From a bacterium (GTDB lineage: Bacteria > Bdellovibrionota > UBA2428): a DNA stretch of 64,000 nt. The stretch covers positions 1-64,000 of the forward strand of contig JAACVK010000022.1 of the NCBI GenBank assembly GCA_009991595.1, in the 5' to 3' direction. The notes under the pieces are model-generated. The model made no database searches and was not told where the DNA came from. It was given only the letters and a program-made list of their open reading frames with translations. Position 1 is the first letter of the stretch, and every line of letters starts with the position of its first letter. This document shows, one piece after another, positions 1 through 64,000 of the stretch. The position numbers and the translations under genes were made by a program.

Positions 1-110
1 TTCGCGTCGCTAAACAAATTCAAAAGAGCTTGAGCGCCCGGGAAAAGAAAAAACAAAACAAAAGCGCTAGCAATAAAACCTAGCGACACTCGGGACGCCA
101 GATTTTGCAC
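1..110 (-). CDS. ABC transporter permease, N-terminal fragment (ThiP-like)
   Basis: Only the first 36 codons lie in the window; the gene runs off the left edge. A GTG start at 110 directly abuts the stop codon of the upstream solute-binding protein gene (TAG then GTG), which indicates tight translational coupling. The visible peptide has a short polar N-terminus followed by a strongly hydrophobic stretch (GFIASAFVLFFLFPGA), as expected for the first membrane segment of an inner-membrane permease. Identity as ThiP is inferred from the ThiB-like neighbour; the fragment alone shows only a membrane protein. It is too short for the ORF track. Confidence 0.55.
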   Translation of the reverse strand, partial: MQNLASRVSLGFIASAFVLFFLFPGAQALLNLFSDA

Positions 111-1001
111 CTAGAGAAGACTCCAGCTATCAGTCCACTTTTGAAAAAAATCCAGACGAAGCTCCGACGCTTTTAAACTCTTTACCTGAGTTAAACCGTT
201 GAAGCAGTTGGGCAATTTAGTTTCAGAATCCGCGGGGAACATCCAATTTAGCCTTGGAAGCTTGCTTTGAACCTCGGCGCTCAACACATAATCAACAAAC
301 ACTTGTGCGTTCGCATCCTTCGATCTTTTTAACTTAGCAACAAACTCTCTTTGCTCAGGATACCCCTCCTTAAGAGGAATGGCCTTAAACTTTTTTTCAT
401 CATGGCATAAGTGATAAGCTTCACTACTTAAATAGCTCCAAACTGCAGGAGCCTGCCCTTTTGTGAAGGCAGAATATGCGGCAGACCAGGAAGGATAGAC
501 TGTTTTCACAAGCTTTTGAGAGTCAACCGGACTGATCAATTGGTGTTCATAAATGGCTCTAATCCAACCTTCACCAGCACTGCTAAAACGAGGGTCAGGA
601 AGAAGTAACTTGTTCTTTAAAACTTTAGCCAAGTCAGCCCAACTTTGAGGAAAGTCCTTTGTGGCAATCATCTCAGTATTAACAACGATGGCAAAAGGTC
701 CGCGCTCAAAAACTCTCCCTTCATCAATAATGTTCATCTCTAGAGCGGCCGCATGGCCTGCCTCTCCCAAACCAATAACAACATCAACGTTTTTTGAACG
801 CGGTGACTTCAAGTAACCAAAAAGTCCTGAAAGCTCCTTCGAACTAACAAACTCTAATTTCACCCCTGGATGCTTCTCTTCAAACCCCCTCTTGATACTT
901 TCGCCCAAACTACCTTCCCCCAAAAAGGACGAATAGCTAAGAACGGTTAAAGAAAAACCACTCCAGGAAAACAAAGAAAAAATCAAAAGAAGCAACATCA
1001 T
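111..1001 (-). CDS. thiB: Periplasmic solute-binding protein, ThiB (thiamine) family
   Basis: 296 aa with an N-terminal signal peptide (MMLLLLIFSLFSWSGFS) followed by the type 2 periplasmic binding fold (TVLSYSSFLGEG, DVVIGLGEAG). The central SWSAAYSAFTKGQAPAVWSYLSSEAYH and the later LNWMFPAD segment fit the pattern I recall for ThiB, the thiamine/TPP-binding component of ThiBPQ importers; other iron- or spermidine-type members of the fold match less well. The start overlaps the DedA stop by 4 nt (ATGA) and the stop abuts the permease start, so the three genes form one operon. I see no TPP riboswitch core upstream, so the substrate is inferred from family resemblance only. Confidence 0.7.
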   Translation of the reverse strand: MMLLLLIFSLFSWSGFSLTVLSYSSFLGEGSLGESIKRGFEEKHPGVKLEFVSSKELSGLFGYLKSPRSKNVDVVIGLGEAGHAAALEMNIIDEGRVFERGPFAIVVNTEMIATKDFPQSWADLAKVLKNKLLLPDPRFSSAGEGWIRAIYEHQLISPVDSQKLVKTVYPSWSAAYSAFTKGQAPAVWSYLSSEAYHLCHDEKKFKAIPLKEGYPEQREFVAKLKRSKDANAQVFVDYVLSAEVQSKLPRLNWMFPADSETKLPNCFNGLTQVKSLKASELRLDFFQKWTDSWSLL

Positions 1002-1627
1002 GATTGTCGCACCTTCTTTAAAAAACGAAGCAACAAATAAATCAAGCCCGCCACAACAAAGGCTCCAGCAACCCCCACTAAAAAGTATTCTTTAACCTGA
1101 ACAACTAAATCATCTAGAGCTGAAGTATTCTTTTGATAAAGATGCCAAGCGGTCTTTCCAACAAATACAAAAAGAGGGGCCGAAACCAGGGCCGCCAAGC
1201 CGTCCATTAAAAGAAACTTCCAAAAAGGAAATTTCAAAGTTCCTGAGCTAAAAAACACGGCTGTTCTTAAACCCGGAAGAAACCGTGCACCAAAAATGAC
1301 CCAAGATCCATACCGGAAAATAGCAGACTCCGCTTTTTTTAAAGTTTTCTCTTTTAATATAATCGAGCCGAACTTAGTTTGAATGAGGCGCCGACCAATT
1401 TTTGTCCCCATCCAGAAGATACAAGAATCGCCCAAAACAATCCCGGTGTAAGTGATAGAGGCCACAAGTAAAAACGGGTATCCATACTTCTCGCCCAACA
1501 AACCCGCGACAATCAAGATGATGTCTTCGGGCATAGGAAAACCAAATGCACACAAAAGAAGGAATAGAAACGGGCCAACCAAAGCCAAAACAGGACCACT
1601 AAACTGGTTTATTAAATCATCAACCAC
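998..1627 (-). CDS. DedA family inner-membrane protein (VTT domain)
   Basis: 209 aa, polytopic. The family signature near the N-terminus is present as AFGFPMPEDIILIVAGLLG, and the second half carries FGARFLPGLRTAVFFSSG, the conserved Arg/Gly/Pro segment of DedA/VTT proteins. DedA proteins are implicated in undecaprenyl phosphate or phospholipid flipping and envelope homeostasis; the exact substrate here cannot be read. Translation starts at GTG 1627 and the gene overlaps thiB by 4 nt. Co-transcription with a thiamine-type importer is an unusual partner and gives no clear functional hint. Confidence 0.88.
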   Translation of the reverse strand: MVDDLINQFSGPVLALVGPFLFLLLCAFGFPMPEDIILIVAGLLGEKYGYPFLLVASITYTGIVLGDSCIFWMGTKIGRRLIQTKFGSIILKEKTLKKAESAIFRYGSWVIFGARFLPGLRTAVFFSSGTLKFPFWKFLLMDGLAALVSAPLFVFVGKTAWHLYQKNTSALDDLVVQVKEYFLVGVAGAFVVAGLIYLLLRFLKKVRQS

Positions 1628-1641
1628 GGCAATTGCGGACG

Positions 1642-1671
1642 TTTATATACTTATCGAATCAAGCTTTGCAA
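1642..1671 (-). promoter_or_regulatory. Candidate sigma70-type promoter for the DedA-thiB-thiP operon
   Basis: On the minus strand TTGCAA, an 18-nt spacer and TATAAA lie in the 52-nt gap between the subtilase stop and the DedA GTG. The predicted transcription start would leave a leader of about 8 nt. Pattern match by eye only. Confidence 0.4.
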
Positions 1672-1679
1672 AATGCTTT

Positions 1680-3383
1680 TCAGATATGTCTAAACCTGCG
1701 AAGTCTTACCCTAAAACGCCGCGCCCAGAATGAAAACAAGTAGCCAAAAGCCACCAAAAACACTGAATTCCCACCAAATGGACCACCTTTGAGGTCTCCA
1801 TTTTTCGAAACATCTTCAATCATTCCGCAGCCACCACCGCCACCGCCGCCTCCGCCTCCACCATCGCTAGAAGCAGACGCACGGTTTAACTGAGCCGCAC
1901 CATTGTCATCAGAAGTTGCATAGTAAAGAGGCAAACTAACTCCAGGTCGATTTCCAGTGCTAGTAGCCGAATCAGCAGCTGCAAAGGAATTCATAGCGTG
2001 GACATAGCCTCGGGCCGCCACCTTATTCATGGCGCTATGGCGAACTGAATTGTTCATAATCAAATTTCTTACTTCGTAATTCGTAAGAGAGGGATTGATG
2101 CCACGAATGACTGCTGCAATCCCGGCAACTACGGGCGTCGCCATTGAAGTTCCTTTTTTCTTTGTAAAATAGTCGAACTGCGAACTAAAATTTGCGTTCA
2201 TGCTTAAGATTCCATAGTCGAAGTATTGTGATTCTTGAAAGCTACCAGGGGCTGCAACCTGAACGGTTCCTGCCCCAAAGTTTGAGAAAGTTGAAAACTC
2301 AAGTCTCTGAAAAACGTTTGCACTATAAACTGGAGTAAGAGAGCCAACACTCAATAGAGCTGGAATATTAAAGGAGGCGGGAAAATAGGGAGTGACGTCA
2401 TTGTTATTAACTCGGCCGCCTACCGCATTTCCAGCCGCCGCAAACATAATGATGTCGCGGTTATACAGTTCTACCATTGAGTCATACAAAGCCTGAGAGA
2501 AAGAAGAAGAGCCCAGAGATCCCCAGCTTGCATTTACAACACGAGCGCCGCGCATGGCTGCGTATTCCATCGCCAACACGGCTCCTGTCGTTGTTCCATA
2601 GCCACGATTGTCTATGAAGCGAATTGGTAAGACCTGTATGCGCTTAGCCTCAGGGTAATCTTCAATGGCTTGATCTCGAATTGTTTTAATGATCCCTGCT
2701 ACGTGTGAGCCATGATCTGTTCCACCCTCGGCAATGCTCCCATTCCGATTAAAAACATTAGCCCCATAGATATCATCAACGTATCCATTGGAATCATCAT
2801 CAACCCCATTTGCAGTTTCCGCTGAATTGATGGCCAATGCAGAAGTAATGTAAGGATGCGTAACAGTTAGGCCGGTGTCGATCACAGCAACAATTACCGC
2901 AGAGCCACCAGCCTTAGGCTGTGCCGGATCTGGACGCGCTGTCGAAAAACCCAACACATCCTGCAACCAGGGAGAAATACTCAGGTCGGAGGGAATATCA
3001 ATCCCATCAAGCGAGGACATATCCCACCTTCTTTCCAACTCGTAATACTCAACAAGAGGATGTTCAGTAAGCGCATCGCCCACTTCGTAGCTATCCCCCT
3101 CGGCCAAAACAATACCTAAATTAGGAAGCTCTCTAGAGGGCATTTGAATATCTTCTAACTCTTCGGCAAGATACTCCAAGTTAGCATCTCGAATGATTTT
3201 ATTGGTAAAAGGGTTGCTAGACTCGCCTTTTTTGATTTTCACGATAAAGCGGCCAGCCTCGTAATCGGTGTTATCTAAACCCGCACCGTCCTGGGCCATC
3301 AATGAAAAACAAGCAAACAAGGCAGGCGAAATAACCAAGGAATTTCGCAGTTTAAGCTTAACTAAATATTTAAATTTCACCAT
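1680..3383 (-). CDS. Exported subtilisin-like serine protease (S8) with Gly-rich linker and C-terminal anchor
   Basis: The ORF track extends to 3392 (TTG); I prefer the ATG at 3383 (MVKFKYL), close behind a GAGGG ribosome site. In track numbering: signal peptide about 1-33, an inhibitor-type propeptide about 45-120 (AGRFIVKIKKGE), then the S8 domain with the triad Asp172 (VIDTG), His227 (DHGSHVAG) and Ser near 418 (GTSMATP). After the domain comes a run of about eleven Gly, then CGMI, a hydrophobic segment (NSVFLVAFGYLFSFW) and a basic tail (RRFRVRLRRFR). That Gly/Cys-hydrophobic-basic order resembles C-terminal sorting signals such as GlyGly-CTERM or MYXO-CTERM. It is likely a surface or periplasmic protease held by its C-terminus; its substrate is unknown. 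Confidence 0.88.
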   Translation of the reverse strand: MVKFKYLVKLKLRNSLVISPALFACFSLMAQDGAGLDNTDYEAGRFIVKIKKGESSNPFTNKIIRDANLEYLAEELEDIQMPSRELPNLGIVLAEGDSYEVGDALTEHPLVEYYELERRWDMSSLDGIDIPSDLSISPWLQDVLGFSTARPDPAQPKAGGSAVIVAVIDTGLTVTHPYITSALAINSAETANGVDDDSNGYVDDIYGANVFNRNGSIAEGGTDHGSHVAGIIKTIRDQAIEDYPEAKRIQVLPIRFIDNRGYGTTTGAVLAMEYAAMRGARVVNASWGSLGSSSFSQALYDSMVELYNRDIIMFAAAGNAVGGRVNNNDVTPYFPASFNIPALLSVGSLTPVYSANVFQRLEFSTFSNFGAGTVQVAAPGSFQESQYFDYGILSMNANFSSQFDYFTKKKGTSMATPVVAGIAAVIRGINPSLTNYEVRNLIMNNSVRHSAMNKVAARGYVHAMNSFAAADSATSTGNRPGVSLPLYYATSDDNGAAQLNRASASSDGGGGGGGGGGGCGMIEDVSKNGDLKGGPFGGNSVFLVAFGYLFSFWARRFRVRLRRFRHI

Positions 3384-3570
3384 AACCCTCAACCCTTGCT
3401 TATGGCTGCAATTTAAGTGCCAAATTCGGCAGATCTGTTAGCGTAAGCCATTGTTTTAATAGGCATAAATTGTGTTAAGTTAAGATTAAGAACGGCCTCC
3501 CGCCCAAGCCTTGGGCATAACCCCATGCGTTGTCGACCTAAGTCCGGAATTTTAGTACGAGAGTTAGTAA

Positions 3571-4500
3571 ATGGACGGTTTCTCAAAAATGACAAAATAT
3601 AAAGACCCTCAAAAGCCTCAAGCAGCCTCCCATATGTTCTGGTTTTTCATCATTCCAGCTATCGTTTTTATGGGTTGGGTCAGTTGGACCCTCTTGGGGG
3701 GCCTCAACAAAAAGACGGAAGTAAAAAGCTCGCTAGTCAATCGAGTCCAAGAAATTCGGGATGGGAAATCGGCTGGAGCCCGTTACCAAGCCGCCTACTC
3801 TTTTGCTCAAGACCTCCAGAGAGAGATTCATTCTGAAAAAACGTCCTTGGAGCCTGCCGAGAAGGATAAGTTATTTTCAAGCCTCGGCTCACTCCTTGAA
3901 GAATTTCCGGAAGATGCCCGCTTAAGGCGCTACTTGATTCTAACCTTAGCCCAACTAAAAGACGTCAGAGCCATTAAAGTCTTTCAACAAAACTTAGCCG
4001 ACCCAGATGAAGACATTCGCTTTTATTCGGCCTGGGGTTTTATTGAAGCTCTCAATGAAAACAAAGATCAAATTACTGATAAGCATCTTGAACTAGTAGC
4101 AACTTGGCTCAATCACAAAGAGCTCTCATACAAGAAAATTGCCACGAGCTTTTTGGTTCACTATCCCGAGTATCAAACAAAGGTAAAATCCCTGCTAAGT
4201 GATGAAAACAAAGAGGTTCAATGGAATGCCGCAGTAGCATTAGCCTCTCAAAAAAATGCTGCAGGGAAAAACCTGATCAATGAGATGCTACAACTACATA
4301 CAATTCGATCCATTAGCTTTAGAAGCAGCCGTGACTTAGAACAATTTGTAGCGACAGCTTTAGAAGCCACAAAAAATTTAAACGATCCAGAACTTGCTCG
4401 TGCCGCACTCAGTCTTCGTGAAAAAGTCTCGGACCAAAACTCAGAAGGTCGCGCTGTTAATGCGGCCTTCAAAGGGTTTAAGATGGAGGATATACTATGA
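3571..4500 (+). CDS. Membrane-anchored HEAT-repeat protein, function unknown
   Basis: 309 aa. A single membrane segment (FWFFIIPAIVFMGWVSWTLLGGL, about 24-46) follows a short cytoplasmic N-terminus, leaving a large, probably periplasmic helical domain. From about residue 105 the sequence shows HEAT-like repeats with the typical D-x-x-x-R/V-R-x-x-A pattern (DPDEDIRFYSAWGFIEAL, DENKEVQWNAAVALASQ). Such domains are usually protein-binding scaffolds. The ATG at 3589 is an alternative start. The stop overlaps the lipoprotein start (ATGATG), so the two are coupled and probably act together in the envelope. No enzymatic motif is visible. Confidence 0.8.
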   Translation: MDGFSKMTKYKDPQKPQAASHMFWFFIIPAIVFMGWVSWTLLGGLNKKTEVKSSLVNRVQEIRDGKSAGARYQAAYSFAQDLQREIHSEKTSLEPAEKDKLFSSLGSLLEEFPEDARLRRYLILTLAQLKDVRAIKVFQQNLADPDEDIRFYSAWGFIEALNENKDQITDKHLELVATWLNHKELSYKKIATSFLVHYPEYQTKVKSLLSDENKEVQWNAAVALASQKNAAGKNLINEMLQLHTIRSISFRSSRDLEQFVATALEATKNLNDPELARAALSLREKVSDQNSEGRAVNAAFKGFKMEDIL

Positions 4501-5405
4501 TGAAAAAATCAACGTCACTTCTGCTCCTAACTCTTGCATTAGCTTGCTCTAAAACCGACACCGCCTCCGAAGAGTCTGAAGCACTTGCCAAGCAGATTAA
4601 TGGAATTCAAGTGGGCAGAGAAGGCCTCAACAACGACTTCAACGCTACAGCTTCACTTAAAAATAACGACGGGTCGATTGAAACCCTTAGCTTTAAGGCA
4701 AACTTTGACGAAGACACCAAAAACTATGAAATCAAAGAAGAAGAAAACAAGCCCTATGTCTTACACATCAAATGTGACGAAGCAGATCCGCTTTGCAACC
4801 AATCCATCGTAAAGGTTCAAGGATTAGACAGCAGCCCACTACCCGGAATAGCCACAATCGAGCAATTTTGCATTGAAAACCCTACGTTGCTTCCAACTAT
4901 TTTAGGAGATGGCAACGAAGGCGAATACGACGAAAAAATCTTTGCAACATTGGTAAGAGACTTAGCCGTAGAATTTGGCGATGACTTTAGGGGCGCAGAC
5001 CCTGTCCTTAGTTCTCGCCTTATCTTGAGAAGAGTGCAAAAAACAAACAAGCATTTTTTCAATCTATCCATCTATCGAACTAAAGAACATTCAATAGACA
5101 TTTACCAAATGCGCGGAGACGAGGGTGAAAACCCTCTCGAATTTCACTCGTATTCCATCGCAAACTTAGAACCATTGAAGCGAAAATTTTCCAAAAAAAT
5201 AATAATAGGCTCAAACACAGTGCTATCGCGCCAAAATATTGAGGGTAATTTCAACTACAGCTTCACTCTTAAGTTTCGCGATATGGCGTCAGGAAAAATT
5301 CCAGCTGTATTGAACATTGATCTTGAAGGCAACACTGGTGGCTTTGAATCCGACGACAGCGAGGATAATCCCAACCACTCTCCCTTCGTCTTTGACTGGA
5401 TATAA
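4497..5405 (+). CDS. Predicted lipoprotein, function unknown
   Basis: 302 aa. The N-terminus is a lipoprotein signal (KKSTSLLLLTLALACSK) with the lipobox LALAC, so Cys17 would be lipidated. The mature part is acidic and Asp/Glu/Asn-rich. There is a Cys pair (CDEADPLC) near residue 95 that could form a disulfide, and a beta-rich C-terminal half (NIEGNFNYSFTLKFRD). I do not recognise a family. It overlaps the HEAT-repeat protein gene by 4 nt and converges on the SDR gene with only 2 nt between stop codons. Confidence 0.8.
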   Translation: MMKKSTSLLLLTLALACSKTDTASEESEALAKQINGIQVGREGLNNDFNATASLKNNDGSIETLSFKANFDEDTKNYEIKEEENKPYVLHIKCDEADPLCNQSIVKVQGLDSSPLPGIATIEQFCIENPTLLPTILGDGNEGEYDEKIFATLVRDLAVEFGDDFRGADPVLSSRLILRRVQKTNKHFFNLSIYRTKEHSIDIYQMRGDEGENPLEFHSYSIANLEPLKRKFSKKIIIGSNTVLSRQNIEGNFNYSFTLKFRDMASGKIPAVLNIDLEGNTGGFESDDSEDNPNHSPFVFDWI

Positions 5406-5407
5406 AA

Positions 5408-6154
5408 TCAGCCTTTAAACGGATCTAAAGTTGTTGCGCTCGGCTGGTCGGTTCCCAAGATCGTAACGTTCTGAATGTTCACATGTTCGGGCTGCTCGGC
5501 AATCCACAATATTGTATTGGCCAAATCCTCAGACTTTAAGGGACGATAACCTTCGTAGACTTTGTCTGCAGCTTCCTTATCGCCTTTAAAACGAACTACA
5601 GAAAAATCTGTTTCCACTCTTCCAGGCGCAATGTTGCTCACACGAACGTTTGTTCCACCCAAATCAAAACGTAGCGATTCAGCAATCATGTGAACCGCAG
5701 CTTTAGTGGCGCAGTAAACCGTTCCACCTTTGTAACCAACATCTCCAGCTACAGAGCCAATATTGATTAAGTGTCCACGCTTTTGAGCAATCATATTGGG
5801 AACTATCTTTCTGATTAGAGAAAGAAGACCCATTACATTTGTCTGAAACATCTTTTCAACATCAGACCAAAGATATTCCTGAAAAGACTCCCGTCCCAAA
5901 GCTAGTCCTGCATTATTTACTAAAACATCCACGTTTTTAAGCCAATCCTTATGAGTCTCATAGAAAGCCTCAATAGCAGTCTCGGAACTCAAATCGACAG
6001 ATGCGATCTCAACACTTGAGCGTTCAGCCCTTAAGGATTCTAACTTTTCTATTCTTCGAGCCACCGCCAAAACTTGATAACCTCTTTCAGCAAACAATTT
6101 AGCAGTTGCCCTACCTATTCCAGCACTTGCTCCCGTCACTAATACTTTTTTCAT
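5408..6154 (-). CDS. Short-chain dehydrogenase/reductase (classical SDR, YdfG-like)
   Basis: 248 aa Rossmann-fold oxidoreductase. The cofactor motif is GASAGIGRAT (about 8-17), the NNAG motif is present (VLVNNAGLALG), and the catalytic tetrad shows Ser in NIGSVAGDV and Tyr/Lys in YCATKAAVH. The Ala-Arg-Arg sequence at the end of the second strand (VARRIEKL) points to NADP(H). NIAPGRVETDF is the usual substrate-loop start. It is closest in character to YdfG-type 3-hydroxy acid or serine dehydrogenases, but the substrate cannot be assigned. It is apparently monocistronic. Confidence 0.85.
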   Translation of the reverse strand: MKKVLVTGASAGIGRATAKLFAERGYQVLAVARRIEKLESLRAERSSVEIASVDLSSETAIEAFYETHKDWLKNVDVLVNNAGLALGRESFQEYLWSDVEKMFQTNVMGLLSLIRKIVPNMIAQKRGHLINIGSVAGDVGYKGGTVYCATKAAVHMIAESLRFDLGGTNVRVSNIAPGRVETDFSVVRFKGDKEAADKVYEGYRPLKSEDLANTILWIAEQPEHVNIQNVTILGTDQPSATTLDPFKG

Positions 6155-6202
6155 CTAAAACGTATCCGTTTACTTTTCACGTCCATCCGCTACCTTTTCA
6201 CA

Positions 6203-8209
6203 CTAAATTCTGTCAGCTACGATTTCTGCAATGTCTTTAACGGCGACTTTATCAGCTTGGCCTTTTTCGGTAACACCGTCGTCTAGCATCACCTGACAAA
6301 AGGGACAGCCTGCTGCAATCACATCGGGCTTTGTTTCTAAAGCTTCCTCTACTCGCTCTACGTTGATGCGCTTTCCAATGGTTTCTTCCATCCACATACG
6401 CGCACCACCGGCCCCACAACAAAGGCCCTTTTCCTTATTTCGAGCCATCTCAACGCGCTTCACCCCAGGAATAGAGTCGATAGTTTTACGAGGCTCTTCA
6501 TAAACTTCGTTGTAACGACCAAGGTAACAAGAGTCATGATATGCAATGGTTTGCTCTCCACCCGAATTGTTCATGCTAATTTTACCTTCTTCAATAAGGT
6601 GCTGTATAAGCTCTGTATGGTGAATAACCTTTTCAGCTGTATAACCAAAGTCAGGATATTCATTTTTAAGAGTGTTAAAGCAATGCGGACAGGTGGTGAT
6701 CACCTTTCGAATGTTGTGCCTTTTTAAGACTTCAATGTTGGCATCCACCATCATTTTGGCCAAATATTCGTTGCCCGCTCTTCTTGCAGTTTCGCCATTG
6801 CAAAGCTCTTCTTTTCCAAGAATCGCAAAATCAACTCCCGCCTTTTGAAGAATTTTAACTAGAGAGGTAGATATCTTTTTATTGCGATCATTAAAGCTAC
6901 CTGCACAGCCGACATAAAAAAGATATTCTGCATCTGGCTTATCAGCTACTCGAGGAACATTTAAGTCCTTACACCATTCATCACGAGCATCACCAGCAAT
7001 CCCCCATGGATTCGAGTTGTTTTCCCAATTCTTCATGGTTGATTGCAATTCAGCTGGCATTGCGGACTCCATCATGACTAAATTTCTTCTCATATCAACA
7101 ATCTTGTCGACGTGCTCAATTCCAACAGGACAAGCCTCAACACAGGCTCTGCAAGTGGTGCAAGCCCACAATGTGTCGTGAGTAATTCCGCTCTCTTCAC
7201 CAATAAGCATTTGTTTGGGCTCAGCATCGGGATTTTTTAACAACTCATCACCAACCGTGAACAAGTGATGTTTAATGTCTTCAATCAATTTCATGGGCTG
7301 CAATGGCTTGCTTGTTGTTGCCGTTGGACAAAACTCATTACAACGTCCACAGGCCGTGCAACTATAAGTGTCCAGAATATCTTTCCATGTAAAATCAGTG
7401 ATTTTAGAAACACCAAATGATTCTTGAGTTTCATCTTCAAAGTTAATGGGAGCAAAAGTCCCCTTGTGCCCTAAACGAGCAAATAGAAAGTTTGGACCAG
7501 CTGCTACAACGTGAAGGTGTTTTGAATTGGGAATATAAACCAAGAAGAAAAACACAGTAAGCAAATGCGCAGCCCAGCCCCAATGGGCAAGCTGTTCGGC
7601 TCCATGAGCACTCACCCCAGAAAGAAAAGTATTGGCAATCCAAGCAGACACAGGTCTAAACTCAGGAATTCCAAAAATAGACCCCGACTGAACATATCCG
7701 GCAAAAGTAATCATGTTGGCAAACATCAAAAACCCTGTAAGCACCAAAATAAGCATTGCGTCTTTTTGATGGTCCCAACCAGAATCAAGCCTCTTCGGCT
7801 TAATGATCATCCGACGAATCATGCCGTAGCTAACAGCTACTAAAATCAAAGGGTGAACAATGTCTTGAGCGAAAATGATCCCATTATACAAAGGCCCTAA
7901 AAAAGAAAAGCTAAAACCGTGAAACAAGCCCTCTATGATGTGCTCTGTAGTCCCGATTGTAACAATAAGAAAGCCCCAAAAGATTGTGGCGTGCTGTAAG
8001 CCTGGCCAAAAATCCTTAAACAACTTCCTCTGGCCTAAGACGTTTTTTGTAAAAACGGCCAATCTTTCTGGAAAATCAGAGAACAAAGCCTCTTTCTTTC
8101 CTAAATTGAGTAGGCGCCAAAGCCTATAAAAGGCTTTTCCAGCTAAAACGCTAGAAATGACGATACAGGCGATTGTGAAAAAAAAGCGAAAATCCATAGT
8201 TAAAGACAT
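6203..8209 (-). CDS. Membrane-bound Fe-S oxidoreductase with CCG domains (EtfD/FadF-like)
   Basis: 668 aa. Residues 1-250 are polytopic and resemble a nitrate reductase gamma-type haem b membrane domain, with conserved His in the helices. Two 4Fe-4S motifs follow (CTACGRCNEFCP and CTTCRACVEACP). The C-terminal half has two CCG domains (YVGCAG...TTCPHC and CYLGRY...GLCCGAGG...AGCPFC), as in heterodisulfide reductase subunits. This architecture is that of EtfD/FadF proteins, proposed to pass electrons from electron transfer flavoprotein (fatty-acid oxidation) to the quinone pool. No etfAB genes are in the window, so the donor is inferred. It is divergent from the next gene with a 38-nt gap. Confidence 0.82.
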   Translation of the reverse strand: MSLTMDFRFFFTIACIVISSVLAGKAFYRLWRLLNLGKKEALFSDFPERLAVFTKNVLGQRKLFKDFWPGLQHATIFWGFLIVTIGTTEHIIEGLFHGFSFSFLGPLYNGIIFAQDIVHPLILVAVSYGMIRRMIIKPKRLDSGWDHQKDAMLILVLTGFLMFANMITFAGYVQSGSIFGIPEFRPVSAWIANTFLSGVSAHGAEQLAHWGWAAHLLTVFFFLVYIPNSKHLHVVAAGPNFLFARLGHKGTFAPINFEDETQESFGVSKITDFTWKDILDTYSCTACGRCNEFCPTATTSKPLQPMKLIEDIKHHLFTVGDELLKNPDAEPKQMLIGEESGITHDTLWACTTCRACVEACPVGIEHVDKIVDMRRNLVMMESAMPAELQSTMKNWENNSNPWGIAGDARDEWCKDLNVPRVADKPDAEYLFYVGCAGSFNDRNKKISTSLVKILQKAGVDFAILGKEELCNGETARRAGNEYLAKMMVDANIEVLKRHNIRKVITTCPHCFNTLKNEYPDFGYTAEKVIHHTELIQHLIEEGKISMNNSGGEQTIAYHDSCYLGRYNEVYEEPRKTIDSIPGVKRVEMARNKEKGLCCGAGGARMWMEETIGKRINVERVEEALETKPDVIAAGCPFCQVMLDDGVTEKGQADKVAVKDIAEIVADRI

Positions 8210-8247
8210 AGCGATGCTCCTTAAAGCTTTGTATACCTAAAGCTATC

Positions 8248-9096
8248 ATGGCTGTTCTCGGATTTGAATTGCTGCTGAGATTCTTATGGGGCTCAGCACT
8301 CATTTTATTTTGGATTTCTCGAAAAGAAACAAGCGAGCGCTTTCTCCGGATTGCCTTTTACATAGGTTTGGGGACTGCTGCGGCGGCCATCTGGCTAGCT
8401 AAGTCTGGCTTTCAAGGTGCAGACCTCAATAATGCTTACTATAGCCTTGCCTCTCTAACCCTTGGACTTGCTCTCTATAGCTTTTTTTCAGGGCGCTTAG
8501 CGCGAATTCCAGGGTTTCTACTGGTTCTAATCTCTCCAGCTTTTGTTTTAAAAGCCCAAGGGTTCGATGCACAAATCAACTTTTTACTTTCAAGCGCCCT
8601 ACTGGGTTCAGTGTTCATGGGACAGTTCCTAGGGCATTGGTTTCTCACCGTTCCAAACATCCACATTAAAGAATTAAAAAGAGTCACCGTCTTAATGATG
8701 ACTTCCATTGGATTAAAAAGTGCCGAAATTCTCTGGACACTCTTTGTTAAAATTGGAGCGCATCCTAACAACTATTCAGTTGACGCAATGGGACGCCCGC
8801 TCGGACTTGCCCTTCAAGACTCTCAAACGCTTTCGCAACTCAATATGGCAGAAGGACTCTTTACACTCAGCGGAGACCTTTACTTTGGATTGGGAAGCTA
8901 TGGCCTCATCATTTTAGCAACCCGGGTTTTGTGGGGAACACTGGCCCCCTTAATTTTGGCGGGGTTAGTCTTTCAAACCGTTAAAATGCGCTCCACTCAA
9001 TCGGCGACAGGTATTCTCTACGCCATGTGTGTGATGATTCTCATTGGAGAAGGCACTGCTATTTATCTAAAAAACATACTTGGATTTCTATTATGA
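8248..9096 (+). CDS. Polytopic membrane protein, function unknown
   Basis: 282 aa with about seven or eight hydrophobic segments and few charges (for example LLRFLWGSALILFWIS, LYFGLGSYGLIILATRVLW). I recognise no transporter or enzyme signature. His636-type positions are absent; the conserved-looking polar residues are MGQFLGHWFLTVPN and the final IGEGTAIYLKN. The stop overlaps the start of the GHMP kinase gene (ATGA), so the two proteins are translationally coupled, which hints at a shared sugar or lipid substrate. Confidence 0.72.
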   Translation: MAVLGFELLLRFLWGSALILFWISRKETSERFLRIAFYIGLGTAAAAIWLAKSGFQGADLNNAYYSLASLTLGLALYSFFSGRLARIPGFLLVLISPAFVLKAQGFDAQINFLLSSALLGSVFMGQFLGHWFLTVPNIHIKELKRVTVLMMTSIGLKSAEILWTLFVKIGAHPNNYSVDAMGRPLGLALQDSQTLSQLNMAEGLFTLSGDLYFGLGSYGLIILATRVLWGTLAPLILAGLVFQTVKMRSTQSATGILYAMCVMILIGEGTAIYLKNILGFLL

Positions 9097-10154
9097 AAAA
9101 AAGCGTTAGCATTAAAGCTCCCTGCAGGATTGACTTAGCAGGTGGGACCATCGACCTATGGCCACTTTATCTGTATTTCGGTGGTCATACACTCTGCCAT
9201 ATGGCGGTCGACATCTTTACGGAAGTAAAGATTAGCTTCGAAGCAAGAAAGCAAAGAAACATTCATATTGAAATTAATAGTTTCGACTTAAAAGAGAATG
9301 AAGCCTACACCTCTCTAAAATCCATTAAAGAGAGTCTGAAAAAAGACACCGCAAAAGTGCCTACCAGATGGATCAACCGTCTTTGTGTTGAATTTATTGA
9401 AAGCTCATTTAAAAAACTACCAACCGGCACCCTAAAAATAGAGTGCAAAAGCAAAGCGCCTCCAGGCTCTGGCTTAGGTGGTAGCTCTGTTTTAGGCGTA
9501 GCGCTATGGAGTGGATTTGAGAAACTGTTTCTAAAAAAAGCAGAAAGAACTCAACCTTGGGACGTGCAACGAAAAGTGCGCGATCTTGAAGCCGTAGAGA
9601 TTGAACATCCTGCCGGAGACCAAGATTACGTCCCCGCCCTCTTCGGCGGCCTCTTACTCTTTAATCTTTCCTACAATCACAGAAGTGTAAAAAAAGTTAA
9701 GGCTTCTACTGCAAAAAAACTCGCTGAACGCTTAGCCCTTGTCTACACCGGCGAACGACACCATTCTGGAATTAACAACTGGGAGCTTTTTACAAACTTC
9801 CACAAATGGGGCCATCCTTGCCGCGACCACTTAAAGAAAATTCACACAGTGTCTGCCGAGATGGCTGAATCTTTAGCAAACGACAAAATTTCAAATTTTC
9901 CAGGTCTTCTCAACAAAGAGTGGAGTTCTCGAAAACTTTTAGGAGAAGCCGTCAACGCACCTTCACTTAAACGCGCTTGGACCTTTGCAAAATCGCACGG
10001 TGCCACCGCACGAAAAGCATGTGGAGCAGGCGGCGGAGGTTGTCTGCTTGTATATTTCCCGAGCAAAACCAAAAGAGATACGTTTTTGAAAGAAAAGCCA
10101 CGAAACAGATTCGAACTTTATGCCGTAAACGTCGTTAGCAAAGGTCTCTATTAA
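9093..10154 (+). CDS. GHMP family sugar kinase (HddA/fucokinase-like)
   Basis: The ORF track begins at 9027, but the real start is almost certainly ATG 9093 (MKKSVSIKAPCRIDLAGG), giving 353 aa and an ATGA overlap with the preceding membrane protein gene. The GHMP motifs are in order: N-terminal substrate motif CRIDLAGGTIDLWP, ATP-binding PPGSGLGGSSVLG, and C-terminal GACGAGGGGCLLVYF. The first motif resembles D-glycero-D-manno-heptose 7-phosphate kinases and L-fucokinases. The expected reaction is ATP-dependent phosphorylation of a sugar or sugar phosphate; the substrate is not determined. No heptose pathway genes are adjacent. Confidence 0.8.
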   Translation: MKKSVSIKAPCRIDLAGGTIDLWPLYLYFGGHTLCHMAVDIFTEVKISFEARKQRNIHIEINSFDLKENEAYTSLKSIKESLKKDTAKVPTRWINRLCVEFIESSFKKLPTGTLKIECKSKAPPGSGLGGSSVLGVALWSGFEKLFLKKAERTQPWDVQRKVRDLEAVEIEHPAGDQDYVPALFGGLLLFNLSYNHRSVKKVKASTAKKLAERLALVYTGERHHSGINNWELFTNFHKWGHPCRDHLKKIHTVSAEMAESLANDKISNFPGLLNKEWSSRKLLGEAVNAPSLKRAWTFAKSHGATARKACGAGGGGCLLVYFPSKTKRDTFLKEKPRNRFELYAVNVVSKGLY

Positions 10155-10870
10155 CCCCTAACAAAGGGGTTCTTTTCAATCTCTTGCTCGATGATAGTAA
10201 GTGGCCCGTGCCCTGGAATAACCACCGCCTCGGGTGATTTTTTGTAGAGCTTGTTTTTAATGCTCTTTTCAATCTTTTGAGAGTCACCGCCCCACAAATC
10301 GGTTCGCCCAATGCCTCTTCTAAAGAGCGTGTCTCCTGTTAAAAGTATTTGTGGGATTTTCTCCCACTTACCAACGCTATAACTTTTGGGGGCACTAATG
10401 TCGCTTTGCCCATTCACACACAAGCAACAACTACCAGGTGTATGGCCAGGGGTTACAATCGACTCCACTCCATCAAAGCCTTCGTAAGTTTGCCCGTCTT
10501 TAATCCACCCAGTTAACTGAGGAACTTCAAAGGAATTCATTCCTAAAAACTGGGCCTGTAATGAAACATTGTCGTAAAGCCACAAGTCCTCTTTATGCAA
10601 ATATATCTTTGGTGGCGCAAGATCATATGCCTTGTTGCCTTCTACAAAAAGCTCGTAAAGTTTTTTAGTGGCCCCCACATGATCTAAATGCGCATGCGTG
10701 TGCCAAATAGTGTGCACCCCCACTCCAAGGCTTTGCAGTTTTTTTGAAATTAATTGCGCCTCGTCGCCAGGATCAACCACCAAAGCGGCCTTGGAGCCCT
10801 CTTGAACAATAATCGTGCAGTTACACTGAAGCATACCAACGGGGAAGGTCTCCATGTAATAATTTGCCAT
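10151..10870 (-). CDS. Metallo-beta-lactamase-fold hydrolase (glyoxalase II-like)
   Basis: About 239 aa from ATG 10870 (MANYYMETFPVG); the track start at 10900 adds ten residues with no family likeness. The metal-binding motif is THAHLDHVG, with further ligands in VTPGHTPGS, LTGDTLFRRGIGRTD and IPGHGP. This is the short YcbL/GloB-like branch of the MBL superfamily, usually Zn- or Fe-dependent thioesterases such as hydroxyacylglutathione hydrolases. The exact substrate cannot be read. It converges on the GHMP kinase gene with 4 nt overlap. Confidence 0.85.
   Translation of the reverse strand: MANYYMETFPVGMLQCNCTIIVQEGSKAALVVDPGDEAQLISKKLQSLGVGVHTIWHTHAHLDHVGATKKLYELFVEGNKAYDLAPPKIYLHKEDLWLYDNVSLQAQFLGMNSFEVPQLTGWIKDGQTYEGFDGVESIVTPGHTPGSCCLCVNGQSDISAPKSYSVGKWEKIPQILLTGDTLFRRGIGRTDLWGGDSQKIEKSIKNKLYKKSPEAVVIPGHGPLTIIEQEIEKNPFVRG
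10153..10177 (+). terminator. Candidate rho-independent terminator after the GHMP kinase
   Basis: AACCCC-TAACAAA-GGGGTT followed by CTTTTC begins at the kinase stop codon and lies inside the 3' end of the convergent MBL hydrolase gene. The stem is 6 bp and the T-tract is short, so it is moderately supported. Confidence 0.5.
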
Positions 10871-10916
10871 CCCCCGCAGCATAGCTAGGCGCCAAGGCAC
10901 TTTTCAAACACTATTA

Positions 10917-11402
10917 TTAAGTTTTCTTTTCAACTTTCGCTTGAATTGCCTTTAACTCAGAAGCAGATAAAAGGTCCTTGGCTCTACCCATTGCTTCTTT
11001 AGCGCTTATTAAATCACTTATATTTATGACTTTAATACTTTGTCCGTTGAGTTTTACCGTATCCGCTTTCGTTGAAACTCTCTCAAAGTCGCCAACACCT
11101 GTAATCGAGCTAATAAAATCCACGACACCCAAACTCGTCTCCAGATACAAATTATTAACTTGTTGTCCTTTTGGAGGCGCCTCCAGAAAAGACAGCTTGT
11201 TAACAGTCATTCTGTGCCGGGGATTGAACTCAGCTAAAGATTTTCGCAATTTTTCTATGTTTTCGGAGGTTAGTATCGTGCAAAGGTCTAAATCACGGGT
11301 TACCAATGTGGACCCATGCAACACTCCCGCAAAGCCTCCAACCACAACAAATTCAATTTCAGATTTAATAAGATGAAATAGAAGATCGTTAAGATTTTTC
11401 AT
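10917..11402 (-). CDS. Nucleotidyltransferase-fold protein (AbiEii/DUF6036-like), possible toxin half
   Basis: 161 aa. The N-terminal FVVVGGFAGVLHGSTLVTRDLDLC is the minimal nucleotidyltransferase motif GG-(x)n-G-S-(x)n-D-x-D, with Asp pair DLDL near residue 40 and a third acidic candidate in GVVDFI. The C-terminal helix region (DLISAKEAMGRAKDLLS) is also typical of stand-alone minimal nucleotidyltransferases. Proteins of this type often occur as one half of toxin-antitoxin-like pairs or as orphan tRNA or protein nucleotidylyl transferases. The start overlaps by 14 nt the end of a 53-aa gene, so the pair is co-translated. Confidence 0.75.
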   Translation of the reverse strand: MKNLNDLLFHLIKSEIEFVVVGGFAGVLHGSTLVTRDLDLCTILTSENIEKLRKSLAEFNPRHRMTVNKLSFLEAPPKGQQVNNLYLETSLGVVDFISSITGVGDFERVSTKADTVKLNGQSIKVINISDLISAKEAMGRAKDLLSASELKAIQAKVEKKT

Positions 11403-11550
11403 TTAACGTCAAACGCGCTTCTTCCAACTGCCAAACTAAATCAAGGGCTGATTGGTGCTCTTCTATTCTTTGCTCAGGAGTCAACTGAAGATTTCTCTCA
11501 ATAAGGTTCAAGTCAAAACCTGCCTTCTCAGCAAATTGCTCTTTTGTCAT
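11389..11550 (-). CDS. 53-aa helical protein paired with the nucleotidyltransferase (antitoxin candidate)
   Basis: Absent from the ORF track because of its size. ATG 11550 is preceded by GTGGAAGAA, a fair ribosome-binding site. The product begins MTKEQFAEKAGFDLNLIERN, contains LTPEQRIEEHQSALDL and ends in LNEKS. It is highly charged and predicted to be all-helical. The LTPEQRIEEHQ segment is reminiscent of small proteins I recall upstream of minimal nucleotidyltransferases. Its end overlaps the downstream gene by 14 nt and it is directly behind a good promoter. Antitoxin function is inference from the arrangement. Confidence 0.72.
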   Translation of the reverse strand: MTKEQFAEKAGFDLNLIERNLQLTPEQRIEEHQSALDLVWQLEEARLTLNEKS

Positions 11551-11566
11551 TTCTTCCACTTTTCAT

Positions 11567-11596
11567 ATTATAAACCTCTACGAGAAGAGAATTCAA
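11567..11596 (-). promoter_or_regulatory. Candidate sigma70-type promoter of the nucleotidyltransferase pair
   Basis: On the minus strand TTGAAT, an 18-nt spacer and a perfect TATAAT end 16 nt before ATG 11550. The spacer contains an imperfect inverted repeat (CTCTTCTCGTAGAG) that could serve as an operator. Confidence 0.55.
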
Positions 11597-11674
11597 TCAC
11601 CAAATATTCGCTAGGCCCAAAGGTATTTTTAACCGAAATCATTGCCAAAATTGGTCAATGCAGAGAACTCCATT

Positions 11675-12598
11675 TTAAAAAAGAATTGGAGCAAGGGCGG
11701 GAATCAAAAACAATGCGATCATTGTCGTCGCCAAGATACAAATTGCCGCCTTCTCGGGATGAGCCTTTAGCTCAGTCGCAATGACCACTCCATTAGCTGC
11801 CAAGGGAACTAAAGACATTAACATCAAGACTTGATAGTCTTCGTGTGCGTAGAGATGAAAATAATTTCTATCAAAAAAAATCATCGTAGCCATTAGAGTC
11901 GGCCACACAAGAAATTTTACAAGAACGGTCGTTAATATAAAGGACCAATCAAAATGATTAAAACGTGCGCGACTTACCCCCAATCCCAAGACCATCAAGC
12001 CTAAAACGGAATAAACACTTGTGAGCGTTTGGTTAATAGAAGTTAAAAATTCACCGCGCTCAACTCCCCAAAGGTTCAATCCGCAACCTAAGAAAAAGGC
12101 ATAGAGTGCTGGCAATTTTAAAACTCTTTTAATGGAGTCTTTCACTCCGTGATGCCCACGAGCGGTTAAATAAAAGCCAATCGTAAATTCAAAAATCACA
12201 TAGCCAAAAACAACTAAGATCGCATTTGAAACTCTCTCAATTCCCCAAAGAGCAATAATTGCTGGCAAGCCAAAATACCCAGTATTCCCAGAACCAACCA
12301 TAAAAGAAAGTATGTTTCGATCTGGGCTTTTCCACCTTCTTCCAAGAGTGTTGTAAAAGCCAATAGAAATAATCGAGGCCGCCAAGAGAAAAACAAAAGG
12401 CATGCCCAGTCGAGCGGGTGTCAGCTCGGCATCCAAAATAGACAAGAAGAAAACCAAAGGGACAACGAGGTATAAGAGTAATTTAGCTAGGGACTCTCTC
12501 CCAACACCCAAAAAACGTCCGGCAATAAAGCCTAAGAAAACATAAAAATACAAAGGCAGAAGTTTTTGAAAAAGAGCCCAAAACACAACGACGTTCAT
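11675..12598 (-). CDS. AEC family (auxin efflux carrier) membrane transporter
   Basis: 307 aa with about ten membrane segments. The N-terminal LPLYFYVFLGFIAGRFL, the mid-protein GSGNTGYFGLPAIIALWG with Asn/Gly residues in a broken helix, and the C-terminal MLMSLVPLAANGVVIATE are typical of the AEC/BART superfamily, which exports or imports small organic acids or amino acids. The substrate is unknown. The gene is divergent from the HAD phosphatase gene, with 124 nt between the starts. About 120 nt downstream begins the nucleotidyltransferase pair promoter region. Confidence 0.85.
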   Translation of the reverse strand: MNVVVFWALFQKLLPLYFYVFLGFIAGRFLGVGRESLAKLLLYLVVPLVFFLSILDAELTPARLGMPFVFLLAASIISIGFYNTLGRRWKSPDRNILSFMVGSGNTGYFGLPAIIALWGIERVSNAILVVFGYVIFEFTIGFYLTARGHHGVKDSIKRVLKLPALYAFFLGCGLNLWGVERGEFLTSINQTLTSVYSVLGLMVLGLGVSRARFNHFDWSFILTTVLVKFLVWPTLMATMIFFDRNYFHLYAHEDYQVLMLMSLVPLAANGVVIATELKAHPEKAAICILATTMIALFLIPALAPILF

Positions 12599-12722
12599 CT
12601 TCGGGGAAAATGGCAGGCTAAAGTCGAGATTTCAAACACAAATACTGTGAAATGAAGACTTTTTAGAAAAAATTCAATAAAAGCGTTCAAAAAGTGCCTT
12701 GGCGCCGTTACCCTAGGGACAG

Positions 12723-13568
12723 ATGAATAAGTTTGTAAAAGTTGATGAGCAAGAAATTATGGACCGTGTTTATAACGAAGCACCTAAAGATGCCGTGTGG
12801 GTCTTCGATTGCGATGGCACTCTTATCAACAGCGACATTTCAACTTTTACAGGTTGGTCGCTTGTTAAAAACGGAATGGCCAACCCTGACTTACTTCCCG
12901 AACCTTGGGTAAAAGGAAACAAGGGTATAAAAATCCCTTTTGATGAGTTTGAAGCCATCATCGATCATGTAACAAAAATAAAAGGCGTTACCGGATGTTA
13001 CGAATGGGAGATTGAACTTCAATCTGGCCTTTCTCCAAAAATGGTTATGGAGGTGGCGACCGAAGTTCTTGAAGTTGCCTTAAAAGAGGGCCACATTCGC
13101 TACACTCGTCATGTCGCAAAACTTGCCGAGCGAGTCAAAGAGAACGCTTGGGTTGTAAGTGGCAGCTCTCACCCAACCGTTTCTGCCATTACTGCCAAGC
13201 TTGGAATTCCACCCAACAGAGTCTTGGCCACAACCCTAGAAACTTTAGACGGCATCTATCAGATGCGCTTTGAAGACCCTGGAATCATTTGGGAAGAAAC
13301 CAAACGAGTTATTCTTGAACGAAACAATGTGAAAGAACCTTACTTCGTCGCTGGAGACACCATTGGGGATTGGTTCATGATGTTAATGCCCGGAAAATGG
13401 CGCTGGTGTGTTCTTTGGGATGACTACCGCCATCGTGGCATAGAGTGGCGCAATTTTCTAAAAGACAACTGCTTCAAGGGTATTGAGATTCCTATGGAGG
13501 CTGGCTTTTATACAATCAACCACAATAACTATGATTGGGTGATCGAAATCAAAGGTGACTTTAGCTAA
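12723..13568 (+). CDS. HAD-IB family phosphatase (phosphoserine phosphatase-like)
   Basis: 281 aa. All four HAD motifs are visible: motif I VFDCDGTLINSD (nucleophile Asp and acid/base Asp), motif II VVSGSSHP, a basic residue in the IIWEETKRV region, and motif IV GDTIGDWFMM. The pattern is that of subclass IB (SerB-like) phosphatases, though the family contains other small-molecule phosphatases. The protein ends only about 20 nt before an ABC permease gene on the same strand. Co-function with that importer (dephosphorylating an imported compound) is inference. Confidence 0.8.
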   Translation: MNKFVKVDEQEIMDRVYNEAPKDAVWVFDCDGTLINSDISTFTGWSLVKNGMANPDLLPEPWVKGNKGIKIPFDEFEAIIDHVTKIKGVTGCYEWEIELQSGLSPKMVMEVATEVLEVALKEGHIRYTRHVAKLAERVKENAWVVSGSSHPTVSAITAKLGIPPNRVLATTLETLDGIYQMRFEDPGIIWEETKRVILERNNVKEPYFVAGDTIGDWFMMLMPGKWRWCVLWDDYRHRGIEWRNFLKDNCFKGIEIPMEAGFYTINHNNYDWVIEIKGDFS

Positions 13569-13589
13569 AGCGACCTATATAAGGTGCCC

Positions 13590-15308
13590 ATGATGGGCCC
13601 TATCTGGAAAAACATTCAAATCAAGTGGTATTCCATCGCCTTGATTCTCGTCGCCTTGCTTGCTGCTCTCTCTCAAACACCTGAAGTCGACACCTTTATT
13701 GTTGAACTAGACCCCCTTGCAAACTCACTAGCATCACAAATCTTTTACTCTTTTTTAAGAATGCTTGGCGCTTTTGTTTTTGCGCTAGTTTTTGCCTTAA
13801 CCTTCGGCGTTCTGGCAGCCACCAGCACAACTAGAGCAAAAGTAATTCTTCCTGTTGTAGACATCTTACAAAGTGTTCCTCTTTTAGGGTTTTTCCCCAC
13901 TGCCATATTTTGGTTTATGAAACTAGGGTCAGCAAAGGTTGGTCTGGAAATGGCTGTGGTTTTTTTAATCTTCACTAGCCAAGCTTGGAACTTAGTTTTT
14001 GCCGTTTACGACGGAATTAAAAATATCCCAGAATCCACAAAACAAGCTGTCGAAAGCATGGCCCTAGGGCCTGTCGCCAAGTTTCGAAGACTTTACCTTC
14101 CCGCCGCTTTTCCTCGCATTGTTGACAACGCAGCTCTTAGTTGGGCCAATGGTTGGTATTTTTTAATGGCCTGCGAAATCATCGCCCTAGGACCCCTCAA
14201 CTATGAAGTTCCGGGCTTGGGGTCGGTCATGTTTCGAGCCGTCGAGAATAGTGATTGGCTTACTTTTTACAAAGGTTTAGGAGCACTCTTTGCTGTGATT
14301 ATTGCGATGGACTTTTTTATTTGGAGGCCTTTAGGAGCTCTTGCCTCTGTCTATCGCTTTGATTTCGGCGCACAAGACGAAGAGAACTCCTCTGAACTCT
14401 CAGAAGACGTTCTATCTTTTTATAGAAACCACTGGATTTGCTCCCCATTACACTGGCTTGGCCAATCTGTAGATTGGATCTTCACAAAGCTTGAAGACAG
14501 TTTTGATGACAAATACTCACCCGAGAAAACTCACACAAGTAAGACTTGGAAATGGGTGGATGCCTGTATCTCGATTGTTTTTTGGACCGGTATTGCCTCA
14601 GCTCTTGTTTGGTCAAGCCTAGAAATTTTTGAAGTTCTAACCACACCACACCCAATGACGGCCGCCTCGCTCTTGCTTGCAATCTTTTATTCAAGCCTTA
14701 GAGTTTTAGGGGCTTACGTTTTATGTTTAAGCTGGATTCTTCCTCTTTGCTTTTGGCTCCACAGAAGACAAAGTTATATGAGATGGGCTCAATCTACCGC
14801 ACAAATTTTAGCCTCCATTCCTGCAACAGCTTTTTTTCCGGTGATTGCTGTCCTAAGTTTTCGCTTTTTTCACACAACCGAACTAGCTGTCGCCCTCATG
14901 CTAGTCACCGGCATGCAATGGTATTTACTCTTTAATATTATTGGTGGAGCTCAAAGCATCGGCAGCGACCTTAAGGACTTAGGCAAAGCTCTAGACCTGA
15001 CCCGCCTTCAGTATTTTAAAAACATCTTCCTCCCTGCTATTGCCCCTGCCCTTGTGACTGGCTCTATTACCGCCGTAGGTGGTGGCTGGAACGCCTTAAT
15101 CATTGCCGAATACATTAAAATTGGAGACAAGCTCTACAAAGTCTTTGGAATTGGTGCCATCATCTCGGAATCGACCTTTGAGTCAGGCGACCGGAATTTA
15201 GTTGCCTACGCCCTCTTTTTTATGGTGTTTGTGATAGTGACCATCAACAAACTGTTTTGGCAGCCACTCTACAGCTGGGCTGAAAAAAAGTTTAGAATGG
15301 ACGATTAA
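13590..15308 (+). CDS. Fused double-domain ABC permease (NitT/TauT/SsuC type)
   Basis: About 572 aa, starting at ATG 13590 after AAGGTG, or GTG 13584 as in the track. Two binding-protein-dependent permease domains are joined head to tail, each with an EAA-loop coupling segment: the first near residues 150-200 ([24 protein letters not shown]), the second near 470-510 ([23 protein letters not shown]). Single-domain homologues such as SsuC or TauC have about 250 aa, so this polypeptide forms the whole channel alone. A charged cytoplasmic linker of about 80 residues joins the halves. The ATPase gene follows after 13 nt. There is no solute-binding protein gene in the cluster. Confidence 0.9.
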
Positions 15309-15321
15309 GAAAGGAGCCCAC

Positions 15322-16083
15322 ATGAACGAATTCGAAAAAATACTAAGCGTCGAAAATGTTGGGCGCTCTTTTAAAACAAAGGCCGGAAACTTTATTGCCT
15401 TAGAGAACATCAATCTAGATTTTTTCGAAGAAGAATTCGTAGCCATTGTTGGCCCTTCTGGCTGCGGGAAAAGCACTTTATTAAAGATCATCAATGGAAT
15501 GCTTAAACCCAGCACGGGGAAAACCTCCTTTAGAGGGAAAGCCTTAGGTGGAATAAACCTAGAATGTTCAATGGTTTACCAGAATTTCGGCCTGCTCCCG
15601 TGGCTAAGCGTTCTTGAGAATATTGAGCTAGGGCTACTCAGCCGCGAGCTTTCAAACGCTCAGGCTCAAAAGAAGGCCGCTCATTACATTGATAAAGTCG
15701 GTTTAGATGGCCATGAAGAAGCCTATCCTCGCGAATTATCAGGGGGAATGAAGCAGCGAGTGGGCTTTGCTCGAGCCTTGGCCATTGAACCCGAAATTCT
15801 TCTGATGGACGAGCCCTTTAGCTCGCTGGATCCATTAACAGCCATAAACCTAAGGGAAGAAATACTGGACATCTGGGAAGATCCTAATCTACGAATAACA
15901 ACAGTGATTATGATAACTCACCAGATCGAAGAAGCCGTGGAAATGGCAGACCGCGTGATTGTAATGGACGGAAGTCCTGGCCACGTCGTCAAGGAAGTAA
16001 AGATTCCCCTAGAGCGGCCGCGCAACCGTAAGAGCAAAGAATTCGATCACTATGTAGGAGAAATATTCGAGCTAATCACTTGA
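15322..16083 (+). CDS. ABC transporter ATP-binding protein (NitT/TauT/SsuB type)
   Basis: 253 aa. Walker [11 protein letters not shown]-loop [11 protein letters not shown], signature LSGGMKQR, Walker B ILLMDEPF and the switch His in MITHQIEEA are all intact. It is a soluble ATPase energising the fused permease encoded immediately upstream. Related nitrate/sulfonate ATPases sometimes carry a C-terminal AAA-associated domain; here the protein ends right after the nucleotide-binding domain and that domain is encoded by the next gene. A good ribosome site (AAGGAG) precedes the start. Confidence 0.93.
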
Positions 16084-16095
16084 AACACTAAGAAA

Positions 16096-16599
16096 ATGGA
16101 CCACGACAGTAGTAGCAATAAAGAAATACAATCCCTTCCAGCCGCTGGAATATCTGAAACCCTAGGCCTCTTAGAAGTCATCGATGACCATGGTGGCGAA
16201 GAGAAATCTTACAGCCTAGCCTCTGAGCTCAACATCGAAACCGATTCTTTGCTGACGACTATTAAAGCAGCAGAAATGTTCGGCTTTATCGACACCCCAG
16301 GCCGAGACGTCATCTTGACTCCCATTGGCAAGCAAATGATTGAAACCGAGATGAACACCAAAAAGCAGCTTCTCTTAGAGCAGCTTAGAAAAATAGAACT
16401 GTTTGCAAAAGTAAAAGAAGCTTTAGAATCTCAAGAAGAAGAGAGACTTAGTCGTGATGACCTACTTAAAATGATTCAAAGCTGGCTCCCCAACGAGAAA
16501 GCCGAAGACCAGTTTGAAACGCTCATCAACTGGGGTCGCTGGGGCGAATTCCTCGGCTACAGCCAAGACGACGACTACGTCTACCTAGACCAAGGTTAA
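16096..16599 (+). CDS. Stand-alone AAA-associated C-terminal domain protein
   Basis: 167 aa, 12 nt after the ATPase gene. It matches what I recall of the AAA-associated domain (AAA_assoc_C, PF09821) usually fused behind NitT-type ABC ATPases: an SETLGLLEVIDDHGGEEKSYSLA start resembling a winged-helix module, the FIDTPGRDVILTPIGKQMIE segment, and the final INWGRWGEFLGYSQDD corresponding to the family W-G-R-x-x-E-x-x-x-Y ending. It is probably a regulatory or dimerisation subunit of the importer working in trans. The family assignment is from memory of the motif, not a search. Confidence 0.78.
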   Translation: MDHDSSSNKEIQSLPAAGISETLGLLEVIDDHGGEEKSYSLASELNIETDSLLTTIKAAEMFGFIDTPGRDVILTPIGKQMIETEMNTKKQLLLEQLRKIELFAKVKEALESQEEERLSRDDLLKMIQSWLPNEKAEDQFETLINWGRWGEFLGYSQDDDYVYLDQG

Positions 16600-16648
16600 A
16601 GGCGTCTAACACAACGCGCCCCTAAACGTTCCCTAGATCGTTTTTGCC

Positions 16649-16678
16649 TTGGCAGAAGAGAAGAGACTTTTCTACAAT
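16649..16678 (+). promoter_or_regulatory. Candidate sigma70-type promoter of thyA-folA
   Basis: TTGGCA, 18-nt spacer, TACAAT: each box matches consensus at five of six positions. The -10 box ends 7 nt before the thyA ATG, so the transcript would be leaderless or nearly so. No strong ribosome-binding site is present in between (only AGAG). Confidence 0.6.
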
Positions 16679-16685
16679 TTAGAGC

Positions 16686-17480
16686 ATGCAGGCTTATCAC
16701 GATTTACTTCTTAGAATCTTAGACGAGGGCACTGAAAAGCAAGATCGCACTGGCACCGGAACCCTAAGCATCTTTGGCCATCAAATGCGCTTTGACCTCT
16801 CTCAAGGATTTCCAGCTGTAACTACAAAGAAGCTCCACTTTCGCTCCATTATTCACGAGCTACTTTGGTTTTTAAAAGGCGACACCAACATTAAATACCT
16901 CCACGACAACCGCGTCACCATTTGGGACGAATGGGCCGACAACAAAGGCAATCTTGGACCTGTTTATGGCTATCAGTGGCGCAATTGGCCGGGAGCCGAC
17001 GGAAAGCACTACGACCAAATCGCCCAAGTCGTAGATCAAATTAAAAACAATCCCGATTCTAGAAGACACATCGTGTGCGCCTGGAATGTAGCTCAAGTTG
17101 AAAAAATGGCTCTGCCTCCTTGCCACACCTTGTTTCAATTTTATGTGGCTGAAGGAAAACTCTCTTGCCAACTGTATCAACGAAGTGCCGACGTGTTTTT
17201 AGGCGTGCCTTTTAACATTGTTAGCTATTCACTTCTAACTATGATGATCGCTCAGGTTTGTAACCTTGAACCCGGTGATTTCGTTCATACGTTTGGAGAC
17301 GCTCATCTTTACAAAAACCACCTAGAGCAAACAAAGCTTCAACTTTCACGTAAACCAGGCCCCCTACCTACAATGAAGATCAACGCTAATGTGAAAGACA
17401 TCTTTGAATTTAAGTATGAAGACTTTGAATTGATCGATTACGAACCACACCCGGGGATAAAAGCCCCTATTGCTGTTTAA
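16686..17480 (+). CDS. thyA: Thymidylate synthase
   Basis: 264 aa, the same length as the E. coli enzyme. It converts dUMP and 5,10-methylene-THF to dTMP and dihydrofolate. The N-terminal [24 protein letters not shown], the catalytic Cys in [12 protein letters not shown], the substrate-binding [17 protein letters not shown] and the C-terminal [11 protein letters not shown] are all conserved. folA, which recycles the dihydrofolate product, follows after 14 nt, the classical thyA-folA operon. Confidence 0.98.
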
Positions 17481-17494
17481 AGGAGATTTTTAAA

Positions 17495-17977
17495 ATGAGA
17501 GTTCATATACTAATTGCCCTCACAACTGAAAAATGGGTAATGGGTAAAAACAACTCTCTTCCCTGGCATCTTCCCGAAGATTTAAAACGTTTTAAAAGGC
17601 TCACAATGGGCCATCCCATTATTATGGGACGAAAAACTTATGACTCCATTGGAAAGCCGCTCCCTGGGCGAGACAACATTGTTCTCACTCGAGACAAAAA
17701 CTTAAAAATTGATGGATGCACAACATGCACAAGCATCGCAAAAGCCTTTGAACGATGCGAATACAGGAAAGCAGAAAAAGCTTTCATCATCGGCGGCGCC
17801 CAAATCTTAAAAGAAGCTCTGCCCTTGGCCGACGAACTCAATATCACCTGGATTGACAAAGACTTTGATGGCGATGTCTTTTTTCCAAAATGGAATTTCG
17901 ACAAATACAAAAAAAGCTCAGAGCAAATTTGCTCTGAGCCCTTTGATCATCGTTACGTAGATTACGTTAGAGTTTAA
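17495..17977 (+). CDS. folA: Dihydrofolate reductase
   Basis: 160 aa. It reduces dihydrofolate to tetrahydrofolate with NADPH. Family features: ALTTEKWVMGKNNSLPWHLPEDLKRFK with the active-site acidic residue after the PWHLP motif, GHPIIMGRKTYDSIGKPLPGR for NADPH binding, and FIIGGAQIL. It is preceded by a strong AAAGGAG site. Its last codons contain a 24-nt perfect palindrome (encoding part of KKSSEQICSEPF) that acts as a terminator signature for the opposite strand. The stop overlaps the convergent gene stop by 4 nt. Confidence 0.97.
   Translation: MRVHILIALTTEKWVMGKNNSLPWHLPEDLKRFKRLTMGHPIIMGRKTYDSIGKPLPGRDNIVLTRDKNLKIDGCTTCTSIAKAFERCEYRKAEKAFIIGGAQILKEALPLADELNITWIDKDFDGDVFFPKWNFDKYKKSSEQICSEPFDHRYVDYVRV
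17909..17939 (-). terminator. Rho-independent terminator embedded in folA, reading minus strand
   Basis: GCTCAGAGCAAATTTGCTCTGAGC is a perfect 24-nt palindrome (17916-17939). On the minus strand it is followed by seven T (17915-17909), giving a classic intrinsic terminator about 35 nt beyond the stop of the 493-aa gene. On the plus strand no T-tract follows, so it serves the convergent gene. Confidence 0.8.
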
Positions 17978-19455
17978 GCCGCCTGCCTTAAACATCTAAT
18001 CATATCGCTTGCCTCTTCAGCAGAAAAGCCCGCACGCCTCAAAGTATGAGACATTGCCAAATCCACCGCAGCAACATCGTCACCGGCTTGCTCTATGGCA
18101 TTAGCTAAATCTTTTCTTTGAACCTTCAAATCATCTAAACGCTTTTGCGCAGACTCAAGCGGTTGCCCGCCTTGTGCTTTAAATTTTTCAATCTGAGAAG
18201 TAAGAACGGCAATTTCGTCTTCGACGCCTTTATGTAAACTATTTAAAACATCTCGAGCCTTCTTAGGATCAGCTGTCCTGCTTAAAAGTGAGGTTACACC
18301 TTCAAGGGCTTCGTCATCAAAATTAGATAATCTTTTAAGAAGAGCAGAGGGATTCGACCCCAATGATCCAGGATGAGCTGCATCAATTTTTCTCATGCTA
18401 GTATAGGCCTCAATCAACTTTTCACGACTTGCAGGGTTTTCTAATAGAGGATTATTCGACGCCAACCCTCTCAACGAACTATTTTCTTTTCCTACTGCCT
18501 TAATGAAATCATCTGCCTCTTCGGCAGAAAGACGACCCGTCTTCATCATATTTTCAATCGACTCAACCATAGCAGGGCCATGTTTTGCGCCTAGCGCATC
18601 GGCCGAATTGAAAGCTCTGCTTGCAACAGGAGCTACGTCAGAAAGTGCTCGAACAGAATTTGCCGAACTTGCATCTGCAACAGCCTCAAGTGGAGTCCCT
18701 CTTTGTAATCTATTCCTAAACAAAGAAGACAAAAGAAAATCTACTTGGCTATCTCCACTCTCAGGTGGCAGCCTCATGTTACCAGATCCTATGCGGTCCC
18801 AATGAGCCGACCAACCAATCACCTGTGATTGCTGCTCTGGAGAAAGTGAATCAAACACTTTCTGCGCACTGACTGAAGAGTCTTTCACTTTCACATCTCC
18901 AAGATTCTTAATTTGGGTGAGCAAGCCAGTTTTCTCTGCATCGGTCACAGCTACCGCTAACTCTCTTTGAATTTTTGGAAGACTGCTAGCCAAGGCTCTA
19001 TCAGCATCAGCCTTTGACGTTCGTGACAATGCAGTGAGATAATCACCCAAAACTTGAACGGCAGCAGGATGGTCTGGTGCTACTTTCAGTTTGCTAGAGA
19101 TTCGGTTACTAATTAATCTAAACATTTGAGGATCGATGAAATCGGCAAACTTATCTGAGCTAAGAAAAGCGGCAGGCAAATCTGCAACAATTTGTCTTGG
19201 AGAATTTCGAACCATTGAATTCAAGGCAGAAACAACTTCATCATTAGTTTTTAAAGCACGCGCAGCAGCCTCACCGGCTTTTTCTGTTTTTTTAACAGCT
19301 TTAAGGAGAGAGCGTGAGTGAATGCCATCTAATCTTCTAGCAACCCCTTCAAGTAATTCCGTAGTTTGCCGTGTTTGAGAAAAGCTTGCAGCGGACAAAA
19401 AAACTGAAGTTACAGCTATAAAATTTCTAAAGTTAATCAAAGATGTGCTTTCCAT
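17974..19455 (-). CDS. Exported helical protein of unknown function
   Basis: 493 aa with a signal peptide (FIAVTSVFLSAASFS, cleavage likely near residue 27). The mature protein is predicted almost entirely alpha-helical, rich in Ala, Ser, Asp and Lys, with a coiled-coil-like stretch around 410-455 (AVLTSQIEKFKAQ...QKRLDDLKVQRKDLAN). A short motif recurs: GRLSAEEADDFIKAV mid-protein and AGFSAEEASDMIRCL at the C-terminus. A single Cys lies near the end. I recognise no family. A GGGAGAGGGG ribosome site precedes the ATG. The next gene upstream on the same strand is also a large exported protein, so the two may be functionally linked. Confidence 0.78.
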   Translation of the reverse strand: MESTSLINFRNFIAVTSVFLSAASFSQTRQTTELLEGVARRLDGIHSRSLLKAVKKTEKAGEAAARALKTNDEVVSALNSMVRNSPRQIVADLPAAFLSSDKFADFIDPQMFRLISNRISSKLKVAPDHPAAVQVLGDYLTALSRTSKADADRALASSLPKIQRELAVAVTDAEKTGLLTQIKNLGDVKVKDSSVSAQKVFDSLSPEQQSQVIGWSAHWDRIGSGNMRLPPESGDSQVDFLLSSLFRNRLQRGTPLEAVADASSANSVRALSDVAPVASRAFNSADALGAKHGPAMVESIENMMKTGRLSAEEADDFIKAVGKENSSLRGLASNNPLLENPASREKLIEAYTSMRKIDAAHPGSLGSNPSALLKRLSNFDDEALEGVTSLLSRTADPKKARDVLNSLHKGVEDEIAVLTSQIEKFKAQGGQPLESAQKRLDDLKVQRKDLANAIEQAGDDVAAVDLAMSHTLRRAGFSAEEASDMIRCLRQAA

Positions 19456-19497
19456 TTAAAGCATCCCCTCTCCCTCAACGCTAAGCGTTATTAATTC

Positions 19498-19516
19498 ATT
19501 ATAAGCCTTTATCGGC
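19498..19516 (-). promoter_or_regulatory. Candidate promoter region of the 493-aa gene
   Basis: On the minus strand an exact TATAAT lies at 19503-19498 and an exact GCCGATAA, the sigma28-type -10 consensus, at 19516-19509. The matching -35 boxes are poor for both, so which (if either) is used cannot be told from sequence. Confidence 0.4.
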
Positions 19517-19562
19517 AAAAACAAAGGAAATAATGAGCCCTGTTTGACGCAATTTCAGCTAT

Positions 19563-22500
19563 TTATGGATAAACCTGAGAAAAGTAATTTCGAGCCAAAC
19601 CGTCGCGCACCTGTTCTGAGAAGTCCTGCATATAAAGGTTTATGGCCCTAGCGCTTAATGTGTTGGGGCTTTGTTGGGTTGCTAAAAAATCACTTAAATA
19701 GCCAATTCTACTTTGTAAATCCTGAATTTCACTCTCAGCCGTAACTTTTCCCGATTGTTTTAACAGCTGCATCTGAGACAGTAGTCGTGACAAATACTTT
19801 TGAGCAGCCTCATGACTGGTTGTCATCTCGTTCACTGTATCTCGAATCTTCTGAAGCCGAGCAAACTTACCGTTCAAGGCAAGCTCTCCAACGGCTGTGT
19901 TAAACCCCTCATTGGGTTTGACTGCTTTTCTTAACTCTGGGGAACTAGCTCGTTCACTGAAACCCTTGCCTTTTTTCAACTCTCTAACTGAATCTAAAGT
20001 CTTACTCCAGTCGCCTAATGTTTTGATTCGATCGTGTTGAGAAGTCATTTTCCCATATCGACTCGACCCCTTCATGATTAAGGCAGGGTTCTCTTTTGCA
20101 AAAACCATCAACTGCCCAATCAACTCATTGTCCATACTCTTGCCTGTGTGCTCAACCATTTTCACCACATCATCTACAAATTCTTTTGCTCCAGCCTGTA
20201 ACAAATCTTCTATCTCATCCGAGTTTTTTCCAGTCTTTGCAATGATTTCTCGAACGGCCGTAGACCCTCGCCAAGAGTTACGTAAGTTTTTTACCTGCCA
20301 AAGGCGCGCCTCTTCCGCTATTTGTTTAACGTATTCAGTAGGGTTTTCTTTCGCGAAAATCTTCATATCCCCACCTGCGTCTCTCACGCTTCTTGCAAAT
20401 GAACCTCTTCCACGAACAGCATCCCCCAGCTCATTCAACACAGGTTTAGCGGTAGCTGCCATCACCAACCCCATACCTACATTCACAGAACAAGACAAAT
20501 AGGACCCCTCTATTACAGATAGCTGATGAACCCACTCGGCCTCACACATGTTCTCTGGTTTGCCATCGGCCCCAATCTCCATGCCTTCGGTTTGAGCATT
20601 AAGTTTCTCAATACACTCGGGAGCTCCCTGAGTTCCGATGTAGTAACCCGCCCATCCTATATCAGCGACTTGAGTTGCATAGTATCCAGCCAAAGCACGA
20701 GAACGTCCTGCACCAGTTCGAAGACCAGAGGTGATTATGTCCTGACTATAGTTTCCTAATCTCGTAAGCGACTTTACTTCTGCCGACGCCTTCACCAGGG
20801 AACGTAAATTCGCTAGACGCTCAACCTTTGTGCCAGTAGATAGAACTTGCCTTACTTCAGCTGATTTTGAAGCCAAAGAAGCACCCCCCTTTGCCAACTG
20901 ATAAACCAATTTTGCTCCAAGCTTGGTTGCTCCCGCAGCCCCTTTTACCGCTTTAAAGGGCAACTTCGCAGTCCATCCAACAAAATTGACCGCCGATCCA
21001 AGGAGTCTGGGAAGTGTGGCCACTTTTACCCCAGTAGCAAGAGTTCCCAATCCCATGGTTCCTACTGCAATTCCAATATCTATTGCAGTGGTTTTTAAAA
21101 GCAAGTCTGCTTCATCGACCGTTCTGCTATAACCTTCACGACAAGTTGTCGCATTGATGAGGTTAACTGTTTCAAAAGATTTATCGAATTTTTCATCTCC
21201 CCAATACTCGGGAGACATTTTGTCCGGCTGGGGATAACCCTCTTTATCTAATTTCACATTTCCATGACCATCCAATAACATCGGCTGCTGCCTCTCCAAA
21301 AATTGTCTTTGCTCAAATGCAAGCTCGTCAGACTCCGGCGCATGAACCAGAGCCTTCAATATTTTTTTGCGACACTTTTCTTTATTACTATTTTCTTGAA
21401 CGCACTCAGCTGCTTCCATGCACTGATTCAACTCTGAAGTTAAAGCCTCTTTACGAACGGCATAATCTTCTCGCAAATTCATTTTCAATTTTTGGAGAAA
21501 ATCTTCTGACTCAAGGTCCTTGGCCTCTGGCGCTAAATGCACATAACCCTTTAGGGTGCTAAAATCATGTTGAGTGTAGGTCTGCAGTGGTCCGTTGTAA
21601 GTGCCGCGAAACTGAAAGGTTCCGTTCTCTTTCCTCAGTTGTTCGTCAGTATCTCGCCCTTCTCTGAACAAACTCTTAAATAAATCCGTCTTAGAAGAAA
21701 GCGGCAAATCTTTTATGGCTCCCGCCTTAAGAGCATAAGTAGAATCACCCTCCATAGAAAACTCTGACATTTTCATTTCCAAAAACACAGCTTCTGCATC
21801 TTCGCGACTAACACCTTGTTGCATTGCCGCACTAACAAATTCTTTTTGAGCCTCTGGTCCTGTTACATTTCTTAAATAGTCTTCTTCTCCATCAATGGCC
21901 TGCAGAGCGCCTCGCAAATGCTTTGCGTCTTTAGCAACTAAGTCCACACCTTCAGCTTTGCAGGCATTATCTGAGACCAAAGAACTCTTCTTTTCAAAAA
22001 CTCCCGGGAGAACACCACGACGAACGTCAATACCCTCCAAGGGCAGTGCACCGCTATCTTTTATTCGACGGTCTAACATGGCAATTCCCTCAACCGCCTT
22101 GTTTGCGCAAGACTGCAAGCGAGAAACTGTATAATAGTAATCAACCATCAATAGGCGCTTGCTCGTTAGCTGCTCAGGAGTGTCCTTCTCACTCTGTTGC
22201 CAGTCGGGAAAGCAATCCATTAAAAAACTTTCAGATCCAGGAGAGAAACCCGTTAATTCTTGCAGGTGCTTTTCAAACTCAGAATTATCCTTAAATCGAC
22301 TGTTACTGAATTTAGTTTCTTTATCATCATGGCGTCCGACTAAAGCCATACTGCAAGCCTGGTCGGTTCCAGACAACCAATGCTTAGCCCAACCGGCATC
22401 GCCAGGGCGGGCCATGGCAAAACCCTTAGGACAGTGATTTAAAAAACTTCTGCTCTTCTCTCGTGCATTAGCTTCAGAAACAGCCTGTCTTTGAGATTCA

Positions 22501-22634
22501 TGCCATTGATGTAGGGCCTGCCCATAACCGGGACCTATTGCCCAGGAGTTCAAGCTTTGTAGTAAAATTGCATTAATAAAAACAGCAAAGAAGAACCTTT
22601 TCCTCACGAGCATATTTCGACAGTCCTTCTCCAT
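19563..22634 (-). CDS. Large exported protein of unknown function
   Basis: 1023 aa in the track (ATG 22634); ATG 22610 (MLVRKRFFFAVFINAILLQS) is an equally good start that begins directly with the signal peptide. After cleavage near SWA the first 450 residues contain numerous Cys (for example NHCPKGF, DQACSM, CMEAAECVQENSNKEKC), suggesting disulfides in the periplasm. A hydrophobic Gly/Ala-rich region follows around 510-600 (DIGIAVGTMGLGTLATGVKV), then a helical C-terminal third. I recognise no catalytic motif or family. It is on the same strand as the 493-aa protein gene with about 105 nt between, and divergent from motA. Confidence 0.78.
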   Translation of the reverse strand: MEKDCRNMLVRKRFFFAVFINAILLQSLNSWAIGPGYGQALHQWHESQRQAVSEANAREKSRSFLNHCPKGFAMARPGDAGWAKHWLSGTDQACSMALVGRHDDKETKFSNSRFKDNSEFEKHLQELTGFSPGSESFLMDCFPDWQQSEKDTPEQLTSKRLLMVDYYYTVSRLQSCANKAVEGIAMLDRRIKDSGALPLEGIDVRRGVLPGVFEKKSSLVSDNACKAEGVDLVAKDAKHLRGALQAIDGEEDYLRNVTGPEAQKEFVSAAMQQGVSREDAEAVFLEMKMSEFSMEGDSTYALKAGAIKDLPLSSKTDLFKSLFREGRDTDEQLRKENGTFQFRGTYNGPLQTYTQHDFSTLKGYVHLAPEAKDLESEDFLQKLKMNLREDYAVRKEALTSELNQCMEAAECVQENSNKEKCRKKILKALVHAPESDELAFEQRQFLERQQPMLLDGHGNVKLDKEGYPQPDKMSPEYWGDEKFDKSFETVNLINATTCREGYSRTVDEADLLLKTTAIDIGIAVGTMGLGTLATGVKVATLPRLLGSAVNFVGWTAKLPFKAVKGAAGATKLGAKLVYQLAKGGASLASKSAEVRQVLSTGTKVERLANLRSLVKASAEVKSLTRLGNYSQDIITSGLRTGAGRSRALAGYYATQVADIGWAGYYIGTQGAPECIEKLNAQTEGMEIGADGKPENMCEAEWVHQLSVIEGSYLSCSVNVGMGLVMAATAKPVLNELGDAVRGRGSFARSVRDAGGDMKIFAKENPTEYVKQIAEEARLWQVKNLRNSWRGSTAVREIIAKTGKNSDEIEDLLQAGAKEFVDDVVKMVEHTGKSMDNELIGQLMVFAKENPALIMKGSSRYGKMTSQHDRIKTLGDWSKTLDSVRELKKGKGFSERASSPELRKAVKPNEGFNTAVGELALNGKFARLQKIRDTVNEMTTSHEAAQKYLSRLLSQMQLLKQSGKVTAESEIQDLQSRIGYLSDFLATQQSPNTLSARAINLYMQDFSEQVRDGLARNYFSQVYP

Positions 22635-22736
22635 AACCTTAACCTTCAGAATATCAGGTCAACAAATTGACGTTGTTAAAGTTACGTTAAGATTCGGTGA
22701 ATTCGCCCTATAAGTTACAAATTATCAATAGATCTC

Positions 22737-22762
22737 AAGCTTGGCAGAAGCTTGGCCGATAA
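22737..22762 (+). promoter_or_regulatory. Sigma28-like promoter element of motAB
   Basis: GCCGATAA (22755-22762) is identical to the sigma28/FliA -10 consensus. CTCAAGCTT upstream is a partial -35 with a spacer one nt longer than ideal. The element overlaps a direct repeat of AAGCTTGGC with an 11-nt period (22737-22745 and 22748-22756). It ends 9 nt before the motA ATG. Confidence 0.5.
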
Positions 22763-22771
22763 AACTAACGT

Positions 22772-23644
22772 ATGGGAGCAATTGGTTTAATTCTACTCTT
22801 TGTATTCGTTTTCGGCGGATTCGTTCTCGGTGGCGGTGGAAATGCCTTTGGTGTGTTTGCTCACCCTGGTGAATATGTAGTTATCATAGGTGCTGCGCTT
22901 GCCGCTCTTATTATATCCACTCCAATGAAATACATTGGTGGTGTCTTTAAATACGCTATCAAAGCTCTCACCATTAAAGATATTGGTAAAGCTGCCTATC
23001 TAGAAGGTCTCAAATTAATGTATGAACTTTTTCAAGCACAAAAGAAAGAGGGAGTTCAGGCGATTGAGACTCATATTGAAGATCCAGGAAACTCGAAGAT
23101 CTTTACCAACTACCCAGGCGTTCTCGGCAACCATCACTTAATTGAATTTGTTTGTGACTCCATGAGGACTTTCATTTCAGGCGGACCATCCCCCTATGAC
23201 ATGGATGACCTTCTCACCGCTGACTTAGAAGTTATGCACGAAGAAGAACATCACATCCCCGCGACCATTCAAAGCATGGCAGACGCCCTTCCGGCGATCG
23301 GAATTGTGGCCGCGGTTCTTGGGGTAATTGTAACGATGATGAGTATTTCTGCTGGTCCAGAGGTAGTCGGTGGCAAAGTAGCCGCCGCCCTTGTGGGAAC
23401 CTTTCTTGGTATCTTTTTGGGTTACGGAATCGTGGGCCCCATTGCAACCCGATTAAACCATTACTTCGAATCCGAAGGAAATTATTTTAAAATGTTTAAA
23501 TCCGGAATTCTCTCTAATTGTAGAGGGCTTCCACCACAAGTTTCTGTTGAATTTGCACGTAGGGCGATTCCTATTTCAGAACGTCCATCCTTTAAGGAAT
23601 TAGAAGAAGAATTAAAAGACGTAGGCAACAAGAAGGCGGCTTAA
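22772..23644 (+). CDS. motA: Flagellar motor stator protein MotA
   Basis: 290 aa with four membrane segments. It forms the ion-conducting stator with MotB and contacts the flagellar rotor through its cytoplasmic loop. The helix 3 and 4 prolines of the family are present (DALPAIGIVAAVLGVIVTMM and GYGIVGPIATRLN), as is the N-terminal GGFVLGGGGNAFGVFAHPGEYVVIIGAA. motB begins 3 nt after the stop. There is no ribosome-binding site before the ATG. Confidence 0.95.
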   Translation: MGAIGLILLFVFVFGGFVLGGGGNAFGVFAHPGEYVVIIGAALAALIISTPMKYIGGVFKYAIKALTIKDIGKAAYLEGLKLMYELFQAQKKEGVQAIETHIEDPGNSKIFTNYPGVLGNHHLIEFVCDSMRTFISGGPSPYDMDDLLTADLEVMHEEEHHIPATIQSMADALPAIGIVAAVLGVIVTMMSISAGPEVVGGKVAAALVGTFLGIFLGYGIVGPIATRLNHYFESEGNYFKMFKSGILSNCRGLPPQVSVEFARRAIPISERPSFKELEEELKDVGNKKAA

Positions 23645-23647
23645 CTT

Positions 23648-24454
23648 ATGGCTGAAGAAGGAAGCGACGATCAATCAATCGTCATTAAGAAGATCAAAAA
23701 AGCTGGACACGGTCACCATGGTGGCGCGTGGAAAGTTGCCTATGCTGACTTTGTAACAGCGATGATGGCCTTCTTTCTAGTAATGTGGATCGTTGGTATG
23801 AGCGATGCCGACAAGAAGAAAGTTGAAGAATACTTTAACGACCCTTTAAAATATAAGTTTGGTGCGGAAAAAATCTTTCAAGGTCTTTTCTCTGGGCAAG
23901 CTGGCGAACAATTCATGAATCAAGAAAAAAAGGGTGGCGTTGTAGATTCCATCAAACAAGGTGGAGTCTCTCGCGTTCACCTTTTAGCCCAGGACATAGA
24001 AAGTTGGATGACTCCATTCGAGAGCGACATTCTAGACTTCAAAGTCACTCCAGACAGAATTCAATTTGCCCTCACTGCGGAAAGCATGTTCTCACCAGGA
24101 TCAGTCTTATTAAAACCTGAGGCAGAACCCTTGTTGCGACGCATGGCCGAGGTGCTTAAACCTCTAGATGCTCATTTCATGATCGAAGCTCATACGGACG
24201 ACTTGCCAGTCGACAACCCCTCCTACCCGACCAATTGGGAGCTATCAGCAATAAGATCCGCAACCGTGGTTCGATATTTTATTGATGCCCACTATTTCGA
24301 CCCCGCTAAGCTTACGGCCATGTCTGCTGGAGAAACCAAGCCCGTAGCTGATAACAGGACGCCAGCCGGACGAGCCCGCAATCGCCGCATTGATATCTAC
24401 ATCATCCCCCAAGGCAAGACCCATTCAAAAATACGAAGTGCATTAAGTCACTAA
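23648..24454 (+). CDS. motB: Flagellar motor stator protein MotB
   Basis: 268 aa. A Gly/His/Lys-rich cytoplasmic N-terminus is followed by one membrane segment, WKVAYADFVTAMMAFFLVMWIV, whose Asp (YADF) is the conserved ion-binding residue of stators. After the plug/linker comes an OmpA-like peptidoglycan-binding domain (IEAHTDDLPVDN...NWELSAIRSATVVRYF...GRARNRRIDIYI). It anchors the MotA ring to the cell wall. The family does not by itself tell H+ from Na+ use. Confidence 0.95.
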   Translation: MAEEGSDDQSIVIKKIKKAGHGHHGGAWKVAYADFVTAMMAFFLVMWIVGMSDADKKKVEEYFNDPLKYKFGAEKIFQGLFSGQAGEQFMNQEKKGGVVDSIKQGGVSRVHLLAQDIESWMTPFESDILDFKVTPDRIQFALTAESMFSPGSVLLKPEAEPLLRRMAEVLKPLDAHFMIEAHTDDLPVDNPSYPTNWELSAIRSATVVRYFIDAHYFDPAKLTAMSAGETKPVADNRTPAGRARNRRIDIYIIPQGKTHSKIRSALSH

Positions 24455-24484
24455 TTATTCATGTTTCAACTTCCTGAACTTGAT

Positions 24485-24512
24485 TCTAGGCACTGGCCTG
24501 GATGATTTTTTT
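24485..24512 (+). terminator. Rho-independent terminator after motB
   Basis: TCTAGGC-ACTG-GCCTGGA (7-bp stem with one G-T pair, 4-nt loop) is followed by TGA and seven T. It lies 30 nt after the motB stop and ends just before rmuC, separating the two units. Confidence 0.75.
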
Positions 24513-24529
24513 CAATTAGACCATTGTGT

Positions 24530-25732
24530 ATGGTTATGTGGATAAGTTTTATACTTTTAGCCCTAGTGACGGGTGCAATTTGTGGCTTTTTTTTAGCCCG
24601 TTCGAACGCTCAAAAAGACAAGCTCGCCTTTGAACAACTATTAAAACAAGAGTCAGCAGCTACCGCTCGCGCTGAAGAGCTTCAAAAGCGTCTTAGCGAA
24701 CAAAAGGACGTCTTTGAGAAAAACACCAGTGACCTATTTGAAAAGTTTCAAAATCTTTCACATAAAATGCTCGATGAAAATACGGAGAAACTTCGAAAAA
24801 GAAACGAAGACGGACTCGGGACAATATTAAAACCTTTAAAAGAAAAACTTTTTGAATTCGAAAAGAAAGTTCAAAGCACTTACGACAACGAATCCCGAGA
24901 GAGATTTGCTCTTAAAGAAGAAATTAAAAGAATTGCCGAAATCAATCAAAAGATGACGGCTGAAGCCTCTAACTTGACCCGCGCCCTTAAGGGCGACGTC
25001 AAAACTCAGGGAAACTGGGGTGAGATAATCTTAGAAAGAATCCTTATCTCCTCGGGTCTTCGAGAAGGAGAGGAATACATCCTTCAGGGCAAAGAAATGA
25101 AAATCAACAGCGAAGAGGGTCGCTCCCTTCGTCCGGATGCCATCATTAATCTTCCAGACGACAAGCATTTAATTGTTGATAGTAAAGTGTCGCTCGTTGC
25201 CTTTGAACGTTTGAGCAACAGCGACGACCCAAACCAACAGCAGCTTTACATGAAAGAATTTTTCACTTCGGTCGACGCTCACGTCCGCGGTCTTTCCGAT
25301 AAACACTACGCCTCTGCAAGGGGAGTTAACTCCCCTGACTTTGTCTTCTTGTTCATGCCCATTGAAGCCGCTTTTTTAACCTATATCAAAGAGAATAAAG
25401 AGGGCTTCTCAAGAGCATGGGAAAAGAAAATAATGATTGTTGGCCCCTCTACCCTATGGCCCTGCCTGAGAACAGTTTCTTCTCTTTGGAAGAACGAAAG
25501 ACAAAACCAAAATGCTCTTAAGATCGCGCAGCACGCAGGAAGTCTTTACGACAAGTTTGCTAATTTTGTCACAGACCTTGAACGAGTTGGAAAATCTATT
25601 ACCGACGCACAAGGAAATTACGATGCAGCTCTGGCCAAACTAAAAGACGGGAAAGGAAATCTTTTACGACAAACTGAGCGGCTTCGTGATCTAGGCGCAA
25701 AGACAAAAAGAAAACTAGAAATCGAGCCTTAA
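24530..25732 (+). CDS. rmuC: DNA recombination protein RmuC family
   Basis: About 400 aa from ATG 24530 (the track uses TTG 24524). An N-terminal membrane anchor (WISFILLALVTGAICGFFLA) is followed by a long coiled coil (about 30-140) and the RmuC nuclease-like domain with the hallmarks VKTQGNWGEIILERIL, RPDAIINLPDDKHLIVDSKVSL and FLFMPIEAAFL. RmuC limits inversions at short inverted repeats in E. coli, and its domain resembles restriction-endonuclease folds. It ends exactly where the convergent gene ends (TAA then CTA). Confidence 0.92.
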   Translation: MVMWISFILLALVTGAICGFFLARSNAQKDKLAFEQLLKQESAATARAEELQKRLSEQKDVFEKNTSDLFEKFQNLSHKMLDENTEKLRKRNEDGLGTILKPLKEKLFEFEKKVQSTYDNESRERFALKEEIKRIAEINQKMTAEASNLTRALKGDVKTQGNWGEIILERILISSGLREGEEYILQGKEMKINSEEGRSLRPDAIINLPDDKHLIVDSKVSLVAFERLSNSDDPNQQQLYMKEFFTSVDAHVRGLSDKHYASARGVNSPDFVFLFMPIEAAFLTYIKENKEGFSRAWEKKIMIVGPSTLWPCLRTVSSLWKNERQNQNALKIAQHAGSLYDKFANFVTDLERVGKSITDAQGNYDAALAKLKDGKGNLLRQTERLRDLGAKTKRKLEIEP

Positions 25733-26278
25733 CTAGTTTGGGCGACACTCAACCTGAACGCGACCCAAGTAGGTCGCGTGTCGCGCGTCTTTCTTGTGAA
25801 CAAAAACTTCGGCGGCGCCAGCTACTTTTGATCCTCCACCTACAGGAGATGACGTTGACAAGTCTATAATCAATCGCTCCGCTTCTGCAGAAGGATTCTG
25901 TAAATAAAACTGATAGGTATTCAAACTCGCTCCAACCTGACGCTTTCGAACAGAAGAGCCATTTTTTTCGTTAACAATCCAATAGTCTTGTCCACGATTT
26001 ACGCTTTCCCAAAGAATTTCATTTTCTGCCTTTTCAACACCAAATGATTGCTTGGTAGAAACGGACGGACTTGCCCCAATTTCGGAATTGAGTTTAACCT
26101 CGACACCAATCGAATTCAGACCTGTGAGATATTCCTCAGCACTAAACTTAAGCTCGATTTGCGAGGCCGTTGGACCAATGGAAACACACTCAAAATCAGA
26201 TTCGGCATCTGCGAATACAGACAGCGCCAATAACACTGACAACGTAAACAATAAGCACTTGATCCATTCCTTGGACAT
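25733..26278 (-). CDS. Exported protein of unknown function
   Basis: 181 aa with a signal peptide (CLLFTLSVLLALSVFADA). The mature domain looks beta-rich (IELKFSAEEYLTGLNSIGVEVKL, TYQFYLQNPSAEAERLIIDLS) and has two Cys, one near each end (DFECVSIG and VECRPN), likely forming a disulfide. I recognise no family. An 8-bp perfect hairpin (ACGCGACC-CAAGTA-GGTCGCGT, 25758-25779) sits in its last codons and may help end rmuC transcription, though no good T-tract follows. Confidence 0.72.
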   Translation of the reverse strand: MSKEWIKCLLFTLSVLLALSVFADAESDFECVSIGPTASQIELKFSAEEYLTGLNSIGVEVKLNSEIGASPSVSTKQSFGVEKAENEILWESVNRGQDYWIVNEKNGSSVRKRQVGASLNTYQFYLQNPSAEAERLIIDLSTSSPVGGGSKVAGAAEVFVHKKDARHATYLGRVQVECRPN

Positions 26279-26358
26279 GGCCCCCTTCTAGCACACTGCA
26301 TTAAAATCTGCCAAATTACTTTGTTTATAACCTCTCTAGGGGCCTCTATAGTGTGTAA

Positions 26359-27021
26359 ATGACCGCTGAAAACGTCGTAAATCCTCAAAATTACACAGGC
26401 CTTCGCGGTCTTCTTCACCGAATCAAAGCCTGGACGGAGGCTCAAGCCCTCAAACCACAAGCCGTATGGATACTTTTCATATTAGCTTTCTTGGAAAGCT
26501 CCTTTTTTCCAATCCCACCCGACGTTCTGCTGGTTGCCATGTGTGTTTCAGCCCCCCAAAAGTCGCTGAAATATGCTTTTGTTTGCACCTTGGGCTCGGT
26601 TCTTGGTGGAATGGCCGGTTATGGCATTGGTCACATGCTTTGGTGGGAAGTGGGCACTCAAAACTTTAGCCCCATCGCCCAGGCCTTTTTTGATTATGTT
26701 CCTGGGTTTAATCTTCACAAGTTTGAATCGGTTCAAGCTCTTTACGAGAGATTTGATTTCTGGGTCGTGTTTGCAGCTGGCTTTACCCCCATCCCTTATA
26801 AGATATTCACAATCACCGGTGGTGTTTTTAACATCCCTTTCATCCCTTTTGTTTTAGCTTCATTAGTAGGAAGAGCTGGAAGGTTCTTTTTAGTGGCGGG
26901 TTTGTTTTTTGTTTACGGAAAGCAGATCAAGGTTTTCATCGACAAGTATCTCGAAATCCTTTCCATTGCTTTTTTACTACTCTTAATTGCAGGCTTTGCT
27001 CTTATTAAATTTGCTCTCTGA
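26359..27021 (+). CDS. YqaA family membrane protein (VTT/DedA superfamily)
   Basis: 220 aa polytopic protein. FLESSFFPIPPDVLLVAMCV, LGSVLGGMAGYGIGHMLW and FAAGFTPIPYKIFTITGGVF correspond to the conserved reentrant-loop motifs of the YqaA branch of the DedA/VTT superfamily. A role in lipid-carrier flipping is likely by family only. It is the second VTT-type protein of the window. A TATAGT box ends 6 nt before the ATG and no ribosome site is visible. The downstream hydrolase gene overlaps its stop (TGATG). Confidence 0.85.
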   Translation: MTAENVVNPQNYTGLRGLLHRIKAWTEAQALKPQAVWILFILAFLESSFFPIPPDVLLVAMCVSAPQKSLKYAFVCTLGSVLGGMAGYGIGHMLWWEVGTQNFSPIAQAFFDYVPGFNLHKFESVQALYERFDFWVVFAAGFTPIPYKIFTITGGVFNIPFIPFVLASLVGRAGRFFLVAGLFFVYGKQIKVFIDKYLEILSIAFLLLLIAGFALIKFAL

Positions 27022-27881
27022 TGAAACCAGTCGAATGTAACTACAGCATTCCCGGCTTGAAAATCACAGGATGGAAAACCGGCAAAGCCACAAAAGGAAG
27101 AGTCGTTGCTCTTCATGGATGGCTCGATAATGCCAACAGCTTTATTCCACTAGCAAAGCAGTTCCCCGAAGGCTGGGAACTCATAAGTTTAGATCTTGCA
27201 GGTCACGGCAGCTCTCAATGGAGAGCCGAAGGCTCCAGCTATCACTTCTTAGATTACGTGACCGATACTCTAAGGCTTTGCAAACAATTAGAAGATAAGC
27301 CCTTGGTGATTATGGGACACTCACTCGGCGCAGCGATTGCAACCATCATCGCCTCCTGCCCACCCCAAAACCTTAAAGCGGCCGTGCTGATCGACGGACT
27401 AGGGCCACTCAGCAATCCCCCCGAAATTTCTCACAAAAAATACACTCAGTTTTTGAAAAGCCAAGAAAAACTTAGCGCTCAAAAAACCCACTACTATAAG
27501 AGCTTTGATGAGATTTTGAACAAAAGACTCAAAGCAAGCCCAATGAACAAAGAGGCAGCCAGGTTAATTCTGGAAAGAAGTCTCTTAAAAGACACCAATG
27601 GCTATAGTTGGAAAAGCGACCCGCGCCACATGGCCAAAAATCCTTCACGCTTAACCGAAGCCCAAGTCATCAACTTTTTAGAAAACATTCAGGTGCCTAC
27701 TCTTTTCATCGAAGCCAAAACTGGCGAATACTTCCACTTTCGCTATAAAATTTTAGGCGGAAGATTAAAACACACCAAGCACACAACCCACATCACCGTC
27801 GATGGCGACCACCACGTCCACTGTGATAACCCAAAGCATGTTGCAAAAGAAATCACTGCTTTCCTAAATAATATTCCTTAG
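27021..27881 (+). CDS. Alpha/beta hydrolase
   Basis: 286 aa. The oxyanion region is VVALHGWLDNANSF, the nucleophile elbow is IMGHSLGAAIA (Ser), and the catalytic His is in DGDHHVHCDNP near the C-terminus. The fold resembles serine esterases/lipases of the MhpC/BioH type. No signal peptide, so it is cytoplasmic. It is translationally coupled to the YqaA-like protein, which might indicate a lipid-related substrate, but that is speculation. Confidence 0.85.
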   Translation: MKPVECNYSIPGLKITGWKTGKATKGRVVALHGWLDNANSFIPLAKQFPEGWELISLDLAGHGSSQWRAEGSSYHFLDYVTDTLRLCKQLEDKPLVIMGHSLGAAIATIIASCPPQNLKAAVLIDGLGPLSNPPEISHKKYTQFLKSQEKLSAQKTHYYKSFDEILNKRLKASPMNKEAARLILERSLLKDTNGYSWKSDPRHMAKNPSRLTEAQVINFLENIQVPTLFIEAKTGEYFHFRYKILGGRLKHTKHTTHITVDGDHHVHCDNPKHVAKEITAFLNNIP

Positions 27882-28238
27882 AGAAGCCAAGCTTCCAATA
27901 AACCAGCCTGTTGACTCGCTGCGTCCTAACGTTCTTTTCTTATTTCACGAAACGCTAAAAACAAAACCATTCAACGCTACCACAACCTACTCAATCCAAA
28001 GTTTATCTACAGTGGCAAAGCCGTTGCTCTGGCAAGCTCTACAACCCACCCTGTTACACAATTTTTCTACTGCTCAAGAACGCGTGTCTTGCTTGTCCCA
28101 CTCTTTGCTTTTCAATCAATTCTTCGAAGATTATTTTTTAGATTTTCACGCATTATAAGAAAATCTTTTGCCCAAACAAGAAACTTAAGCAGCTTTTGAT
28201 TTGAACAAACAAATTTTATAGATTGAAACAGTTAAACC
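27882..28238. other. 357-nt non-coding gap with an AT-rich hairpin and a weak promoter
   Basis: No ORF or tRNA seen. A perfect 8-bp inverted repeat AGATTTTC-(11 nt)-GAAAATCT followed by TTT lies at 28140-28166 and could be a weak terminator of the hydrolase operon or an operator. TTGATT-17 nt-TAGATT (28196-28224) is a possible promoter of the downstream phosphatase. A short GAAGC-CAA-GCTTC hairpin follows the hydrolase stop. The first 200 nt show nothing else recognisable. Confidence 0.4.
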
Positions 28239-28796
28239 ATGAAGCAGATACCCACCAAGCCCTTCTACTATGTAAGACACGGACAAACCGACGCAAATGC
28301 AAATGGGTTAACCTGTGGTGGAGACTGGGACCTTCCCCTAAATGAACTTGGCTTGTCTCAAGCTTCGAAATTGGCGAGTAAGTTACTAAGTTTCAGTCCA
28401 AAAATTGAAGAAATCCGCTGTAGCCCGATGATACGAGCCAAACAAACAGCTGAGACCCTTAACTCCCTTTTAAAAGCGCCCATGTCTATCGTTGAAGGTC
28501 TGCGCGAGTGGCGAGTTGGAGATTGGGAAAAGCTTCCATGGGAAAATGTCCCAAACCCTTTCAACACCACGGAAGATCCTAGTAACGGTGAAACCCGAGA
28601 AGCTTTTGAAGAGCGGGTAACAAATACAATTTCGAATGAACTTAAAAACACAACCAAGACCTTACTCTTTGTTTCCCACGGCGCATTTGCTCATGCTCTA
28701 TTCACCTATCTCGGAATAGAGCAATCCCGCATAGAAAACTGCGAACTTTACCAAGTCGAACCTATCGACCACAAATGGACCCTCGTTAAGATTTAG
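28239..28796 (+). CDS. Histidine phosphatase family protein (phosphoglycerate mutase-like)
   Basis: 185 aa. YYVRHGQTDANANG holds the RHG catalytic His; the second half-site Arg is in CSPMIRAKQTAETL, and the second His in LFVSHGAFAHAL. Short single-domain members include CobC, GpmB-like phosphatases and SixA-like proteins; the substrate cannot be decided. There is no cobalamin gene nearby. It is monocistronic. Confidence 0.85.
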   Translation: MKQIPTKPFYYVRHGQTDANANGLTCGGDWDLPLNELGLSQASKLASKLLSFSPKIEEIRCSPMIRAKQTAETLNSLLKAPMSIVEGLREWRVGDWEKLPWENVPNPFNTTEDPSNGETREAFEERVTNTISNELKNTTKTLLFVSHGAFAHALFTYLGIEQSRIENCELYQVEPIDHKWTLVKI

Positions 28797-28876
28797 GGAT
28801 TAAAAATTGCCATTGATAACGAGCTCGACACTAACGACTCACCGTTTCGCAAGGGTTACTCCGTCACTTTATAGCT

Positions 28877-29401
28877 TTAGAACAAATAGCCAGTAGATAA
28901 GCCAAACCTCGTTCTATAAACTCTATCGTCTGCGCTCAAAAAACTCAAAGAGGACAGATAGCTAAGCTCAACACCAAAGGTCCAATGAGCAGCCAAGTCT
29001 ATGTCCAAACCTACAAGTGGACCAACGACAAATTCATTGTAGTTTACTTTGGCTCCATCTAAACTAAAGTTTGAGTGAGCCAAGCCCATCAAAGCACCTA
29101 AGCGGAAGAATGCAGAGTGAAAGGGGATAACATAAGAACCCCCAACAGTGTAAAGATTTACAGATGCTCCCGTAACATCTCCGCCACTTTTTCCCTCAAC
29201 CAAATAGCTCAGTTCAGCCGAACCTTGCGCCCAAAACTCTTCACTGATTCGAGGTTTTGCAATAAGAGCAAGATCCATAGAGTTCACGTTTTCCCAAAAG
29301 GATACTCCTCCACCAAACTCCACGCTGAAGTCCAACGAAAAAGCAGGGGCAGAAAACATTATGCCAACGAGTAATGAAAATAATTTATTCTTTAGAAACA
29401 T
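28877..29401 (-). CDS. Outer-membrane beta-barrel protein, function unknown
   Basis: 174 aa with a signal peptide (LFSLLVGIMFSAPAFS). The mature protein alternates hydrophobic and polar residues in strands (FSVEFGGGVSFWE, FRLGALMGLAHSNFSL, HWTFGVELSYLSSLSF) and ends in an aromatic residue (TRFGLSTGYLF), the C-terminal signature recognised by the BAM machinery. It is probably an eight-stranded barrel of the OmpA/OmpW size class. A promoter-like pair (TTGTCT-17-TAAACT) ends 7 nt from the ATG. Confidence 0.78.
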   Translation of the reverse strand: MFLKNKLFSLLVGIMFSAPAFSLDFSVEFGGGVSFWENVNSMDLALIAKPRISEEFWAQGSAELSYLVEGKSGGDVTGASVNLYTVGGSYVIPFHSAFFRLGALMGLAHSNFSLDGAKVNYNEFVVGPLVGLDIDLAAHWTFGVELSYLSSLSFLSADDRVYRTRFGLSTGYLF

Positions 29402-29408
29402 GAACGAA

Positions 29409-29437
29409 AGTTTACATTAGGAATTTTTTCAAGACAA
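29409..29437 (-). promoter_or_regulatory. Candidate promoter of the outer-membrane protein gene
   Basis: TTGTCT, 17-nt spacer, TAAACT on the minus strand. The -10 box ends 7 nt before the ATG, with no ribosome-binding site between. Each box matches four of six consensus positions. Confidence 0.35.
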
Positions 29438-29453
29438 CTAAGCCGCAGTGTCA

Positions 29454-29481
29454 TGCCCAAAAGTGGCGGCATCTTTGGGCA
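29454..29481. repeat. Perfect intergenic hairpin TGCCCAAA/TTTGGGCA
   Basis: An 8-bp perfect stem encloses a 12-nt loop. The loop contains GCGGC, which can instead pair with GCCGC at 29442-29446, so two overlapping pairings are possible. It lies between the outer-membrane protein promoter and the tandem-repeat palindrome. Confidence 0.5.
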
Positions 29482-29510
29482 AATTTAGCGCAGCAGGTTT
29501 TACAAAGGAT

Positions 29511-29597
29511 TTTTCTTCCTAACGAGGCTTGAAGGAGCGAAGTGTACATTAGCGAAGCGGTACATGAGCGACTGAAAACGAAGTTAGGGAGGAAAAG
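29511..29597. repeat. Composite palindrome with AGCGAAG/GTACAT tandem repeats
   Basis: Outer arms ttttcttcctaac and gttagggaggaaaag form an imperfect stem. Inside, two tandem units of the type AGCGAAG-n-GTACAT lie at 29536-29550 and 29551-29566 with a partial third, and TGTAC/GTACA form a further 5-bp stem. It is non-coding, 11 nt from the tRNA-Arg 3' end, and could end or process the tRNA transcript or be a dispersed REP-like element. Confidence 0.5.
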
Positions 29598-29608
29598 CCG
29601 AAGTAAAA

Positions 29609-29685
29609 TGGCGCACCCGACAGGAATCGAACCTATAACCTCCTGATTCGTAGTCAGGTGCTCTATCCAGTTGAGCTACGGGTGC
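29609..29685 (-). tRNA. tRNA-Arg (anticodon ACG)
   Basis: A complete cloverleaf can be drawn: acceptor GCACCCG/CGGGTGC, D-stem GCTC/GAGC, anticodon stem CCTGA/TCAGG with loop CTACGAA (anticodon ACG), T-arm ATAGG-TTCGATT-CCTGT, discriminator G and encoded CCA. It reads CGN Arg codons after A34 is deaminated to inosine. The gene starts 16 nt downstream of tadA, which encodes the deaminase, and is on the same strand. Confidence 0.97.
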
Positions 29686-29701
29686 ATTGGCTTAAACGCT
29701 T

Positions 29702-30166
29702 TTAGCGCTTTTGTTTGAAAAAATCCACCAAGAGTTGTCGACATTCTTGCTCTAAAACACCTGAAATGGCCTCAAAGCGATGATTCAGCCGTTCATCGGC
29801 CGGAATGTTATACAAGGAGCCCATAGCTCCAAATTTTTGATCGAAGGCCCCGAAAACACAGCGTTTTATCCGAGCATGTGAAAGCGCCCCAGCGCACATA
29901 AAACAAGGCTCAAGCGTGCTCACAACCGTGTAATCACTCAACCTCCACTTGCCTAGCTTTTGAGAAGCTCCTTTTAAAAGCAAAATTTCCGCATGGCCGG
30001 TAGGGTCGTTTAACTGTTCTTTTTTGTTATAGGCTTCAAAAATTATCTCACCTTGATCGTCCACCAAAACAGCCGCCACAGGCACTTCGCCCTCAGTTGC
30101 AGCTTGCTTTGCAAGTTCAATGGCTCGCTTCATAGGAGCCGTAAACTGAGCTAAATCTAAAGTCAT
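29702..30166 (-). CDS. tadA: tRNA-specific adenosine deaminase
   Basis: 154 aa. It deaminates A34 of tRNA-Arg(ACG) to inosine. The zinc/catalytic motif is HAEILLL (His and Glu) with the Cys pair in STLEPCFMCAGALSHARI, as in bacterial TadA and other cytidine/deoxycytidylate-type deaminases. DPTGHAEI and the tRNA-contact GAFDQKFGAMGSLYNI segment support TadA over other deaminases. The ATG overlaps the serS stop by 4 nt. Its substrate tRNA gene follows immediately downstream. Confidence 0.93.
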   Translation of the reverse strand: MTLDLAQFTAPMKRAIELAKQAATEGEVPVAAVLVDDQGEIIFEAYNKKEQLNDPTGHAEILLLKGASQKLGKWRLSDYTVVSTLEPCFMCAGALSHARIKRCVFGAFDQKFGAMGSLYNIPADERLNHRFEAISGVLEQECRQLLVDFFKQKR

Positions 30167-31473
30167 TTAATAACTTCGAGGCCACCCATGTAAGGCTTCA
30201 ACACCTCAGGAACCGTAACACTTCCATCTTCGTTTTGATAATTTTCAATCACTGCAATAAGCGTTCTACCAACCGCAAGTCCAGAGCCGTTTAAGGTGTG
30301 AACAAAGCGGGTTCCTTTAAATTCAGTTGATTTAAAACGAATGCTAGATCTTCTTGCTTGATAGTCACTGCAATCTGAACAAGAGGAAATTTCTCTGTAA
30401 CAACCGCGCTCAGCACCTTCATGAGTGGAGCCAGGCAACCACACTTCGATGTCGTAAGTCTTTTGTGCATTATTGCCCATATCCCCTGAGCTCAAAAGCA
30501 TTACCCGGTAAGCAATTTTTAGTTTTTGTAAAACATCTTCCGCATCCGATAGCATTGCTTCAAGTTCATTTAAGCTGTCTTCTGGCTTACACAACTTAAC
30601 CAATTCAACTTTATGAAACTGATGCTGACGAATCAGCCCCCTAGTATCTTTTCCGTAAGAGCCCGCCTCGCTTCTAAAACAAGGAGAAAAAGCCACAAAT
30701 TTTTGAGGCAAATCTTCCTCAGCTAGCATTTCTCCTGCATAGAGACTCGTTAGCGGAACTTCAGAGGTCGGAATTAAATAACGATCTTGCCCCTCTAGCT
30801 TATAAACATCTTCTGAAAACTTAGGAAACTGGCCTATGCCATACATGGTGGCTGCATTGACAATGTATGGAGGAACGATTTCCTGATAGCCTTTGGTCCT
30901 ATGCAAATCGATCATAAAGTTTGCAAGAGCACGCTCGAGTTGCGCCAAACCAGAGCGCAAAAAAACAAAACGAGCACCCGTAGTTTTGGCCGCACGATCA
31001 AAATCAATTTGCCCACTAAGCTCACCTATTTCATCGTGAGATCTTGGCTTAAATTTAAACTCAGGCTTAACACCCCAACCCCTAACAAACTTATTTTCTT
31101 TTTCACCTTTACCAACGGGAACGCTTTCATGAGCTAAATTGGGTAGTCTTTCAATGGCAGAATTAAAAGACGCTTCTGACTCAGTTACCCCAGCCTCAAG
31201 TGAGCTAATCTGTTCACCAATGGTCTTGGCCTCAAGCTTTACGGCTTCTGCTTGATCTTTTTTTCCTTCACGCATTAAGCTGCCAACACTTTGAGACAGC
31301 TGATTACGCTTAGCCTTCAACAAATCGGCTTCTTGTTGCTTTGAAACTCTCGCTAATGAAAGATCTAGAACCTTCTGGCAGGCCGAAGAGGCTTCATCAT
31401 GTGAATAGCCTCTCTTTTCAAGTGCAGCTACAAAACCTTTAGGATCTTTTACTATCAATCGCCAATCTAACAT
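30163..31473 (-). CDS. serS: Seryl-tRNA synthetase
   Basis: 436 aa, the usual bacterial length. The N-terminal long coiled-coil arm (about 30-110) binds the tRNA-Ser variable arm. Class II motifs are present: PYIVNAATMYGIGQFPKF, motif 2 FVAFSPCFRSEAGSYGKDTRGLIRQHQFHKVE, and motif 3 LNGSGLAVGRTLIAVIENYQ. It is coupled to tadA (ATGA overlap) and lies 18 nt downstream of the TPR protein gene, so it may be read from the long nuo transcript as well as its own promoter. Confidence 0.97.
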   Translation of the reverse strand: MLDWRLIVKDPKGFVAALEKRGYSHDEASSACQKVLDLSLARVSKQQEADLLKAKRNQLSQSVGSLMREGKKDQAEAVKLEAKTIGEQISSLEAGVTESEASFNSAIERLPNLAHESVPVGKGEKENKFVRGWGVKPEFKFKPRSHDEIGELSGQIDFDRAAKTTGARFVFLRSGLAQLERALANFMIDLHRTKGYQEIVPPYIVNAATMYGIGQFPKFSEDVYKLEGQDRYLIPTSEVPLTSLYAGEMLAEEDLPQKFVAFSPCFRSEAGSYGKDTRGLIRQHQFHKVELVKLCKPEDSLNELEAMLSDAEDVLQKLKIAYRVMLLSSGDMGNNAQKTYDIEVWLPGSTHEGAERGCYREISSCSDCSDYQARRSSIRFKSTEFKGTRFVHTLNGSGLAVGRTLIAVIENYQNEDGSVTVPEVLKPYMGGLEVIK

Positions 31474-31491
31474 TTTTTCATCTCTCTATTT

Positions 31492-34398
31492 CTACCTATA
31501 GTAAGGAGGCTGAGTTAATCGAGCCCGTATTGCCGCCGCATCATCTGCTTGCGGAAAAAGGTGAAGATACTTCTCAAAATTATCCTTGGCCAGTCCATAT
31601 TGTCCCATACGGTCATATACGCGGCCTAGAATTCTATAGGCTTCAGCAACTTTATTGTTCTTAGCTAAGACTAACTTTGCGGTTTTTTCAGCATTATCAA
31701 CGTCTTGCATTGCCCAGTAAGCCTGTGACAAACGCAACATCACTCGAGGATCACCACTTATTGTGTCTTCATACTTTTGAAAAAGCTCGGGCACCTGCTG
31801 GGGTAAATTAATTTCAAGCATAAATTCAGCAGCTTCAAGAAAGTTCCTTAAAACACTTGGCCGCAAATCAAGTTCTCTTTTATAAAACTCAAGGGCCTTA
31901 TAGCGATCCCCACCCTTTCGGTAGGAACGAGCCACCTTCAAATACAAGTCCGGATAGTCGGGGTCATTTCGAGCAGCCGACAAGTAGTTTTGAGCGGCTT
32001 CAATGTATCGTTCCTTGGCAAAAAACATATCTGCAATTCGCACGCTGGCTTCTGTAGCACCGGGCCTAACTTTTTTTGCATCATTGTAAAAAAGCAAAGC
32101 CTCGTCCCATTTGCCCATTCGCTCATAAACGCTTCCAAGCAAGACCTTCAATTGATAAGCATGAGGAACTCTTCGAACATAATCCTTGGCAACTTCTAAG
32201 GCTTCTTGTGTTTTTCCAGCCTCATAAAGAGCAAAAACATATTCTTTTGCAATAAACACGTTTTGAGGATCGGCTTTAGTCGCTCGACCCAACTCACGAA
32301 TGGCTTCACTCATTGGAAGTTTTGCCAAAATTCTACAGCGATAATACAAAAGCTCTGAAAGAAAACGAATGGCGCCTCGTCCATGAATGCGGCCTAAGTT
32401 AGCGGCTTTCACACAATCATGGTTCTTCTCAACCTCAAAGAACGCTTTGGCTAAAAAGTAGTGCCCCATACCATCATTGGGAACATTCTTTCTATATCGC
32501 TGAAGTGTAGACACCGCCGCATCGAAATCTCTCCCATAAGTTAAAATAATTCCTTCATATTTAATGGAGTCGCCTTTTGCTTTTGGATTCTGGACCATTT
32601 TGTCATGGAGCTGATAGGCCTCATCAAATCGAAAGTTCGCTGAATCAATCCATATTTTCGAACCTAATGCCTCTACGTTGGAAGGGTCTCTTTGTAAGAT
32701 AAAACTGGCATCTCTGCTGGCTCTCTGCCAATCATTATAAAAAATTCCGTAATGTATAACGTGGATCAAACTCTCGGAAGGATCGTCTAAAGCAAAAGAT
32801 AGGTTCTCAAGAAAAGCAATATCCAAAAGATTGCTGGCCTTACGTTCAAGCTTTTTAATGATTTGGCCACTCATGTTCGAAACACTTAAGCCTTCAGATT
32901 CCAAATCCCAAAATTCTTTTGAATCTCCAACGTCCCCAGAAAGTAACAACTTAAAGTTCTCGAGCGCTTTCTTCTGAGGATCATCTCGCCCAAAGATTCC
33001 TTGAAATTGAGAATATTCCTTCCAAGCAACTGCCTGAAAGGCCATTGGGTATAGAGAAGCTATCGACAACAAGGACAGAAAAGCTTGTTGAGCCTTAGGT
33101 ATTCCAGACGCACTCGCCCTCCAGTAGTATTCTGCAGCAGATAAGTTTCCAACAAATGATTGAGGGTCAAACTCTGCCAACTGTTCTAACAATTCCTCAG
33201 ACTCCTGAGCTCCCTCTAACATTTCTTTACGAAGCTTAGACTGAATATCTAAATAGGGGTTCCCGTATTCTTTAATGTATAGCTGTGCAGGTTTGTTTCT
33301 TCCCTTATCTATAAACTCAATAAAGCTAATCTCATCTAAAAGCCAAGCAACATATTGATCTTGCTCAAGAGGACTCAAAATTTTGCGAGCTTCACTCCAT
33401 TTTCCCTGAGCAAAGACCGGTATCACAGAAAGCAACGCTCTTTGCTCTTCATCTAAAAGAGATTTTTCATTAAGCCGATCTAGTATTTTTTCACCATAGG
33501 CGCGTAAAACATCTGCTTTTTTCCTGTCGGCCACTCCGATTGTTTCAGAAACCCAAAACAAATTCCAAACTCGCCTTGCCCAAAATGTGCTATTTGAAAA
33601 AAGAGCTTCTTCTTTTTCCATCGCAACTAAATCTTGAATCCACACATGGGCGCCAAATCCCAAAGGCAACGACCAACCCGTTGCGGGTGAAACTTCTCCC
33701 GGAAGTAGGTTCAAATCTATAGTTCCCAATGCGCCGAATCTATTCAGAGCATTGAAGTAATGAAGCTGACTATTGGCAGTGACTGAAAAACCTTTGGCAT
33801 CAAGCTCCTTTATTCTGGGTCTTTCTAAAAGTAGAAAGAGACCTAACAGGCCCAAAGCCACCAAGGAAAAAACTAAAGGGCGGCTCCCTTTAACCCGAGT
33901 TTTTCTCTTGCCCTTCGAAGAAGAACTCTTCCCTGCTAAAGGGTTTTCTCTAACTTCGGTCTTCTCATCCTTATCGTCACTAAAGGAAGTTGAGCCTGAT
34001 TTGTCGACCGAAGAACCCTCCAATTGTTCAATGTCCTCACTAAAAGGCATAAACGTCTTTGTTACTAAAGAAGCGTCGCCTGTAACACGAGTTGCTTCGG
34101 CAGAATCTTCGTCTAGTGCATCTTCAAGACGATCCACCTTGGTGTCTTGATCCATTGCAGTTCTGGCTGTCTTTTTTCGTTTTTCAGTCCTATCTTCGAT
34201 CGTCGACTGAATCTGATCAAAAAACTCCGGATCGCTACTTACAACTCTCCAACGGCCTTCTTCTAGAGAAAGCATTTCCTCTTCGCCTTGAATTTTCTTT
34301 AGACGAATAAACTTCAATACATCTGCGCGAGAATACGGCCCATAGATTTTGCCGCTTGGCATTTTGATTCTAAGAACTTTTCCTTCATCATCACTCAT
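31492..34398 (-). CDS. GYF-like/TPR membrane protein, function unknown
   Basis: 968 aa. Residues about 8-60 (IKMPSGKIYGPYSRADVLKFI...EGRWRVVSSDPEF) look like a GYF_2-type domain. A charged Ser/Asp/Lys-rich linker follows, then a single membrane segment (RPLVFSLVALGLLGLFLLL, about 175-193) and a large, probably periplasmic part with TPR repeats that are clearest in the C-terminal 350 residues (EALLFYNDAKKVRPGATEA, AQNYLSAARNDPDYPDLY, AKDNFEKYLHLFPQADD). A scaffold or assembly role is likely. Its start overlaps the nuoN stop by 4 nt, so it is translationally coupled to the complex I genes. Confidence 0.8.
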   Translation of the reverse strand: MSDDEGKVLRIKMPSGKIYGPYSRADVLKFIRLKKIQGEEEMLSLEEGRWRVVSSDPEFFDQIQSTIEDRTEKRKKTARTAMDQDTKVDRLEDALDEDSAEATRVTGDASLVTKTFMPFSEDIEQLEGSSVDKSGSTSFSDDKDEKTEVRENPLAGKSSSSKGKRKTRVKGSRPLVFSLVALGLLGLFLLLERPRIKELDAKGFSVTANSQLHYFNALNRFGALGTIDLNLLPGEVSPATGWSLPLGFGAHVWIQDLVAMEKEEALFSNSTFWARRVWNLFWVSETIGVADRKKADVLRAYGEKILDRLNEKSLLDEEQRALLSVIPVFAQGKWSEARKILSPLEQDQYVAWLLDEISFIEFIDKGRNKPAQLYIKEYGNPYLDIQSKLRKEMLEGAQESEELLEQLAEFDPQSFVGNLSAAEYYWRASASGIPKAQQAFLSLLSIASLYPMAFQAVAWKEYSQFQGIFGRDDPQKKALENFKLLLSGDVGDSKEFWDLESEGLSVSNMSGQIIKKLERKASNLLDIAFLENLSFALDDPSESLIHVIHYGIFYNDWQRASRDASFILQRDPSNVEALGSKIWIDSANFRFDEAYQLHDKMVQNPKAKGDSIKYEGIILTYGRDFDAAVSTLQRYRKNVPNDGMGHYFLAKAFFEVEKNHDCVKAANLGRIHGRGAIRFLSELLYYRCRILAKLPMSEAIRELGRATKADPQNVFIAKEYVFALYEAGKTQEALEVAKDYVRRVPHAYQLKVLLGSVYERMGKWDEALLFYNDAKKVRPGATEASVRIADMFFAKERYIEAAQNYLSAARNDPDYPDLYLKVARSYRKGGDRYKALEFYKRELDLRPSVLRNFLEAAEFMLEINLPQQVPELFQKYEDTISGDPRVMLRLSQAYWAMQDVDNAEKTAKLVLAKNNKVAEAYRILGRVYDRMGQYGLAKDNFEKYLHLFPQADDAAAIRARLTQPPYYR

Positions 34399-35879
34399 CT
34401 AGCCATCAACTCAGCACTAGAGATTAAACCTTGAAGGTAAGTAAATCCAAACAACACAAGCAGCGAAAACACTGTTGCCGCAATAGCCGTCAAACTAGCT
34501 CCCGAAGATGAAGTCTCTGAATTTGTTTTTTTTGAATCAATTGCTGGATATAAAGCCATTGGAACTAGAGATCTTAAATAGAAGCCTAGCCCTAAAAAGG
34601 TTCCAATCAATGCCACTGCTAACAGCAAAAATGCTGAATTTTTAGCAAGCACCGACAACAAAACATATTTTGTGAAAAACCCAGGAAGAGGTGGAATTCC
34701 AGCCAATGATAACAATGCAAATCCCAACAAAACTAGGTAAAATGGGCTCAACTTGGACTTGAGTTCCACAAAAGAATTAATTTCTAAATCATCGTCCATG
34801 CTTCTTCCCAATCGAAGCAATGCAATTTCATGAACAGCAAAACAGATCAAAACACTAAGCGCATAGACCAACAAAAAGCCGATAACACTTGGTAGGACGC
34901 TCAAACCATTAGGCAAAACTAATGCGACAAAACCAGCATTCACAACTCCAGAGTAGGCCAACATGCGCCTTAGTCGGCTTTGGGTAAGGGCCATGACGGC
35001 GCCCAAAACAACGCTCAAGACACCTAACAGTTTTACATATAATGAAACTCCCGGAATGTCCCAAAGTCCACATTCACTGAAAGCCAAAACAATCGACGAG
35101 AACACACTTAACTTCGTTGCTCCGGCCAAAAAAGAGGCAATGGGAGCTGGGGCTCCTTGATAAACATCTGCCGCCCAGAAATGAAAAGGAAACAGAGAAA
35201 CTTTAAAAGCTAATGAACTAAAAACAAGAGCAACGGCCGTAAAGCACAGAAATTGTTGGGGGCCAGCTGCGGCAGTCATTGCAACCGATATGGCTTCAAA
35301 TTTGAAAGATCCACTCACAGCAAAGAACAAACTTATTCCGAGCAAAAAGAAACAGGATACAAAAGCCCCCATCATCAAATACTTCATCGAAGCCTCTAAG
35401 CTTTTTTCTCGATTTGAATACAATGCGCTTAACAAATAAGCCGGAATTGATAGCACCTCTAGATAAACAAAAAATGCCACCCAATTTCGAGCTGTAGGCA
35501 ACAAACACATCCCCAAAACACAAATTAGCAAGAGAGCTCCCCACTCAGAATGTCGAGCGTAATCGGGGCCTCGAACATAGAGAGAGCTCAAGGCAGCAAT
35601 CAAACAAATTCCGCCAGCAACTATCCTCTCCATGGGCCCGAGCTCCATTGACGACCCCAAGAAAAAACGTCCTTGGCTTAACAAAGAAGCAAAAAATAAT
35701 ACAGCCGCCCCAGAAAGAAAGCTAAAACTCAAAGTACGTAAAACCAGGTCTTTCGCTCTCATAGAAGCTGCAACAACAAGCACAGCAATCCCTGCAAATA
35801 ACAGAATAAAAGGAGAAAGGTTTTTCCAATCGTCCGGCCCTAAATAAAAGATACTCGAATCAAAAAAATCAATCGGCAT
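34395..35879 (-). CDS. nuoN: NADH-quinone oxidoreductase subunit N (block 2)
   Basis: 494 aa antiporter-like membrane subunit of complex I. Functional residues of the channel are in place: Glu in YLEVLSIPAYL, Lys in LAFKVSLFPFHFW followed by ADVYQGAPAPIASFLAG, and Lys in PGFFTKYVLL. It is the last nuo gene of the locus. By eye it is quite different from the other NuoN of the window (44065-45582), so it is not a recent duplicate. It overlaps the TPR gene and lies 3 nt after nuoM. Confidence 0.93.
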   Translation of the reverse strand: MPIDFFDSSIFYLGPDDWKNLSPFILLFAGIAVLVVAASMRAKDLVLRTLSFSFLSGAAVLFFASLLSQGRFFLGSSMELGPMERIVAGGICLIAALSSLYVRGPDYARHSEWGALLLICVLGMCLLPTARNWVAFFVYLEVLSIPAYLLSALYSNREKSLEASMKYLMMGAFVSCFFLLGISLFFAVSGSFKFEAISVAMTAAAGPQQFLCFTAVALVFSSLAFKVSLFPFHFWAADVYQGAPAPIASFLAGATKLSVFSSIVLAFSECGLWDIPGVSLYVKLLGVLSVVLGAVMALTQSRLRRMLAYSGVVNAGFVALVLPNGLSVLPSVIGFLLVYALSVLICFAVHEIALLRLGRSMDDDLEINSFVELKSKLSPFYLVLLGFALLSLAGIPPLPGFFTKYVLLSVLAKNSAFLLLAVALIGTFLGLGFYLRSLVPMALYPAIDSKKTNSETSSSGASLTAIAATVFSLLVLFGFTYLQGLISSAELMAR

Positions 35880-35882
35880 TCA

Positions 35883-37382
35883 TTACCTCAATATCTCGCC
35901 TTGAAGGTTATAGATTATTGTAGCGGAAGCTCGAGCTGTAACGGCAATCAAACCTTGTCCCCAAAAGCCGAGAACAATCATTGCTATAATCATCGGGATA
36001 ATTGAACCCCACTCTGAAAAAGATAGTTTTATCGGGTGGCTTTTCAAGACAGAGGAGGTTTCTCCGTAAATCATTCCGCGAACAATTCGAAGCATATAAA
36101 CAGCTCCTAATAAAATTCCAAAACACGCAAAGAAAGCAAACCATGGTGATAAAACAAAGGTTCCGTTCAAAATAAGAAATTCACCAATAAACCCAGGAAG
36201 GCCCGGAAGTCCAATGGAGGCCATTACGCTCAAAACAAAAAGCATAGAAAGCCGTGGGTTAACAATTCCCAATCCACCGTAGTCAGACAACTCTCTAGTG
36301 TGGGTGCGGTCATAGATGATTCCAAAAATTAAAAACAATGCGCCCGTGCTCAAGCCATGGGCAATGTTTTGAAACATAGCGCCCTGAAATCCCGCCAACT
36401 GAAAACTAAACAAACCCAAAAGCATAAAACCCAAATGGGCGACGGAAGAGTAAGCAATGGTGCGCTTAATGTCGGTTTGCCTAAGAGCTCCGTAACTTCC
36501 TAAAATTATCCCGGCCAAAGCCAAAACCTTCATCGTAAACGAAACAACATCCAAAACGGCGATAGAAGGAAACAAAGCCAAACACCAACGAGCAATCCCG
36601 TAGACGCCAAGCTTTAATAAAACGCCAGCCAAGATCACAGAAGCGCCAGTCGGAGCCTCCGTGTGCGCATCAGGAAGCCAAACATGAAGAGGCCAAGCTG
36701 GAATCTTCACCAAAAAAGCAATCAAAAAGCCGCAGAAAACCCAAAAACGTGGAGACCACAATCCATCTCCCAACAAGCCCAACTGGGCAATCGAGTGCCA
36801 GCCCATACTTTGAATGTCGGGCTGCACCCACAAATATAGAATGGCAGCCAACATGGCCAAAGAGCCCAACATGGTGAAGGCAAAAAACTTCAGCGCAGCA
36901 TAAACTCGGTTCTTAGAGCCCCAAATTCCAATCAGAAAGAACATTGGAATAAGCATGGCCTCCCAAAAGATATAAAAGACAAAGGCATCAGCAGCCATCA
37001 ACGACCCAACGCTTGCTGCATTTAAAAGCGCAAACAAGGCTAAATAAGATGAGCTAAGTTTTTCTTTGCCTAGTGCATATAAAGACAAACAAAAACTTAA
37101 AAACACATTAAGGCCTATAAGCGGTAAATTTAAACCATCTAACCCTAAAGCAAAATTAGACTTAAGCAGTGGAAAGAAATCAGAATTGAAAACAATCGGG
37201 AACATCCCGTCAGCGGTGCTTGAACGCCAAAGCAAACAGCTTTGATACAAAAACCAAAACCACGGCAAATGAAAAACCATGTTTGCCCATTGAGCCGCCT
37301 TTTTGTTTTTTCTGAAAGTAAACAATAGAAAGGCGAAAATGGCTGGCCAAAAGATGAGCATAGCTGTGTTTATAGGGTCCAT
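35883..37382 (-). CDS. nuoM: NADH-quinone oxidoreductase subunit M (block 2)
   Basis: 499 aa from ATG 37382 (MDPINTAMLIFWP), which has GGGAG upstream; the track start at 37430 would overlap nuoL by 61 nt. Antiporter-like membrane subunit with Glu in FYIFWEAMLIPMFFLIGIWG, Lys in LVKIPAWPLHVWLPDAHTEAP, ILAGVLLKLGVYG, and Glu in GFIGEFLILNG. All expected proton-path residues are kept. It is the second NuoM of the locus. Confidence 0.94.
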   Translation of the reverse strand: MDPINTAMLIFWPAIFAFLLFTFRKNKKAAQWANMVFHLPWFWFLYQSCLLWRSSTADGMFPIVFNSDFFPLLKSNFALGLDGLNLPLIGLNVFLSFCLSLYALGKEKLSSSYLALFALLNAASVGSLMAADAFVFYIFWEAMLIPMFFLIGIWGSKNRVYAALKFFAFTMLGSLAMLAAILYLWVQPDIQSMGWHSIAQLGLLGDGLWSPRFWVFCGFLIAFLVKIPAWPLHVWLPDAHTEAPTGASVILAGVLLKLGVYGIARWCLALFPSIAVLDVVSFTMKVLALAGIILGSYGALRQTDIKRTIAYSSVAHLGFMLLGLFSFQLAGFQGAMFQNIAHGLSTGALFLIFGIIYDRTHTRELSDYGGLGIVNPRLSMLFVLSVMASIGLPGLPGFIGEFLILNGTFVLSPWFAFFACFGILLGAVYMLRIVRGMIYGETSSVLKSHPIKLSFSEWGSIIPMIIAMIVLGFWGQGLIAVTARASATIIYNLQGEILR

Positions 37383-39292
37383 AAGAAAATAGCTCCCACA
37401 ATTAACGAAGACCAAAAAACAAAGTGCCAAGCGTAGGTCTGAACACTGCCAGTATGAAACAAAGCCAAGAGCCGTCCGCTTAAACGTGTAAAACGAAACG
37501 AACCATTGGCAAGTCCATTAAAGGTAGTCTCGTCTGAAATGCGATTGATAAACCTTCCCGCTTTCATGGACGGCTTAATTAAAAGCAATTCAAAAGCTTC
37601 ATCTACATAAAACTTATTGGTGCTCCACTTGTGAAGCGGTTCCGGAAGTATCTTAAACTCCGGGTTCCTTTGATAGATCTTAAAGGAATAATAAGCCACG
37701 GTTAAAGACAGTACGCTAGTAATTAGCATCAACAACCACTCGGCTAGGTGTGACAAGTGAGCCTGCTCACCAACCCCTACACCATACCAAGAGGAATGAA
37801 CCCAATCCGTAATTTTTGTGAAATGGCCAAAGACCTCGGGCAACTCTAACCAGCCAATAAAAAGAGAAAGAAAAGCAAGGACAACAAGCGGCATATACAT
37901 TAGTGGGTCAGATTCATGAGCCTTTTGAGCATACTCACTTCGAGCGCCCCCCCAAAAGCACAACGTGTAGGCCCTAAACATGTAGGCGGCAGTCAATAGA
38001 GCTGCGCCTAACAAAAGAATGTATCCAAACACACCCTGTGCAGCAAAAACCTTCGCTAAGATCATGTCCTTTGAAAAAAAGCCTGCCGTCAAAGGGAAAC
38101 CAATAATGGCCAAAGTTCCAATGAGAAAACAAACGTGAGTGATCTTCATTTTATCTTTTAACCCACCCATTAATGACATCTCTTGTTTGTGATGCATACC
38201 ATGGATGACAGATCCCGCCGCCAAAAACAAAAGAGCCTTAAAACAAGCATGAGTTATAACGTGGAAAAACGCGGCAGCTGGACTGCCCGCCCCAAGAGCA
38301 ACAAACATAAAGCCAAGCTGACTGACTGTAGAATACGCTAATACTTTTTTCACATCGGTTTGGCTAACAGCAATTAAAGCAGCAAGCCAAGCAGTAGACA
38401 TTCCAATCCAAAAAGCAGCATCTACAATCACTGGACTCATAGCAAAAAGTGGCCAGACTCTACAGATAAGGAATATGCCTGAAGTGACCATTGTTGCAGC
38501 GTGGATTAAGGCAGAAACGGGCGTAGGGCCAGCCATTGCATCTGGTAGCCAGATATACAGAGGAATTTGAGCAGACTTTGCGGTTGCCGCCCAAAGCAAA
38601 GAGCCTGCAAAAGTATACCAAGCCCAGGTAGGAACCCCGCTGCTTAAAAAAGCATAATCATTAACTCTTTCCGCCAAGCGACTAATGTCTCCAGTTTGAA
38701 AAAAGGAAAAGGCAACAAACAGTGCGATAAGAAAACCTATGTCGCCCACTCGATTTGTAATAAAGGCCTTCATGCCAGCGGCGGTGTTTTCAGGCTTCTT
38801 ATACCAGTAGCCAATAAGCAGATAGGAACAAAGGCCAACTCCTTCCCATCCAAGAAAGACAACGGCCAAATTAGAGGCCAACACCAACACGAGCATTGCT
38901 GCAAGAAATAGATTCAAGTATGAGAAAAAGCGCCAAGGGCTCTCTTCCTCTGACAGATAAGAAATAGAATAAATATGAATCAACGATCCAATGCCGGTAA
39001 TAACCAAAAGCATAACTGAGGTAATAGAGGTTAGTTCTAAATTAAAAGGAACATAGACGTGCCCACTACTCATCCACGTGAAAAGTGGATCAATCAAAAA
39101 GTTTTGCTCTGGCGCAGAATTCAGTCCAGATAACTGGGAACACGCTACAACACTAAACCCAAATGCAACTAGACTGGCCAAAGTTGCAACCAAGCCTGAG
39201 ATCTTTGCACTCTTATTTTGGAGAATCACTCCGTTGAGCACGGCGCCAAGCAAAGGGGCCAGTAAAATCCATCTCAATCCTTCAAAAATCAT
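37370..39292 (-). CDS. nuoL: NADH-quinone oxidoreductase subunit L (block 2)
   Basis: 640 aa, the distal antiporter-like subunit with a C-terminal lateral helix. Motifs: FLGWEGVGLCSYLLIGYWY, TAKSAQIPLYIWLPDAMAGPTPVSALIHAATM, DVKKVLAYSTVSQLGFM and FFSKDMIL. The C-terminal third (HKWSTNKFYVDEAFELLLIKP) contains the lateral helix region. It starts overlapping the nuoK stop by 4 nt. About 60 aa shorter than the block 1 NuoL. Confidence 0.95.
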   Translation of the reverse strand: MIFEGLRWILLAPLLGAVLNGVILQNKSAKISGLVATLASLVAFGFSVVACSQLSGLNSAPEQNFLIDPLFTWMSSGHVYVPFNLELTSITSVMLLVITGIGSLIHIYSISYLSEEESPWRFFSYLNLFLAAMLVLVLASNLAVVFLGWEGVGLCSYLLIGYWYKKPENTAAGMKAFITNRVGDIGFLIALFVAFSFFQTGDISRLAERVNDYAFLSSGVPTWAWYTFAGSLLWAATAKSAQIPLYIWLPDAMAGPTPVSALIHAATMVTSGIFLICRVWPLFAMSPVIVDAAFWIGMSTAWLAALIAVSQTDVKKVLAYSTVSQLGFMFVALGAGSPAAAFFHVITHACFKALLFLAAGSVIHGMHHKQEMSLMGGLKDKMKITHVCFLIGTLAIIGFPLTAGFFSKDMILAKVFAAQGVFGYILLLGAALLTAAYMFRAYTLCFWGGARSEYAQKAHESDPLMYMPLVVLAFLSLFIGWLELPEVFGHFTKITDWVHSSWYGVGVGEQAHLSHLAEWLLMLITSVLSLTVAYYSFKIYQRNPEFKILPEPLHKWSTNKFYVDEAFELLLIKPSMKAGRFINRISDETTFNGLANGSFRFTRLSGRLLALFHTGSVQTYAWHFVFWSSLIVGAIFLWTL

Positions 39293-39606
39293 CCCTTCAG
39301 TCTCCTGTAATCATCTAAAACAACTGAGCCAAAACGTCGGGAAAGAATAACAAAAATTGACAAAGCAATTGCAGCCTCAGCTGCGGCCACTAAAACAATA
39401 AACAAAAACAAGGAGGCCCCATCAGGCGAGGAGTGATGCTTAGAAAAGGTCATCAAGAACAAATTCACACCATTAAGCATTAGCTCTAAACACATAAGAG
39501 CAATGAGCCCACTTCTTTTACAAAGAAACCCATAAGCTCCAATGGCAAATAGAGCAATTGAAACAAAAACATGAAACTCAAGTTCTCCAACAGGAAGGGA
39601 TATCAC
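39289..39606 (-). CDS. nuoK: NADH-quinone oxidoreductase subunit K (block 2)
   Basis: 105 aa with three membrane helices, the usual size. The conserved Glu residues of the E-channel are in ALMCLELMLNGVNLFLMTF and FIVLVAAAEAAIALSIFVIL. Overlaps nuoJ and nuoL by 4 nt each. Confidence 0.95.
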   Translation of the reverse strand: MISLPVGELEFHVFVSIALFAIGAYGFLCKRSGLIALMCLELMLNGVNLFLMTFSKHHSSPDGASLFLFIVLVAAAEAAIALSIFVILSRRFGSVVLDDYRRLKG

Positions 39607-40160
39607 GGCTCACCTCGCGATTCATTTGAAGGGCTTCTCACAGATTTCGCCAACATGATTACCCCTACAATCGCCGCTAATATTAAAAAACCGGTGGCCT
39701 GAAATGGAAGCATATATGTGCTTACAAAATTATATGAAATTGCTTTTGCCGAAAGCGCAGTCAAATTACTTTCCTGAAGCCCCGGCTCAAAGAGTCCGGG
39801 AACAGCCAAAAGAGCGACAACAACAACAAACATCGCCGTTGCAGCAAAAGCTAGTAACGCAACACCCTTTTGCCCAGGAATAGCCACACGCGATGGCTTT
39901 AGATCCAAAAGCATGACAATAAAAACAAACAAAACTGCTATGGCTCCTGCATAGATAAGTACTTGAACAACACCGGCAAAGTAGGCTCCTTTTGCAAAAT
40001 ATAAAAAGGCAGTTAAAAAGAGTGTCGCCATCAGGGACAATGCAGAACTCACTGCGCTTTTAGAATGCACAACCCCAATAGCAGCGGCCAAGGCCAATAT
40101 GCCCACAACCACCTGGAACAAATTAACTTGTCCCATTACAACTATACCCTCGCTCATCAA
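39603..40160 (-). CDS. nuoJ: NADH-quinone oxidoreductase subunit J (block 2)
   Basis: 185 aa, five membrane helices. YFAKGAYFAGVVQVLIYAGAIAVLFVFIVMLLDL is the hallmark third-helix segment of NuoJ, which forms a pi-bulge and couples the E-channel. The start may be at MSEG or MGQV a few codons on. It overlaps nuoH by 4 nt. In standard operons nuoI lies between nuoH and nuoJ; here there is no room for it. Confidence 0.93.
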   Translation of the reverse strand: MMSEGIVVMGQVNLFQVVVGILALAAAIGVVHSKSAVSSALSLMATLFLTAFLYFAKGAYFAGVVQVLIYAGAIAVLFVFIVMLLDLKPSRVAIPGQKGVALLAFAATAMFVVVVALLAVPGLFEPGLQESNLTALSAKAISYNFVSTYMLPFQATGFLILAAIVGVIMLAKSVRSPSNESRGEP

Positions 40161-41236
40161 TAAGCTCCTTTTTGTAGGAAGCTAAAGATCATGGTCCCAA
40201 TTAAATTTATAGTTGCCAACGGTAGTAGCACTTTCCAGCCAAGACCAACTAGTTGGTCATATCGAAACCTTGGAAGAGTCCAACGAACCCAAACAAAGAC
40301 AAACATGAAAAAGAATACTTTTGCAGCAAAGCTTACAGCAGATAAAGCAGACGCAACCCAAGTTGCTTGGTCGCCGTAAAGGCCTAAACCTTCGACGAAA
40401 GAAACCAGCTGGTCTGGTGAAACAAAGGGAATGTTGTATCCACCCAAAAACACTGTAGCCATAAGTGCAGAGGCTAAATACATCGCTGCATACTCACCCA
40501 GAAAAAACAGGCCAAACTTAAGCCCTGAATATTCTGTATGATAACCAGCCACAAGCTCTGTCTCTCCTTCTGGCAAATCGAAGGGAAGGCGATTGCATTC
40601 TGCAAAAACTGAAACCCACATGATAAGAAAAACCAAAGGCTGCATAAAAAAGCCCCAAAAGGCCAATCTAGACCCAGCCCCTTGTAACGTTACTATTTCA
40701 CTCAAGTTTAGTGTGCCGTAGCTAACAACCAAGGAAACCAAACAAAGTCCGATAGCAACTTCATAGCTAATCATTTGAGAGCCCGCACGAAGCGCCCCCA
40801 TTAATGAAAATTTGTTATTAGAGGCCCATCCCGCAATCAACACCGCGAAAACGTGAAGGCTTGTTATTGCCAAAAGGAAAAGAAAGCTCAAATCGCTTTT
40901 CACGATCTGAACTGCAAAAGACTCTCCGTTAATTGTAAATGGTTGAGCTATGGGAATCATAGAAAAGCCAACGATTGGAGGTAGAATAGCTAAAACTGGT
41001 GCAAAGATAAAAAGAAATTTACTAGCGCGAGCGGGTTGGTTTTCTTCTTTAAAAACCATCTTAATGGCATCCGCCATAGGCTGAAGAAGTCCGAAAGGCC
41101 CAACTCGATTCGGGCCTGTTCGCCTCTGCAACCAAGCAGAGCCTCTTCGCTCGACCATTAGGATAACAGGGACCCCGGTCAATACGGCAACTCCAACTAG
41201 AGGAACTAAAAACAAAGACCACAAAAGAGGGGTCAT
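40157..41236 (-). CDS. nuoH: NADH-quinone oxidoreductase subunit H (block 2)
   Basis: 359 aa, eight-helix subunit lining the quinone tunnel. MVERRGSAWLQRRTGPNRVGPFGLLQPMADAIKMVFKEE and AECNRLPFDLPEGETELVAGYHTEYSGLKFG are the two diagnostic loops. Its start overlaps the nuoF stop by 4 nt; nuoG, normally between them, is missing. Confidence 0.95.
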   Translation of the reverse strand: MTPLLWSLFLVPLVGVAVLTGVPVILMVERRGSAWLQRRTGPNRVGPFGLLQPMADAIKMVFKEENQPARASKFLFIFAPVLAILPPIVGFSMIPIAQPFTINGESFAVQIVKSDLSFLFLLAITSLHVFAVLIAGWASNNKFSLMGALRAGSQMISYEVAIGLCLVSLVVSYGTLNLSEIVTLQGAGSRLAFWGFFMQPLVFLIMWVSVFAECNRLPFDLPEGETELVAGYHTEYSGLKFGLFFLGEYAAMYLASALMATVFLGGYNIPFVSPDQLVSFVEGLGLYGDQATWVASALSAVSFAAKVFFFMFVFVWVRWTLPRFRYDQLVGLGWKVLLPLATINLIGTMIFSFLQKGAY

Positions 41237-42603
41237 TTTTGAGTTTGCCTTTCTCTAACCAAAGACATCAAAGCGGCCATTTGACCTGAAATCTTTGGTA
41301 GCGCCGGTTGAACTTCGTCATCAGGCTTCGCGATTGCCTCAAACTCAGGCCGAAATTTTTCAAGCATAGAAACAACAGGCATCGCACAAGCGTCTGATAA
41401 AACACAAATGGTCTTACCAGCCATGTTGTTGCAGGCAGATTTAATCTTGTCGATGTCTGAAAAACTGCCTTGACCCATCGTCAATCGCTTCAACATCTTA
41501 GAAACCCATTTGGTTCCCTCTCGGCAAGGAACGCATTGTCCGCAGGACTCATGCGCATAAAAACGTGCCGTTCTCATTGCCATCTCGGGAATGCTACGTG
41601 AATCATCTATAACAATGACCGCACCACTTCCCATCATTGTTTTTTTTGCGGCCAAAGAATCAAAGTCCATAGGAGTATCAAACTCATCTGCCCTCAATAA
41701 AGGTGAAGAACTTCCACCAGGGTAACAAGCCTTAAACTTTCGACCTTCTAGAGGGCCTCCACAAATGTCGTTTAAAAGTGAGTTTAAAGGAAGTCCAAGT
41801 GGGATCTCATAAAAACCTGGGCGCTTCACATCACCGGACACACATAATAATTTAGTGCCCGCCCCTCGAGGAGTTCCATTCCCCAATTTTACAAACCACT
41901 CTGGGCCGTTATTCAAAATTCCAGGCACATGAGCCAAGGTCTCAACATTGTTTACAATCGTTGGTCCACCAAACAAGCCGCTAATCGCAGGAAATGGTGG
42001 CTTTAATCGAGGTTGTCCACGATCACCTTCAAGCGATTCGATCAAACCGGTTTCCTCACCACAAATATAAGCACCTGCACCAGGGTGAACTGTAATGTCC
42101 AAGCTTCTCGAGCTTCCAAAAATATTCTCGCCCAAGTATCCAGCCTTGTAAGCCTCTTCTATGGCTTGCTCTAATCTTTCACGAGCTAATCGCAATTCAT
42201 AACGAACATAAATATACGCTGTTTTAGAGCCAATCGCAGAAGCCGCACAAATCATGCCTTCAATAAGGCGATGAGGAAGGTGCTCCATAATTTGTCGATC
42301 TTTAAAAGTGCCTGGCTCGCCTTCGTCGGCGTTGCAAACTAAATAAACAGGCTTGGTTGGGTTCTTTGGAATAAAGCTCCACTTTACTCCGGCAGGAAAT
42401 CCAGCGCCACCCAAACCACGCAATCCAGCGTCTTTCACGGTTGTGATCAGGGAGTCTGGCTCAGCTTTAACAGCACCTCGCGCAGCTTTGTAGCCACCCA
42501 ATTTTTTTTCAAAAACATCAAGCGTCCAAGACTTAGGCTCTCCGTATCCAGCAATAACAACTCGGTTCTCTAGGGGATGCGCTTCGTAAATTCGCTGACT
42601 CAC
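41233..42603 (-). CDS. nuoF: NADH-quinone oxidoreductase subunit F (NADH/FMN subunit)
   Basis: 456 aa. It binds NADH and FMN and carries one 4Fe-4S cluster. LRGLGGAGFPAGVKW, CNADEGEPGTFKDR and GAGAYICGEETGLIESLEG form the FMN/NADH site. ESCGQCVPCREG with a later Cys (KTICVLSDACAMPV) binds the cluster. It is the only NuoF in the window although two membrane arms are present. Overlaps nuoE and nuoH by 4 nt each. Confidence 0.96.
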   Translation of the reverse strand: MSQRIYEAHPLENRVVIAGYGEPKSWTLDVFEKKLGGYKAARGAVKAEPDSLITTVKDAGLRGLGGAGFPAGVKWSFIPKNPTKPVYLVCNADEGEPGTFKDRQIMEHLPHRLIEGMICAASAIGSKTAYIYVRYELRLARERLEQAIEEAYKAGYLGENIFGSSRSLDITVHPGAGAYICGEETGLIESLEGDRGQPRLKPPFPAISGLFGGPTIVNNVETLAHVPGILNNGPEWFVKLGNGTPRGAGTKLLCVSGDVKRPGFYEIPLGLPLNSLLNDICGGPLEGRKFKACYPGGSSSPLLRADEFDTPMDFDSLAAKKTMMGSGAVIVIDDSRSIPEMAMRTARFYAHESCGQCVPCREGTKWVSKMLKRLTMGQGSFSDIDKIKSACNNMAGKTICVLSDACAMPVVSMLEKFRPEFEAIAKPDDEVQPALPKISGQMAALMSLVRERQTQK

Positions 42604-43133
42604 GCAACACTCCCCTCTTGAATCCTGTCTTCATAAGAAGCACATGCCCATTTACCAGCGCGCAAAGCTTCTACAATCTTCTGCAGCTTTTCTAGATTGA
42701 GCTCTTCAAAATAATCCCAGTTGTTGGCTTGAATCACGGGGGCAGTCCCGCAACTCGCCAAACACTCAACTCGCTCTACACGAAACACTCCGTCTTTAGA
42801 GTTTCCAGAATCATCGAGCTCCATGTTTTTTTCCATCCACTCTAAAAGTTGGTCACTCCCCTTCAAGTAGCAAGTCAAATTATGGCAAACCTGAAGAACA
42901 TATTTTCCACCCGCTTCAAAACGAAACAGACTATAAAAGGAGGCCACTTCTTTAACGCGAGCAGGGCTTATATTCATTTTCTCAGCGACATGCTCCATCG
43001 CATCCAAGGACAGATACCCCACTTCATTTTGAACGAAGTGAAGCAATGGAATTAAAACCGCATCTTGAACAGGATATCGAGACTTTAACCATTCAAACTT
43101 CTTTTCGAGAGCAGGGGAAAACTTGTAACTCAT
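42600..43133 (-). CDS. nuoE: NADH-quinone oxidoreductase subunit E (2Fe-2S subunit)
   Basis: 177 aa thioredoxin-like subunit binding a 2Fe-2S cluster through CHNLTC and CLASC. The N-terminal helical part (LIPLLHFVQNEVGYLSLDAMEHVAEKMNISPARVKEVASFYSLF) is typical. It follows nuoC with a 4-nt overlap; the nuoD gene that usually sits between C and E is missing. Confidence 0.95.
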   Translation of the reverse strand: MSYKFSPALEKKFEWLKSRYPVQDAVLIPLLHFVQNEVGYLSLDAMEHVAEKMNISPARVKEVASFYSLFRFEAGGKYVLQVCHNLTCYLKGSDQLLEWMEKNMELDDSGNSKDGVFRVERVECLASCGTAPVIQANNWDYFEELNLEKLQKIVEALRAGKWACASYEDRIQEGSVA

Positions 43134-43675
43134 TTTAAATCTCCCTCGGCTTGAACAACTGTAGAGCCAAAAGGGTCAAAGACAGGTTCGTCCTGACTGC
43201 TAACTTCAAACTCCTGCCGATAGTCGACAACAAAATCCTTTCTTAAAGGATGCCCCTTAAAAGACGGGGGCAAAAGCATTCTTCTTAAATCAGGATGACC
43301 TGTAAAAATAATCCCATACATATCGTAAGCTTCTCGCTCCAGCCAGGAAGCACCCTTCCATAACTGGTAAACCGAAGGAAGCTCGGGCTTGGTATCATTT
43401 TCAACTCGAGCCACCACGCGCATGCGTTTAGCAGTATCCATAGAGATCAACTCGTAAAAAACATTAAAGCGTGGAGAACTTGGATGATCATCGTAAGCGC
43501 TTAAGTCTGCCAAATGAACAAACGCACTCTGTTCTAAGCCTCGAAGGTATGCAAGGAACTGTATAATTCCCCTTGAGTCGACATACACTTCCCATTCTCC
43601 AGAAGAGCTCTCTCTTGCCTCTAAAATTTTAAATTTGCCTTCTGCATCAACAAGCCAAGCAGGTTTCGAGCTCAT
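43130..43675 (-). CDS. nuoC: NADH-quinone oxidoreductase subunit C
   Basis: About 181 aa from ATG 43675 (MSSKPAWL), which gives the 4-nt ATGA overlap with nuoA that the rest of the operon favours; the track start is 43687. WLEREAYDMYGIIFTGHPDLRRMLLP is the family signature. It is not fused to NuoD: the protein ends soon after GHPLRKDFVVDYRQEF. It forms part of the quinone module next to NuoD and NuoB, neither of which is encoded here. Confidence 0.94.
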   Translation of the reverse strand: MSSKPAWLVDAEGKFKILEARESSSGEWEVYVDSRGIIQFLAYLRGLEQSAFVHLADLSAYDDHPSSPRFNVFYELISMDTAKRMRVVARVENDTKPELPSVYQLWKGASWLEREAYDMYGIIFTGHPDLRRMLLPPSFKGHPLRKDFVVDYRQEFEVSSQDEPVFDPFGSTVVQAEGDLK

Positions 43676-44049
43676 GATTTCTCCCATTCAAGCGCGCCAG
43701 AACGATATTCAAACCATAAGCTCAAAACAAAGTAGAATAAAAAGAATCCCGTGAGGCCCATTGTAATCCAACCAAGCGCAATCATTTCATCCCAGGCAAT
43801 AGCAAGGGGTAAAAGAAAGGCTACTTCTAAATCAAACAAAAGAAACAAAATCGCGATCAAGTAATATTTAACGCTGACTTTATCACGAGCGTTTCCAGAC
43901 ACCGTCACACCACACTCGTAGGGCTGAATTTTTACACCCTCAAGATTGCGAGGGCCAAGAAATCTTCCAACAAACAGTGCGCCGCCAGCTACCAAAGAAG
44001 CAAAGCCCAGCATGGCTAACAATGGCAATAAAGTTTCGGCGCCGGTCAT
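43672..44049 (-). CDS. nuoA: NADH-quinone oxidoreductase subunit A (block 2)
   Basis: 125 aa, three membrane helices. YECGVTVSG is the Cys-containing loop near the quinone site and YLIAILFLLFDLEVAFLLPLA is the diagnostic helix. It opens block 2 only 15 nt after nuoN of block 1. In standard operons nuoB follows nuoA; here nuoC does. Confidence 0.95.
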   Translation of the reverse strand: MTGAETLLPLLAMLGFASLVAGGALFVGRFLGPRNLEGVKIQPYECGVTVSGNARDKVSVKYYLIAILFLLFDLEVAFLLPLAIAWDEMIALGWITMGLTGFFLFYFVLSLWFEYRSGALEWEKS

Positions 44050-44064
44050 CCATACTCCTTAAAT

Positions 44065-45582
44065 CTACATTCCAACAAAAAAGTTCAATGCGTTCTTAGC
44101 CACCTTCATAACCGGCTCCCAGTAAATTCCAAGAACCAAGTTTGGCAAGGCAAGCAATACAATGAAGGCCAAAGATACTCTAGAGTCAAAACTCGTCTTA
44201 CCCTCAGGCATAGCGACCTCGGCTTCATCTAAATACATGGCTCGAATTATCTTCACATAATAGAAAAGCGAGATCACGGAATTAAGCGCTGCAATCAAAG
44301 CAAAGCCATACATTTCACGCGCCAAAACCGCCGAGAACAAATACACTTTTCCTATAAAGCCCGCAAAGGGAGGAAGCCCCACCAAGGAAAACAAAAAGAT
44401 GGCCATACAAGCTGCGTGAATGGGCTTTCTTGAGCCCAGCCCACGAAACTCGCTTATGCCGTCTCCGCCAAAGCAATCTTCGACCTTAGAGGTAACCCAA
44501 AAAGCTCCAAAATTCATGAAACAATAGACAACCAGATAGAAAATGATCGCCGTAAGCCCTTCAAAACTTTGAGTCGTCGCCCCCATCAAGATGTAACCCG
44601 CGTGAGCGATGCTTGAGTAAGCTAAAATTCTTTTGACTGAAAACTGACCTAAAGCAGCCAGGTTCCCCATGAACATAGTGAAGACAGACGAAATCATTAA
44701 AAGTTTAGTCCAGGCAACTGGGCCAACGGTATAAAACGATATAGCGGAAGCACTGCCCATTTGAGCAACTGCTGCAGCTCCCTCTTGGACCGGCAAACTA
44801 AAGCCAGTAATGAAAAACCTCATTAGCAACGCAAATCCAGCGGCCTTAGGAGCCACTGAAAATAGTGCGGTTACTGGGGTTGGAGCACCTTCATAAACAT
44901 CCGGAGTCCACATGTGCATGGGCGCGGCTGAAACTTTATATCCAATTCCAGCAAACATTAGGATGACTCCTGCCCAAAGAACGTTTGGCAAATCAGAAGT
45001 GGCTGTGGAAGAGAAAAACTCTCTTAAAGAGATCAAGTCCATGTGGCCGGTGGCCCCATAAACTAAGCTCATTCCAAAAACCATAAGAGCTGAAGCCATA
45101 GCACCATAAACCACGTATTTCATAGAGGCTTCCACGGAAGCCGTTCTTTCTCTTCGAAATCCCGCCAACGTAAAGCTCAAAATAGAAACCGTTTCAATCG
45201 ACAAATACAGCATCAAGAAGTGATTTGATACACCCATGAACATAAGCCCTGTGCAAAGAGCCAACAAAATGGAAAAATACTCGGGACGTCGATCAGCATA
45301 TATCTCTTTTGATTCCATGCTCAAAAGAACACCAAACAAAACAACTATCACCGAAAAAATGGCAAAGAACAGTCCTAGCGAATCAAATACGATCAATCCG
45401 TTAAATGCGTCTTGAGCGGGATGCCCAACCATCGTGGCAAGTAAAACACCAGCTCCGAGCAATGTCACTATTGAAGAAACAACCGCAAACATCTTGTTTC
45501 GAATCCAAAGCCCGCCAACAAGAACAATGATCGCCCCCAAACAAAGCAACATATGGGGGCTAACAAGAAACAGTGATCTCAT
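44065..45582 (-). CDS. nuoN: NADH-quinone oxidoreductase subunit N (block 1)
   Basis: 505 aa antiporter-like subunit. Glu in YLSIETVSILSFTLAGF, Lys in YKVSAAPMHMWTPDVYEGAPTPVTALFS, and Lys in FAGFIGKVYLF are conserved. It closes block 1. Sequence between the landmarks differs strongly from the block 2 NuoN (RRERTASVEASMKYVVYGAMASA versus NREKSLEASMKYLMMGAFVSC). Confidence 0.95.
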   Translation of the reverse strand: MRSLFLVSPHMLLCLGAIIVLVGGLWIRNKMFAVVSSIVTLLGAGVLLATMVGHPAQDAFNGLIVFDSLGLFFAIFSVIVVLFGVLLSMESKEIYADRRPEYFSILLALCTGLMFMGVSNHFLMLYLSIETVSILSFTLAGFRRERTASVEASMKYVVYGAMASALMVFGMSLVYGATGHMDLISLREFFSSTATSDLPNVLWAGVILMFAGIGYKVSAAPMHMWTPDVYEGAPTPVTALFSVAPKAAGFALLMRFFITGFSLPVQEGAAAVAQMGSASAISFYTVGPVAWTKLLMISSVFTMFMGNLAALGQFSVKRILAYSSIAHAGYILMGATTQSFEGLTAIIFYLVVYCFMNFGAFWVTSKVEDCFGGDGISEFRGLGSRKPIHAACMAIFLFSLVGLPPFAGFIGKVYLFSAVLAREMYGFALIAALNSVISLFYYVKIIRAMYLDEAEVAMPEGKTSFDSRVSLAFIVLLALPNLVLGIYWEPVMKVAKNALNFFVGM

Positions 45583-45583
45583 A

Positions 45584-47140
45584 TCAATTGAGCGTCTCCA
45601 CTAAGAAGTTTAAAGAAGTCTTCATTAAAGTAATAAAAGGACTTGGATAAACACCAATCCAAACACACAACAAAGCCAATGGAGCCAACACGGCCCATTC
45701 ATTAGCCCTCATTGGTGCCAAGCCTTCCGCTGGAACCAATTGCCCTGTGGTCATGTCTTTTTCTTTTGTTGTCCATGGTCCCAAGAAAACTCGTTGAACC
45801 ATCCACAACAAATATGCGGCGGTTAAAACAATTCCCAATGCCGCAATAATTGTCTCAGTTCTATAGACCGGGAATGCCCCTAGAAAAACCAATGCCTCAG
45901 AGACAAATCCATTTAAAGTAGGAAGCCCAAGACTGGCAAAGACAGCCAAGGTCCAAACGGCCGTGATAACGGGCGCTCTTTGAGCAATTCCGCCAAAACC
46001 TAGTTCACCATTGTGCTCAATGTAACGATGATGAAGACGATCGTATAAAACCCCCACTAACATAAACATCATTGCAGAAGACAGCCCGTGATTGAACATT
46101 TGTAGAACCGCGCCCTGCATCCCTTCAGGCGTAAAAACGGCCATTCCTAAGATGCAATAACCCATGTGGCTCACCGAAGAGTAGGCAACCAGTTTTTTCA
46201 AATCGGTTTGGGCCATCGCACAGAAGGCCCCGTAGATAATATTTATAATACCTAAAACAACTAAGATGTATGAAAAAGCTTGAGTGGCTTGTGGAAAGAG
46301 TTGGTAGTTAACTCTCAAAAACCCATACACCCCCATCTTTAATAAAACACCGGCTAGAATAACAGAAACCGCGGTGGGAGCTTGAACGTGAGCCCAAGGA
46401 AGCCAAGTGTGAAAGGGAAAGATTGGCACCTTCACGGCGAATCCAAAAAAGAGTAGCCACCAAACCGTTTTATCAAATGGTAGATCAGTTCCAAAGATAT
46501 GAACCGTATAACCAGACCAGTCCTGGCTAGCTAAACTAATAAGATTAAAAGTCGCTAAGTGATTGCCAGAAGGATCTCGGCTGTAAAAATACAGAGCGAG
46601 CATTCCGACAAGCATCAAGACCGAGCCAAAAAGCGTGTAGAGAAAAAATTTAATAGCAGCGTATTCTTTTTTCTCTCCACCCCAAATTCCGACAAGAAAA
46701 TACATAGGAAGAAGCATTAGCTCCCAGAAAACATAGAACAAGAAGAAATCTAAGGCGCAAAAAACACCCAACATTCCCACATGCAAAAGAAGAAACATCA
46801 TAAAATAGCCTTTTACAAATTTCTTCACATTCCAGCTGGCAAACATACACAAAAAGCTGAGCATTGTGCCCAAAAGAATCATCAAGATGCTTATCCCGTC
46901 GACTCCAAGATGATATTCAACGTTTATGCTTGGTATCCAAATAGCTTGCTCAATAAATTGGGCTTCACTGAGTCCAGAATCAAACTGACCAAGTAAGTTT
47001 AAAGCCAAAACGAAGGGAACCAGGGTAACCGCTACCGATATCCACTTAATTAAGTTCTCCTGCTTTGAGGGCACAAAAAGTAGCCCAAAAAAACCAAGCA
47101 ACGGGAAAAAAATAATCCAACTAAGAATATGTTCAGTCAT
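45584..47140 (-). CDS. nuoM: NADH-quinone oxidoreductase subunit M (block 1)
   Basis: 518 aa. FYVFWELMLLPMYFLVGIWGG carries the key Glu, VKVPIFPFHTWLPWAHVQAPTAVSVILAGVLLKMGVYG the key Lys, and GFVSEALVFLGAF the distal Glu. LPWAH replaces the more common LPDAH, a position known to vary (mitochondrial ND4 has LPKAH). One nt separates it from nuoN and 3 nt from nuoL. Confidence 0.95.
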   Translation of the reverse strand: MTEHILSWIIFFPLLGFFGLLFVPSKQENLIKWISVAVTLVPFVLALNLLGQFDSGLSEAQFIEQAIWIPSINVEYHLGVDGISILMILLGTMLSFLCMFASWNVKKFVKGYFMMFLLLHVGMLGVFCALDFFLFYVFWELMLLPMYFLVGIWGGEKKEYAAIKFFLYTLFGSVLMLVGMLALYFYSRDPSGNHLATFNLISLASQDWSGYTVHIFGTDLPFDKTVWWLLFFGFAVKVPIFPFHTWLPWAHVQAPTAVSVILAGVLLKMGVYGFLRVNYQLFPQATQAFSYILVVLGIINIIYGAFCAMAQTDLKKLVAYSSVSHMGYCILGMAVFTPEGMQGAVLQMFNHGLSSAMMFMLVGVLYDRLHHRYIEHNGELGFGGIAQRAPVITAVWTLAVFASLGLPTLNGFVSEALVFLGAFPVYRTETIIAALGIVLTAAYLLWMVQRVFLGPWTTKEKDMTTGQLVPAEGLAPMRANEWAVLAPLALLCVWIGVYPSPFITLMKTSLNFLVETLN

Positions 47141-47143
47141 TTC

Positions 47144-49243
47144 TCAAAGTACCCCTATCAATAGATAAATTGTGAGAAGAGCCACCGCGGCCACCATCAA
47201 ATACCTTTGAATCTTTCCATTTTGTAATGTTCTTAAGGAGGCGCCCAAATACTGAGGAACGCTTCCACCTACACCATCTACCAACACTTCATCTATTACA
47301 GTGTCATCAAATTTGCCGATGAACGTTTTCACTACGGCATTCACGTCTTTCCAGCCATCAACCAAAATTCGATCAATGATCAGATCGTCAAAACGAGCCA
47401 TCAACCTTGAGAAAGGAAGAAACACTCTTTTTATAAAGACATCTTTATAGAGCCAATCGAAATAATAAAGATTATCGATAGCCTTATGAACAAAATTTGG
47501 CCAAAGCTTTGCAAGCTTTTCAGCCGGAATAGTTTTGGACTTATACACAAGCCAGCTGAAAACAATCCCCAGAGTTGCTAGAACCACAGAAGCGATCATG
47601 CCAGGAAGATGCGCCTGGTGAAGCAAATGCTCGAAGTGCTCATCAACCTTAACCACTGGAGCTTTGATCAACTTAACAAACCATTCGTTTCCACCACCAA
47701 GAACAAAGTCTCCGTGCCCCAAAAGGCCGCCCGTGACAGATCCCGAGAATAAAACAGACAAAGAAAGTCCAGCCAAAACAACCAACGGTAGCCACATATT
47801 CCACGGAACTTCATGGGCATGTTCAACATGTTTTTTATCTCCAGCCTCGCCGAAGAAGGTCATAAACATCAAGCGGAACATATAAAAGGCAGTCAAGCCG
47901 GCCGTTAAAAAGCCAGCAATCGGAAGAAACATATGCTCTGGATGTTCGAAACCACCGTAAGCAAGCGCACTCACCAAAATAGCGTCCTTAGAAACAAAGC
48001 CACTAAAGAGCGGAACTCCAGAGATGGCCAGCGTTGCTACAAGCATCGCCTTGTAGGTAATAGGCAATCTTTTTCTCAAATCGCCCATTTTGCGCATATC
48101 TTGTTCGTGATGCATGGCATAGATCACAGCTCCAGAAGCCATAAACAAACAAGCCTTAAAAATTGCATGCGTAATCAAGTGCATGAAAGAAGCGGTATAC
48201 GCGCCCACTCCGACGGCCAAAACCATGTACCCCAACTGAGAAAGAGTGGAGTAAGCCAACACTTTTTTAATATCAAACTGCTTTATGGCCAATATAGCGG
48301 CAAACAAAGAAGTGAAAGCGCCCACATAAGCAATTAAAGGAAGAACTCCACCAAGCTCAAGCAAGGGGAAGGTTCTAATGATCAAATAAACACCGGCAGC
48401 CACCATCGTTGCAGCATGAATCAACGCAGAAACGGGAGTTGGTCCTTCCATCGCATCAGGAAGCCAAACTTGAAGTGGGAACTGAGCAGACTTTCCAACC
48501 GTTCCACAAAAAATAAGGAAACCAATAAAGGTTGCTGTCGCAAAACCTAAGGTTTCTCCACCGAAGGCTCCTTGTTCGATTGCCGCATAAATATCATCAA
48601 AGCGGAATGATCCAATTTGAGTGAACAGCGCAAGCATACCAATGAATAAGAGAGTGTCTCCAATTCGAGTGGTCATAAAGGCTTTAATAGAAGCATTTGC
48701 AGCTGAGGGCTTGTGTCGATAAAAGCCGATCAACAAGTAGGAACAAAGTCCCATGACTTCCCAAAACATAAAGAGCGTAAACAAGTTGTCAGAAATAACC
48801 AGAGCCAACATGGCTGAGGTGAACAAAGACAAAAAGGCAAAAAAAGAAGCGTATCTATATCCGTCCGACTCTTTTCCATCATAATCGCGCATGTAACCGG
48901 TTGAGAACAAATGAATCAAAGTGGCGCAGAGGGTTACCATGAAAAGCATCACGGCGGCCAAATTATCCAAACGAACACCTAGCTCTAATTTAAAAGGGTG
49001 AGCTGCTGTTCCAGAGTCCAGCCATGTCCAATGAGCCGTAACAACCCAATTTGGATCAAAATTGCTCCACATATTAGCAAAAATAATTGAGGCACATATA
49101 AAAGAGACAAAAATCGCAGAAACACTAACCCAGTCACCCATTCTAGGGAGTCTTTTTCCAACAAACGCCTGGATCAAATAAGCCACCAAGGGAAACGCCG
49201 GAATCAAAAGGGCAAGTGTTATCAAAGAGTCGTTAGCCATCAT
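47144..49243 (-). CDS. nuoL: NADH-quinone oxidoreductase subunit L (block 1)
   Basis: 699 aa. FMFWEVMGLCSYLLIGFYRHKP, VGKSAQFPLQVWLPDAMEGPTPVSALIHAATM, DIKKVLAYSTLSQLGYM and FVSKDAILVSA are present. The C-terminus has a longer lateral-helix/tail part than block 2, including two similar segments, DDLIIDRILVDGWKDV and DDTVIDEVLVDGVGGS, which form an internal repeat. The start is ATG 49243 or 49240, overlapping the nuoK stop. Confidence 0.95.
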   Translation of the reverse strand: MMANDSLITLALLIPAFPLVAYLIQAFVGKRLPRMGDWVSVSAIFVSFICASIIFANMWSNFDPNWVVTAHWTWLDSGTAAHPFKLELGVRLDNLAAVMLFMVTLCATLIHLFSTGYMRDYDGKESDGYRYASFFAFLSLFTSAMLALVISDNLFTLFMFWEVMGLCSYLLIGFYRHKPSAANASIKAFMTTRIGDTLLFIGMLALFTQIGSFRFDDIYAAIEQGAFGGETLGFATATFIGFLIFCGTVGKSAQFPLQVWLPDAMEGPTPVSALIHAATMVAAGVYLIIRTFPLLELGGVLPLIAYVGAFTSLFAAILAIKQFDIKKVLAYSTLSQLGYMVLAVGVGAYTASFMHLITHAIFKACLFMASGAVIYAMHHEQDMRKMGDLRKRLPITYKAMLVATLAISGVPLFSGFVSKDAILVSALAYGGFEHPEHMFLPIAGFLTAGLTAFYMFRLMFMTFFGEAGDKKHVEHAHEVPWNMWLPLVVLAGLSLSVLFSGSVTGGLLGHGDFVLGGGNEWFVKLIKAPVVKVDEHFEHLLHQAHLPGMIASVVLATLGIVFSWLVYKSKTIPAEKLAKLWPNFVHKAIDNLYYFDWLYKDVFIKRVFLPFSRLMARFDDLIIDRILVDGWKDVNAVVKTFIGKFDDTVIDEVLVDGVGGSVPQYLGASLRTLQNGKIQRYLMVAAVALLTIYLLIGVL

Positions 49244-49578
49244 CCTCGCAGCTCCATAACTTGATCTGGATCAATGTTTTTCTTAGCGCCAAACACACGC
49301 AACACGATTGCCAAGGCAACCGCGGCCTCAATTGCAGCCAAGACTATTATAAAGAGACTAAAGATCTGTCCATCTAACCATGGTGAGCTTTGAGCAGAGT
49401 CAGCCTTGAGGGCATAAAAAGCAACGAAGTTAATAGCAGCGGCGTTAAGAACCAGCTCAACACCCATAAAAACTCCGACTGCGTTTCTTCGGGTTAAAAT
49501 AGTAAATAACCCAAAAACAAAGAACACAGTCGACATTGCCAAATAAATTGTCAAATTATGAGCAATTCCCGCAAACAT
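49240..49578 (-). CDS. nuoK: NADH-quinone oxidoreductase subunit K (block 1)
   Basis: 112 aa, three helices. Conserved Glu in GVFMGVELVLNAAAINFVAF and IIVLAAIEAAVALAIVLRVF. An extra loop (KADSAQSSPWLDGQ) makes it slightly longer than the block 2 copy. Two nt after nuoJ. Confidence 0.95.
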   Translation of the reverse strand: MFAGIAHNLTIYLAMSTVFFVFGLFTILTRRNAVGVFMGVELVLNAAAINFVAFYALKADSAQSSPWLDGQIFSLFIIVLAAIEAAVALAIVLRVFGAKKNIDPDQVMELRG

Positions 49579-49580
49579 AA

Positions 49581-50105
49581 CTATGAATTACCCCCATCTT
49601 GATCCTTTTTGAGAATATTTGGCCTGGCTACAACAATGGCGCCAATAAGACCGAACAAAAGAACAATCGCAACATATTCAAAAATCAAAGCATAGGGCCC
49701 AGTTAAAGCCTGACCAATACGAATTGTTGTGTTTTCGTAATTTGGTATACGCAATTCACCCCAATTTGTGGAAACAAGTAACTTAAACATTCCCAACATG
49801 AGAGCGATCGATAAAATGGTTGGTAAAAACATCTTCTTTACCCCATCCAAGAAACGTCTTTTATAGATACTCTCCGACATCATCACCGCAAATAAGATCA
49901 CAACAATAACGCCGCCAACATAAATGATCAGCTGAGCAGCCGCCAAGAAGTCAGCACCTAGCGAAGCATATACACCAGCCACCGCAAGCAACGACCCAAT
50001 CAAGGCAACAGCCGCATAAAGAATGTTTGGATGAAGCGCCACGACAGCCGAACAAACAACGCCACCTAAAAAGCAAAATACAACAAAAAAATCTAGAAAA
50101 CTCAT
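49581..50105 (-). CDS. nuoJ: NADH-quinone oxidoreductase subunit J (block 1)
   Basis: 174 aa. GADFLAAAQLIIYVGGVIVVILFAVMMSE is the canonical helix 3 segment. Its start overlaps the nuoH stop by 4 nt. No nuoI lies between H and J in this block either. Confidence 0.95.
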   Translation of the reverse strand: MSFLDFFVVFCFLGGVVCSAVVALHPNILYAAVALIGSLLAVAGVYASLGADFLAAAQLIIYVGGVIVVILFAVMMSESIYKRRFLDGVKKMFLPTILSIALMLGMFKLLVSTNWGELRIPNYENTTIRIGQALTGPYALIFEYVAIVLLFGLIGAIVVARPNILKKDQDGGNS

Positions 50106-51247
50106 CCAGCACCCATCATTCCGCTGATCAGCTCAATCATACTTTGTCCTTTAAATATCCAAACCCACAGAGAAGCTCCGACCAAATTAAAGAAGGCTAT
50201 TGGAATTAGGTATTTCCAACAAAGATCCATTAGCTGATCCACTCGCAATCGCGGAAGCGTCCAACGCAACCACATCACCACAAAAACAATGACCGAAGCT
50301 TTGCCTAGAAAGATCAAGATCATAAACAACGTTTGAATAAGAGGATCAAGACTTTTACCAGCAAGAGACCAGCCCAAATGAATGTTTTCTATGTTTACGA
50401 AAGGGAGATGCCAACCGCCCAAGAAAATAGCCGCGGCAACACACGCGAACATAATTACATCTGCAAATTCAGCCAAAGCATATAAACCAAAACGCATTCC
50501 ACTAAACTCAGTATTAAACCCAGAAACAAGTTCTGACTCGGCTTCAGGCAAATCAAAAGGCGTTCTATTACATTCCGCCAAGGCGGCTACAAAATAGACA
50601 AAGAAGTTTAGAAACAAAAACGGGTTATGGAAAATGTACCAAAAACTACCCGAACCCAGCCAAGCTTGGCCGTCGACAATTTTGATCATGCTCATCTGCC
50701 CAGAAACAACAACCACACTTAATAGAGCGATCCCAAGCGGAATTTCATAAGAGACAATCTGTGCAGCTCCACGCATTCCACCCAACAAAGACCATTTATT
50801 TTCTGACGACCATGCACCCAACAAAATCCCCAGAGAAACCAAGGAGGCGAGCGCCATGACATAAAAAATTCCAATATCTAAGTCGGCACCGATAACGTAT
50901 TTCGAAAAAGGAATAGCAGCAAAAGCGCCCAAGGCTCCGGCAGTCACTAAGCCCGGAGCAAGGTTGTAGATAAACATGTCTGCATTTTTAGTTGCAGTAT
51001 CTTCCTTAAGAAACATTTTGATTCCATCAGCAAAGAATTGAAGTATCCCGAAAGGGCCTACCCGGTTGGGGCCAATTCTCTCTTGAAAGTCGGCCGCAAC
51101 CTTTCTTTCAATATAAGTACAAATCCCACCAATAGGCATTGCGAACCCAAGAATCACAATCACCGCAGCGGCAATTGAAAAAACGAAAAAGGGCACGTTT
51201 GGAGGTATAAAATCGTTCAGACCACTTAAAAACTCGGCAAGGCTCAC
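50102..51247 (-). CDS. nuoH: NADH-quinone oxidoreductase subunit H (block 1)
   Basis: 381 aa. YIERKVAADFQERIGPNRVGPFGILQFFADGIKMFLKED and AECNRTPFDLPEAESELVSGFNTEFSGMRFG are the quinone-chamber loops. It follows nuoA after 4 nt, so genes B to G are all absent from block 1. Confidence 0.96.
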   Translation of the reverse strand: MSLAEFLSGLNDFIPPNVPFFVFSIAAAVIVILGFAMPIGGICTYIERKVAADFQERIGPNRVGPFGILQFFADGIKMFLKEDTATKNADMFIYNLAPGLVTAGALGAFAAIPFSKYVIGADLDIGIFYVMALASLVSLGILLGAWSSENKWSLLGGMRGAAQIVSYEIPLGIALLSVVVVSGQMSMIKIVDGQAWLGSGSFWYIFHNPFLFLNFFVYFVAALAECNRTPFDLPEAESELVSGFNTEFSGMRFGLYALAEFADVIMFACVAAAIFLGGWHLPFVNIENIHLGWSLAGKSLDPLIQTLFMILIFLGKASVIVFVVMWLRWTLPRLRVDQLMDLCWKYLIPIAFFNLVGASLWVWIFKGQSMIELISGMMGAG

Positions 51248-51251
51248 TTCT

Positions 51252-51701
51252 TTAGGAATCCTTTACATTTTCAAATCGATGTTTAAAGGCCGCATCTTCT
51301 CTCAAAGCCTGCTTTCTTTCAATTGCATCTCTCACCCAATCTATATCTCCTTTTTTCCACTCGTAGATAAGACCGACCAAAAGAACAAACAAAAAGCCAA
51401 AGGCCAATAAAAATATTGGCAATGCTCCACCGTTAATTGCAGCTTCTCTAAAAAGCCTCATTATCGGAAAAAGCAATGCAACTTCAACATCAAAAACGAG
51501 AAAGACAATCGCAACCAAGTAAAAGCGATTGTTGAACATTACAAACGCTGAGCCAACAGGGTCTTCTCCACATTCATAGGTGGCTAGCTTTCCCGAATAG
51601 GGATAACTAGGCCTTAGAAATTTTGATACAAACAAAATTCCCACAGGCAAAACTGCAGCTAAAACAATAAAAGATAAGGCGTTTGCAAACTCTTGGAGCA
51701 T
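51252..51701 (-). CDS. nuoA: NADH-quinone oxidoreductase subunit A (block 1)
   Basis: About 149 aa from ATG 51701 (MLQEFANALSF); the track start (TTG 51740) adds 13 residues without family support. YECGEDPVGSAFVMFNNRFYLVAIVFLVFDVEVALLFPI is diagnostic. A charged C-terminal tail (DAIERKQALREDAAFKHRFENVKDS) makes it longer than the block 2 copy. It is the promoter-proximal gene of the 17-gene nuo run and is divergent from gpsA. Confidence 0.93.
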   Translation of the reverse strand: MLQEFANALSFIVLAAVLPVGILFVSKFLRPSYPYSGKLATYECGEDPVGSAFVMFNNRFYLVAIVFLVFDVEVALLFPIMRLFREAAINGGALPIFLLAFGFLFVLLVGLIYEWKKGDIDWVRDAIERKQALREDAAFKHRFENVKDS

Positions 51702-51749
51702 GTTATCGACTATTTTTATCACAGACTGATAAGGTGACAACCAACTGAC

Positions 51750-52766
51750 ATGAAAGAAATAATTGGAATCATTGGTGCAGGAGCTTTTGGGTCAGCCCTA
51801 GGGCACGCTTTTGCTGCGGCGGGTCGCAATGTTTGTTTTTGGGCTCGCTCAAATGAGCTTGTCGCTGAGATCAATAATCACAGTAGAAACACCCAATATA
51901 TGGGAGAGGCCCGCTTCAAAGGCACTCCCCCAGAAGCAACTATCAATCTTGAAGAACTAGTGCGCAAATCGAGCACCCTTGTCTACTGCTGCCCAAGCTC
52001 TTGTCTGAATGAAATACTCGACCAACTTAAGCTTCTACCGGACTTTGCCAACAAGGATTTTGTAAATACAGCTAAGGGATTGGACTTAAAGCACCTTTGC
52101 CTATTTGATCAGCGCGTCAAAACAAGGCTTGGAACACACTTTTGGAAGCATCATTTTTCCATGCTATCCGGGCCAGGATTTGCCAAAGAAATCATCGCAG
52201 GTCACCCCACATGCCTAACCCTTGCGGCAAAAAAAAGAAGCACTATAAAGAGGCTCCAAGAAGTACTTGGAACCCGCTTTTTTAGAGTTTACGGAACAAC
52301 GGATTTAACAGGTGTTCAGCTCGGCGGAGCAGCAAAAAATGTCGTTGCAATAGCCGCCGGAATTGTTGAAGGACTCGGCTTGGGAATGAACACCAAGGCT
52401 GCCATCATCAATCTAGGGCTTGGAGAAATGACGCGGCTCGGGGGAAAACTTGGAGCCAAGGCCCTTACTTTTCGAGGTTTCTCTGGAATGGGCGACCTCG
52501 TTTTGACCTGCACCGGTCCACAATCCAGAAACCGCCTGTTTGGATACCACCTAGGCCAAGGCCTTTCGCCGCAAAAAGCAATTGAAGCAATTGCCTCAAC
52601 TATTGAAGGAATTCCGACGGCCAAAGCGATCCATGAACTTGCTCTCTCTAAAAAAATTGATCTTCCCATTTGCGCTGAGGTTTTTAAAATTGTTCACCAA
52701 GGAAAAGATCTAGCAACTGGAATTGACGAACTTCTTTCAAGACCACAATTAGATGAGTGGCGGTAA
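51750..52766 (+). CDS. gpsA: Glycerol-3-phosphate dehydrogenase [NAD(P)+]
   Basis: 338 aa cytoplasmic enzyme reducing dihydroxyacetone phosphate to sn-glycerol 3-phosphate for phospholipid synthesis. The nucleotide motif is GIIGAGAFGSALGHAFA, followed by VNTAKGLDL, SGPGFAKEI, the catalytic Lys in GGAAKNVVAIAAGI and the RGFSGMGDLVLTC segment. AAGGTGA lies upstream of the ATG. Mfd follows after 8 nt. It is transcribed away from the nuo genes across a gap of about 50 nt that must hold both promoters, or the promoters overlap coding sequence. Confidence 0.95.
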   Translation: MKEIIGIIGAGAFGSALGHAFAAAGRNVCFWARSNELVAEINNHSRNTQYMGEARFKGTPPEATINLEELVRKSSTLVYCCPSSCLNEILDQLKLLPDFANKDFVNTAKGLDLKHLCLFDQRVKTRLGTHFWKHHFSMLSGPGFAKEIIAGHPTCLTLAAKKRSTIKRLQEVLGTRFFRVYGTTDLTGVQLGGAAKNVVAIAAGIVEGLGLGMNTKAAIINLGLGEMTRLGGKLGAKALTFRGFSGMGDLVLTCTGPQSRNRLFGYHLGQGLSPQKAIEAIASTIEGIPTAKAIHELALSKKIDLPICAEVFKIVHQGKDLATGIDELLSRPQLDEWR

Positions 52767-52774
52767 GCTAAACC

Positions 52775-55700
52775 TTGAAAGCGTTAAAAGGCCTTATAAA
52801 TACCTCTGCCACTAGCTGGAGATTGTTTGAAAACTTCAGTCCAGGCATCAACCTCGTAGTCGTTCCCAATCTTTCTTGGGCTTATGACATTCAAGATAAT
52901 TTAAACTCCTTTGCCGTTGAGCTTCCGTGCTTCGTTTTTCCTGAAATGGAAACCGATTTATTAAGAAATAGAGGAGTAAGTGAAAGGCGTCGGATTGAAC
53001 GCATCAGCTTTTTTTCTGGCATCAAACTTAAAACCCCAGGGGTCTATATTCTTTGTGCTGAGGCTCTTTGTCAAAAAACTCCCAGTCTTCCATTTTGGGA
53101 TAAGTGTTCTCATTTTTTAAAAATAAACGACACGTTAAGCTGCACTGATCTTGCCGCAAAACTTCTTAACCTTGGATATGAGAACACCGAGCTTGTTGAG
53201 AAGCCCTTTCAATATGCAATGCGGGGCTCAATAATCGACGTTTTCACGCCATTAAACGAAAGACCTATGCGAATAGAGCTTTTTGGTGATGAAGTTGAAT
53301 CCATACATAGTTTCTTCCCAGATTCGCAACGTCGAGACTCTGTAGCTGAAAGCCTTTTCATCCCACCCGCAAGAGAATTCATTTTTCCTGTAGACGACGC
53401 CAAACGAACATTAGTTAAAAGCCAAATCAGAGGAATCGTTGACGAAGAGGCATGGGAAAGGTCGAGTAGAAATGAACTGCTAGAAAGAATTGAGCTTCGA
53501 TCTTTTTTCCCATCTATTGACTACTGGTCGTCTATTATATCTAAAGAGTTTTTTAACGAGGACCCCTGGGAAATTATTTTCGCTCAAGCTAACTCCATAC
53601 ACCTCTGCGAGCCCCCTCAATCCTTCGTGGCCACTCAAAAGGCAAAAAACCTACAAACAAGAGACTTTGAGACAGCTTACATTGAAGGAGAATGGATACC
53701 ACCCAAGGCTTTCTTCTTTTTAGAAGATGAGTCTCTAAATATTCTAGAAGAATCTAAAGACCTACTAACGTTCACTTACGAAAAGCATCTTGACGGAGGG
53801 CTTGGTCAAATCTCCACAATGGATTCGCTGATTTCGAAACTAGCCAACTCTCGATCTGACTCAAATGAAAACCCACTAAAAAACGTAGCAGAAATACTTA
53901 AGGCCGAGAGCAATGGTAGGTTTTTTATATTTCTCTCTACCTCTTCTGATTACGAGAGACTCAAGTTTTTACTTGGGCATTACGGCCTTGAACTAAATCT
54001 TTTCTCATCCCTTAAAGAAGCTATAAGCTCTGAAAAGCGATTCTCTTGCTTACTTGGAACTATGGCCGCCCCATTTCGCGATGAATCTACTTCTTTTAAC
54101 TTTCTAAATGACGAGCAAATACTTGGAACCAAAAAGAAGCACTTAGCCTCGAGACAAATTAGCTCAGCAAAAAGAATTAGCGAGATAAACACAAACACGT
54201 CTTTCCTCGGACTTAAGGCAGGCTCGCATGTCGTTCACAAAGACCACGGGATTGCAAAATATCTTGGTCTAAAGACAATGAGCCTCAATGGTGTGGTTTC
54301 AGAATTTATCGAGCTGGAATACTCGGACGGAAAAGTTTTTCTGCCCGTCATAAGACTCTCTCTTATTCAAAAATACGCAGGCGGTGAGAAGGTAAATCTA
54401 GACCGTCTCAGTACGAGAAGCTGGGAACAGAAAAAGAAGAAAGCCAAGAAGGAACTTCGCTCGATTGCGGGAGAGCTACTCGACCTTTATGCAAAGAGAA
54501 AATTAGCAAAAGCTCCTATAATAGACGCCGACAAACAGAAAATAGAAACCTTTGCAGCAAGCTTTCCCTTCACAGAGACTCAAGATCAACTTCAAGCCAT
54601 TGAAGAATCCATTAAAGATCTTAAGGGACCCTCCCCAATGGATAGACTTATCTGTGGGGATGTTGGATATGGTAAAACTGAAGTTGCAATAAGAGCTACC
54701 TTTTCAGCAATCAGCGCAGGTTTTCAAGCCTGTGTTCTCGTACCCACAACCCTTCTTGCAGCACAACATTACAAGAGCTTTGCCGACAGGTTGGGTTCCT
54801 TTGGTTTTAAAGTGGCTCTTCTCTCTCGATTTACAAGCAAAGAGGATTCTAAAAAAGCCCGAGAAGGTCTCGAAAATGGTTCTTTGAATGTAATTATCGG
54901 AACTCATAGAGTGCTCTCTAGCGACATCAAATTTAAAAGGCTCGGTTTACTAGTCGTCGATGAAGAGCAACGCTTTGGCGTTACCCACAAAGAAAAAGTT
55001 AAACGTCTAAAAGCCAATGTTCACGTGCTTACAATGACGGCAACTCCAATCCCTCGAACAATGAACATGGCTATGTCGGGAATTCGAGACATGTCTATAA
55101 TTGCAACGCCACCTCAAAGCAGACTTAGTGTGCGCACCCACGTTGCGCGTAAAAAGAAAGCCCTTATCGTAGATGCCGTTACGCGAGAAATTAGCCGCGA
55201 TGGGCAAGTTTTCTTTGTCCATAATCGCGTTAAAGACATTGAAAAAGTCTACAATGAGCTTAAGGAATTGTTTCCGAAGTACACAATTACTTATGTGCAC
55301 GGGCAAATGAACGAGAAACAATTAGAAGAAAGAATGTTAGCCTTCTACGAAGGAAAAACACAAATTCTCATCACCACATCAATCATTGAATCGGGTTTAG
55401 ATGTTCCCAATGCAAACACCTTGATTATAGATAGAGCCGACATGTTCGGCTTAGCACAGCTTTATCAAATGAGAGGGCGCGTGGGTCGTTCAGACAAAAG
55501 AGCTTTTGCATATTTACTCATTCCTGAACAAGCGCGCATCACAAGAGATGCAGAAGAGCGACTTTCTGTTCTAGAGTCTTATCAAGAACTAGGCTCAGGT
55601 TTTCATATCGCCTCTCACGACCTTGACCTTCGAGGCTCGGGTGACCTACTCGGCAGAAGCCAAAGTGGACAAATGTCAGCTCTAGGTTTTGAAACCTTTA

Positions 55701-56209
55701 ATGAAATCCTTCAAGAATGCGTTTCTGAAGTAAAGGGTGAACACCTTGACGAAAGCATTGACCCCGAAATCAACATCCCCATCGATATGACTATTCCAGA
55801 GGATTACATACACGAGGTGAATTTAAGACTCTTGTTTTATAGACGGCTTTCATCCGTGAGAAGTGAGTCCGAAGTTCACGAGATAGAACAAGAGATTGAA
55901 GACCGGTTTGGCTCTGCGCCCGAAAGCGTGAAGAACTTATTGATTGCAATGGAGCTCAAATGTGTTTTGAGACGTCTTATGGTAAGAACACTCAGCAGTG
56001 GTAAGTCGGGGCTTTTACTCAGCTTCGACTCAAGCACTCCTGTAAAACCAATTAAATTGGTAGAGCAGATAAGAAAATTTCCAAAGCACTTTCACCTTTA
56101 CCCAGATGGAAGGCTTGCGCTTTTAAATGTTGGAGCAGTGAGCGAGCCTAAAAAACTACTGCGCGGCGTTGAAGCTGCCCTCTCTCAAATTGAAAGCTGG
56201 TGTGAATAA
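52775..56209 (+). CDS. mfd: Transcription-repair coupling factor Mfd
   Basis: 1144 aa starting at TTG. The N-terminal UvrB-homology region (to about 400) binds UvrA. The RNA polymerase interaction domain follows (LKAGSHVVHKDHGIAKYLGLKTM...YSDGKVFLPVIRLSLIQKY). The translocase has Walker A GDVGYGKTEVAIRATF, the DEEQRFG box, TATPIPRTM and motif VI QMRGRVGRSDKRAFAYLL. A C-terminal TRCF domain ends the protein. It removes stalled RNA polymerase and recruits UvrA; a uvrA-type gene lies downstream in the same run. Confidence 0.96.
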   Translation: MKALKGLINTSATSWRLFENFSPGINLVVVPNLSWAYDIQDNLNSFAVELPCFVFPEMETDLLRNRGVSERRRIERISFFSGIKLKTPGVYILCAEALCQKTPSLPFWDKCSHFLKINDTLSCTDLAAKLLNLGYENTELVEKPFQYAMRGSIIDVFTPLNERPMRIELFGDEVESIHSFFPDSQRRDSVAESLFIPPAREFIFPVDDAKRTLVKSQIRGIVDEEAWERSSRNELLERIELRSFFPSIDYWSSIISKEFFNEDPWEIIFAQANSIHLCEPPQSFVATQKAKNLQTRDFETAYIEGEWIPPKAFFFLEDESLNILEESKDLLTFTYEKHLDGGLGQISTMDSLISKLANSRSDSNENPLKNVAEILKAESNGRFFIFLSTSSDYERLKFLLGHYGLELNLFSSLKEAISSEKRFSCLLGTMAAPFRDESTSFNFLNDEQILGTKKKHLASRQISSAKRISEINTNTSFLGLKAGSHVVHKDHGIAKYLGLKTMSLNGVVSEFIELEYSDGKVFLPVIRLSLIQKYAGGEKVNLDRLSTRSWEQKKKKAKKELRSIAGELLDLYAKRKLAKAPIIDADKQKIETFAASFPFTETQDQLQAIEESIKDLKGPSPMDRLICGDVGYGKTEVAIRATFSAISAGFQACVLVPTTLLAAQHYKSFADRLGSFGFKVALLSRFTSKEDSKKAREGLENGSLNVIIGTHRVLSSDIKFKRLGLLVVDEEQRFGVTHKEKVKRLKANVHVLTMTATPIPRTMNMAMSGIRDMSIIATPPQSRLSVRTHVARKKKALIVDAVTREISRDGQVFFVHNRVKDIEKVYNELKELFPKYTITYVHGQMNEKQLEERMLAFYEGKTQILITTSIIESGLDVPNANTLIIDRADMFGLAQLYQMRGRVGRSDKRAFAYLLIPEQARITRDAEERLSVLESYQELGSGFHIASHDLDLRGSGDLLGRSQSGQMSALGFETFNEILQECVSEVKGEHLDESIDPEINIPIDMTIPEDYIHEVNLRLLFYRRLSSVRSESEVHEIEQEIEDRFGSAPESVKNLLIAMELKCVLRRLMVRTLSSGKSGLLLSFDSSTPVKPIKLVEQIRKFPKHFHLYPDGRLALLNVGAVSEPKKLLRGVEAALSQIESWCE

Positions 56210-56250
56210 ATATGTCGTTTAGAATGGAAAGACCTGCTTAAGGAGGCCTC

Positions 56251-57084
56251 ATGTTTAAAGTACGAAATCATTTTTTAATATTAACCGGAGCTTTGTGTAG
56301 TTTTTTAGCTCAAGCGCAAAAAAACAGTGATGTTTTGGCTCGTATTGGCAACAGAACCTTAACAGTAGGTGAGTTCAAGAATCGCTATGAACAGAATTCA
56401 AACTTAAGCCCCGGCGAGAAACCCTCTAAAGAAGAAGTATTAAACAACATTGTCTATTTTGAACTAGCTACGCAAGAAGCTCGCAAAATGCGACTCGACC
56501 AAGATCCTGGTGTGAAAGATCAAATCGACATTTTGCTCTATCAGGAACTCGTTCGCCGAAAAGTTCAGCCAGAAATTGATAAACTAAGAGTTTCTGAATC
56601 AGAGGTTCTTTCCTTTTACAAAGAAAGCCCTCTTGTTAGAACCAAGCACATCGTGCTCTTGACACGCCCAGACATGACCGAAAAAAGCCGCGCTGAGTTA
56701 AAAAAGACGGCCGAAGGACTTATGAAGCGAGCAAAAGAGAATCCTTCTAAATTCAGCGAATTAGCAAAAGAATACTCCGAAGGCCCTAGCGCTAAAACTG
56801 GTGGGGATGTTGATTGGGGCGCTCGCCATAAGCTGCTTGAAGAGTTCTATGAGGCAGCCCTAGCCCTTAAAAAGCCAGGTGAGATCTCTGATGTTGTCGA
56901 AACTCCCTACGGCTACCACATCATTCAGCTTCAAGGCATTCGAGAATATAAAGACATCGACAAAGTCTACAAAAACTTTGTGGTGCGATCGATCAAAGAA
57001 AAGCGGGGTAAATCCATTTACGATGCTTATTTTGAAGGCCTAAAGAACGCCAGCACCGTCAAGATTAACGAAAGCCTGCTTTAG
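56251..57084 (+). CDS. Periplasmic parvulin-type peptidyl-prolyl isomerase (PrsA/PpiC-like)
   Basis: 277 aa with a signal peptide (FLILTGALCSFLAQA). An N-terminal SurA/PrsA-like helical region (DVLARIGNRTLTVGEFKNRYEQ) is followed by a complete parvulin domain: VRTKHIVLLTRP, AKEYSEGPSAKTGGDVDWG and VVETPYGYHIIQLQG. It assists folding of exported proteins. A strong AAGGAGG site precedes the ATG. It forms a tandem with the next SurA-like gene. Confidence 0.92.
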   Translation: MFKVRNHFLILTGALCSFLAQAQKNSDVLARIGNRTLTVGEFKNRYEQNSNLSPGEKPSKEEVLNNIVYFELATQEARKMRLDQDPGVKDQIDILLYQELVRRKVQPEIDKLRVSESEVLSFYKESPLVRTKHIVLLTRPDMTEKSRAELKKTAEGLMKRAKENPSKFSELAKEYSEGPSAKTGGDVDWGARHKLLEEFYEAALALKKPGEISDVVETPYGYHIIQLQGIREYKDIDKVYKNFVVRSIKEKRGKSIYDAYFEGLKNASTVKINESLL

Positions 57085-57123
57085 GACTACAAGAGCGGGC
57101 TCAAATGGGCTATTTTCCTAAAG

Positions 57124-58026
57124 ATGTCCGCTAAAAAGCTTATTTTTGCCCCACTATTCTTGTTCTTTTCATTCGGCCTTAGTGCCAAGACGCTAGATCG
57201 GATCGTTGCTATTGTAGGCAACTCTCCCGTTCTTTTGTCTGAAGCCCAAGACCTTGAAAATCTTTTTAAGAAAAACCCGAACATCGCTAATTTTTATGGT
57301 GTTGGTGGAAAAAAAATCACCCAAGACTTAATCGTCGAAATGCTTATCACCGAAGCAGTTGTTCGACATAGTTTAGAAGAGCTCAATGCCAGCATTCGAG
57401 AATCAGATATACAAAAACAAATTCAATCCATTGCGACTCAAAACAAACTCAGCGTGGATCAACTAAGGTCCAGCCTGAAGCGCGAAGGGATTGCCTTTGA
57501 CTCCTACAGAAAAAATATTCGACTCCAACTTGAGAAAAAAGCTATTTTTGAAAGAGAGATTAGAAGCTCCACAACAAATGTGTCTGACGCCGAACTTCGC
57601 GCTGACTTTAATCGTCTGGCAAAAGCAGAGTGGAAATTACAGCTTTGGGCGCTCAAGAACTCCCCCAAAGTATCAAAAATAATGCAAGAAGAAGCTAACA
57701 ACTTTTCTGGGAGAAAAAAGACCCTCGCTCAGCTTTCAAATGACTATGGCATTCAAGAACTCGGGTGGGTTAATGCGGACTCCTTAAACCCTAGCTTTCA
57801 AAAAGCTCTCAAAAACTCAAAGACAGGTGATGCCGTCGGCCCCATAGTCTTAAAGGATACTGCCCATGTTCTTTTTGTTGAAGGAATGCGGAAAGGAAAC
57901 GAAGAACAATTCCAAGCTATGAAAGAAGAGCTTATTCGACGTAAGCAAGGTGCAGATTTAGACGATCTTTTTGGGTCTTGGCTTGAAAGAAGAAAAAAAG
58001 AAATCAGAGTGGTGGTGAATAAATGA
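57124..58026 (+). CDS. SurA-like periplasmic chaperone with degenerate isomerase domain
   Basis: 300 aa with a signal peptide (LIFAPLFLFFSFGLSA). The N-terminal KTLDRIVAIVGNSPVLLSEAQDL is the SurA_N start, followed by the helical chaperone core. Where a parvulin domain is expected (about 185-275) only its end is recognisable (ELGWVNADSLNPSFQKAL...AVGPIVLKDTAHVLFVEG). The first strand with the catalytic H-I-L motif is missing (WKLQLWALKNSP instead). It probably acts as a chaperone without isomerase activity for outer-membrane proteins. Confidence 0.8.
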   Translation: MSAKKLIFAPLFLFFSFGLSAKTLDRIVAIVGNSPVLLSEAQDLENLFKKNPNIANFYGVGGKKITQDLIVEMLITEAVVRHSLEELNASIRESDIQKQIQSIATQNKLSVDQLRSSLKREGIAFDSYRKNIRLQLEKKAIFEREIRSSTTNVSDAELRADFNRLAKAEWKLQLWALKNSPKVSKIMQEEANNFSGRKKTLAQLSNDYGIQELGWVNADSLNPSFQKALKNSKTGDAVGPIVLKDTAHVLFVEGMRKGNEEQFQAMKEELIRRKQGADLDDLFGSWLERRKKEIRVVVNK

Positions 58027-59417
58027 GCATTTTTCGACAATACGACATTCGCGGCGTTGCTGACATTGACCTTAAAAGCGAAATCATTTGGTCTTTAGGG
58101 CGTGCTCTAGCCGAAAAGCTCACCGAATTAGGTGAAAAAGGTGTGTTTATCGGACAAGATGTTCGCGAGTCATCTCCTCGCCTAAGCCAAGCATTAATAC
58201 TGGGACTCGAAGCTGGTGGAATCAAGACCCGAGCACTTACCCCTGGCCCAACCCCTATGCTTTATTTTCTTTGTCACAAAAACCCAAGTGATTTTGAAAG
58301 CTCTTCGGGGATAATGATCACCGGTAGCCACAACCCCGCCGAGTACAATGGCTTTAAAATGGTTTTAGCGGGAAAGACAATCTACGGCGATGAGATAACA
58401 GCCCTTGAAGCGCTCACTAAAAAATATCTTAGCTCTGCGCCAACTTCTTTTGATAAAAAATTAGAGCTTAGAGATCACGAAGATTTATACGTGAACTACC
58501 TGAAAGAAAACATTCGAAACCTCGAAGGCAGACTTCACGTAGTTGTTGATGCAGGAAATGGCGCCGCCGGACCTCTTGCCATCAAGTCTTACGAAGCCAT
58601 CGGAGCTAAGGTTACTCCGCTCTTTTGCGATTTTGACTCCACTTTCCCAAACCACCATCCAGACCCCACCGTTGCCGAAAACTTAGCTCATTTGATATCA
58701 AAAGTTAAAGAGGTTGGAGCCGATCTTGGAATAGCTTACGACGGAGATGGCGATCGTATTGGAGCAGTGACTGCAACCGGCCAGGTTCTATACGGAGATC
58801 ACCTTGTTCTGTATTTTGCTCGTGAAATTATTAAAGATTGTCCCCATCCAACAATCATTTCGGAGGTTAAAAGTAGCCAAGTTTTATTCAACGAGCTTCA
58901 GAGAATGGGTGCCAAACCTATTATTTGGAAAACCGGGCACAGTCTCATCAAAGCTAAACTCAAAGAGACTAAGGCAGAACTAGCTGGCGAAATGTCGGGA
59001 CACATCTTTTTCTCACATAGATATTTTGGTTTCGATGACGCCATTTACTCAGGGGCTAGACTGCTTGAAGGAATTTTAAACAACACTCCAGAAACTCTCG
59101 ACCAATTCCTTTCCACCCTCCCCGAGGTGATAAACACTCCTGAACTTCGAGTCGACTGTCCCGACGATAAAAAGTTTGGTGTAGTAGATGCCTTTATTAA
59201 GATTGCAAAAGAAAGGTATCCAAAAGATGTTTTAGACATCGACGGTGCTCGAATTAAGCTTTTCAACGGGTGGGGTCTCATGAGAGCCTCCAACACTCAG
59301 CCGGTGGTCGTAATGCGATTTGAAGCTGACTCAAAAGAAAACTTAAAGAAGGTCCGAGATACTTTTGCAGAAATCATTCATTCCATTGATGCGACGTTAG
59401 TGGTGCCAACGCTTTGA
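58023..59417 (+). CDS. Phosphomannomutase/phosphoglucomutase (ManB/AlgC-type)
   Basis: 464 aa alpha-D-phosphohexomutase. The phosphoserine loop is GIMITGSHNPAEYNGFK, the Mg loop is YDGDGDRIGAV, the sugar-recognition loop is GEMSGHIFF, and the phosphate-binding loop is RASNTQPVVVMRFEA. It interconverts hexose 1- and 6-phosphates for LPS or exopolysaccharide precursors. ATGA overlap with the SurA-like gene and an overlap with the TTG of uvrA place it in one operon. Confidence 0.92.
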   Translation: MSIFRQYDIRGVADIDLKSEIIWSLGRALAEKLTELGEKGVFIGQDVRESSPRLSQALILGLEAGGIKTRALTPGPTPMLYFLCHKNPSDFESSSGIMITGSHNPAEYNGFKMVLAGKTIYGDEITALEALTKKYLSSAPTSFDKKLELRDHEDLYVNYLKENIRNLEGRLHVVVDAGNGAAGPLAIKSYEAIGAKVTPLFCDFDSTFPNHHPDPTVAENLAHLISKVKEVGADLGIAYDGDGDRIGAVTATGQVLYGDHLVLYFAREIIKDCPHPTIISEVKSSQVLFNELQRMGAKPIIWKTGHSLIKAKLKETKAELAGEMSGHIFFSHRYFGFDDAIYSGARLLEGILNNTPETLDQFLSTLPEVINTPELRVDCPDDKKFGVVDAFIKIAKERYPKDVLDIDGARIKLFNGWGLMRASNTQPVVVMRFEADSKENLKKVRDTFAEIIHSIDATLVVPTL

Positions 59418-61993
59418 TAGATAACGAAAACGACCCCATCAAAGTTAGAGGCGCCAAGGAACATAATTTAAAAAATGTTTCTATTGATATTCCTACTCAA
59501 AAGCTAGTCGTGATTACGGGTCCGTCTGGCTCAGGCAAATCAAGCCTTGCTTTTGATACGATATTTGCCGAAGGCCAACGTCGCTACATGGAAAGCCTCT
59601 CCGCCTACGCACGTCAGTTTTTGGATCAACTTAGCCGGCCTAACGTCGATATGGTTGACGGCTTATCGCCGGCGGTAGCAATTGAACAAAAAACTATTTC
59701 TAGTCACCCTCGATCAACAGTAGGAACGGTTACCGGGGTATATGATTTTTTACGGCTGCTTTATGCTCGCGTCGGAGAAGTAAAGGATCCTGATACAGGA
59801 GAAACCCTAACCGCCCATGATGATCAATCAATTTTTGATTACCTAAAAACACTGCCCGCTGGTGACAAGGTTCAACTCTATGGAAGTGTTGTCCGAGGAA
59901 AAAAGGGTGAGTTCTTAAGAGAATTCGAACAATGGCGTAGAGCCGGATTCACAAAGGTTCTCATCGATAAAGAAATGCGAAGTCTCCACGATCCAATTCT
60001 CCTCTCACGATACGCACTTCACGACATTGACCTACTAATCGACACAGTTGTCGCCGGAGCAGAAGATCTAGAAAAAAGAATGCCCGAAGCCTTCCGGCAC
60101 ATAGACAAACTCGCTGACGGCTGGCTTCGCTGCGTTCATATAAAGACTCAAGAGGAAAAATTCTTTTCTAGAAAAATTGCATCTTCAACTTCAGACAAAA
60201 CTTTTCCTGAACTAGAGCCCAGACTATTTTCCTTCAACTCTCCCTACGGAATGTGCGAGAAATGTCGAGGCGTTGGATTTCTTGAGGTAGCCCATAAAAA
60301 GACTTCTCGAATTCAAAAGGGGAAGGGTCGCGACGACATCGAATTCTTAGATGATGAAGAGGAAAACTTTATCACTTGCACGACCTGCAATGGATCGAGA
60401 TTACGAGAAGAAGCCGCTTGGGTCTTGTTCTGCGGAATGCCAATCTATGAACTAAGCGGTTTAACGGCCAATGACCTTAGCCTCCTCTTTAAGCAAAAAC
60501 TTAAAACCGACGACAACCCTGTAACGAAACGTATCCTGGAGGAAGTGTTAACAAGACTTCACTTTTTAGATAACGTTGGAGTTGGTTATCTATCCCTAGA
60601 CAGAAGAACCTCTACCATATCTGGAGGAGAAGCACAGAGAATTCGCCTTGCAACTCAATTAGGCTCTCAACTTAGCGGCGTTTTATATGTGTTAGACGAG
60701 CCAAGTATTGGCTTACATCCAAGAGATAATGGCAAACTTCTCGGTAGCTTGAAAAGACTGCGCGACTTGGGCAACACTGTCCTTGTTGTAGAGCATGACG
60801 AAGAGACAATGCTGGCTTCCGACTATTTAATCGACATTGGTCCCGGCGCTGGAATCCACGGCGGAGAAGTGATCACGAAGGGAATTCCTTCTGAGTTTAT
60901 TAAGGACAAAGACTCTAAAACCGCCGCTTATCTTCGCGGAGAAAAGCTTGTCACAGAAGACAGAGAGTGTCGCACCGGAAATGGAAATTTCATTGAGATT
61001 TCAGGCTGTAGAGGAAACAATCTTAAAAATGTTTCGCTGAGAGTTCCACTGGGTACTTTTTGTGTTTTTACAGGCGTTAGTGGGTCAGGAAAATCTTCTC
61101 TAGTTAGAGACACGCTTGAAGCAGCTATCGTACAAAAATTCTATCGTTCTGTTCGTGATCCTCTTCCATTTGATAAACTAAGTGGCCTTCAATCAATTGA
61201 TAAGATTGTTCACGTAAATCAAAAACCCATCGGAAGACTTCCTAGAAGTAATCCCTCTACATATACCGGACTTTTTAGTTTGTTAAGAGACGTCTTTGCC
61301 GACACCCCTGACTCCAAAATCAGGGGCTATAAAGCCGGAACCTTTTCGTTTAATGTGAAAGGCGGCCGTTGTGATGGATGCGAAGGGGCTGGAAAAAAGA
61401 AACTAGAGATGCATTTTCTTCCCGATGTTTTCGTCGACTGCGAAGTTTGTAATGGGACTCGGTATCGAAGAGAAGTTCTTGAGGTTAGATACCTTGGAAA
61501 GAGCATTGCCGATGTTCTCTCCATGAGCGTAGAGGAAGCTTACGAACACTTTAAAAAGAATCCAAAAATAGAGGCTAAACTCAGTACACTTTTAAACGTT
61601 GGCTTGGGATACATAAAGCTAGGACAGCCTTCCCACACTCTCTCCGGCGGTGAAGCCCAGCGAATAAAACTTGCCAAAGAACTTTCAAAAAGAAGCACCG
61701 GAAAAACTCTCTATGTTTTAGATGAACCAACAACTGGACTTCATTTTGAAGACATTAAGAAGCTTCTTCACGTGGTTCAAACCCTCACCGACGCAGGTAA
61801 CACTGTCTTAGTCATTGAACATAATCTTGATGTTATGGCAGCTGCAGATCATCTCGTTGACATGGGACCTGAAGCTGGTGAAGGCGGTGGAGAAGTTGTT
61901 TTTGAAGGAACGCCAAAACAGATGGCTAAATCCACCCTAACCGCTCCCACTGCCGTAGCCATTCGCGAATATTTTAAGCGCCGCGCTCACTAA
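59414..61993 (+). CDS. uvrA: Excinuclease ABC subunit A, short form
   Basis: 859 aa from a TTG that overlaps the previous stop. The protein has two ABC-type ATPase halves with Walker A GPSGSGKSS and GVSGSGKSS, signatures ISGGEAQRIRLA and LSGGEAQRIKLA, and Walker B YVLDEPSIGLHP and YVLDEPTTGLHF. Zinc modules are CEKC/CTTC and CDGC/CEVC, and the UvrB-binding region (about 115-230) is kept. It is about 80 residues shorter than E. coli UvrA (940 aa) because only some 37 residues separate the first zinc module halves, where the insertion domain of about 110 residues normally sits. It recognises DNA damage with UvrB. It could be a UvrA paralogue. Confidence 0.92.
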   Translation: MIDNENDPIKVRGAKEHNLKNVSIDIPTQKLVVITGPSGSGKSSLAFDTIFAEGQRRYMESLSAYARQFLDQLSRPNVDMVDGLSPAVAIEQKTISSHPRSTVGTVTGVYDFLRLLYARVGEVKDPDTGETLTAHDDQSIFDYLKTLPAGDKVQLYGSVVRGKKGEFLREFEQWRRAGFTKVLIDKEMRSLHDPILLSRYALHDIDLLIDTVVAGAEDLEKRMPEAFRHIDKLADGWLRCVHIKTQEEKFFSRKIASSTSDKTFPELEPRLFSFNSPYGMCEKCRGVGFLEVAHKKTSRIQKGKGRDDIEFLDDEEENFITCTTCNGSRLREEAAWVLFCGMPIYELSGLTANDLSLLFKQKLKTDDNPVTKRILEEVLTRLHFLDNVGVGYLSLDRRTSTISGGEAQRIRLATQLGSQLSGVLYVLDEPSIGLHPRDNGKLLGSLKRLRDLGNTVLVVEHDEETMLASDYLIDIGPGAGIHGGEVITKGIPSEFIKDKDSKTAAYLRGEKLVTEDRECRTGNGNFIEISGCRGNNLKNVSLRVPLGTFCVFTGVSGSGKSSLVRDTLEAAIVQKFYRSVRDPLPFDKLSGLQSIDKIVHVNQKPIGRLPRSNPSTYTGLFSLLRDVFADTPDSKIRGYKAGTFSFNVKGGRCDGCEGAGKKKLEMHFLPDVFVDCEVCNGTRYRREVLEVRYLGKSIADVLSMSVEEAYEHFKKNPKIEAKLSTLLNVGLGYIKLGQPSHTLSGGEAQRIKLAKELSKRSTGKTLYVLDEPTTGLHFEDIKKLLHVVQTLTDAGNTVLVIEHNLDVMAAADHLVDMGPEAGEGGGEVVFEGTPKQMAKSTLTAPTAVAIREYFKRRAH

Positions 61994-62056
61994 GAGTAAA
62001 TTGACCGACTAGGTTGATACACTTGTTTGTGTTAAAAAAAGCTCTGGGAGGATTAT

Positions 62057-62371
62057 ATGAAAAAAACGTTAATCTATTTTTCTGCAATTACAACTGTGCT
62101 CACCGTAGGCGCTGGCTACTTTTCCAATAAGGCTTCTGCTAAGGACGGGACAAAGCAAACGGTTTCCGTAGCTTCTTCTGCCCGATATGCTGCCGACACT
62201 TTAAACACACAAGGAGCAGCAGTGCTCTGTGGAGATCCAACTTCTTCTAGCTCTTCTGTAAACTTGAACAGACTTCTTGAAGACGTTGGTCGATACCACA
62301 ATCAACGCTTTAATATTGCACCAATGGAAACGACCGCGGGTGTTTGCCTTTTCTTAAGCAGCTCAAATTAA
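62057..62371 (+). CDS. Small exported protein of unknown function
   Basis: 104 aa with a signal peptide (LIYFSAITTVLTVGAGYFSNKASA). The mature part of about 78 residues has two Cys (AAVLCGDP and GVCLFLSS), suggesting a disulfide in the periplasm. A strong GGGAGGA site precedes the ATG. I recognise no family. It converges with psd, stop codons overlapping by 4 nt. Confidence 0.72.
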   Translation: MKKTLIYFSAITTVLTVGAGYFSNKASAKDGTKQTVSVASSARYAADTLNTQGAAVLCGDPTSSSSSVNLNRLLEDVGRYHNQRFNIAPMETTAGVCLFLSSSN

Positions 62372-63255
62372 TCTTTAGCTGCAATTTCTTCACCAACACG
62401 AACAAGAGTTTCAAAACCTTTGTTCGTGTTTTCAATTAAATCGCCTGAGGGAATAACTCCAGACGTGGTGAGCATGATTACAGTAGAGCCACCAAAATGG
62501 AAGGCGCCCTTCGGCTCTCCTCGCGCAAAGCTCTCTCCAACTTTTTTAAACTGTTCAATCTCTCCGACACAAATAGCGCCCACTTCTAAATAGATTATCT
62601 CAGAAAAGTTCTTAGTTTCTAAGGAGGACAGTTGTCTTTCGTTCTCTAAAAACACATTGGGAATTTTTTCCAATGAAATTGGATTCACGGAATGCAGTCG
62701 TCCAGGCAGTTGAGAAAGAGAGCGAAGAACCCCTTCATCGGGAAAATGAAAACGATGATAATCCACGGGACAAAGTCTAAAAACCCAGACATGACCGCCT
62801 TCAAAGTTGTTCATCTTTACGGAATCTCCAACTAGCTCTTTTAAAGAGAGTTGCTTTCCTTTAACGGCCAAAGGAGCCAGAGATTGCTTGATCTCAAAAA
62901 CAGATAGTCTAGCTTCACAGGGGGATCCAAGAGAGTTCTGCTTTGGGGGGAAAAGACGATACTCTTCTTTTAACTCTCGAATGAAAAAGTCATCAAAGCT
63001 CTTAAAGCCACCCGCGGGTGTGACAAATTTATTCATTGAAATTTTAAAGGCTTTAACAAAGGGCTCGACTTTATTTTTTGAAAAACTTTGTTTTTGTAAA
63101 AAACCGTAAACCTTAGAAACTATCTTTTGAATCCAGTAATTTTTTACAATGACTCGCAATAAGAAGTTTTCATAGAAAACAGAAATCCATCGGGCTCCAT
63201 AAACCTTTTCTTGAAAAAGTTCTTTTGTATTTCTGTCTATTATCTGAATTTGCAT
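62368..63255 (-). CDS. psd: Phosphatidylserine decarboxylase
   Basis: About 295 aa from ATG 63255 (MQIQIIDRNTKEL); the track start (TTG 63294) would translate through a terminator hairpin and adds residues without family likeness. It decarboxylates phosphatidylserine to phosphatidylethanolamine at the inner membrane. PVDYHRFHFPDEG is the conserved His motif, and the self-cleavage/pyruvoyl site is FGGSTVIML (Gly-Ser). The N-terminal KVYGARWISVFYENFL is typical. The ATG follows directly on a T7 tract. Confidence 0.9.
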   Translation of the reverse strand: MQIQIIDRNTKELFQEKVYGARWISVFYENFLLRVIVKNYWIQKIVSKVYGFLQKQSFSKNKVEPFVKAFKISMNKFVTPAGGFKSFDDFFIRELKEEYRLFPPKQNSLGSPCEARLSVFEIKQSLAPLAVKGKQLSLKELVGDSVKMNNFEGGHVWVFRLCPVDYHRFHFPDEGVLRSLSQLPGRLHSVNPISLEKIPNVFLENERQLSSLETKNFSEIIYLEVGAICVGEIEQFKKVGESFARGEPKGAFHFGGSTVIMLTTSGVIPSGDLIENTNKGFETLVRVGEEIAAKD

Positions 63256-63292
63256 AAAAAAAGGCTGCCTCTCTTCAAAAAAAGAGGCAGCC
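63256..63292 (-). terminator. Rho-independent terminator between atpE and psd, abutting the psd start
   Basis: GGCTGCCTCT-(10 nt)-AGAGGCAGCC, a perfect 10-bp stem, followed by seven T on the minus strand, 16 nt after the atpE stop. The psd ATG is the next base after the T-tract, and the only Shine-Dalgarno-like sequence for psd (GAGAGG) lies in the descending arm of the stem, so the element may also act on psd. Confidence 0.85.
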
Positions 63293-63308
63293 AAACCTAA
63301 CTACTAAT

Positions 63309-63608
63309 TTAGATCATGAACGCAATTGCGAAAGCGAAAAGCACCAAAGACTCCATAAGTGCCAAGCTTAACAACAACGGCGTAAACAAAGGCTTGCCAG
63401 AAGCAGGGTTTCTACCGATTCCGTCAAGTGCTGCAGATGCTGCACGACTTTGAGAATAACCTACGATGGCAGCTGGCAATGCAATACAAAGAGCTTTTGC
63501 CAAAGCAATAGTTCCTTCAGAACCAGATGTCGTCATAGTTGCCACAGCTTCTTCTGCAAACGCGGCTGATGGTAAAAGTGCTGTTGTTAATAGTGCTAAT
63601 TTTTTCAT
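63309..63608 (-). CDS. atpE: F-type ATP synthase subunit c, with signal peptide
   Basis: 99 aa. A cleavable-looking signal (KKLALLTTALLPSAAFAEE) precedes the two-helix hairpin, an arrangement also remembered from some sulfate reducers. The polar loop is IGRNPASG. The ion-binding carboxylate is Glu in LALMESLVLF. Helix 1 carries Gln (VGYSQSRAAS) at the position of Gln32 of Na+-binding c subunits and helix 2 has Ser after the Glu. The typical GxGxGxG packing motif of helix 1 is weak here. It lies 17 nt after atpB. Confidence 0.93.
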   Translation of the reverse strand: MKKLALLTTALLPSAAFAEEAVATMTTSGSEGTIALAKALCIALPAAIVGYSQSRAASAALDGIGRNPASGKPLFTPLLLSLALMESLVLFAFAIAFMI

Positions 63609-63625
63609 ATATATAACCTCCAGGT

Positions 63626-64000
63626 TTAATGGTCGTCTGCGTGAGCGGTTGCCATACCCACATAGATCATTGATAACATTGTAAAGACAAAGGCCTGAAT
63701 GAACGCTACCAACAGTCCCAAAATAAAAACTGGAACTGGACCAACACTGGCAATAATGTGGCCTATGATACTTCCAAACACGCCTAAAGATTCGTTCAAA
63801 AATCCGGTAAGATCTTTAAACAAATCGTTAACAATTCCGTAAACCGTATGATCGGCATAAATATTTGACCTTAGACGGAAGCCTAAAGTGATCGGTCTAA
63901 CCATATTCGAAACTAGTTCAATGGGGAACATAACAAGCCCTAAGGTTGGAAGTAGAATTCCTCTAAGGTGACCTGTGTAATCCTCTAAATATTGAAACCC
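63626..64000 (-). CDS. atpB: F-type ATP synthase subunit a, C-terminal part
   Basis: The gene enters from the right edge; the track ORF starting at 63931 is an internal Met and the frame stays open to 64000 (FQYLEDYTGHLRGILLPTLGLV then MFPIELVSN). PIELVSNMVRPITLGFRLRSNIYADH contains the essential Arg of the stator channel (GFRLR). The C-terminal helices (GPVPVFILGLLVAFIQAFVFTMLSMIYV) complete the half-channel. It works with the c-ring encoded next. Confidence 0.93.
   Translation of the reverse strand, partial: GFQYLEDYTGHLRGILLPTLGLVMFPIELVSNMVRPITLGFRLRSNIYADHTVYGIVNDLFKDLTGFLNESLGVFGSIIGHIIASVGPVPVFILGLLVAFIQAFVFTMLSMIYVGMATAHADDH

Follow-up and report, generated by a model that had tools for sequence, protein, structure and literature searches.

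Mixed operons that combine protein and tRNA genes, such as secG–leuU of Escherichia coli, were reportedly described by Mohanty and Kushner in 2008. In such an operon (the 2008 study is cited in PMC3985628) the tRNA gene directly follows the protein gene and the tRNA is released from a shared transcript partly by RNase P, much as we propose below for a tadA locus of Bdellovibrionota; SecG is, however, enzymatically unrelated to the tRNA, whereas TadA edits the tRNA that is encoded next to it. The selABC and pyl gene clusters do link a tRNA gene with an enzyme acting on it, as is the case here, but they serve special amino acids, whereas TadA is a housekeeping wobble deaminase. In E. coli, tadA is presumably not linked to any gene for tRNA-Arg(ACG), the canonical TadA substrate, and we take it to lie outside the serV–argVYZQ operon. 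In this operon the tRNA-Arg2(ACG) genes are linked to a tRNA-Ser gene, and E. coli has thereby kept a piece of a wider linkage (PMC13170351). This wider linkage is most compact in Myxococcota, in the order serS–tRNA-Ser(UGA)–tRNA-Ser(GCU)–tRNA-Arg(ACG)–tadA–tRNA-Ser(CGA)–tRNA-Ser(GGA); a description of such a serS/tRNA-Ser/tRNA-Arg/tadA cluster was not found in the papers searched. It resembles the locus studied here in that serS, tadA and tRNA-Arg(ACG) share one strand within a short stretch, and differs from it in that the tRNA-Arg gene lies upstream of tadA with tRNA-Ser genes on the flanks, whereas here it follows tadA, with no tRNA-Ser genes at the site.

The window analysed (the whole stretch of 64,000 nt) contains a single tRNA gene according to both ARAGORN and Rfam (RF00005, 68.9 bits). 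This is tRNA-Arg(ACG), located at 29609–29685 on the minus strand (the strand of all features described here), with an encoded CCA end, an intact cloverleaf and an ACG anticodon in the 7-nt loop CUACGAA, A34 being at position 29651. The open reading frame at 29702–30166, which encodes a protein of 154 residues, ends 16 nt upstream of it (spacer 29686–29701). The protein scores 158.9 bits against the NCBIfam TadA equivalog model NF008113 (cut-off 150), matches TadA chains of solved structures in the PDB with E values of 1e-34 to 4e-38 and carries the invariant zinc motifs HAE (His58, Ala59, Glu60) and PCxxC (Pro87, Cys88, Cys91). These matches identify it as TadA, the predicted A34 deaminase of tRNA-Arg(ACG). 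The earlier note had placed tadA directly upstream of this tRNA gene, on the same strand and 16 nt away, and these coordinates are confirmed.

On its other side, tadA overlaps serS, which encodes seryl-tRNA synthetase (30163–31473; TIGR00414, 521 bits), by 4 nt (ATGA), a feature absent from the earlier note. A gene for a TPR-repeat protein (31492–34398; Pfam TPR matches and synteny) lies 18 nt upstream of serS and, further up, the same strand carries tightly packed nuoN-, nuoM-, nuoL-, nuoK- and nuoJ-like genes for membrane subunits of complex I (34395–39932; Pfam matches and synteny). The joining of complex I genes to translation genes (31492–39932) is unusual, and its order is common to the family of the window genome. 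Consensus scanning is weak evidence on promoters, and those of Bdellovibrionota may differ from the sigma70-like type; such a scan of the minus strand gave no match between 29.4 and 31.5 kb, and hence none in the tadA–tRNA spacer or in the 1.8 kb that precede the tRNA gene. The nearest match (31606–31579, within the TPR gene) is weak, and the scan as a whole returned no more matches than chance would. A tRNA gene on the same strand as the preceding coding sequence, a 16-nt spacer and no promoter match in this consensus scan are the features of a mixed mRNA–tRNA operon. The short gap, the serS/tadA overlap and the lack of a promoter match make it likely that serS, tadA and tRNA-Arg(ACG) are co-transcribed, and hence, as the earlier note had supposed, that the tRNA probably forms the 3′ end of the tadA mRNA.

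The family of the window genome (f1) comprises four genomes (G000, the window genome, to G003), each of which represents a separate genus. In all four, serS precedes tadA and shares its strand; in three of them (G000, G001 and G002) tRNA-Arg(ACG) comes directly after tadA, with gaps of 16, 38 and 85 nt, respectively. The adjacency is thus not specific to one strain. In the fourth genus (G003) 12.7 kb separate tadA from the tRNA gene, which is still downstream and on the same strand; the link between the two is thus dispensable. The TadA proteins of the relatives are only 54–56% identical to that of the window, so the gene order has been kept while the sequences diverged considerably. Also common to the family is the upstream nuo–TPR–serS block, the TPR protein having about 30% identity; the gene content downstream of tRNA-Arg(ACG) differs from one genome to another, and no conserved sequence was found in the tadA–tRNA spacers of the relatives compared. 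For a genome of this size, the chance of finding a given single-copy tRNA gene within 200 nt of a given gene and on the same strand is about one in 10^4, so an adjacency present in three of four genera is not accidental. Regarding copy number, the window assembly (2.96 Mb in 124 contigs) is about 91% complete and yielded no second tRNA-Arg(ACG) gene among 41 tRNA hits, the anticodons of 11 of which were not all read. Candidates for a second copy that arose from pattern matches in G001 and G003 are not tRNAs according to ARAGORN.

Three further sets of tadA loci were surveyed. The first came from 80 genomes of other Bdellovibrionota, in most cases with a single genome for each genus; the second consisted of 80 named loci that a wide GTDB genome scan had returned, almost exclusively from outside this phylum; and the third was made up of the best 30 matching loci of a Myxococcota-centred sample of 77 genomes. 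The percentages are descriptive only, because these samples were chosen by similarity and are not phylogenetically independent. Among the other Bdellovibrionota, tRNA-Arg(ACG) lies within about 5 kb of tadA in 22 of 80 loci, whereas a single-copy gene placed at random in 3 Mb would be expected there in about 0.3 of 80. In 21 of these loci the two genes share a strand, and in every one of the 21 tRNA-Arg(ACG) is upstream of tadA; in 25 of the 80 loci, tRNA-Ser(GGA) is the first tRNA gene to follow tadA within 200 nt. The corresponding numbers in the wide set are six for tRNA-Arg(ACG) near tadA (four of them within 200 nt upstream) and 23 of 80 for a tRNA-Ser just after tadA. In the best 30 loci of the Myxococcota-centred sample, tRNA-Arg(ACG) is upstream in 19, which are all of the linked cases, and tRNA-Ser(CGA) comes just after tadA in 21; the compact cluster is complete in 17 of these 30, with the tRNA-Arg gene 39–94 nt before the tadA match. 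The Myxococcota cluster loci are L265–L282, and the cluster or parts of it also occur in several phyla (L114, L115, L131 and L170), the tRNA-Arg(ACG)–tadA pair being present as well in MAGs labelled as Poribacteria and Nitrospirae. The linkage of tadA with its substrate tRNA is therefore real, recurring and far above chance. Two variants occur: in family f8 of the other Bdellovibrionota (L177–L203) a gene for a protein of about 230–250 residues with a hydrophobic N-terminus often lies between tRNA-Arg(ACG) and tadA, and in family f3 (L250 and L252) a tRNA-Leu(CAG) gene lies 8–38 nt upstream of tadA with tRNA-Ser(GGA) just downstream.

The slot after tadA is thus often occupied by a tRNA gene (Arg or Ser, within 200 nt, in 72 of 194 loci over four sample sets). 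Where it is a tRNA-Ser, its anticodon is GGA, CGA or UGA, and hence it offers no A34; the substrate tRNA takes this place in only three genera of the survey, all of them in f1. The window shares with the wider cluster the co-linear serS, tadA and tRNA-Arg(ACG) genes. It has neither the tRNA-Ser genes flanking tadA nor the upstream tRNA-Arg, and because it holds a single tRNA gene, placed downstream, it can be a derived variant of the cluster at most. From an informal comparison of gene orders, we infer that the layout in which the tadA mRNA ends with the substrate tRNA is a local derivative of this cluster.

Our best reading, to which we give a probability of roughly three in four, is that the locus is a mixed serS–tadA–tRNA-Arg(ACG) translation operon that was rearranged from the older cluster and that links the dosage of its products. 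The operon would be fed by read-through from the upstream TPR and nuo genes or by a promoter inside them, and a single transcript would then supply SerRS, TadA and the substrate tRNA of TadA. RNase P would generate the 5′ end of the tRNA by cutting 16 nt past the end of the tadA coding sequence; the other end would be matured by 3′ nucleases. The ancestral order may have been serS–tRNA-Ser–tRNA-Ser–tRNA-Arg(ACG)–tadA–tRNA-Ser–tRNA-Ser, with tRNA-Arg upstream of tadA; in f1, the tRNA-Ser genes would have been lost from the site, serS and tadA would have been joined and tRNA-Arg would have come to lie downstream. With both encoded on one transcript, the doses of enzyme and substrate would stay coupled, with no need for a dedicated feedback loop. 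The ratio between the two matters, since extra tRNA-Arg2 lowers editing levels in E. coli, where A-to-I editing of mRNAs is likewise influenced by the TadA:substrate ratio (PMC13170351). Against the operon stands the fact that tRNA-Arg(ACG) is near tadA in so few of the wide-scan loci (6 of 80) and that E. coli manages without the link. The mechanism is an ordinary one and the synteny at the window mildly interesting; the association of tadA with serS and tRNA-Ser genes across phyla is, as a finding on synteny, modest but genuine, and the linkage, if functional, would provide a natural system in which to study how TadA is balanced against its tRNA substrate in the cell.

Compatible with this operon, although much less probable, is the idea that the 3′ end of the tadA mRNA is set by RNase P acting on whichever tRNA lies downstream, with a weak effect on the stability of the message and no recognition of the substrate by TadA. 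The frequency of a tRNA gene, Arg or Ser, shortly after tadA would make such a 3′ end a recurring one, but most loci have no downstream tRNA, and the position of the tRNA may merely reflect the cluster. Somewhat less probable again is a promoter of the tRNA's own, in the 3′ end of tadA or in the spacer, with the adjacency being a residue of the old cluster. The spacers of 38 and 85 nt in two relatives could hold part of such a promoter, which also counts against the operon, and the tRNA gene of G003 stands far from tadA; the window spacer, however, has only 16 nt, and the strand shows no sigma70-like match over the 1.8 kb upstream of the tRNA.

The earlier note had gone further and offered a scheme of autoregulation, in which TadA could meet its substrate sequence on its own mRNA and tRNA processing would cut the message. 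Spelt out, TadA would bind or edit the tRNA while this is still part of the tadA transcript, and loss of the 3′ end through tRNA processing would limit the life of the tadA mRNA. It is true that TadA acts on a minimal RNA resembling an anticodon arm and that the regulation of tadA is said to be little known (PMC11472039). In the serS–tadA–tRNA transcript, the only UACG located in an anticodon-like 7-nt loop is that of the tRNA itself, the UACG motifs inside serS and tadA having been discarded as self-editing sites for want of such a loop. Yet in the other linked lineages the tRNA-Arg is almost always upstream of tadA, where its processing would instead give tadA a new 5′ end, and any tRNA that fills their downstream slot is a tRNA-Ser, which is not a substrate. 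The spacer sequence is not conserved, and any tRNA in the slot would be cut alike. RNase P cleavage is expected on the tadA message, as the note had it, but with a site beyond the stop codon it would leave the coding sequence intact. The stability of the mRNA may still be affected, but nothing in these comparisons favours an effect that is specific to the substrate. We therefore consider this autoregulation improbable; of the earlier proposal, the adjacency, its conservation and the probable co-transcript are supported, and the substrate-dependent loop is not. Still harder to credit is a version in which the f1 tRNA acts as a sensor, with TadA occupancy competing with RNase P and mRNA stability tied to the level of unedited tRNA-Arg.

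Elsewhere in the window genome, contig C44 carries a tRNA-Arg(GCG) gene (L059:436–509) beside two tRNA-Ser genes. This gene has no encoded CCA, in contrast to the tRNA-Arg(ACG) of the window, and we do not retain it as a competitor of I34 decoding because the contig is probably a contaminant in the MAG.

Finally, an imperfect inverted repeat (29495–29608) directly follows the CCA end of the tRNA. It is present in a single copy in the genome, which rules out a genomic repeat, and it has no clear U-run. The fold z-score is −2.55 for the 168-nt stretch 29441–29608 and −1.53 for 129 nt, only modestly better than shuffled sequences, so we do not call it a clear terminator; it may possibly mark the end of the transcript or form a stem that protects the 3′ end. 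The stretches downstream of the tRNA in the relatives fold no better than shuffled sequences. A stem-loop similar to the inverted repeat of the window follows the tRNA at locus L093.
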